From Desulfuromonas sp. TF (lineage in GTDB: Bacteria > Desulfobacterota > Desulfuromonadia > Desulfuromonadales > ATBO01): a DNA stretch of 32,023 nucleotides. The stretch covers positions 24,727 through 56,749 of the forward strand of contig NZ_KI421426.1 in NCBI RefSeq assembly GCF_000472285.1, given 5' to 3'. Below are positions 1 to 32,023 of the stretch, one piece after another. Under the pieces are notes generated by a model, which worked only from the letters and a program-made list of their open reading frames with translations, ran no database searches and was not told the DNA's origin. The translations under genes and the position numbers were made by a program. Each line of letters opens with the position of its first letter. Within the stretch, counting starts at the first letter, position 1.

Positions 1-1323
1 CGCCCCGAGGGCGATCATCTTGAAGGCGTCGGCGGCAAGGTCGCCGGTCTTGCCGAGTCCGCCGGCGGCCCACAGGGGGATCTGCCCCTGGCGCCCCTGG
101 GTGACGGCGGCCAGGTAGCAGTCGCGCAACTTGCTGACGATCGGATGGCCGGTGTGGTCGAGGGAGACCTCGTGGGCCGCCCCGGTGCCGCCGTCGATGC
201 CGTCGAGGAAGAAGCCGCCGACGATGTTGTAGGGGTCGCGCACCAGGTTGTTGAAGACCGACACGCTGGTGGCGCTCGCCGCCACCTTGATCGCCACCGG
301 CACGCGGAACTTGAAGGCGGCGTTGAAGGAGAGGAACATCTTCTGCACGCTCTCCTCGATCGAATAAAGCCCCTGGTGGTTGGGGGGGGACAGCAGATCC
401 GCCTTGGGGACGCCGCGGATCGCCTGGATGTGCTCGGCCACCTTCTGGGCCATGAGCAGGCCCCCGTCGCCGGGCTTGGCCCCCTGTCCGATCTTGATCA
501 GCACGCCGGCCGGGTCTTCGATCATGTGGGGCATCGCCTTGGCGATGCGGTTCCAGCCGAAGTGGCCGGAGGCGATCTGCAGGATCATGTACTTGAGGTA
601 GCGGCTCTTGAGCAGGCGCACCGGCACGCCCCCCTCGCCGGAGCACATGCGCACCGGCAGGCCGCACTCCTCGTTGAGGTAGGCCACGGCCATGGCGACC
701 GCTTCCCACATGCGCCAGGACAGCGCCCCGATGGACATGTCGCCGATGATCACCGGGTAGATCCAGTGGACCGGCGGCGCCTGGGAAGAGGTCTCGAGCT
801 TGCCGTCGGCGCCGACCGTGAAGGGGAGCTTCCCCGGCGGCATGATGCGGCCGAAGGGCGCCAGCAGGTCGAAGGTGTGGCGCTGGGCGTCCAGGCTCGG
901 GTCGGTCATCTGCGAGATGCGCCCGACCCGGATCTTGTCCAGGGTGCGGGTGCTGGCTTCGAGGTTCTTCCGCCCGCCGCGCTTGATCGAGTCGCCCGCC
1001 AGGCAGCGGGTGACGATCGGGTGGCGGGTGTCGGGGTTGCGCAGGGGTCCGATGGCGTCGTTTGGGCAGACCTTCTCGCAGATGCCGCAACCGCGGCAGT
1101 AGTTCTTGATCGAATGGGTCTGCCGGATCACCGGCACGGCCGAAAAGCGGGTCTTCGGCTCGGGGAACTCCCCTTCGGAGAAGACCATGCGCCGGCGCTC
1201 GACCTTGGGCTCGATGGCCCGAAAGGAGCAGGCCGCCACGCAGGAGCCGCACAGGGTGCAGCGGCTGGCGTCATAGCGGATCTTCCAGGGAAGATCGTTG
1301 GGAGTCACATCCTGGACCTTCAT
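1..1323 (-). CDS. Ferredoxin-FMN glutamate synthase subunit (archaeal-type GltB middle domain), partial
   Basis: I translated the minus strand directly; the frame is open for 441 codons to the window edge, so the C-terminus is missing. The N-terminus carries two [4Fe-4S] ferredoxin motifs, CTLCGSCVAAC (about residues 21-31) and CRGCGICEKVC (about 77-87). A glutamate synthase FMN/TIM-barrel domain follows, with segments such as GDMSIGALSW, KIGQGAKPGDGG and DGIDGGTGAA. In this family the domain makes glutamate from 2-oxoglutarate and ammonia, with electrons entering through the ferredoxin clusters. The ATG at 1321-1323 overlaps the upstream glutaminase stop in an ATGA, which fixes the start and implies translational coupling. 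The usual third subunit (GXGXG domain) is not in the window. The family assignment is confident; the physiological electron donor cannot be read from the sequence. Confidence 0.9.
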   Translation of the reverse strand, partial: MKVQDVTPNDLPWKIRYDASRCTLCGSCVAACSFRAIEPKVERRRMVFSEGEFPEPKTRFSAVPVIRQTHSIKNYCRGCGICEKVCPNDAIGPLRNPDTRHPIVTRCLAGDSIKRGGRKNLEASTRTLDKIRVGRISQMTDPSLDAQRHTFDLLAPFGRIMPPGKLPFTVGADGKLETSSQAPPVHWIYPVIIGDMSIGALSWRMWEAVAMAVAYLNEECGLPVRMCSGEGGVPVRLLKSRYLKYMILQIASGHFGWNRIAKAMPHMIEDPAGVLIKIGQGAKPGDGGLLMAQKVAEHIQAIRGVPKADLLSPPNHQGLYSIEESVQKMFLSFNAAFKFRVPVAIKVAASATSVSVFNNLVRDPYNIVGGFFLDGIDGGTGAAHEVSLDHTGHPIVSKLRDCYLAAVTQGRQGQIPLWAAGGLGKTGDLAADAFKMIALGA

Positions 1324-2426
1324 TGTTTCCATCTCTGCACCTCCAGGCTGTTATCGATCACCACCGTCTCGCGCTCGTGGGGATAGATGTCCGTCTCCCA
1401 GTCGCGGTCGGGGAGGATTTCATTGATGCCGCACACCTCCGAGGAGATGACCACCGTGTCTTCCGAGCGGCCCACCACCACGGGGCGCAGCTTCTTGGCG
1501 TCGCAGCAGGTGAAAAGGGTGTTGTCGGGGAGCACGCCGATGATGGTGTTGGGGCCGTTGATCTCCAGGTGGGTCAGCGACTGGCGGATGGCCAGAAGCT
1601 GCTCCTTGTCCTCGCGCTGCTCGATCTGCTCGAAGGCCAGGGGGGTGATCACCTGCTTGAAGTAGGACAGGGGCCAGCCGAGCTCGCGGTGCACGTAGTG
1701 CAGCGAGTAGAGGAAGCACTGGGAATCGGACTCGAAGCCGATATAGCCACGGTGCAGCTTGCGCTGGAACTCCACGTTCTTCAGGTAGAAGGTGTTCTCG
1801 CCGTTGGCCAGCGCCGTGTATCCCTGCAGGAAGAAAGGATGGGCGGCGTAGCGGACGATGTCGTAGTTGGTGTTCTGCCGGCACTGGGCGGTGATCACCC
1901 GGGCGGTGAACTTGTTGTCCGGCTCCCAGAGATTGAAATAGGTGCCGATGTCCCGCGGGTCGCCGATCTCCTTGAGGGTGACCACGTCGGGCCAGAAGGA
2001 ATAGACAAAACCCATCTCGTCCTTTTCCAGGGCCCGGCGCAGCTTCAGGCGCATGTCGAGCAGGAGGTCCTCCTTCTCCTTCTGCTCGGCCTTCTTGTAG
2101 TGCTTGGGGTAGTCGTAGGTCTGGAAGACGTAGTTGGGCATGGCAATGATGTCGAGGCCGGGGAGGTGGTTCGTCTCCGGGACCCACTGCATGACCCGCT
2201 GAAAACCGGCGGCGTGCAGCATGTCCTCGGCGATCCGCACTCCTTCATCGGTGCAGGCCAGCGACAGCGTGGGAAGATGCTTGTAGGCTTCGAAGATTCC
2301 GCCCAGATCGTGCATGACCATGGCAAAACCCGAGTTGTCGTGCCCCTTCTGCTGGGACTGCATGAGCAGCAGGGCCTGACTCGGGTGAACATAATTTAGG
2401 CTCTTGATGGCTCCAATGCGGCACAT
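1320..2426 (-). CDS. Glutamine amidotransferase class II subunit of split glutamate synthase
   Basis: The 368-residue product is the glutaminase part of an archaeal-type split glutamate synthase. It releases ammonia from glutamine for the FMN subunit encoded directly downstream. The N-terminus reads MCRIGAIKS, placing Cys2 as the expected N-terminal nucleophile after Met removal. A second in-frame ATG lies two codons upstream at 2430-2432, but the GGAGG Shine-Dalgarno ends only 2 bases before it. From the ATG at 2424-2426 the spacing is 8, and Cys2 is then correctly placed, so I chose that start. The QQKGHDNSGFA segment is typical of Ntn-type glutaminase domains. The stop overlaps the next gene by 4 bp. 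A sigma-54 promoter at 2507-2522 suggests nitrogen control with a leader of about 70 nt. Confidence 0.9.
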   Translation of the reverse strand: MCRIGAIKSLNYVHPSQALLLMQSQQKGHDNSGFAMVMHDLGGIFEAYKHLPTLSLACTDEGVRIAEDMLHAAGFQRVMQWVPETNHLPGLDIIAMPNYVFQTYDYPKHYKKAEQKEKEDLLLDMRLKLRRALEKDEMGFVYSFWPDVVTLKEIGDPRDIGTYFNLWEPDNKFTARVITAQCRQNTNYDIVRYAAHPFFLQGYTALANGENTFYLKNVEFQRKLHRGYIGFESDSQCFLYSLHYVHRELGWPLSYFKQVITPLAFEQIEQREDKEQLLAIRQSLTHLEINGPNTIIGVLPDNTLFTCCDAKKLRPVVVGRSEDTVVISSEVCGINEILPDRDWETDIYPHERETVVIDNSLEVQRWKQ

Positions 2427-2506
2427 CGGCATGACCTCCGAACAGTAAGTAGATGTATTCGATACTCTCGTTCAGGATGTTTTCAGGGTGAGAACAATAT
2501 CTTGTA

Positions 2507-2522
2507 TGCAAACCCGGTGCCG
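2507..2522 (-). promoter_or_regulatory. Sigma-54 (-24/-12) promoter of the split glutamate synthase genes
   Basis: On the minus strand the element reads CGGCACCGGGTTTGCA. It matches the TGGCACG-N4-TTGCA consensus with the invariant GG and GC separated by exactly 10 bases. The predicted start is near 2496, about 70 nt before the chosen ATG. Sigma-54 promoters need an enhancer-binding activator such as an NtrC-type protein; no activator gene is in the window. The match is seen directly, its activity is inferred. Confidence 0.75.
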
Positions 2523-2701
2523 TCAACGACGGGTTAGCGAGAGAAACAATAGAAATGTTCTGTAGTTCCCCGAAATCATGGGCAATTAAAAAGATGGTTT
2601 TTTATCGAAGCCGGGGCGGTCTCGCACCCCTGAGGGGAGGGCGGTCGGGGTTTTTTTACGTATACTGCTCAACCAGAGTGCTCAGACTACACAAACAGCA
2701 A

Positions 2702-2730
2702 GGGCGGCGCTCCGGGAAGGGACGCCGCCC
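2702..2730 (-). terminator. Probable terminator after amt
   Basis: A GC-rich hairpin has 8-bp arms, GGGCGGCG and CGCCGCCC, and lies about 25 bp past the amt stop. The following minus-strand bases are only moderately T-rich (TTGCTGTTTGTG), so efficiency is uncertain. It separates amt from the next sigma-54 promoter. The rest of the gap between the two genes (2433-2753) holds that promoter and no convincing ORF. Confidence 0.5.
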
Positions 2731-2753
2731 CAATGCCGTCATGTTCGCGCACT

Positions 2754-4022
<1,269 letters not shown>

Positions 4023-4066
4023 CATTGTACCTCCTTGACATCGTTGGCATTCTTCAAGGAAAGAAT

Positions 4067-4082
4067 GGCAAGGAGCGTGCCA
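4067..4082 (-). promoter_or_regulatory. Sigma-54 (-24/-12) promoter of amt
   Basis: The minus-strand sequence TGGCACGCTCCTTGCC matches TGGCACG-N4-TTGC at every defined position, with correct GG-N10-GC spacing. The predicted start is about 4056, giving a leader of roughly 34 nt. It is the better of the two sigma-54 sites in the window and fits ammonium transport under nitrogen limitation. Confidence 0.85.
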
Positions 4083-4134
4083 TGGAGGACAAGGATATGA
4101 ATTCGAGGATTTAGGGGGAGAGGGAAAGCGGATA

Positions 4135-4163
4135 AGAAAAAACCTGCCCAAAGTTTGGGCAGG
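4135..4163 (-). terminator. Rho-independent terminator after ilvE
   Basis: A perfect inverted repeat with 10-bp arms (CCTGCCCAAA and TTTGGGCAGG) around one base spans 4143-4163. On the minus strand it is followed by a run of six T (4137-4142). It lies 46 bp past the ilvE stop and upstream of the amt promoter, insulating the two units. Confidence 0.85.
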
Positions 4164-4208
4164 GGTGCTTTTCCTTTAACCTTGGAGCTTTAACCTTTGA
4201 CCTGTTTT

Positions 4209-5279
4209 TTAGATCGGCTCGACCCACCCGTGAGGGTCAGGGATGCGTCCGTACTGGATGCCGGTCAGCGTCTCGTACAGCCTGAGGGTCAGGGGGCCCG
4301 GGCGGCCGTCTCCCAGGGAGACGGTGCGGTCCCGGTAGGTGAACTGGCCCACCGGTGAAACGACCACGGCGGTGCCGGTGCCGAAGGCCTCCTCGAGGCG
4401 GCCGCTTTCGGCGCCCTCGAAGATCTCGTCGATGGCGAGAGCCCGCTCCTCGATCTCGTAGCCCATTTCCCCGGCCAGGGCCAGAATCGAGCGCCGGGTG
4501 ATCCCGTCCAGGATCGTCCCTTTGAGGGGAGAAGTGATGATCTTGCCGTCGAGGACGAAGCAGATGTTCATGCTTCCGACCTCCTCGACGTATCGGCGGT
4601 GAACCGCGTCGAGCCAGAGCACCTGGTCGCACCCGTGGCGGGAGGCCACGGTGGAGGCATAGAGGCTGGCGGCGTAATTGCCGCCGGTCTTGGCCTCGCC
4701 GGTTCCTCCCGGCGAGACGCGGACGTACTCGTCGGATACCCAGATTTTCACCGGGCTGAGGCCGCCCTTGTAGTATGCCCCCACCGGAGAGAGGATGATA
4801 TAGCAGAGATATCGGCTGGAGGGTTTGACCCCCAGCACCGGCTCGGTGGCGATCATCGTGGGGCGGATATAGAGGCTGGTCCCTTCCGAGCGGGGAACCC
4901 AGTCGGCCTCCAGGCGAATCAGCTCCTTGAGCGCGCGGAGGAAGAACGCCTCGTCGACTTCGGGCATGCACATGCGGCGGGCGCTGCGGTTGAAGCGCTT
5001 GATGTTCTCTTCGGGGCGGAAAAGGGCGATCGATTCGTCCCGGCGGCGAAAGGCCTTTAGACCTTCGAAGATTTCCTGCGCATAGTGAAGCACCAAAGCG
5101 GCGGGATCGAGGGAGAAGGGGGCGTAGGGCTGGATGCGGGCCGAATGCCATCCTCTGCCGGCGTCGTATTCCATGACAAACATCCGGTCGGTGAACTGTT
5201 TGCCGAAAACCAGCTCCGACTCGTTCTCGATGCGGGACTTCTTTTCCGCAAGCGGCAAGATCTCGATATCCATGGCCAT
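4209..5279 (-). CDS. ilvE: Branched-chain amino acid aminotransferase (class IV, BCAT type II)
   Basis: This 356-residue PLP enzyme interconverts leucine, isoleucine or valine with their 2-oxo acids, using glutamate and 2-oxoglutarate. Visible family features are EGLKAFRR near residue 72, the likely PLP lysine K197 in TGEAKTGGNYAAS, and EAFGTGTAVVVSPVG near the C-terminus. The length matches type II bacterial or mitochondrial-like BCATs. The frame is open to 5417, but a GGAGT motif sits 6 bases before the ATG at 5277-5279, and homology starts just after it. A plausible promoter is at 5332-5361, a perfect short palindrome at 5294-5307, and a strong terminator follows the gene. The glutamate it uses links it to the neighbouring nitrogen genes. 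Confidence 0.93.
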   Translation of the reverse strand: MAMDIEILPLAEKKSRIENESELVFGKQFTDRMFVMEYDAGRGWHSARIQPYAPFSLDPAALVLHYAQEIFEGLKAFRRRDESIALFRPEENIKRFNRSARRMCMPEVDEAFFLRALKELIRLEADWVPRSEGTSLYIRPTMIATEPVLGVKPSSRYLCYIILSPVGAYYKGGLSPVKIWVSDEYVRVSPGGTGEAKTGGNYAASLYASTVASRHGCDQVLWLDAVHRRYVEEVGSMNICFVLDGKIITSPLKGTILDGITRRSILALAGEMGYEIEERALAIDEIFEGAESGRLEEAFGTGTAVVVSPVGQFTYRDRTVSLGDGRPGPLTLRLYETLTGIQYGRIPDPHGWVEPI

Positions 5280-5293
5280 CCATCGACTCCAAC

Positions 5294-5307
5294 GCACCAG
5301 ATGGTGC
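5294..5307. promoter_or_regulatory. Palindrome next to the ilvE ribosome-binding site
   Basis: The minus strand reads GCACCATCTGGTGC: 6-bp inverted arms around TC, ending about 4 bases before the GGAGT Shine-Dalgarno. It could be an operator or a leader hairpin. The GCACC/GGTGC arms recall NtrC half-sites, but the spacing here is 4 bases rather than 5. Function is unknown. Confidence 0.35.
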
Positions 5308-5331
5308 TCACAGGAAATGAAAAACGGGATG

Positions 5332-5361
5332 AATTTAGCACAGATGGATGATCTCAGGCAA
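5332..5361 (-). promoter_or_regulatory. Possible sigma-70 promoter of ilvE
   Basis: Minus-strand TTGCCT (5356-5361) and TAAATT (5332-5337) are separated by 18 bases. They lie about 55 bp upstream of the chosen ilvE start, in the gap after the small upstream gene. The match is moderate. Confidence 0.4.
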
Positions 5362-5445
5362 GACGATTTAACGGGGAAGGGTTTGCCGTCGGAAAGCAGG
5401 CCGGCGGTGGCCGCCACGGATCTCTCAGAAGCCTGCGGGCCGCCT

Positions 5446-5625
5446 TTAGTCGCCCTCTTTCTTTTCGTCTTTTTTGCTCAGCGTTTGCTGGCCGTAAAGG
5501 AGATTCTTCAGGTTTTCGTTCTTTTCCTCGTCCCGAAAACGTTTCAACATGTGGTCGTACTCCGCCCGGTCCGTCATGTCGTTCAGGCGATAGCCTATTT
5601 TTTTAAGCTTCCAGAAGTCTTCCAT
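5446..5625 (-). CDS. Small charged protein of unknown function, 59 residues
   Basis: This short frame starts at an ATG preceded by AAGGAG with 6 intervening bases (TGCGCC) and ends at TAA. The product begins MEDFWKLKKIGYRL, continues with RAEYDHMLKRFRDEEKNENL, and ends in a lysine/glutamate-rich tail (SKKDEKKEGD). It looks soluble and largely helical, with no Cys, signal peptide or membrane segment. It lies 161 bp downstream of the carbonic anhydrase gene and 166 bp upstream of ilvE, all on one strand. The good ribosome-binding site and amphipathic pattern support a real gene. I do not recognise the family and assign no function. Confidence 0.65.
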   Translation of the reverse strand: MEDFWKLKKIGYRLNDMTDRAEYDHMLKRFRDEEKNENLKNLLYGQQTLSKKDEKKEGD

Positions 5626-5786
5626 GGCGCACTCCTTCAGGCGGGGGGCAGGTTCTTCCCTGTGATGCCTGGAATGCTACCACCTTTTTATTTCAGGTCA
5701 AGGTATAAATTACTATTATTGGTATGGACGCTTCGAGCGGCGGTGCAGGAGGGAGTATTCAGGTCATGCGCAGGAAGGTCGGGAAG

Positions 5787-6410
5787 TCACGAAACCAGCT
5801 CGAAAGCGGCCTTTTCGTCGTTGAAATTATAGATCTCCCCCGTTTCGATAATGTAATACCAGCCGTAAATATTGAGTTCGCCGCGATCGTATTTCTCCTT
5901 GACATAGGGGTAGGTCAGAAGGTTTTTCATCTGCACCAGGATGTTGACCTGTTCGGTCAACCACTCCCGCTCTTCCGGCGAATCTCCCGTCATCAGTCGG
6001 TTAACCCGGCCTTTGACCTCTTTTGAGACTTCCAGCCACTTGCGCACATGAGGAATATGATCGAGGGAATCGTGGCTCATGTTCATGGCGGCGCAGCCGC
6101 CGCAATTGGAATGTCCGCAGACCAGGATGCTGTCGACATTCAGCACCTGGACGGCGTATTCGACCGAGGAGGTCGTAGCGACGAATTCATCGGTTACCCG
6201 ATAGGGTGGGACGATGTTGGCAATGTTGCGGACGGTGAAGAGTTCTCCGGGATGGGTCCGGGTGATGAGGTTCGGCACGACCCTGGAGTCCGCGCAGCCG
6301 ATGAACAGCGTATGCGGCTTCTGGCGTCTGCCGAGTTCCTTGAAGAGCTCCCTGTGCCCCTCGAAATCCTCTCGCTGGAATTCCAGAACTCCCTTGAAAA
6401 GCTTTTCCAT
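5787..6410 (-). CDS. Beta-class carbonic anhydrase
   Basis: The 207-residue cytosolic zinc enzyme interconverts CO2 and bicarbonate. The zinc ligands of the beta class are visible: Cys39 and Asp41-Arg43 in CADSR, then His100 and Cys103 in HSNCGGC. Length is normal for bacterial beta-carbonic anhydrases. The ATG at 6408-6410 is preceded by a purine-rich AAAGGTGGTGG stretch. It lies alone upstream of the small gene, on the same strand as ilvE. Bicarbonate supply for carboxylation is the usual role; nothing here links it to a specific pathway. Confidence 0.95.
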   Translation of the reverse strand: MEKLFKGVLEFQREDFEGHRELFKELGRRQKPHTLFIGCADSRVVPNLITRTHPGELFTVRNIANIVPPYRVTDEFVATTSSVEYAVQVLNVDSILVCGHSNCGGCAAMNMSHDSLDHIPHVRKWLEVSKEVKGRVNRLMTGDSPEEREWLTEQVNILVQMKNLLTYPYVKEKYDRGELNIYGWYYIIETGEIYNFNDEKAAFELVS

Positions 6411-6507
6411 CGACTGACCACCACCTTTATTTTTATTTGAATTTAAGTAAATTCACCTGGCTAAATACCCCAGGGCGTCCACCCATGCAACAAAAAACCG
6501 TACGGCT

Positions 6508-6529
6508 AAAAACCGGCGCGGTTTTTTTT
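6508..6529 (-). terminator. Terminator after the LysR regulator gene
   Basis: A short hairpin (AAAACCG, loop GCG, CGGTTTT) lies just past the stop at 6534. It is flanked by A- and T-runs on both sides, so it could work in both directions. No plus-strand gene reads into it, so it most likely serves the minus-strand regulator. Confidence 0.6.
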
Positions 6530-6533
6530 GCGA

Positions 6534-7469
6534 TTAAACCGCCACCGCGGCGGCGGGAGCGACCGGGCAACTGCCGGTTCCGCACACCCCCTCGATGCAG
6601 TCGAGAAAAATCCGGAGCAGCGGTTCGACCGTCCGGTGCTCCTGCAGAAACACGCTGCGGCAGCGGACCTGGCGGAATTCGGGGACCCGATGGGCCCGCA
6701 GGGTCCCGGCCGCGAGCTGGTCGCCCACCAGGCTGCGGGATATGAAGGAGATGCCGCTGCCGGACTGGACGCTCTCGACCGTCAGGCGCAGGTCATCGGA
6801 GATGACCACGCTGCGAAACGCGGCCAGGGAACTGCCGACATCCTCCAGATTCTGCACGAGCAGCCGCTTTGAGCTGCAGCCGTCGCGCCGGACGTAGAGC
6901 CGCTGTTGCTGCAGTTCGGGCAGCCGGACCGTCTCCCCGCCAAGGTCCAGTTGCGGAGCGCTGATGAAGATCAACTGGTCCTCGGGCAGGGACTTGAGGA
7001 ACAATCCCTCCAGTTCCCAGCTCTGGCAATGCTCGATGATCGTCAGATCGAAATCCCCTTCTCGCAGCCCTTTGATCGCCTGGTCCGGCTGGGCGAAGAT
7101 GCACTTGAGGTCGGCCAGATCGGCGTTCTGCAGCAGAAATCGGTTCAGGACCTGAGGGAGAAAGGCGGTGCCGAAGGTCGGGGTGCAGCAAATCGACAGG
7201 CGCTTGCCGCCGGCAAAGCGTTGCAGCTCATCGAGCAGTTCCTGCTCCCGGACGAGGATGGCCCGGGCCTTGTCGATGATCCGGGAGCCAATAGTGGTGA
7301 GAACCAGCCGGCTGCCCGAGCGGTCGAAGAGCTGCTGGCTGAAATGCTCCTCCAGAAACTTGATCCGCTGAGAGACGGCCGACTGGGTCAGGTTCAGGAT
7401 CTCGGCGGTCCGAGAGAAGTTGCCGGTCTCCGCGGCAACGACCAGAGTCTTCAGATAGCGGGTTTCCAT
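6534..7469 (-). CDS. LysR-family transcriptional regulator
   Basis: This 311-residue protein has an N-terminal winged helix-turn-helix (about residues 1-60, including FSRTAEILNLTQSAVSQRI). A LysR substrate-binding domain follows. The start is supported by GGAGG upstream of the ATG at 7467-7469. The C-terminal tail is unusual: three cysteines in CIEGVCGTGSC followed by an alanine/valine-rich end, which might allow redox or metal sensing, though that is speculation. It is divergent from the 17-haem cytochrome gene with a 144-bp intergenic region that holds a T-N11-A inverted repeat. That layout is typical of a LysR protein controlling its divergent neighbour and itself. The inducer is unknown. 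Confidence 0.92.
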   Translation of the reverse strand: METRYLKTLVVAAETGNFSRTAEILNLTQSAVSQRIKFLEEHFSQQLFDRSGSRLVLTTIGSRIIDKARAILVREQELLDELQRFAGGKRLSICCTPTFGTAFLPQVLNRFLLQNADLADLKCIFAQPDQAIKGLREGDFDLTIIEHCQSWELEGLFLKSLPEDQLIFISAPQLDLGGETVRLPELQQQRLYVRRDGCSSKRLLVQNLEDVGSSLAAFRSVVISDDLRLTVESVQSGSGISFISRSLVGDQLAAGTLRAHRVPEFRQVRCRSVFLQEHRTVEPLLRIFLDCIEGVCGTGSCPVAPAAAVAV

Positions 7470-7494
7470 GGACGCCTCCGTCCGGACGGTCGGT

Positions 7495-7509
7495 ATAAGG
7501 ATCTCTTAT
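7495..7509. promoter_or_regulatory. Putative LysR-type operator (T-N11-A)
   Basis: ATAAGGATCTCTTAT is a 15-bp inverted repeat with 5-bp arms that contains a T-N11-A core, as expected for LysR-family binding. It lies 26-40 bp before the regulator start and about 105 bp before the cytochrome start. A perfect 12-bp palindrome, CCGTCCGGACGG (7478-7489), sits beside it. The rest of the divergent region (7510-7570) is AT-rich and likely holds both promoters. Confidence 0.45.
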
Positions 7510-7613
7510 CAGGGCATAAAAACAATTCGTTTTGATCTTAGCATTATAAATGATTAATTGTTAATAATTTTCCGGCGCCGCTCCGGCACCGGACCAGCTC
7601 AAGGAGGCTCGTC

Positions 7614-10061
7614 ATGCAAAAAGAACTACGATGGAGATGGCTGCCGCTGCTCCTGCTCGCCGTGGCGGTGCTGCTGCCCGGTTGCAGCAGCGACAGCGAC
7701 AACGACCATACCCCGGCTTCGGCGGAACCGGCGGTGGAACAGAACTTCGCCACCAGCCTGCACAGCACCCGCGCCGGAAAGGACACCTGGTACAACGATG
7801 AGACCGGCTTCGGCTCGGTCGTCGACATCGCCTACGCCGACCTGCCCTGTGCCGGTTGCCACAACAAGGCGGCCTGGGAGGATGCCGGCAAGAGCTACGA
7901 CGGAGCGAACTGCCTCGACTGTCATCAGGCCGAAGCCGGCGACGCGGTGGCGATGCCGGACACCTGCTACGGCTGTCACAGTCGGCAGAAGACCGAGATC
8001 GCCCTGGGCATGACGGACGTCCACACCGATGATGTGGACGACAACGGCGACGGGACGGTGGACGCGCTCGGCTGCATGGACTGCCACTCCTCCGGCGACG
8101 TGCACGGCGACGGAACCGCGTATGACAGCATGCTCGCTCCCGGCGCCGTCGACGCCAATTGTGCGAACTGCCACGAATCCACCGAACTGGCGAATTCAAA
8201 CGACTACCATAACGACACCCACATGGATGCCATCGACTGCTCGGCCTGCCATATGGAGAGCGTCATCACCTGCTACAACTGCCACTTCGACAATGAGGCC
8301 ATCGGCGATGGCAGCGTGCTTCACGCCAAGTTCGCCAGCGCGAAATTCGGCGGTCCCGGCGAGAAATCCTGGCGCTTCCTGGTCAACCGGGTCATCGACC
8401 AGGAGGGCAACACCAAAATATTCCCCGGCAGCATGCAGTCGCTGATGGCCGACGTGACTGCGATCGGTGACGGGCAGGATGATGGCGGGGGCAAAACCTT
8501 CGTCGGCATCGGCCCCTACTACAGCCACGCCATCAAGAAAAACGCCATCACCTGCCAGGACTGCCACGCCAGCGCCGCCCTGCAGCAGTATGTGGATACG
8601 GGCTCGGTCGACGTGGTCAAGTGGAACGGCGCCGATGGGGAGGTCGTTCCCGCAGCGGAGATGGGCGCCAAGTGGCAGGCGCCCAAGGGCGTCATCCCGG
8701 TCCCGCCCGACTACGCTGAGGCTCTCCATTTCGAATTCGTAGACCTGGTCGATCCGGCCGCGCCGCTGAATGCGGCCGGCACCTCCACGAGTGCCCGCGT
8801 GGCGTTCAAGCGGCAAGCGGATGAGATTCATCTGCTCGACAAATACGTCAAGCCGCTCACGGCGGAGCAGATGGCCCGTCTCGGTTTCTTCTCCTCCAGC
8901 CTTCATGCCACCCGCAAGGGGAAGGAGACCTGGTATGCCGACGGTATGGGAGATGTCTCGCCGGCCGCCCTGCAGCAGGGCTTCGGAAACTTCGTCGACG
9001 TCCCCTATGCCGACCTGCCCTGCGCCGGCTGTCATAATGGGACGGATAACGGCCCCTGGGACGCCGACCCTGCCGAGGGCGTAGTTAACGACAGCTGGCC
9101 CGGCAACCCGGTCTGCACCGACTGCCATAGCTCCAGGAATCCGGCCGCCGACCCGGCGGTCGCCGCCGCCACCTGTTACGGCTGCCACAGCCGCCAGGCC
9201 AAGGAAAACACCTTGGGCATGGCCAACGTGCACGCGGCTTTCGAATGCTCTGCCTGCCATGGGTTCAGCGACATGCACGGCGACGGCACCGGGAAGGCCA
9301 CCATGTTTGAGGCGGGCGCCTTAACCGCCGACTGCCAAAGCTGCCACGGGGTGCCCGAGTTGACCGCCGGAGACGGCGGCGTTCACCAGGACGCACACTC
9401 TATCCACGCCGGCTCGGTGGACTGCTCGGCCTGTCACATGGAAAGCGCCATCGCCTGCTATAACTGTCATTTCGACAACGAGGCGGACAACCACCAGAAG
9501 TTCGCCAGCGGCTTCTTCGGCGGAAGTATCGAAAGCGGCAAGTCCTGGCGCTTCCTGGTCAATCGGGTCATGCCGGATGGCGGAACCAAGGTCTTCCCCG
9601 GCTCCATGCAGTCGCTGATGGCCGATGTCCACTCCGCCGATTTCCCGGGTGACGACGAGCAGGGCGTGAGCTTCGTCGGCATCGGCCCCTACTTCGCCCA
9701 CGCCGTCATGCCGAAGGGGCAGACCCTGGGTTGCGCCGATTGCCATGCCACGGCCAAGGCCATCGCCCTCGCTTCGGGAGCCGCCGTCGACGTGGTGCGG
9801 GATGCGAACCAGGACGGCGCCTGGGATATCATCCCGCAGGGGGTGATCCCGGTGCCTGAGGACCCGTCGCTCTTGACGATGGACTTCGTCGATCTGGTCG
9901 ATCCCGGGGCGAACGCCGCCAGCGCCCGCAAGTTCTTCAAGTCCGGCGCGGATATCGTCCATATGCCGGAGGACTACGTGCGCCCCCTCAATGCCACCCA
10001 GCTCGACATGCTGAGCAACGGCTGCGCCGGCTGCCACCCGAACACCATCCCCGGCTTGTAA
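7614..10061 (+). CDS. Seventeen-haem c-type cytochrome lipoprotein with duplicated octahaem modules
   Basis: The 815-residue protein has a lipoprotein signal (LLPGC lipobox, Cys24), so it is probably exported and lipid-anchored. I count 17 CXXCH motifs: eight in about residues 46-420, eight in about 424-795, and one near the end in GCAGCHPN. The two halves align motif for motif, sharing CSACHMES, CYNCHFDNEA, KSWRFLVNRV and FPGSMQSLMADV, and each ends in a YV(K/R)PL segment. This indicates an internal tandem duplication. Such cytochromes typically carry electrons across the periplasm or outer surface to extracellular acceptors; the specific partner is not evident. An AAGGAGG site precedes the ATG, a strong terminator follows, and no other gene shares the transcript. 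I do not recognise a named homologue. Confidence 0.93.
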   Translation: MQKELRWRWLPLLLLAVAVLLPGCSSDSDNDHTPASAEPAVEQNFATSLHSTRAGKDTWYNDETGFGSVVDIAYADLPCAGCHNKAAWEDAGKSYDGANCLDCHQAEAGDAVAMPDTCYGCHSRQKTEIALGMTDVHTDDVDDNGDGTVDALGCMDCHSSGDVHGDGTAYDSMLAPGAVDANCANCHESTELANSNDYHNDTHMDAIDCSACHMESVITCYNCHFDNEAIGDGSVLHAKFASAKFGGPGEKSWRFLVNRVIDQEGNTKIFPGSMQSLMADVTAIGDGQDDGGGKTFVGIGPYYSHAIKKNAITCQDCHASAALQQYVDTGSVDVVKWNGADGEVVPAAEMGAKWQAPKGVIPVPPDYAEALHFEFVDLVDPAAPLNAAGTSTSARVAFKRQADEIHLLDKYVKPLTAEQMARLGFFSSSLHATRKGKETWYADGMGDVSPAALQQGFGNFVDVPYADLPCAGCHNGTDNGPWDADPAEGVVNDSWPGNPVCTDCHSSRNPAADPAVAAATCYGCHSRQAKENTLGMANVHAAFECSACHGFSDMHGDGTGKATMFEAGALTADCQSCHGVPELTAGDGGVHQDAHSIHAGSVDCSACHMESAIACYNCHFDNEADNHQKFASGFFGGSIESGKSWRFLVNRVMPDGGTKVFPGSMQSLMADVHSADFPGDDEQGVSFVGIGPYFAHAVMPKGQTLGCADCHATAKAIALASGAAVDVVRDANQDGAWDIIPQGVIPVPEDPSLLTMDFVDLVDPGANAASARKFFKSGADIVHMPEDYVRPLNATQLDMLSNGCAGCHPNTIPGL

Positions 10062-10086
10062 CAGGTCTTATCGCATCACATGCAGA

Positions 10087-10120
10087 GGGGCTGTCCCGAT
10101 TCGGGGCAGCCCCTTTTTTT
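10087..10120 (+). terminator. Rho-independent terminator after the cytochrome
   Basis: A 12-bp stem (GGGGCTGTCCCG with CGGGGCAGCCCC, one G-T pair) around a 3-base loop is followed by seven T. It starts 25 bp past the cytochrome stop. Confidence 0.93.
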
Positions 10121-10191
10121 ATGAGCGTCATCGGTTTTTTCCATATTTTTCAAGGTCGAATAGCGGATGCGGCAGATGGGACACGGGGGAC

Positions 10192-10221
10192 TTGTTTTCC
10201 GGACATTGCCCATGCTAGACT
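10192..10221 (+). promoter_or_regulatory. Possible sigma-70 promoter of the radical SAM gene
   Basis: TTGTTT and TAGACT are separated by 18 bases, about 47 bp before the start codon of the radical SAM gene. The element lies after the cytochrome terminator. The match is moderate. Confidence 0.4.
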
Positions 10222-10267
10222 GCTCCTCTTGTAAGAAGTCGATTTCACGGAAGAAGAAACTCTGATC

Positions 10268-12763
10268 ATGAAACTTGAAGACGTCCTCCCCCGGGTCAGC
10301 CGCCCTTCCCGCTATCTGGGAGGGGAGCTCGGGAGCCTGCGGAAAGATCCGGCGCAGGTCGATATCAACTTCGCCCTGGCCTTTCCCGATGTTTACGAAG
10401 TGGGGATGAGCCATCTCGGCTTCGCCATTCTCTACCATGTCCTGAACGGTCTGGAGGGGGTCGCCGCCGAGCGCGTCTACGCCCCCTGGCCCGACATGGA
10501 GGAGCACCTGCGCTCCAGCGGCGCCCCGCTCGTCTCCCTGGAGTCGGAACGGCCTCTGGGAGAATTCGACATTATCGGCTTCACCCTGCAGTACGAACTT
10601 TCCTACAGCAACATTCTCAACATGCTCGATATGGCCGGGGTCCCCCGCCGTCGCCGGGAACGCGATGAGAGCGCTCCCCTGGTGGTGGTCGGCGGTCCCT
10701 GCGCCTTCAATCCGGAACCGCTCGCCGATTTCATCGACTGCGCGGTGATCGGCGACGGAGAGGAAGCGGTGGTCGAGCTGTGCGAGGCGGTGCGCGCCGG
10801 CCGTGCGGCCGGGGAATCCCGGGAGCGCCTTCTCGAGCGCCTGGCCGCCATCGATGGTATCTATGTGCCTTCCCTCTTTGCCGTTGACTATCAGGAGGAT
10901 GGGCGCCTGGCCGCGATCCGTCCCCTCAAAGAAGGTTATGACCGCGTCCGGCGGCGTTTCCTGGCCGACCTCGACGCCGCCCATTATCCGACCTCTCCCA
11001 TCGTCCCTTTCATGAACACCGTTCACGACCGGGTTTCGGTGGAGATCGCCCGGGGGTGCACCCGCGGCTGCCGCTTCTGCCAGGCCGGCTACATTTACCG
11101 CCCGGTCCGCGAGCGCTCGCCGCAGCGCATCTCCGATATCATCGAGGAGTCGCTCGAGCGTTCGGGATACGAGGAGGTTTCACTCCTCTCCCTTTCCACG
11201 GGCGATTACGGCTGCATCGAGCCGCTGCTCAAGGGTCTGATGGCACGCTACGCCCGGGAGAAGGTGGCCATCTCCTTTCCCAGCCTGCGGGTCGGTTCGC
11301 TGACTCCGGAACTGATGGAGGAGATCAAGAAAGTCCGCAAGACCGGCTTCACCCTGGCTCCGGAGGCGGGAACCGAGCGTCTCCGCCAGGTGGTCAACAA
11401 GGGGATCACCGAGGAGGACCTGCTCGAGGCGACCCGCGCCGCCTTTACCCTGGGCTGGCGGGTGATCAAGCTCTACTTCATGATGGGCCTGCCCACGGAA
11501 ACCGAAGACGATCTGGCGGCCATCATCGAACTGACCTCCCGGGTCAAATATACCGGCAAGGGGACCGAGGGGGGAGCGGATGTCAACGCCTCCGTCTCCA
11601 CCTTCGTTCCCAAGGCCCACACCCCCTTCCAGTGGGAAGCCCAGCTCTCCATCGAGCAGACCCTTCAGCGGCAGGCTTTCCTTCGCGACGGGCTGAAGAA
11701 AAAGAAGCTGCGCCTCAAGTGGCACGAAGCCAGCCTTTCCTTCCTGGAGGGGGTCTTCGCCCGGGGCGACCGCCGTCTCGGAGCCGTCCTGGAGAAGGCC
11801 GTCGATCTCGGCTGCCGCTTCGACGGCTGGAGGGACCACTTCGACTTTGCCCGCTGGAAGGAGGCCTTCGAGGCCTTCGGCATCGATCCTGCCTGGTACC
11901 TGCGGGAGCGGAGCGAGGAGGAGGTCCTGCCCTGGGATCATATCGACTGCGGGATCCCCAAGGAATTTTTCCGCGCCGAGCGCCGCCGTGCCCTGGCCGG
12001 AGCCTACACCCCCGACTGCCGCTCCGGCGACTGCAGCGGCTGCGGCCTGTGCGATTTCGAGGAACTGCGCATGCGCCTGATCGAACGCGGCGAGCTGTCC
12101 CTGCCGGCCCCGGAACAGACGGAACTGCCGGGCGAGGAAGAGCGCTGCAAGGTGCGGGTGCGCCTGCGCAAGGATGGCAAGGCCCGCTTCGTGGGGCATC
12201 TGGAATTCATGACGGTCGTTCACCGGGCGGCCCGCCGGGCCCGCCTTCCGGTTCGCTTCTCCGCCGGGTTTCACCCCCAGCCGCGGATATCCTTCCCCGA
12301 TGCGCTCCCCACGGGGGTGGAGAGCGATGCCGAGATCATCGACCTGGAACTTTTCCGGCCGCGCAGCGCCCGTGAAATCGTCGAGGCGCTCAACGAACAG
12401 CTGCCGGAGGGGTTCAAGGTTCTGGAGGGGGCCTCACTCCCCTGGCAAAGTCCCTCTCCCTCTGTTAGCATTAAAGAGGTTCTTTACCGGGTGGGCCTGC
12501 CGCCGGAGACGCCGGAGGACCTGGACCGGCGCCTGGAGGATTTTCTGACCGCCAGCGAGGTTCTGGTCGGGCGCGACAAGGGCGGAAAGAGGGTGAGCGT
12601 CGACCTTCGCCCGGACGTCATCGGCCTCGAACAGGCCGACGGCGACCTGCTGCTGACCATGGTCAAGGGGAGTCCGACCCTGCTGGCCGCGCACCTGCTC
12701 GGATTGACCGTGGAGGGAGCGCGCTCCCTGCGCATCCGCAAGACGGCGGTGGTGCTCGGGTAG
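10268..12763 (+). CDS. B12-binding-domain radical SAM protein fused to DUF2344 (TIGR03960/TIGR03936 type)
   Basis: This 831-residue fusion has an N-terminal region resembling a cobalamin-binding domain (about 1-200). The radical SAM core carries the cluster motif C264-x3-C268-x2-C271 in RGCTRGCRFCQAG. A cysteine-rich stretch (DCRSGDCSGCGLCDF) follows near residues 580-595. The C-terminal DUF2344 domain starts near residue 625, with KARFVGHLEFM and FSAGFHPQPRISF. In many bacteria this fusion lies directly before rng, as here. The substrate of the family is not established to my knowledge; RNA or ribosome-related modification has been suggested by context only. No strong Shine-Dalgarno is visible, only a purine-rich GGAAGAAGAAA farther upstream. 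Confidence 0.92.
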   Translation: MKLEDVLPRVSRPSRYLGGELGSLRKDPAQVDINFALAFPDVYEVGMSHLGFAILYHVLNGLEGVAAERVYAPWPDMEEHLRSSGAPLVSLESERPLGEFDIIGFTLQYELSYSNILNMLDMAGVPRRRRERDESAPLVVVGGPCAFNPEPLADFIDCAVIGDGEEAVVELCEAVRAGRAAGESRERLLERLAAIDGIYVPSLFAVDYQEDGRLAAIRPLKEGYDRVRRRFLADLDAAHYPTSPIVPFMNTVHDRVSVEIARGCTRGCRFCQAGYIYRPVRERSPQRISDIIEESLERSGYEEVSLLSLSTGDYGCIEPLLKGLMARYAREKVAISFPSLRVGSLTPELMEEIKKVRKTGFTLAPEAGTERLRQVVNKGITEEDLLEATRAAFTLGWRVIKLYFMMGLPTETEDDLAAIIELTSRVKYTGKGTEGGADVNASVSTFVPKAHTPFQWEAQLSIEQTLQRQAFLRDGLKKKKLRLKWHEASLSFLEGVFARGDRRLGAVLEKAVDLGCRFDGWRDHFDFARWKEAFEAFGIDPAWYLRERSEEEVLPWDHIDCGIPKEFFRAERRRALAGAYTPDCRSGDCSGCGLCDFEELRMRLIERGELSLPAPEQTELPGEEERCKVRVRLRKDGKARFVGHLEFMTVVHRAARRARLPVRFSAGFHPQPRISFPDALPTGVESDAEIIDLELFRPRSAREIVEALNEQLPEGFKVLEGASLPWQSPSPSVSIKEVLYRVGLPPETPEDLDRRLEDFLTASEVLVGRDKGGKRVSVDLRPDVIGLEQADGDLLLTMVKGSPTLLAAHLLGLTVEGARSLRIRKTAVVLG

Positions 12764-12853
12764 GAGCGTGAGGCGTGAGGCGGGCAGGGTCTCCCTACAA
12801 AAAAATTATGATTTTTTCGATATACAACACTTTTAACGGATTCCGGAGGTTTC

Positions 12854-14362
12854 ATGACCAAAAAACTGGTCATCAACACCACCTCCCACGAAACCCGCGT
12901 GGCGCTGCTGGAGAACGGCCATATTGCCGAACTCTCTATCGAGCGGACGCGGGAGCGGGGGATTGTGGGCAACATCTACAAGGGAAAGGTGATCCGGGTT
13001 CTTCCCGGGATGCAGGCGGCCTTCGTCGACATCGGTCTGGAGAAGGCTGCGTTTCTCTATGTCGCCGACGTTCTGGACGAAATGGAGGCCGTGGAGCAGT
13101 TCATCGACGGTGGAAATTCTCCGGCCAACCTCGCCGAGCTGACTGAAGAGCATCCGCCCCTGCCCCCCATTGAGGAGCTTCTGCAGGAAGGGCAGGAACT
13201 GCTGGTGCAGGTGGCCAAGGAGCCGATCGGAACGAAGGGGGCCCGCATCACCTCGCACATTTCCCTGCCGGGGCGCAATCTCGTTTTCATGCCGACCGTC
13301 GATCATGTGGGGATCTCCCGCCGCATCGAGCAGGAGGAGGAGAAAGACCGCCTGCGGCAGATCGTCGAGCGGATCCGTCCGGCGGGGACCGGGTTTATCG
13401 TGCGCACCGCCGCCGAGGGCAAAAGCGAGGACGACATGCGCACCGACATGGACTTTCTGGTCGGGCTGTGGCAGTCCATCGCCGCGCGCAGGGAGGGGAA
13501 GGGGGCGCCGAGCCTGATTCACTCGGACCTGGATGTGACCAGCAAGGTGCTGCGGGATACCCTGACCGAAGAGGTGGAGCGGATCGTGGTCGATTCCCGG
13601 GAGGAATACGACAAGATCGTCCGCTTCATCGGCACCTTCATGCCGCACCTCAAATACGCCATCGAACTGTATGAAGACGACGAGCCGATCTTTGACGCCT
13701 TCGGACTCGAAGTGGAGATCTCCCGGGCCCTGGGGCGCAAGGTCTGGCTCAAGAGCGGCGGCTACATCATCATCGAGCAGACTGAGGCCCTGACCGCCAT
13801 CGACGTCAATACCGGCCGCTTCGTGGGCAAGCACAACCTCGAGGACACCATCTTCAAGACCAACCTGGAAGCGGTCAAGGAGATCGCCTTTCAGCTGCGG
13901 CTGCGCAACATCGGCGGGCTGATCATCATCGACTTCATCGACATGGAGAAGGAGGCGAATCGGGAGCGGGTCCACTCGTCTCTGGAGGAGGCGCTCAAGA
14001 GCGATAAGAGCAAGACCAATATCCTCAAGATCTCCGAGCTCGGGCTGGTGGAGATGACCCGCAAGCGGGTGCGGGAGAGCATCGGCCGGACCCTCTGCGA
14101 GCCCTGCCCGTACTGCGAGGGGAAGGGGACCGTCAAGAGCCGCACCACCATGGCATACGAGATCTTCCGCGATCTGCGCCGGGAAATCGGATCCCTCCCC
14201 GGCTACCGCCTCACCCTCCTGGTCCATCCCGACATCGCCGCGCTCCTCGGCGACGAGGAGCGGCCCGGCATCGAGGAGCTGGAGCGGCGCTTCGAAAAAC
14301 AGATCGCCGTCACCGCCCGCCCCACCTTTCATATCGAGCAGTTTGAGATCATGGTGGGGTGA
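12854..14362 (+). CDS. rng: Ribonuclease G/E family endoribonuclease
   Basis: The 502-residue protein has the RNase E/G catalytic architecture without the long C-terminal scaffold of RNase E, so RNase G is the better name. An S1-like RNA-binding region covers about residues 35-120 (GIVGNIYKGKVIRVLPGMQ). Metal-binding aspartates lie in TAIDVNTGRF and IIIDFIDM, and the Zn-link cysteines in CEPCPYCEGKG. The enzyme cleaves single-stranded RNA in rRNA maturation and mRNA decay. GGAGG precedes the ATG with 4 intervening bases, and the 90-bp gap after the radical SAM gene is AT-rich and may hold a separate promoter. The last 12 codons are repeated at 19761-19796, making the 3' end a candidate integration site. 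The usual rplU-rpmA genes do not follow. Confidence 0.95.
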   Translation: MTKKLVINTTSHETRVALLENGHIAELSIERTRERGIVGNIYKGKVIRVLPGMQAAFVDIGLEKAAFLYVADVLDEMEAVEQFIDGGNSPANLAELTEEHPPLPPIEELLQEGQELLVQVAKEPIGTKGARITSHISLPGRNLVFMPTVDHVGISRRIEQEEEKDRLRQIVERIRPAGTGFIVRTAAEGKSEDDMRTDMDFLVGLWQSIAARREGKGAPSLIHSDLDVTSKVLRDTLTEEVERIVVDSREEYDKIVRFIGTFMPHLKYAIELYEDDEPIFDAFGLEVEISRALGRKVWLKSGGYIIIEQTEALTAIDVNTGRFVGKHNLEDTIFKTNLEAVKEIAFQLRLRNIGGLIIIDFIDMEKEANRERVHSSLEEALKSDKSKTNILKISELGLVEMTRKRVRESIGRTLCEPCPYCEGKGTVKSRTTMAYEIFRDLRREIGSLPGYRLTLLVHPDIAALLGDEERPGIEELERRFEKQIAVTARPTFHIEQFEIMVG

Positions 14363-14363
14363 G
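14327..14363 (+). repeat. Left direct repeat (rng 3' end, candidate attL)
   Basis: These 37 bp cover the last codons (FHIEQFEIMVG), the stop codon and one further base of rng. They match 19761-19796 with one deleted base and two substitutions. The gene remains intact on this side. Confidence 0.8.
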
Positions 14364-14402
14364 GGACGATCGGCGGACTGCATCCCCCGACATCGCCAGA
14401 GA

Positions 14403-14448
14403 AAAAAAGGACAGGCTACTTTTCGATACAAGTAGCCTGTCCTTTTTT
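14403..14448 (+). terminator. Strong terminator after rng
   Basis: A perfect 14-bp inverted repeat (AGGACAGGCTACTT and AAGTAGCCTGTCCT, 14408-14443) around 8 bases is flanked by A-runs and T-runs. It should terminate rng and could work in both directions. It lies inside the repeat-bounded segment, so it may have arrived with the island. The bases from 14449 to 14561 are AT-rich with no ORF; a short TTTCA/TGAAA repeat sits at 14458-14473. Confidence 0.92.
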
Positions 14449-14561
14449 GTTCTTTAATTTCACTTCACTGAAATTTTTATTGATGGTAGTCTGCTCAAAC
14501 TGAATTGTTGAGGTCTAATCCGCAATAGAAACGCCGAGGACATGGGTGATGTCAGGGAGAT

Positions 14562-14933
14562 ATGAACCTGATCGTCGGAGACATCCTGACCCGCAAAGAG
14601 CTCGCAGATGCAGTTGGAGCCGGCGGGGATAGCTGTCTTCTGCACAAGAATTCCGTTGTCGTCGCCATCGCGCTGAATCCTGATAAAAACCCGGATTCTC
14701 CCCATGTCCTCCTCGTGGGAAAGGGGCCGCACAAAGAGCGATATGCAAGGTCTTTTCTTGACTCTGCCGCGTCTGTTCCGACTTTCATCAAGAAGGCCGC
14801 GGATCAATGGCAATATATGGGGATGTTCCGAGGAATAAGTCTGGATCATTCCCCCGCCTCGATAAAGGCGCATGCTGCAAAATCAGGCCGAAGAGACATT
14901 TGGGGTGTCCTCTCGCTGAGCCTGAATAATTAA
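14562..14933 (+). CDS. Small protein upstream of McrBC, possibly PUA/SRA-like
   Basis: This 123-residue product starts MNLIVGDILTRKELADAVG and ends DIWGVLSLSLNN. The pattern of an N-terminal GDILTRKEL element, a beta-rich centre (SVVVAIALNP, HVLLVGKGPH) and WQYMGMFRG suggests a compact beta-barrel fold of the PUA/SRA type seen in modified-base readers. That is a weak visual resemblance, not a firm assignment. An in-frame TGA five codons upstream makes 14562 the only ATG start, with GGGAG rather close to it. It ends 45 bp before the McrB-like gene on the same strand, so it may be a specificity subunit or a fragment of a larger McrA-like gene. Frames on the other strand here look like shadows. 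Confidence 0.6.
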   Translation: MNLIVGDILTRKELADAVGAGGDSCLLHKNSVVVAIALNPDKNPDSPHVLLVGKGPHKERYARSFLDSAASVPTFIKKAADQWQYMGMFRGISLDHSPASIKAHAAKSGRRDIWGVLSLSLNN

Positions 14934-14978
14934 GATAATCTTAGTGACTAGTTGACTGCTAGGGAGGGAGTACATTAG

Positions 14979-17201
14979 ATGCCTGAAGACCTTCGTCTCG
15001 ATCTGCAGAAGTCGTATGCCGCGATTTTGGAAGCTGCTCGGAAACAACAGTTCCTCTCCTATGGGGATCTGGCTGCCGCAAACAATATGCCATGGTCTCA
15101 GGCCCGGCGCCGAATGCCGCAGCACCTGGGGCAACTTGTAACCATCGCCCATGAGCGCGGTTGGCCGATGCCGAGTGCCATCGTCGTCAGCAGGGAAAGT
15201 GTTCCAACAGGGCTGCTCGAAGGTGGTGCTCTTGAGGGGTTTCTTGCCGCCGCCAGGGATGTTGGACATGACATAAAAGACCCCCAGGCCTTCGTCCGGG
15301 AACAGCAGGAGAAGGTCTTCAAATGGGCGGATGCCGCACCCGAGAAACTGGATCTTCAGGGGACAACATCCGAGGAAAAACAGAAAAAGGCCGGACCACG
15401 ATTTGTCACCTATTTCGCTCCAGTTCTAGATGCTCTTCGGGAGTTGGGCGGAGAGGCCAAGCCGGCGGATGTTCTCGATTGGATTTCGAGCCATATCGAG
15501 GTTCCCCAGGCGGAGATCGAAGGGGTCAACAAGAGCGGACAGACCAAATTCGAAAACAAGGTGGCGTGGGCACGCTTTTACCTCTCCAAAGCTGGGTTAA
15601 TCGATCCCAGCAAATACGGAATCTGGAAATTAACGGAGGCCGGACGTGAGACCTCTCTCGACCATGCTCAAGCACTGGCAATTTATAAGGATATACATTC
15701 CAGCTATAAGGATAGTGATGAGGATGAGCCCGCGCCTGAGTCGGTCAATGCTGCCACGGAGCTATTAAAAGACACCAGTCGACAGTTCTGGTTTGCCGGA
15801 GCCGTTTGGGGCGAAGAGGACCAACTTAATCGTTTCCGCCGGGAGGGTGTCTGGCAGAATGGCTACGATGATAAATTTTCTAACTTGGTAGAGAGGATGA
15901 AGGCCGGCGATCGCATTGCCATCAAGGCATCCTTTGTTCAAAAACACAACCTGCCGTTCAGTGTGGGTGGCAAGGCGGTCTCATGTATGCGAATCAAGGC
16001 AACCGGCACGATCACGGAGAATATGGGAGACGGTTCGACCGTTCGGGTGCATTGGGACCCGCCATCATCCCCGAAGGACTGGTATTTTTATACCTATAGA
16101 ACAACGCTGGTCGAGGCAGATCCCGATGATGACCTGGCGAGGAGATTGGTTCTGTTCACCTTTGCCGATGCCCCGCAGGATTATGATTTCTGGCTGAAGG
16201 TCCCTTACTTTGCAAAAAGGTATTCAGGGGCATACGAGGAGACCGGCGCAGCCAATGATGACTTGATCGTCGCCGAAGAGGTTTCGACCTCGGTTACGGC
16301 TGCTCCGACATATTCGATTGATACCATCATCGCCGAAGGTTGTTTTCTCCCCAAGCTTGCGCTGGAGGCAGTGCTTTCCCGACTCTCGGAAAAGAAAAAC
16401 TTGATCCTTCAAGGTCCCCCGGGAACAGGCAAGACTTGGCTCGCCAAGCGACTCGGATATGCGCTTCTCGGCTCGAAAGACCGCAAGATCATCCGGTCAC
16501 GTCTGCGCACAGTGCAGTTCCACCCTTCACTCTCCTACGAGGATTTCATACGTGGTTGGCGCCCCCAGAACGGGGGCGGTCTGAAACTCGTGGATGGAGT
16601 TTTCCTTGAGGCGGTTCAGGCCTCTGCCAGTGAGCCGGATCTGCCCTTCGTCTTCATCATCGAAGAGATCAATCGGGGCAATCCCGCCCAAGTTTTTGGG
16701 GAAATGCTGACTCTTCTCGAGGACGGCAAGCGGAAGTCTGAAGAAGCCCTTGAACTTGCCTACCCCCGCGGAATGGATGAGCGGATCCATATTCCCCCGA
16801 ATCTTCACGTGATTGGGACGATGAATATCGCGGACCGCTCCCTGGCGCTTGTCGACCTGGCACTCCGACGGAGGTTCGCCTTTATCACCCTAGAGCCCCA
16901 GCTTGGGGAGTCATGGAGTCAATGGTGTCAGACGCAGGGCGGTCTCGATCTTGATGCGATTTCCCTCATCCAGGAGCGAATGACAGAATTGAACAAGGAG
17001 ATCGAGAACGACCGCACCCTCGGTCCGCAGTTCCGAGTCGGACATAGTTTCGTGACCCCCTTAAGGAACATTTCCAAGCCCCGCACCTGGTTCCGGCAGG
17101 TCGTAGAAACCGAGATCGCCCCCTTGCTGGAAGAGTATTGGTTCGACGCCATTCAGAAGGCGGTCGAAGCAAAAGGACGCCTTCTGTCGGGCCTCGAATG
17201 A
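14979..17201 (+). CDS. mcrB: McrB-type AAA+ GTPase subunit with composite N-terminal domains
   Basis: This 740-residue protein is the motor subunit of a McrBC-type modification-dependent restriction system. Residues 1-115 form a small helical domain (SYGDLAAANNMPWSQ, PMPSAIVVSRES) that recalls a family of small defence-associated proteins. About 140-225 resembles the Mrr N-terminal winged helix (KVAWARFYLSKAGLI, YGIWKLTEAG). About 268-395 looks like a PUA/EVE-like reader (QFWFAGAVWGEEDQ, GVWQNGY, WYFYTYRTT). The AAA+ domain follows: Walker A GPPGTGKT (479-486), Walker B FVFIIEEINRGN (from 557), and the McrB hallmark MNIADRS (615-621). GGGAGGGAG lies 8 bases before the ATG. The stop overlaps mcrC in an ATGA. 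The three-part N-terminus is unlike the classical E. coli McrB DNA-binding domain. Confidence 0.92.
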   Translation: MPEDLRLDLQKSYAAILEAARKQQFLSYGDLAAANNMPWSQARRRMPQHLGQLVTIAHERGWPMPSAIVVSRESVPTGLLEGGALEGFLAAARDVGHDIKDPQAFVREQQEKVFKWADAAPEKLDLQGTTSEEKQKKAGPRFVTYFAPVLDALRELGGEAKPADVLDWISSHIEVPQAEIEGVNKSGQTKFENKVAWARFYLSKAGLIDPSKYGIWKLTEAGRETSLDHAQALAIYKDIHSSYKDSDEDEPAPESVNAATELLKDTSRQFWFAGAVWGEEDQLNRFRREGVWQNGYDDKFSNLVERMKAGDRIAIKASFVQKHNLPFSVGGKAVSCMRIKATGTITENMGDGSTVRVHWDPPSSPKDWYFYTYRTTLVEADPDDDLARRLVLFTFADAPQDYDFWLKVPYFAKRYSGAYEETGAANDDLIVAEEVSTSVTAAPTYSIDTIIAEGCFLPKLALEAVLSRLSEKKNLILQGPPGTGKTWLAKRLGYALLGSKDRKIIRSRLRTVQFHPSLSYEDFIRGWRPQNGGGLKLVDGVFLEAVQASASEPDLPFVFIIEEINRGNPAQVFGEMLTLLEDGKRKSEEALELAYPRGMDERIHIPPNLHVIGTMNIADRSLALVDLALRRRFAFITLEPQLGESWSQWCQTQGGLDLDAISLIQERMTELNKEIENDRTLGPQFRVGHSFVTPLRNISKPRTWFRQVVETEIAPLLEEYWFDAIQKAVEAKGRLLSGLE

Positions 17202-18301
17202 ATTTGGCGGCTACTACAGCAGAGCCGGACCAAGTCCACTTGGTCGGACGCATACCGGTACGGAACCTCTGGCTTTTGCTTCTCTACGCCTCGGACCTGG
17301 GGAAATTCTTCGGCAAGTTCGATGCGGAGGTGGAAGAGTCTCCCGACCTGCCAACCCTGATCGGCCGCCTTCTAGCGCATGCCGTGGAACACCGGCTAAG
17401 GCGAAATCTCAGTCGCGGTTACAAACAGAAGCAAGCAAACCTGAACCGGGTTCGTGGTCGAATCGACCTACTGGAGACCTTCTCGAAGGAGTTGTTGCAG
17501 AGGGGGCAGGTAGCTTGCCGGTTTGAAGAGCACACGATTGACACGCCGAGGAACCGGCTTGTGCGGGCCGCCTTGGATGCAGTTGCCAACAGAGTGGACG
17601 ATGACGTACTGGCTCACCGCTGTCGGATGCTTGCGGGGGACCTGGGGCGGCTAGGGGTCAGTGGCTGTCGCCCTTCTCGCAGCGAAATGATTTCTGACCA
17701 GATTGCCCGCCACGATTCCGAAGATCTGCTGATGGTGACCCTGTCGAGAATTGTGTTTGACCTCGTCCTCCCGACGGAGGATGAAGGGGATTATTCACTG
17801 TCCCGGTTTGCGAAAGACGAGGTGTTCGTCAGGAAGTTGTTTGAGAGAGCAGTTGGGAACTTCTACGCCTCAGAGCTTACACCTGATACCGGGTGGAAGG
17901 TTTACCAAGGTCAGCGGTTGGAATGGCCACTTGAACAGGCGAGCTCTGGCATTCCTGCAATCCTGCCAGGAATGAAGACCGATATCGTTCTCGAGAATCG
18001 AAAAGCCCGCCGACGGATCGTCATCGATACGAAGTTCACCGGAATCTTTGCCAGCACAGCTTATCGCGCGGCAGTTTTAAAGAGCGGGTACATTTATCAG
18101 ATTTATGCCTACTTGAGATCCCAAGAGGATAACGAATTCGGCAAGAATGCTGAAGGCATGCTTCTTCACCCGGCCATTGGCAGAGATGTTGATGAAATCG
18201 TACAGATTCAGGGCCATAGAATAAGATTTGTGACAGTAGATTTAACAAAGAGATCCGATGCTATATTATCAAGATTGCGAAGTTTTCCATATAATATATA
18301 G
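17198..18301 (+). CDS. mcrC: McrC-family nuclease subunit
   Basis: This 367-residue protein is the nuclease partner of the McrB GTPase. An N-terminal McrC region contains IPVRNLWLLLLYAS and the RGRID motif (86-90). The C-terminal PD-(D/E)xK core shows Asp262 in KTDIVLEN and Asp277-x-Lys279 in VIDTKF. The frame is open upstream to 17138, but the ATG at 17198 overlaps the mcrB stop by 4 bp and places the family N-terminus correctly, so I chose it. Tight coupling supports subunit assembly. GC falls toward the 3' end, leading into the AT-rich next gene. The nucleolytic residues appear intact, so the system is probably active if the AAA+ partner is. Confidence 0.93.
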   Translation: MNLAATTAEPDQVHLVGRIPVRNLWLLLLYASDLGKFFGKFDAEVEESPDLPTLIGRLLAHAVEHRLRRNLSRGYKQKQANLNRVRGRIDLLETFSKELLQRGQVACRFEEHTIDTPRNRLVRAALDAVANRVDDDVLAHRCRMLAGDLGRLGVSGCRPSRSEMISDQIARHDSEDLLMVTLSRIVFDLVLPTEDEGDYSLSRFAKDEVFVRKLFERAVGNFYASELTPDTGWKVYQGQRLEWPLEQASSGIPAILPGMKTDIVLENRKARRRIVIDTKFTGIFASTAYRAAVLKSGYIYQIYAYLRSQEDNEFGKNAEGMLLHPAIGRDVDEIVQIQGHRIRFVTVDLTKRSDAILSRLRSFPYNI

Positions 18302-18327
18302 AATATTAAAAAATTAGGAGGTTTCTT

Positions 18328-19413
18328 GTGAAAGAATTTGCCTTGTATTATCCTTATATAGAATTTAATAGCCCTTCAAGGCTGAAATATCTTGCTTTAT
18401 TTTACGACAAAATATTTAGAATTGTCCCACCTCACTTTTTTCCCGTTGATCATCCAGAAATAATGGAACTCTTAGATAGTGGTGATATCGGAATTTCAAT
18501 TGATCCGACTGATTATTCTACTGAGGCTGGTGATAAATTTCTATGTAAATTGGAAAATTGGGACGCATCGGTCCTTCAAGATGCAATGACTGACGTTGAA
18601 GAACTCGAAAGAATTCACTACTCAAAAGCCGATGACCGTATAAGAAGTTTATTCCGGGATTTAGGGTGTTCAGAGGACGATACCTGGATCCACGTTCCAA
18701 AAAATTTAGCCTCAACTTATATGCTTTACTTGTCAAATGAGATAGCAAAGAAAAACAATTTGGGACTTGCAACCGATGATATGGATGCATGGACAGCTAT
18801 CAATTATTATGAAAGCGATGGAGCGTTTACCCACGACCCATGGGAGATATTTCACCAAGAGGACGAAGATTCTTCTGCCATAGTTCTTGCATCTTTGATG
18901 ATTGATAACATTGTCCCACTTAATATTTCTGAATTGGAGCCTAACAAAATAATCAAATTTAGGGAAAGAAGAAGAGATGAAATAAAGAGCTTTAGGTCCA
19001 CAATTAATAGCCTGAGTAATGAGTTGAAAAACTATGAAAATTTAGATATCAAGCTCGAAAAAGTTAAGTTAGCTATTGAAGATGTGAGAAGATCCGCGGA
19101 CGAATTTAGAAAAAGTGCAGATATTTTATCTGTATCAGGATGGTTTGGTGTTCAGTCCTTGGGTTTGCCTGTCCCTTTTTTAATTTCTCAAATGTTAGGA
19201 TTGGACTCTATTAGGCAACAGATTGTTTTGGCGACTGGTCTGTGCATGCATTCAATTTACACAATGTATAAATCAAAACAAGAACTTAAAGAACTTAGTG
19301 TAAGGTCGGGCTATTCCGCTTTGTACTGGATGGAACGGGATTTGACTCCTTCAAGGTTGGAACGTTTGGGAGAACGCAAATTTCGATCATTACACGAGTT
19401 CATGGATGACTGA
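18328..19413 (+). CDS. AT-rich hypothetical protein resembling DUF6236, third gene of the McrBC operon
   Basis: The 361-residue product begins KEFALYYPYIEF and RLKYLALFYDKIFRIVPP, which resembles the DUF6236 family (function unknown). A charged central region includes a likely coiled coil at about 207-265. A hydrophobic segment follows (VQSLGLPVPFLISQMLGL), which might bind membrane. The start is GTG with AGGAGG 6 bases before it. It follows mcrC after only 26 bp, so it is probably cotranscribed. Base composition is strikingly lower in GC than rng, the cytochrome or the efflux genes, which points to recent transfer. Its role could be as an accessory or regulator of McrBC, or as an independent defence gene; the sequence alone does not decide. 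Confidence 0.75.
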   Translation: MKEFALYYPYIEFNSPSRLKYLALFYDKIFRIVPPHFFPVDHPEIMELLDSGDIGISIDPTDYSTEAGDKFLCKLENWDASVLQDAMTDVEELERIHYSKADDRIRSLFRDLGCSEDDTWIHVPKNLASTYMLYLSNEIAKKNNLGLATDDMDAWTAINYYESDGAFTHDPWEIFHQEDEDSSAIVLASLMIDNIVPLNISELEPNKIIKFRERRRDEIKSFRSTINSLSNELKNYENLDIKLEKVKLAIEDVRRSADEFRKSADILSVSGWFGVQSLGLPVPFLISQMLGLDSIRQQIVLATGLCMHSIYTMYKSKQELKELSVRSGYSALYWMERDLTPSRLERLGERKFRSLHEFMDD

Positions 19414-19462
19414 TGATACTGCTTTTAGTGATTGGCTCCAAGCGCGCCGAATTACAGCAACA

Positions 19463-19750
19463 GGGGTCAAAGCAAGACTCGCGAGCGATACTCAAGCTGA
19501 TCAAGGAGGAAACGGGAAAAGATCTTGAAACATTGAAAAGCGAAAAAGGGGACCTTCGACGGCTGGCGACGGATCTGCTCTATCGGCATGGGGGGCTCAA
19601 AGGACGAGATAGGCGCGCTGTTTGGCATCGATTACAGTGCGGTGAGCCAAGAGCGGAAGCGGTTGCGGGAACGTATTGTCCAGGATCAAAAGCTGGAAGA
19701 GGTGATTTACAGACTGGATGACAGCTGTCAAACAATAAAGATTTGACCCT
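19463..19750 (+). mobile_element. Transposase-derived remnant bounded by a short inverted repeat
   Basis: GGGTCAAA (19464-19471) and TTTGACCC (19742-19749) form an 8-bp inverted repeat around the transposase-like coding remnant. REP-associated transposase (RAYT, Y1_Tnp) genes often sit between such imperfect palindromic ends. The catalytic part is missing, so the remnant cannot move by itself. Confidence 0.5.
19479..19746 (+). pseudogene. Frameshifted C-terminal remnant of a RAYT-type transposase
   Basis: Two frames carry one continuous pattern. The first reads ILKLIKEETGKDLE and RRLATDLLYRHGGLKG; the second continues DEIGALFGIDYSAVSQERK and RLRERIVQDQKLEEV to a TGA at 19744-19746. Joining them needs a single-base shift near 19600. 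The joined sequence resembles the DnaA-like helix-turn-helix tail appended to some REP-associated transposases. The N-terminal HUH catalytic part is absent, and I see no functional gene. Confidence 0.65.
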
Positions 19751-19760
19751 TTTGCTTGTG

Positions 19761-19796
19761 TTTCATATCGAGCAGTCGAGAACATGGTGGGGTGAG
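19761..19796 (+). repeat. Right direct repeat (decayed rng 3' end, candidate attR)
   Basis: These 36 bp repeat the rng tail at 14327-14363. Restoring one deleted base makes it read FHIEQFENMVG-stop, nearly identical to the intact FHIEQFEIMVG-stop. It has no coding context here and sits 31 bp before the DUF1330 gene. It is best explained as the displaced end of rng after an insertion. Confidence 0.75.
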
Positions 19797-19826
19797 AAGG
19801 AACGAATCAATATCAAGGGAGGAGAA

Positions 19827-20111
19827 ATGCCTGCATATCTCATCGGCCATATCACCGTCAAGGACCCGGTCCAGTGGGGCGTCTACGTGAAGGGGGTGCG
19901 CGAGTCGCTCCTCCCCTTCAATGGGCGGACCCTCTTTCGGGGAAAGCGCGCCTCCGTGCTGGCCGGTGAGCATCCCTATGATCTGGCCGTGGTCATCGAA
20001 TTCTCCGATCAGGAGTCCCTGCAGAGCTGGTACGACTCCGAGGAGTACCAGAAGTTGATCCCCATCCGGGACAGGGCCGCCGACGTGGCGATCATCAGCT
20101 ATGACGCATGA
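19827..20111 (+). CDS. DUF1330 family protein
   Basis: This 94-residue cytosolic protein shows the DUF1330 (dimeric alpha-beta barrel) pattern: PAYLIGHITVKDPVQW at the start, DLAVVIEFSDQESLQSWYDS in the middle and EYQKLIPIRDRAA near the end. The ATG follows GGGAGGAG closely; the frame is open further upstream, but the good ribosome-binding site and family N-terminus favour this start. It lies just beyond the right repeat, so it is probably the native downstream neighbour of rng before the island arrived. The biochemical function of the family is not established. Confidence 0.9.
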   Translation: MPAYLIGHITVKDPVQWGVYVKGVRESLLPFNGRTLFRGKRASVLAGEHPYDLAVVIEFSDQESLQSWYDSEEYQKLIPIRDRAADVAIISYDA

Positions 20112-20348
20112 GTCCCGCCTGCGAGGGACAATGTAAAAAATCCTGCCCTCGCTTGAACCCTGCCCGCATTCCCCCTCCGCTTCTTTCTTCGCCAAGGTAC
20201 GACCTTTCCGCAGGCGGAATCCATTTTTGACAGAACGCGATCTTTTTATAAAGCTGTTTTATTTTGCCGGGATTTGTAGTAGCGTTGCCTTATTGAATGG
20301 GCCCTGCCGCAGTGGTGCAGAGGGGGCAGGGGAAAAGGGAGCGATGAC

Positions 20349-21251
20349 GTGACACTACAAGCATCTGCAGCAACTTCAACGTGGGAATCGAATCGATACC
20401 AGCAGGTCGGGGTTCCGGGCTTGTTTGTTCTGCTTTGGAGCACGGGGTTCATCGGCGCAAAGTTCGGCCTCCCCTATGCCGAACCGCTGACGTTTCTGCT
20501 GTGGCGATACGGTTCAGTCACCCTGCTGTTCCTGGCTTTGACCCTGGTGCTCAGAGCCCCCTGGCCTGTCTCTCCCATGCAGTGGGTTCACATCGCCGTC
20601 TCGGGCCTGATGGTCAATGTCCTCTATATCGGCGGCGTATTCTGCGCCATTTATGAGGGGCTGCCGGCGGGAATCGTCTCGCTGATCGTCGGCCTTCAGC
20701 CGCTGTTCACCGCGGTCGTGGCCAGCCGGGTCCTGGGGGAGAAAGTCTACGGCCGGCAATGGGTCGGTTTTGTCCTTGGCCTGGCAGGCATGTTTCTGGT
20801 GCTGGGCGACAAGATTTCGTTCGCCGGCGGCAATAAGGTGGGGGTTGTGATGTCGCTGATCGCCCTGTTCGGCATGACGGCCGGCACTCTGTACCAGAAG
20901 CGGTTCTGCTGCGCCATGGACCTGCGCAGCGGGGCCGTCATCCAGTTTGGCGCCTCGACCCTGGTCCTGGCGCTCTGCGCCCCCCTGTTCGAAACCATGC
21001 AGGTTCAGTGGAGCGGCCGGTTCATCTTCGCCATGGCCTGGCTCGTCCTGGTTCTGTCGCTGGGCGCGATCAGCCTGCTCAACGTCCTGATCCGCAGGGG
21101 CGAGGCATCGAGGGTAGCCAGCCTGTTTTATCTGGTCCCGCCGGTCACGACCCTGCTCGCCTTCTTTATGTTCGGGGAACGGCTCGGCATAGCCGCCCTG
21201 TTGGGGATGGGCATCTCGGTGACGGGGGTGGCCCTGGCCATCAGGAGGTAG
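20349..21251 (+). CDS. DMT-superfamily transporter, EamA type
   Basis: The 300-residue protein has about ten hydrophobic segments in two EamA repeats: LFVLLWSTGFIGAKFG at the start of the first, and VVMSLIALFGMTAGTLYQKR at the start of the second. PLFTAVVASRVLGEKV and VTTLLAFFMFGERLG are typical conserved loop regions. It is an inner-membrane exporter of small metabolites such as amino acids; the substrate cannot be predicted. The start is GTG with GGGAG 7 bases before it; the nearby ATG at 20344 is stopped at once. A TTGACA lies at 20227-20232, but no well-spaced -10 follows. The gene ends 7 bp from the convergent M16 peptidase gene with no clear terminator. Confidence 0.9.
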   Translation: MTLQASAATSTWESNRYQQVGVPGLFVLLWSTGFIGAKFGLPYAEPLTFLLWRYGSVTLLFLALTLVLRAPWPVSPMQWVHIAVSGLMVNVLYIGGVFCAIYEGLPAGIVSLIVGLQPLFTAVVASRVLGEKVYGRQWVGFVLGLAGMFLVLGDKISFAGGNKVGVVMSLIALFGMTAGTLYQKRFCCAMDLRSGAVIQFGASTLVLALCAPLFETMQVQWSGRFIFAMAWLVLVLSLGAISLLNVLIRRGEASRVASLFYLVPPVTTLLAFFMFGERLGIAALLGMGISVTGVALAIRR

Positions 21252-21258
21252 CCCAGCC

Positions 21259-22551
21259 TTATCCCTTCCTGAATCCCGTCAGCAGTTTTTCCACCTCCGC
21301 CCGGTCTTTTTTCCGCCAGGGGCCGACCACCGCGACCTTGAGAGCCTTCGCCGTGAAGAATTCCCTGGAGGTGGCGAAAAGGGCCTGCGGGGTGACTGCC
21401 GCGATGTCCCGTCGGTCATCCTGCAGCGTTCTCAAATAGTCCACCAGCTCACCCCATCCGTAGCGCACCGACATCTCGTCCGGATGGTCCCGGCTGAAGT
21501 CGAGATCGTAGAGATAGCTCTGGACCGCCCGACCTAGTTCCTCCTCACCCACCGCCTCGTCGCATAAATCCTGAAAAATGACCAGAAGCTCCCGAACCGC
21601 CGTGACCAGATTAACAGGGTTGAGGGAGATGTCGACGGTGAGGCAGCCGCAGTCATCGTACAGGGTGAGGCCGGCCTCCACATGGTAGGTCAGTCCCAGC
21701 CGCTCCCTCAGGTTCAGCATCAGTCGTGACGAGGCCCCCCAGGAGAGAACTCTTCGCAGCACCCGCAGCGGGACGGCATGCGGGCTGTGCCGAGGAGGGA
21801 CCCGAAAGGCCATCTGCAGGGAAACCTGGGAGCCGGAGTCGCCCACCCACACCGACTCCGGCTCCTGATCGTCAAACGCAGGCAGGCGGGAAGGGGGCGT
21901 CCTCGGACCTTTTTCCCGCCATCCGCCGAACTCGGCTTCGACCGCCGCCAGCAGCTCTTCCCGGGACACCGGTCCGGCGACGGCGATGACGGTATTGTCG
22001 GGGCGGTAAAAGGCCTCATGATGCCGGCGCAGGTGCTCGAGTCCGATATTGTGGATCGATTCGCGGGTGCCCACGGTGGGAAGAGCGAGAGAGGTTCCCG
22101 GCCAGAGGAGCCGTGCGGTCAGATTGTCGGGGTTGATTTCCTCCCCCTTCTCGTTGATGTCCTCCAGCGCCTCCTCGAGGATGATTTTTCGCTCCGTTTC
22201 CAGATCCCCCAGGAGGGGGCGGCACAGCATGGAGGCGAAAAGGGCGGCGCCCTCCCGGAGATGTGCGGGATGAAGGCGGGAATGGAAGCAGGTGGTTTCG
22301 AGATCCGTGGAGGCGTTGACCGCTCCGCCGATCGCTTCAAAGGCGCGCTCCAGGAGGAGACTGGAGGGGTGGTCCACCGTCCCCCGGAAGACCATGTGCT
22401 CGAGGAAATGGCTGATGCCGGCCGTCTCGGCTTCCTCGTTGCGGCTGCCGGTACCGACATAGCAGACCATCTCGGCGCTGTGCAGGTGCGGCATTTCGAC
22501 CGTCATCACCCTCAGACCGTTGGCCAGGGTGTCCTTAAAGAATTCTTTCAT
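21259..22551 (-). CDS. M16 family zinc peptidase (insulinase-like)
   Basis: The 430-residue protein carries the inverted zinc motif HFLEH (His48, Glu51, His52). A likely third ligand is Glu127 in RKIILEEALEDINE, consistent with catalytically active M16B peptidases. A C-terminal inactive-type M16 half follows (from about residue 190), as usual for the family. There is no obvious signal peptide, so a cytosolic location is possible. The start ATG at 22549-22551 has only a weak upstream GGAAT. It is preceded on the same strand by the DUF2270 gene with a 42-bp gap, so the two may be cotranscribed. The substrate is unknown. Confidence 0.92.
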   Translation of the reverse strand: MKEFFKDTLANGLRVMTVEMPHLHSAEMVCYVGTGSRNEEAETAGISHFLEHMVFRGTVDHPSSLLLERAFEAIGGAVNASTDLETTCFHSRLHPAHLREGAALFASMLCRPLLGDLETERKIILEEALEDINEKGEEINPDNLTARLLWPGTSLALPTVGTRESIHNIGLEHLRRHHEAFYRPDNTVIAVAGPVSREELLAAVEAEFGGWREKGPRTPPSRLPAFDDQEPESVWVGDSGSQVSLQMAFRVPPRHSPHAVPLRVLRRVLSWGASSRLMLNLRERLGLTYHVEAGLTLYDDCGCLTVDISLNPVNLVTAVRELLVIFQDLCDEAVGEEELGRAVQSYLYDLDFSRDHPDEMSVRYGWGELVDYLRTLQDDRRDIAAVTPQALFATSREFFTAKALKVAVVGPWRKKDRAEVEKLLTGFRKG

Positions 22552-22593
22552 ATTCCGTATTGCCTGCTGAAAAGAGGGAGTGTTCAGGAAACT

Positions 22594-23265
22594 TTATTTT
22601 TTCGCATACAGGAAGTCCCGTCCGCCCCGGCGGCGGCGGCCGATGCGGACCAGAAAGACGAGGTGAGCTGCGAACAGAAAAATAAAAGCCAGGGTAAGGG
22701 CGCCGGGGAACGTCCCGATGGCGGCCTGATCCAGGTACTGGCGCCAGGAGGTCGCCGCCTCCGGATGGACCTTGATTTTCAGCAGCCAGCCGGCGAGCAG
22801 GATTGCGAACAGGTAGATGTAATTGGCATAGAGGCGACGGCCGATAGCGTCGCTGAGACCCATTTTGTACTGGGGATAACGCAGATCCGAAGCCAGCTCC
22901 GCCCTCCAGAAGATATCGCTTTCGAAATCCATTCTTCCCTCGGAAACGATGCGGTAGATGAGATTCTGGTGCAGCAGCCGCACGCGATATTCATAGGCAT
23001 CGTAAAATCGGTACCGGCGCGACTCGACGAAGAGCAGAATGTAAATAATCGCCAGGCCGAAAATAAAGAACGTGTGAGTGAATTCGGGATGGCTGAAGCC
23101 GAAGCCGAGAAAAGCGGCCGTGGCGCCGACCGCCCAGTTCGTGGTGCGGTCAAGTCGCTCCCGCCAGCTCAGGCTGCGCTGGGCTTCCGCCCGGTAGTAG
23201 TGCATAAGGGCGGTGATGAGCTCTCCCCGACTCAGCGGCTGGCCGTTTTTTTCTGCATCGGGCAT
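22594..23265 (-). CDS. DUF2270 family integral membrane protein
   Basis: The 223-residue protein matches the DUF2270 pattern: YYRAEAQRSLSWRERLDRTT at the N-terminus, then TNWAVGATAAFLGFGFSHP and ESRRYRFYDAYEYRVRLL. Four membrane segments are visible at about residues 48-66, 66-85, 140-160 and 188-212. A GGA before the ATG supports the start. Function is unknown. The 293 bp between this gene and the RND pump gene (23266-23558) contain no convincing ORF or terminator. Confidence 0.88.
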   Translation of the reverse strand: MPDAEKNGQPLSRGELITALMHYYRAEAQRSLSWRERLDRTTNWAVGATAAFLGFGFSHPEFTHTFFIFGLAIIYILLFVESRRYRFYDAYEYRVRLLHQNLIYRIVSEGRMDFESDIFWRAELASDLRYPQYKMGLSDAIGRRLYANYIYLFAILLAGWLLKIKVHPEAATSWRQYLDQAAIGTFPGALTLAFIFLFAAHLVFLVRIGRRRRGGRDFLYAKK

Positions 23266-23558
23266 TGCCGAATCCTTGTGTGTTCCTGTAAGAATTCACT
23301 TTCACGCAACAAATTCTCGTAAAAACTATAACAACAAAAGGGGGAGACGGGCGAATCCCGGTCTGAACAAAAAAACTGCGCCTCACTTCCGGGAGGTCTA
23401 TCGGGCGGCTTCAGGTCGATGGCCTTCCTTGATCGTATCTATATTCACAGAACGGCCTTCTCAGTTAGAGTTAAATAAGTCTCCTGATCTTCACAATACA
23501 AAAACTTGTCGCCGATGGAAACAGTTTTCTGGGAACCGCTATTTCCAAGCAAATGGAA

Positions 23559-26500
23559 TCAGCCTTTTTCCGCCTCCGGGGTATGGTCGGCGTGCCCGCC
23601 TCGCAGGCCGAACAGCGCGCGAATATCTTCGAGGATCAGATAGAAGGCCGGGATCAGCAGTAGTGTGATGCCTGTGGCGAAGAGGATTCCGAAGGCGAGG
23701 CTGATGGCCATGGGGATGAGAAACTGGGCTTGAACGCTGGTTTCGAGAATCATCGGCATCAGGCCGAAGAAGGTGGTCAGCGAGGTGAGCAGGATCGGCC
23801 GGAAGCGGCGCGTGGCGGCGTCGAGGAGGGCCAGGTGGGAATCTTTACCGTCACGGCGCTCCTCGTTTGTGCGAGTGATGAGCAGCAGCGAGTCGTTGAC
23901 CACGACTCCGGCCAGGGCAACGATGCCGAAGAGGCTGAGCAGGCTCAGGCTGAAGCCCATGATCATGTGTCCGAGAATCGCCCCGATGATGCCGAAGGGG
24001 ATGGCGGCCATGATCAGCACCGGCTGGCTGTAGCTGCGGAAAGCGATCGCCAGCAGGGCGAAGATGGCGACCAGCGCGAGCTGAAAACCTTTCAGCATGC
24101 TGGCCATCGATTCGCGGCGCTCCTTCTCCTCCCCTTCGAGGTTGAAGGCGAGGCCCGGAAAATCGTGGGCCAGCTCCACCAGCAGTCCGCCCCGGAGCTC
24201 GGTCAGGATCTCTCCGGCATTGGCCTGCTTGCTGTCGACGCTGGCGGTGACGTTGATGACCCTCTTGCGGTCGGTGCGGTTGATCTCCGAGAAGCCGAAC
24301 CCCTCCTCGATAAACGCCGCGCGCTGCAGGGGGATCTCGCCGCCGTCGGGGGTGCGGATGCGCATCGTCTCGAAATCGTGGAGATGACGCCGGTCATCTT
24401 CAGGATAGCGGACCATGACCTTGACTTCGTTTCGCCCGCGCTGCAGGCGAAGGGCTTCGGCTCCATAGAAGGCCGAGCGCACCTGGCGGCCGAGTTCCTC
24501 TTCGGTGATCCCCAGGGTACGCGCTTCCGGGGTCAGGCGCAGTTTGATCTCCCGCTTCCCCCGGGCATAGGTGTCCTGAATGTCGCCGACTCCAGGGTAT
24601 TCCGCCAGTGCTGCTCGGATCTGTTCCGAGGCGCGGTCGAGGACCCCGAAGTCCTCGTGGGCCAGCTGAATGTCGATGTTGGCCCCCATCCGCATCAGGT
24701 TCGCCGTAAAAGTCAGGGACTCGATGCCGGGCAGCTCCCCCACATTCTCCCGCCAGCGCCGGGAAATCTCGGCGGTGGGGATGCCGCGCTCCTCGGCCTC
24801 GGTGAGGAAAAGGGCAATATCGGCAAGGTGCGAGCCGGATTCAGGTGCCCACCCCATGGGACCGCCGCCCATGAGAGTAGCCCCGGTCACCGCATAGACG
24901 TTGCGCAGCACCGATTCCTCTTCCGGGCGTGCCCGGTCGAACTCGGCCACCGTCGCCATCGCCTCGTCGACGATGTACTGCTGGACCCGTCCGGTCTCTT
25001 CCGCCGGAGTGCCGCGGGGCATCTGCAGCGAGGTGATGATGACGTCGCCGTCCACCTCGGGCATGAAGTGAAATTTGATGATTCCCCCCCGCACCAGGCC
25101 GACGGCAAGCAGGAGCATGGCGACGCCGCAGGCGAGGCTGGCGTAGCGCCAGCGCAGATTGAGATCGAGAGCCCGGCGGTAGGGACCGGCGACGAAACGG
25201 TCGAGCCCGGCGCCGAAGCGTCGCCGGTTGCGGTCGATGGCCCCGATCAGTCCGCCCGGGGCCTGCATGGGGCGGCCGATGGCCAGGTGGGCGGGAAGGA
25301 CGAAGAGCGATTCGACGAGGGAAACCAGCAGCAGGGTGATGACGATCAGCGGGATGACCTTGATGAACTTCCCCATCATCCCCGTGACGAACACCAGGGG
25401 AAGGAAGGCGGCCACCGTGGTCAGGATGGAGAAGGTCACCGGAATCGCCACTTCCAGGGCGCCGTCGATGGCTGCGCGCAGGTAGGGTTTGCCCTTCTGC
25501 CGCTGTTCGTAGATGTTTTCTCCCACCACGATGGCGTCGTCGACCAGGATCCCCAGAGAAAGGATGAAGGCGAACAGGGAGATCATGTTGATCGACACGC
25601 CCAGGGCGGGCATCAGCAGCAGGGTGCCGAAGAAGGAGATCGGTATCCCGAGCATGACCCAGAGGGCGAGGCGGATCTCCAGGAACAGGCCGAGAATAAT
25701 GACCACCAGGGTGAGGCCGAGAAGGGCGTTCTTCTTGAGCAGGTTCATGCGGCTGGCGAAGATCTCGGAGGAGTCGTTCCAGGTGGACAGGTGCAGGGAG
25801 GGGGGGAGGCCTGCGCGTTTCTCTGCCACGAACCTGTTAACCGTTTCGGAGATCTCGATCGGCTTCTGCTCGCCGATACGGAAAACCTTGACCATGGCCG
25901 CCGGCTGTCCGTCGAAGCGGGCGAACTCGTCGGTATCGCGGAAATCGTCGCGGACCTCGGCTATATCCCCGAGGCGGACCTGGGTGCCGTCCTCCGCCGT
26001 GAGAACGACAATGTCGGCGTACCCGGGACCCCAGTAGCGGCGTTCCATGGTGCGCAGCAGGATCTGACCTCCCTCGGTCTTGATCGTACCTCCCGGAAGG
26101 TCGAGAGAGGCGCGCCGGATCCGCTGGGCGACCTGCTCGAGAGTCAGGTTGTACCGGCGCAGGTTCTCTTCGCGGATCTCGATGGAGATTTCGTAGGGGC
26201 GCACCCCGCCGAGGTCGACCTGGGTGATGTCGGGAAGCTCCAGCAGTTCGTCCCGGATCGCTTCCGCCTGCTCGCGCAGGCTGCGTTCGGACACCTCGCC
26301 GTAGACGACGACGGAGATGACTTCCTGTCGGTTCAGGAGCTTGCTGATGACGGGCTTCTCGGCATCCTCGGGGAAGGTGATGATCCGGTCGACCTCGCTC
26401 TTGATGTCCTGCAGGACCCGGTCGGCGTCTTCGCCGGCGTAGATCTCTGCCGTGACGATGCCCATCCCTTCGGCGGCGAGGGACTTGATCTCCTTGATCC

Positions 26501-26729
26501 CGTCGACGCCGGTGAGGTTCTCCTCCACCTTGAGCAGGATCCCTTCCTCCACCTCTTCGGGACCGGCTCCCGGGTAGGCCACCTGGACCTGGATGCGGTC
26601 GAGGGTGACCTCGGGGAAGACCTCCTGCTTGATGGAGGGGCCGTTCAGCAGACCGCCGAGAACGAGGACGAGCATCAGGAGGTTGGCCGCAACGTGATTG
26701 CGCGTCATCCATTGGACGGCGCCTTTCAT
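23559..26729 (-). CDS. RND efflux pump, inner-membrane permease (AcrB/MexF-like HAE1 type)
   Basis: This 1056-residue pump has the RND layout: a first membrane segment, a large periplasmic loop, membrane segments 2-6, a second loop and segments 8-12. The paired TM4 aspartates expected for proton relay appear in GILVDDAIVVGENI. The start has AAGGAG 7 bases before the ATG and overlaps the adaptor stop by 4 bp. With the adaptor and outer-membrane factor it should form a tripartite pump that exports drugs, solvents or other amphiphiles. Length and motifs fit the HAE1 rather than the heavy-metal class. A long open frame on the opposite strand (23730-27041) is a GC-driven shadow. Confidence 0.95.
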   Translation of the reverse strand: MKGAVQWMTRNHVAANLLMLVLVLGGLLNGPSIKQEVFPEVTLDRIQVQVAYPGAGPEEVEEGILLKVEENLTGVDGIKEIKSLAAEGMGIVTAEIYAGEDADRVLQDIKSEVDRIITFPEDAEKPVISKLLNRQEVISVVVYGEVSERSLREQAEAIRDELLELPDITQVDLGGVRPYEISIEIREENLRRYNLTLEQVAQRIRRASLDLPGGTIKTEGGQILLRTMERRYWGPGYADIVVLTAEDGTQVRLGDIAEVRDDFRDTDEFARFDGQPAAMVKVFRIGEQKPIEISETVNRFVAEKRAGLPPSLHLSTWNDSSEIFASRMNLLKKNALLGLTLVVIILGLFLEIRLALWVMLGIPISFFGTLLLMPALGVSINMISLFAFILSLGILVDDAIVVGENIYEQRQKGKPYLRAAIDGALEVAIPVTFSILTTVAAFLPLVFVTGMMGKFIKVIPLIVITLLLVSLVESLFVLPAHLAIGRPMQAPGGLIGAIDRNRRRFGAGLDRFVAGPYRRALDLNLRWRYASLACGVAMLLLAVGLVRGGIIKFHFMPEVDGDVIITSLQMPRGTPAEETGRVQQYIVDEAMATVAEFDRARPEEESVLRNVYAVTGATLMGGGPMGWAPESGSHLADIALFLTEAEERGIPTAEISRRWRENVGELPGIESLTFTANLMRMGANIDIQLAHEDFGVLDRASEQIRAALAEYPGVGDIQDTYARGKREIKLRLTPEARTLGITEEELGRQVRSAFYGAEALRLQRGRNEVKVMVRYPEDDRRHLHDFETMRIRTPDGGEIPLQRAAFIEEGFGFSEINRTDRKRVINVTASVDSKQANAGEILTELRGGLLVELAHDFPGLAFNLEGEEKERRESMASMLKGFQLALVAIFALLAIAFRSYSQPVLIMAAIPFGIIGAILGHMIMGFSLSLLSLFGIVALAGVVVNDSLLLITRTNEERRDGKDSHLALLDAATRRFRPILLTSLTTFFGLMPMILETSVQAQFLIPMAISLAFGILFATGITLLLIPAFYLILEDIRALFGLRGGHADHTPEAEKG

Positions 26730-27907
26730 CGGGTCTCTCCTTCGCCCAGCGGCCGCAGCTTCATTCCTTCGGCCGCTCCGGTAACATACGTCAGTACCAG
26801 CTGGGCATCCTCCGGCAGACCCCCCGCCACCAGCACTTCATCCTTTTCCTGGCGCACCACATCTACCGGCAGGATGCGAAGGAGGTTGTCCGCATCCGCC
26901 ACCCAGACGGTATCGCCGTCCCGCAGGGCCTTGCGGGGCAGGGCGAACACCGCCGGCAGGGTCTCTCCGTGCAGAACGGCCTCGACGAACATGCCGATGG
27001 CCAGCTCTGGGCGCTTCCTGGCGGGACCTTTCATCCCGTAAGGATCGCCGACCTCCACCACGACGCGGACCATGCGCCCGCGCGCATCGACCTCGCCAAG
27101 GGATCGGACGATCCGTCCGGACCATTCGAAGGTCTCCCCTCCGCTGTTAAAACGGATGGTGGCGGAAGAGCCTTCGCCGCCGCGAGGGCCGGGAATCCGC
27201 ACCCAGCGCATCTCCTCCAGCGGCAGGGGGACGATCACTTCGGCGGCATCGGTTCCGGCGACGACGGCCACGCTTGTTCCGGCACGCAGATACTGCCCGA
27301 GATCGAGCTGCTCGCTGCGAATCCGGCAGTTGAAGGGCGCCTCGACCCGAGTCCGCGCCAGATCGAGCTCGGCCTGGGTGAGGGAGGCCTCCGCCGAGGC
27401 GACCGCGGCCCGGGCCTCCTTGAGCTGGGGCTCGAACAGAACCAGGGGATTGGGCTTGCCGCCGTCTTCCAGATTGAGCCGATTCCATTCGCTGCGGGCG
27501 ATGCGGGCGCGGCTCTCGATGGTGGCCAGCTCCACCTCGGCCTTGGCAAGCGCGGATCTGGCCCGGTCGACTCCCAGCCGGTAGTCGAGAGGTTCGATGG
27601 CGAAAAGAAGGTCGCCTTTTTGGAAGAAGCCGCCGGCGACCAGGTTCGGCGCCATCTCCACCACCCGGCCGCTCACCTGCGGCGTGATCTCCGCCTGCCG
27701 TCTCGGCTGCACGGTGCCCGTGGCGCGGATCTGAACAGGATGGTCCCGGCGCTGCATCTTCATGACCTCGACGAGCATTCCGGGGTTCTCCCTGGACGTC
27801 TTCGACGGTGCGGTGCGGGAGCCAGCCATCAGGTACATCCCGACCGCGCCGAGTGCCACGATGAGAACAGGAAGAAGAATCTTGAGCCAGCGCTTGTTTG
27901 CACTCAT
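26726..27907 (-). CDS. RND periplasmic adaptor (membrane fusion protein)
   Basis: The 393-residue protein has an N-terminal membrane anchor (ILLPVLIVALGAVGMYLMAG) and the adaptor domain order: beta-barrel/lipoyl strands (GTVQPRRQAEITPQVSG), a helical hairpin (about 115-190) and C-terminal beta domains. AAGGA precedes the ATG with 8 intervening bases. It overlaps both neighbours by 4 bp (ATGA), so all three pump components are translationally coupled. It links the permease to the outer-membrane factor. Confidence 0.94.
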   Translation of the reverse strand: MSANKRWLKILLPVLIVALGAVGMYLMAGSRTAPSKTSRENPGMLVEVMKMQRRDHPVQIRATGTVQPRRQAEITPQVSGRVVEMAPNLVAGGFFQKGDLLFAIEPLDYRLGVDRARSALAKAEVELATIESRARIARSEWNRLNLEDGGKPNPLVLFEPQLKEARAAVASAEASLTQAELDLARTRVEAPFNCRIRSEQLDLGQYLRAGTSVAVVAGTDAAEVIVPLPLEEMRWVRIPGPRGGEGSSATIRFNSGGETFEWSGRIVRSLGEVDARGRMVRVVVEVGDPYGMKGPARKRPELAIGMFVEAVLHGETLPAVFALPRKALRDGDTVWVADADNLLRILPVDVVRQEKDEVLVAGGLPEDAQLVLTYVTGAAEGMKLRPLGEGETR

Positions 27908-29331
27908 GAATCGGATCCTTTGGTGTTGGAGGTCAGCCGGTCTTCGATCGGCTCGATCATCCAGTCGCCTCCCAGCACGCGCGCCAGGGTGATGCGGTCG
28001 GAGATGAGCTGGCGGCGGGCGGTGAGAAGGCGGCTCCGGACCTCGAAATCGGAGCGCTGGGCGGTCAGGACAGGCAGATAATCGCTGAGCCCGTCGAGAT
28101 AGTTGTCGAGGGAGAGCCGAAGGGCCGCTTCGGCCGCCGCCCCGTTTTCCTCCAGCCGGACGATGCGCTGTTCATCCGCCCGGTTGTCGGACAGGGCGTC
28201 CTCCACCTCTCGAAAAGCCTCCAGCACGTCCTGCTGATACCGTCCCACCGCCTCGCGCACCACGGCCCGGCTGCGGTCTACCTCGGCCCTCCTCCGGCCG
28301 CCGTCGACGACCGGCAGAATGAGCCGGCCGAGCAGGCTCCAGAAATCACCCTCGATAAGGCCCGTGGAAAATTCCTGACGGCTGCTTCCGTAGCTTCCCA
28401 AAAGGTTGATGGTGGGGAAGCGCTCCGCGATGGCTGCGGCCACCCGGGCGTCAGCCGCCTCGATGCGCCGCAGAGCCGCTTTCAGGTCAGGTCTCCGTCC
28501 GACCAGTTCCGCCGGCAGGCCGACGGGAAAAGCTTCGGGAATGGAGGGGAGCGCAGCCAGGTCGCCCGCCGTTTCCCGGTCGGGATAGCGGCCGAGGAGC
28601 ACGGCGATGGCGTGCTCGGCGGCGGCGAGATTGGCCTCGAAAACATGGCGGCTGGCCTGGGCGCCGGCCAGGCTCTGCCGCGCCTGATAGACGTCCAGAG
28701 GGGGCGCCAGCCCGGCTCGGTAGCGGTCCTCGACCCTCTTCAGGGTGTCGGCGAAGGAGGCGGTGGCCTGGTCGGCCAGGTCGATCTGAGACCGCTGCTC
28801 CACGGCCAGGTAATAAAGGTCGGCGAGCTGGGCTGAAAGCCCCAGATAAATGATCTGCAGCTCTTCAAGCCGGGCCTGGGCATCCTTTTCGGCGGCCCTG
28901 GTGCGGGCGGCCAGCTTGCCCCAGAGGTCGACTTCGAAACCGGCCGCCGCCGCCAGTCTCTGATTGTCCCCGGTAAAGTCCCCCGCAAAGCTCGGCTGCC
29001 TGGAACGGCCCCCCTCGCCTTCAATGTTGGCGAAAGGACGCCGGGCACTGCGTACGCTGCGCACGGCGGAACGGGCCTGGTCGAGACGGGCGAAAGCCTG
29101 CTCCAGCTCCAGGTTGGCGGAAAAGAGCTCCGTCATCAGGGCATTCAGCCGGACGTCGTCGAAGCTCTCCCACCAGGAGGGGAGGGGAGCTCTCGAAGAG
29201 ACTCCGCCCTGTTCCAGGTAGGCCTCCGGCAGTTCCACCGGCAGAGCGACTTCCTGCGGCCGGTGGAAGGAACAGCCTGCCAGGGCGACAAGGCCGAAGG
29301 CGCAAAGAATCATTCGTTGGCGGTGGCGCAT
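27904..29331 (-). CDS. Outer-membrane factor lipoprotein (TolC/OprM/NodT type)
   Basis: The 475-residue protein starts MRHRQRMILC with lipobox LAGC (Cys20), as in OprM-type lipoprotein channels. Two outer-membrane efflux domains follow with long helical repeats (NLELEQAFARLDQARSAV and VDRSRAVVREAVGRYQQDV). The frame extends to 29445, but GGAGG sits 4 bases before the ATG at 29329-29331 and the signal peptide begins there. The first 22 bp overlap the end of the TetR gene. It provides the outer-membrane tunnel of the tripartite pump. Confidence 0.93.
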   Translation of the reverse strand: MRHRQRMILCAFGLVALAGCSFHRPQEVALPVELPEAYLEQGGVSSRAPLPSWWESFDDVRLNALMTELFSANLELEQAFARLDQARSAVRSVRSARRPFANIEGEGGRSRQPSFAGDFTGDNQRLAAAAGFEVDLWGKLAARTRAAEKDAQARLEELQIIYLGLSAQLADLYYLAVEQRSQIDLADQATASFADTLKRVEDRYRAGLAPPLDVYQARQSLAGAQASRHVFEANLAAAEHAIAVLLGRYPDRETAGDLAALPSIPEAFPVGLPAELVGRRPDLKAALRRIEAADARVAAAIAERFPTINLLGSYGSSRQEFSTGLIEGDFWSLLGRLILPVVDGGRRRAEVDRSRAVVREAVGRYQQDVLEAFREVEDALSDNRADEQRIVRLEENGAAAEAALRLSLDNYLDGLSDYLPVLTAQRSDFEVRSRLLTARRQLISDRITLARVLGGDWMIEPIEDRLTSNTKGSDS

Positions 29332-29963
29332 GGGGCCTCCAATCCGGCGGTTAAGAAATCGAGCAGCATACGAACCAGAGTTTCGGTAGTCACGCCCGGC
29401 GCCGGCAGTTCTTCGGGCAGTTCGCCGAACCGGCCGGCCCAGCACATCGTGTGTCCCATGGCCCCGAGAATGAACTGCAGCCGCCAGAACAGAGTCCTTT
29501 CATCCAATTGCGGCAGGGATTCCCGAAGAATCTGAAACAGGAGCAGGAAGAGGGGCTTGATCCGGCGGATGAACAGCTCGCGAAGTGAAGCGTCCGGTTC
29601 GGCCAGGATCCGGCCGAGCAGGGTGATGAAGGCTTCGGCTCCCGGGCCGCTTTCCCGGAAGCGCAGAGTCGGTTCGACAAAGGCCCGGAGGGTTTCCTCC
29701 GTTTTCGGCCGCCTGCCGGCGTCGCGCGCTTTTCCTCGCACGGCCTCCAGGTTCTCCCGGCGCACGGCGTTGAGAGGACTGAGCCGGCGCTCGATCACGG
29801 CATCGAGAAGGGCTTCCTTGGAACCGAAATGATAGTTGACCGCCGCCAGGTTGACATTGGCCCGGCCGGTGATGGCGCGCAGGGAGGTATTGTGAAACCC
29901 CTCGTCGGCAAAGAGCCTTTCAGCGGCATCGAGGAGGCGCTGTTTGGTGTCGGGTAGAGTCAT
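29310..29963 (-). CDS. TetR/AcrR-family regulator of the efflux operon
   Basis: The 217-residue repressor-like protein has an N-terminal TetR helix-turn-helix (TSLRAITGRANVNLAAVNYH, then FGSKEAL) and a variable ligand-binding domain. The frame can begin at TTG 29967-29969, two codons earlier; I prefer the ATG at 29961-29963, preceded by AAGGT about 11 bases away, but the choice is weak. As the first gene of the overlapping efflux operon it very likely represses its own promoter, where a palindrome lies in the spacer. The inducer is probably a pump substrate. Confidence 0.92.
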   Translation of the reverse strand: MTLPDTKQRLLDAAERLFADEGFHNTSLRAITGRANVNLAAVNYHFGSKEALLDAVIERRLSPLNAVRRENLEAVRGKARDAGRRPKTEETLRAFVEPTLRFRESGPGAEAFITLLGRILAEPDASLRELFIRRIKPLFLLLFQILRESLPQLDERTLFWRLQFILGAMGHTMCWAGRFGELPEELPAPGVTTETLVRMLLDFLTAGLEAPCATANE

Positions 29964-30038
29964 GGGCAATATACCTTGTCTGCGTTTCGGCTTGTCTGTG
30001 TTTCAGTGACGGTTCCCGGGCTGGAAAACATACAGTCG

Positions 30039-30068
30039 ATTAAAACAAACGTTTAAATCAGATGTCAA
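30039..30068 (-). promoter_or_regulatory. Promoter of the tetR-efflux operon with an operator-like palindrome in the spacer
   Basis: On the minus strand TTGACA (30063-30068) is followed 18 bases later by TTTAAT (30039-30044), or 17 bases later by TTTTAA. Between them lies the perfect 8-bp palindrome AAACGTTT (30047-30054), flanked by TTAAA/TTTAA arms. A repressor bound here would block RNA polymerase, which fits TetR autorepression. Activity and binding are inferred. Confidence 0.6.
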
Positions 30069-30084
30069 GGGGAAAGGCGTCATG

Positions 30085-30112
30085 TTGACAGCAACGCGGC
30101 GGGAGTTATCAT
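30085..30112 (+). promoter_or_regulatory. Sigma-70 promoter of the small membrane protein gene
   Basis: A perfect TTGACA (30085-30090) and TATCAT (30107-30112) are spaced by 16 bases, 58 bp upstream of the start codon at 30171. It is divergent from the tetR promoter 17 bp away, so regulator binding there might affect both. Confidence 0.65.
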
Positions 30113-30170
30113 AGTTGGGAATAAGGGAAGCCCCAGGGGCCGAACTTCAGTACAGTTCCGGGGAGGAGAG

Positions 30171-30470
30171 ATGAAATCGCTGTGGGTTTTCGGCGGCGCC
30201 ATCGTCGGCAGAAAGGCCTTCGGTCTTCCCGGGGCGGTGCTGGGCGGCGGACTTGGTTACGGCCTCGCCGCGATCCTTGATATCCTGCGCCGCCTTGAGG
30301 CCGTGGAAAGATCAACGGAAGCCGTGAGCGTCGGACATGCGGCTGAACGATATCCGGAAGAGACGATCCTGGACGCCATGCTGCAGGCCGAAGACGAGGC
30401 GGCGTCCCGGGGAGATGAAATGGAGGATATCTTCGTAGAGGTTTCCGGGAAGAAGAAACGGCTGCACTGA
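30171..30470 (+). CDS. Small membrane-associated protein of unknown function
   Basis: The 99-residue product has one glycine-rich hydrophobic N-terminal stretch (GAIVGRKAFGLPGAVLGGGL continuing into GYGLAAIL, about 9-36), like a glycine-zipper membrane segment. A polar, acidic C-terminal half follows (EAEDEAASRGDEMEDIF is the general character, ending in GKKKRLH). GGGGAGGAGAG precedes the ATG. It is the first gene after a good sigma-70 promoter and lies 60 bp upstream of ferritin. I do not recognise a family. Confidence 0.75.
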   Translation: MKSLWVFGGAIVGRKAFGLPGAVLGGGLGYGLAAILDILRRLEAVERSTEAVSVGHAAERYPEETILDAMLQAEDEAASRGDEMEDIFVEVSGKKKRLH

Positions 30471-30530
30471 AGCTTTCCGATATTTACCGCTGCGAAATGG
30501 TCCGGAATTCCGAGGAAAAAGGAGATTTCC

Positions 30531-31028
30531 ATGCTCAGCAAGAATCTGGTGAAGAAGCTCAACGATCACGTCAATCTCGAATTCTACTCCTCCAACCTCT
30601 ACCTGCAGATGAGTTCCTGGTGCGAGGCCAAAGGCCTGGAGGGCTGCGCGGCGTTTCTCCGCGCCCATGCAAAGGAGGAGGCCGATCACATGGAACGCCT
30701 CTTCACCTATGTGAACGAAACGGGTTCGATGGCGGTCGTTGGAAACATCAAGGCGCCGCCCACCGAATTCAGCTCCGTGAGCGATCTTTTCCAGAAGGTA
30801 TATGATCATGAATGCTCTATCACCAAGGAGATCAACGGACTGGTTTCCGCCTCCCTGAAGGAGGAAGATTATTCCACCTTCAATTTCCTGCAGTGGTACG
30901 TGGCCGAGCAGCACGAGGAGGAGCATATCTTCAAGCTGATTCTCGACAAAATCTCCATCATCGGTGAAGAAGGGGCCGGGCTGTTCTTCATCGACCGCGC
31001 CATCGGTGGGATGCTGGGGAAAAAGTGA
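30531..31028 (+). CDS. ftnA: Non-haem ferritin (FtnA type)
   Basis: The 165-residue protein is a bacterial ferritin subunit that oxidises Fe(II) and stores the iron in a 24-mer cage. The ferroxidase ligands match E. coli FtnA numbering: Glu17, Glu50, His53, Glu94 and Gln127, with site-C glutamates Glu126, Glu129 and Glu130 in AEQHEEEH. Haem-ligand methionine of bacterioferritin is not evident. AAAGGAG lies 6 bases before the ATG. No Fur box was recognised upstream. Iron storage fits an organism rich in haem and iron proteins. Confidence 0.95.
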   Translation: MLSKNLVKKLNDHVNLEFYSSNLYLQMSSWCEAKGLEGCAAFLRAHAKEEADHMERLFTYVNETGSMAVVGNIKAPPTEFSSVSDLFQKVYDHECSITKEINGLVSASLKEEDYSTFNFLQWYVAEQHEEEHIFKLILDKISIIGEEGAGLFFIDRAIGGMLGKK

Positions 31029-31124
31029 GAAGACGAGCAGGTACGACCAGGCGGTTATGCCGCACGAGACAGGAAAAACCGTGGGACATCAGCCGATGCC
31101 TCGGAGAAGGGGAAGGGCAGATCG

Positions 31125-31508
31125 ATGAATAAAAAAGAAATGGAGGAGTTCCGAAAAAGACTGCTGAACTTACGGGAACAACTCTGGATCGAGGTTAAGC
31201 ACAAGCATGCCGAAGCCTCCGACCTACGGGACACCGGCGTTCCCGATCCCGGAGACGCCAGCATGACCGACGATCTGCGGGATTTCCTCCATGTGCTGAG
31301 CGACAGCAAACGGGAGCAGATTCTGGAAATCGACGAAGCGATCCGGCGCATCGAGGACGGCAGCTACGGCATCTGCACCCGCTGCGAGGAAGAGATCAAC
31401 ATGAAGCGGCTGGAAGTGCAGCCTGATACCCACTATTGTGTTTCCTGCAAGGAGGAACTGGAGGAGCGGGAAGCGGTGAAGTCAGGTCCTGAACAGGGGA
31501 AGATCTGA
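31125..31508 (+). CDS. DksA/TraR C4 zinc-finger family protein
   Basis: The 127-residue protein has an N-terminal helical part (KKEMEEFRKRLLNLREQL) and a C4 zinc finger: Cys84, Cys87, Cys105 and Cys108 in CTRC and CVSC. GDASMTDD (43-50) and YGICTRC are typical of the family. DksA-like proteins bind RNA polymerase through the secondary channel and adjust promoter response to stress. This one is shorter than E. coli DksA, so a TraR/YbiI-like or DksA-paralogue role is also possible. It is 96 bp from ferritin and convergent with the disrupted TetR-like gene. Confidence 0.9.
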   Translation: MNKKEMEEFRKRLLNLREQLWIEVKHKHAEASDLRDTGVPDPGDASMTDDLRDFLHVLSDSKREQILEIDEAIRRIEDGSYGICTRCEEEINMKRLEVQPDTHYCVSCKEELEEREAVKSGPEQGKI

Positions 31509-31588
31509 AGACCTGCCCCCCTGTGGACTTCCATCACCGCGGAGACACGTCATGGCAAATTTTGAGGTTCTCTGTGACAGGAGTGCTC

Positions 31589-31975
31589 CTATGATTCGTG
31601 CCGGAACACAGCGCCCCAGCAGCTTTCGACAATTCTGGCGATCCGGTCGTCGTTCAATATCCTTTCTGCCGCATTGAGGCGCATCGCCTGAATCACCGGT
31701 CCGCAGGCAACTGCCAACAGCATGTCTGGAGGCATGTTCCTGAACAGCTTCGTTTCAGTTCCTTCCCGAAAAAGATCGACAACGCTGCACAATTCAGCGG
31801 CAGGCGGTTCCTCCGGAATGCAGGTTTTCCGGAATGGCGAACTGTGAAACTGATCCATGAAGAGAAACTCTGCGGGGGAAAGCAGACAGTGCCATATCAG
31901 CCTCTGTGCCAGGTGTGAAAAGCGGTGCCGAATAGACGCGTGCGCTTTCAGTTCCTTCCCGAAAAAGATCGACAA
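31589..31975 (-). pseudogene. TetR-like regulator C-terminal part, disrupted by tandem duplication and window end
   Basis: The open minus-strand frame encodes up to 128 residues that look like the ligand-binding half of a TetR regulator: HRFSHLAQRLIWHCLLSPAE, EFLFMDQFHSSPF, and a C-terminal PPDMLLAVACGPVIQAMRL and WGAVF. The DNA-binding half is missing here. Upstream, a second copy of part of the gene (31946-32023) begins in a shifted frame, because the repeat period of 193 bp is not a multiple of three. The gene is either broken by a real duplication or misassembled at a contig end. Confidence 0.6.
31753..31830. repeat. First copy of a 78-bp direct repeat
   Basis: Identical to 31946-32023, where the window ends. 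The copy lies within the TetR-like coding frame (VVDLFREGTE region). Confidence 0.9.
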
Positions 31976-32023
31976 CGCTGCACAATTCAGCGGCAGGCGG
32001 TTCCTCCGGAATGCAGGTTTTCC
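31946..32023. repeat. Second copy of the 78-bp direct repeat, cut by the window end
   Basis: Identical over all 78 visible bases to 31753-31830, offset 193 bp. The repeat may continue past the window. The junction follows at 31945/31946. Confidence 0.9.

Follow-up and report, generated by a model that had tools for sequence, protein, structure and literature searches.

A predicted McrBC restriction cassette between two copies of the rng 3' end in Desulfuromonas sp. TF

In Desulfuromonas sp. TF, a predicted type IV restriction cassette lies directly behind rng, the gene encoding RNase G, and is followed by a second, decayed copy of the last nucleotides of that gene. The most economical and natural reading of this repeat is that it marks an insertion at the end of rng: a horizontally acquired cassette would have been inserted directly behind the gene with duplication of 37 nt. 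A tyrosine recombinase whose gene has since been lost is our leading, still tentative, candidate for the agent, and an insertion that used no integrase fits the data about equally well; the weights given to these two readings were judged, not calculated. The window (the whole stretch of DNA analysed, 32,023 nt) contains the following features at the borders of the interval:

12854-14362, + strand: rng, intact, encoding RNase G of 502 aa (Pfam RNase_E_G and RNase_E_G_Thio)
14327-14363, + strand: left repeat copy, the last 12 codons of rng with the stop codon and 1 nt more
19761-19796, + strand: right repeat copy, a decayed rng tail (found by BLAST and local alignment)
19827-20111, + strand: DUF1330 gene (Pfam PF07045), outside the interval and 30 nt 3' of the right copy

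According to the original prediction, a second copy of the final 12 rng codons lies at 19761-19796, with one base deleted and two substituted, and alignment bore this out. The left copy is 37 nt long and ends 1 nt past the rng stop codon (TGA, 14360-14362), and the right copy has 36 nt. When the rng tail was aligned with the downstream part of the window, a local score of 30 was obtained, compared with a maximum of 18 and a median of 12 in 1000 first-order Markov shuffles, and BLAST returned the rng tail from the right-hand piece with an E value of 8.0e-7 and 92% identity. Furthermore, when 37-mers sampled at 12-nt steps along rng were compared with positions 14364-20400, the two top scores (21 and 16) both came from 37-mers that overlap the tail, and the next was 15; extension of the homology beyond the stop codon raised the score merely from 30 to 31. 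The first 15 nt of the tail, TTTCATATCGAGCAG, occur with at most two mismatches at 19 sites in the genome (4.4 Mb in 17 contigs), and three of these are exact, namely the two repeat copies and a site within a 645-aa reading frame of contig C3. By eye, this frame resembles a polysaccharide-biosynthesis epimerase. The rng-tail repeat is not a chance resemblance, and an origin of the whole pattern in chance or in misassembly is highly improbable; directly beyond the end of the window there is a scaffold gap accompanied by a suspicious repeat, but the two copies differ by three changes and positions 14000-20400 are free of N.

For comparison with relatives, 110 rng loci were assembled (30 from a first search, this genome included, and 80 from a second), which gave 100 distinct relatives after identical rng ends were merged. 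The rng product scores 585 bits against the NCBIfam ribonuclease G model, slightly below the cut-off of 594, and each of the 58 genomes in the first search gave an rng match. Among the 136 genomes of the order, this genome is alone in its family, and the closest rng protein among the relatives shares 87% identity. The right copy scored 29 against the tail of its own rng and at best 23 against the tails of the 109 other loci; it therefore probably arose in this lineage after the split from the compared genomes. This closeness counts in favour of the recombinase reading, as does the position of the repeat, whose last base directly follows the stop codon and which leaves rng uninterrupted. The gene end is the usual place of attachment sites in protein-coding genes, and SGI1 at trmE and the elements at guaA are islands attached at protein-gene 3' ends. 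As in such islands, short direct repeats that include the 3' end of the host gene lie here at both ends of accessory cargo, and one of them restores the gene end; unlike those islands, the present interval contains no integrase, and no second example at rng was found among the relatives.

Between the two copies, the original prediction had placed about 5.4 kb with McrBC, a DUF6236-like gene and a transposase remnant, and this content was confirmed by matches to Pfam and NCBIfam and at the DNA level. The genes of the cargo are:

14562-14933, + strand: small defence-associated protein, 123 aa
14979-17201, + strand: McrB-like AAA protein (type IV restriction), 740 aa (Pfam Mrr_N, 142-225, and AAA_5)
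17198-18301, + strand: McrC, overlapping the end of mcrB (Pfam McrBC; NCBIfam NF007277, 376 bits, cut-off 338)
18328-19413, + strand: DUF6236 gene (Pfam PF19749, 36.9 bits, cut-off 26.2)

As in other McrBC type IV systems, an mcrB-like AAA gene is followed by an overlapping mcrC, and McrC scores above its NCBIfam cut-off. In contrast to those systems, the McrB-like protein falls far under the equivalog cut-off (NCBIfam McrB, 234 bits against 637) and carries an Mrr_N domain, and the pair is accompanied by a 123-aa protein that is also found beside other defence systems. Judged by its sequence, the cargo is a predicted type IV restriction cassette with an McrBC of known kind. The McrB-like protein shares 52% identity over 99% of its length with a Rhizobium plasmid protein whose gene is followed by mcrC, and such full-length relatives on plasmids are in line with insertion of an element by a recombinase. 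At an E value of 1e-3, McrB was matched in 16 of the 136 genomes of the order including this one, the best match elsewhere being partial (3e-37); at 1e-80 it was matched in 4 of 395 genomes sampled from the phylum, again with this one among them. The DUF6236 protein was matched in this genome only among the 136 of the order. The cargo is thus absent from, or only distantly matched in, the other 135 genomes, which likewise favours the recombinase reading.

The 123-aa protein had no match in Pfam, PADLOC or NCBIfam and was matched in three of the 136 genomes of the order, namely this one, G015 and G039. Its homologue in G015 lies 30 nt behind a type I HsdR gene, and G039 holds two copies amid genes that by eye are transposase-like. 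Three plasmid records also match it, and the neighbours were inspected in two of them: the Massilia homologue is encoded beside SAVED, ThiF and nucleotidyltransferase genes, a neighbourhood that looks CBASS-like (a label assigned by us), and the Azospirillum homologue lies near DUF4007 and cysteine-desulfurase genes. Given these neighbours, the protein resembles a small accessory component that accompanies several defence systems. Neither its gene at 14562-14933 nor a palindrome at 14403-14448, described below, had been part of the original prediction.

The base composition of the interval also sets it apart, with a G+C content of 0.549 at 14501-18000 and 0.389 at 18001-19500 compared with 0.62-0.63 in the window to its left and right, and this contrast again speaks for an integrated element. 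The stretch with the DUF6236 gene has a G+C content of about 39%, and this gene, with its differing composition, was perhaps a separate addition to the cassette. Next to the right copy lies the longest run of sequence that contains no intact gene, as might be expected if an integrase gene had once stood there. This run contains the following remnant:

19463-19749, + strand: internally deleted Y1 transposon

This remnant consists of a left terminal-repeat remnant, GGGGTCAAA, at 19463, the 3' part of a transposase at 19484-19746, and a right terminal repeat that ends at about 19749, 11 nt short of the right tail copy. The transposase remnant itself gave no Pfam match; at the DNA level it is 81% identical to the 3' portion of a G019 element that encodes a protein with a match to Pfam Y1_Tnp. 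It thus resembles the Y1 (IS200-like) transposons of the order and differs from them by its internal deletion. Five Y1 relatives have terminal inverted repeats of 23-28 nt, and in the L173 element, whose protein also matches Pfam Y1_Tnp, the terminal inverted repeat is perfect over 25 nt. Target duplications of known insertion sequences measure 2-14 nt. Since the 37-nt repeat is far outside this range, it is not a transposon target duplication, and the Y1 element moreover ends 11 nt before the copy. Under the recombinase reading, a tyrosine recombinase would have joined the rng-end copy of the element with the chromosomal one (attL/attR), so that the last 37 nt of rng were duplicated; the left copy would complete rng, and the right copy would have decayed because no coding constraint acted on it. 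The integrase gene would have been lost since, perhaps from 19414-19760, where the Y1 transposon landed and collapsed.

The left flank of the interval is less straightforward to assign, and it contains one further feature:

14403-14448, no strand assigned: palindrome followed by a T-run, terminator-like (z -6.7)

This palindrome is a member of a dispersed palindromic repeat family, with a further copy in this genome at C15:13003-13058 and related copies in at least nine other genomes (at least 10 of the 136 genomes altogether, a minimum because only part of the candidates were scored). We infer that it is debris derived from a Y1 element, from a form like two joined terminal repeats; its termini are absent from all six Y1-type elements compared. 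The palindrome could also be the native terminator of rng, and the left border of the insertion would then not be at 14363. With the palindrome family being resident in the order, the left flank may be partly native or a later insertion, and this counts against the recombinase reading.

A search for the recombinase itself was performed in six frames of the whole genome with PF00589; it gave eight matches in seven frames and none on this contig, so that the absence of an integrase from the interval, as originally noted, was upheld, and no serine recombinase was among the Pfam matches of the interval's five main ORFs. For the genome's seven tyrosine recombinases, the nearest tail-like sequence (at most two mismatches) is 24 kb away. 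Within the scope of these searches, no integrase was found in the element, nor any encoded elsewhere in the genome that shares its attachment sequence, and the distance of at least 24 kb between any tyrosine recombinase and a tail-like sequence stands against the recombinase reading. When the same seven recombinases were used as queries for the DNA behind rng at the 110 loci, an integrase was found at one of them, L099 from a Geobacter MAG (Pfam Phage_integrase). This integrase was rejected as part of an rng-end element, as a tRNA-Ser gene at 12065-12150 intervenes and is the likelier target. In this search, which covered tyrosine recombinases like these seven, no relative showed other cargo with recombinase genes at the same site, a state that the original prediction had named as support. 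A viral origin was also considered and rejected: viral contigs contained no exact match to three rng-tail patterns, which is a further point against attachment by a recombinase, and no relative of rng or McrC in a search that reaches close relatives only, and a phage collection gave a single 21-nt match (E 0.3).

The relatives were then compared for what lies behind rng. A second rng tail was present in none of the 89 relatives with at least 1 kb of downstream DNA (for 47 of these, 5 kb or more was available), and the highest score reached was 15; other elements at the same site were accordingly not found, and this too weighs against the recombinase reading. A degenerate tail pattern with at most three mismatches occurred in 51 of the 136 genomes, once in each, although the pattern is blind to copies with indels and missed the right copy here. 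Strains in which rng is followed directly by the DUF1330 gene, with a single tail, had been proposed as the state before insertion, but none appeared among the 100 distinct relatives, 91 of which have at least 500 nt downstream. With nine relatives having less than 500 nt behind rng, this result led us to reject rng-DUF1330 as an old gene order. No DUF1330 or EamA gene was found behind rng at the 109 other loci, many of which have only about 1.5 kb of downstream DNA. In the first search, 11 of the 58 genomes had a DUF1330 match. One of the 11 is this genome, and in each of the remaining 10 the match lies either on a contig other than that of rng or 1.7 Mb from rng.

The commonest neighbour seen behind rng is rplU. 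Of the 100 relatives, 6 have too short a sequence for rplU to be placed; among the other 94, the gene is no more than 500 nt from rng in 36 and 0.5-10 kb away in 20, and it was unseen in the available DNA of 38. In 17 of the 29 closest relatives, rplU follows rng within 130 nt. In 18 relatives with rplU not next to rng or farther off, the ORFs behind rng were read by eye only, and they are mostly host-like genes. By the same reading, Y1-type transposase-like proteins are encoded behind rng at five loci (L050, L064, L076, L077 and L088), CRISPR-Cas-like genes lie about 5 kb behind rng in L088, a nucleotidyltransferase/HEPN-like pair adjoins rng in L058, and a KAP-like P-loop ATPase follows it in L062. 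Defence-like genes thus lie close to rng in a few other genomes too, where no tail repeat accompanies them. Because second tails are missing from the relatives and the sole integrase adjoins tRNA-Ser, the rng end is not shown as a recurrent attachment site, and openly searchable literature yielded no report that looked relevant on rng, cafA or RNase G as a site of attachment, integration or genomic islands.

In Desulfuromonas sp. TF, rplU is found not behind rng but on contig C1, where a GAF/sigma-54 activator gene precedes it, and because of this separation the rng locus has probably been rearranged in other ways as well, a point against a simple site-specific integration. The separation also bears on an explanation in which the right copy would be what is left of a second rng 3' end, the cassette having arrived separately. 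Duplication with deletion, or one-sided homologous recombination, would have produced this second end as a radical-SAM gene and rng left rplU. The loss of an adjacency kept in 36 of 94 testable and 17 of 29 closest relatives is consistent with such an event, as is the order-typical palindrome in the left flank, which a native rng terminator might resemble. However, the right copy carries no rng sequence past the 37 nt, the only further rng-like protein encoded in this genome, on contig C4, is a 38% paralogue, and the rplU adjacency is missing in many relatives anyway, so that its loss here requires no special event. We consider this explanation rather unlikely.

An integrase-free insertion with a long target duplication is the closest competitor and a substantial possibility, placed second to the recombinase reading; a staggered break or illegitimate recombination behind rng would have been repaired with duplication of 37 nt. 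According to the accessible part of one source, the insertion of some RM systems is accompanied by long target duplications of variable size, around 100 bp in order of magnitude, and extensive rearrangements frequently go along with the movement of these systems (PMC3874152). Likewise, within the accessible text of two further sources, comparison suggested insertion of this kind for all RM types (PMC3031569) and McrBC was argued to behave as a mobile unit (PMC2614495). The descriptions of such insertions go back to Nobusato 2000 and Furuta 2010, as relayed in the accessible parts of PMC3874152, PMC3031569, PMC1643837 and PMC4978471. The present locus shares with these cases its restriction genes, a flanking repeat that presumably stems from the target, tens of bases in length, the lack of a recombinase, and a probable rearrangement nearby in the parting of rng from rplU. 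It differs from them in that McrBC takes the place of a methylase-endonuclease pair and in that a single case with 37 nt, below the order of 100 bp, is at hand. In addition, McrBC is a type IV system, a type for which the accessible parts of the cited work name no such duplication, and it would be by coincidence that the repeat ends 1 nt after the stop codon. Of the original claim of site-specific integration, therefore, the insertion scar stands as the natural reading, whereas the recombinase route is unproven and the integrase-free pattern fits as well.

The present evidence consists of one locus and one scar, an McrBC cassette of known kind in an insertion-like setting. It is possible, but on balance doubtful, that the rng 3' end is an attachment site undescribed in the searchable literature or, alternatively, that McrBC here moved free of recombinases through duplication of a core-gene end. 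The accessible parts of the cited work leave the mechanism of the recombinase-free target-duplication route open, and, if that reading is true, the 37-nt scar would mark a transposase-free route for the spread of defence genes. If relatives were to confirm an empty site, the locus would represent either a new attachment site in a protein gene or the spread of McrBC by target duplication without a recombinase.

In the Desulfuromonas sp. TF genome, rplU lies at C1:461585 (locus L041), where it is preceded by a GAF/sigma-54 activator gene and is separated from rng; the adjacency of rng and rplU is likewise missing in many relatives. Judged by eye, in two relatives genes resembling CRISPR-Cas lie about 5.2-9.9 kb behind rng at locus L088, and a nucleotidyltransferase/HEPN-like pair lies 0.1-0.9 kb behind it at L058. 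The following features of the window also stood out.

Window 7614-10061: multihaem cytochrome c protein gene (Pfam Cytochrome_C7, Cytochrom_c3_2)
Window 14403-14448: dispersed palindrome, GGGACAGGCTACTTTT...AAAAGTAGCCTGTCCC; also at loci L217-L225 and G000 C15:13003-13058 (same genome)
Window 14562-14933: 123-aa protein gene; homologue loci L147:9340-9714, L214 and L215
Window 19463-19749: internally deleted member of the Y1 transposon family of the order (also L173-L177), a family with terminal inverted repeats
Window 31753-31830 and 31946-32023: 78-nt exact direct repeat

Both ends of the five Y1 copies at L173-L177 are marked by terminal inverted repeats 23-28 nt long, which are perfect in the L173 element (GGGGTCAAATCTTTATTGTTGACAA), and the distance from start codon to right-end motif was 983 nt in 5/5 copies compared. 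The dispersed palindrome was found in at least 10 of the 136 genomes of the order and has a terminator-like form; it is perhaps a transposon-derived miniature element. The cytochrome c protein consists of two repeated halves, and the DNA repeats in its gene are ~1.17 kb apart with 80-89% identity. The 78-nt repeat extends into a 10-N scaffold gap just past the window end, and is probably an assembly artefact.

Searches of Pfam, NCBIfam and PADLOC returned no matches for the 123-aa protein. Its gene adjoins McrBC in the window, and a homologue follows an HsdR gene in another genome of the order (G015); homologues are also close to SAVED/ThiF/nucleotidyltransferase genes in Massilia and to DUF4007/cysteine-desulfurase genes in Azospirillum. 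The 123-aa protein is thus a candidate small accessory common to several defence systems.
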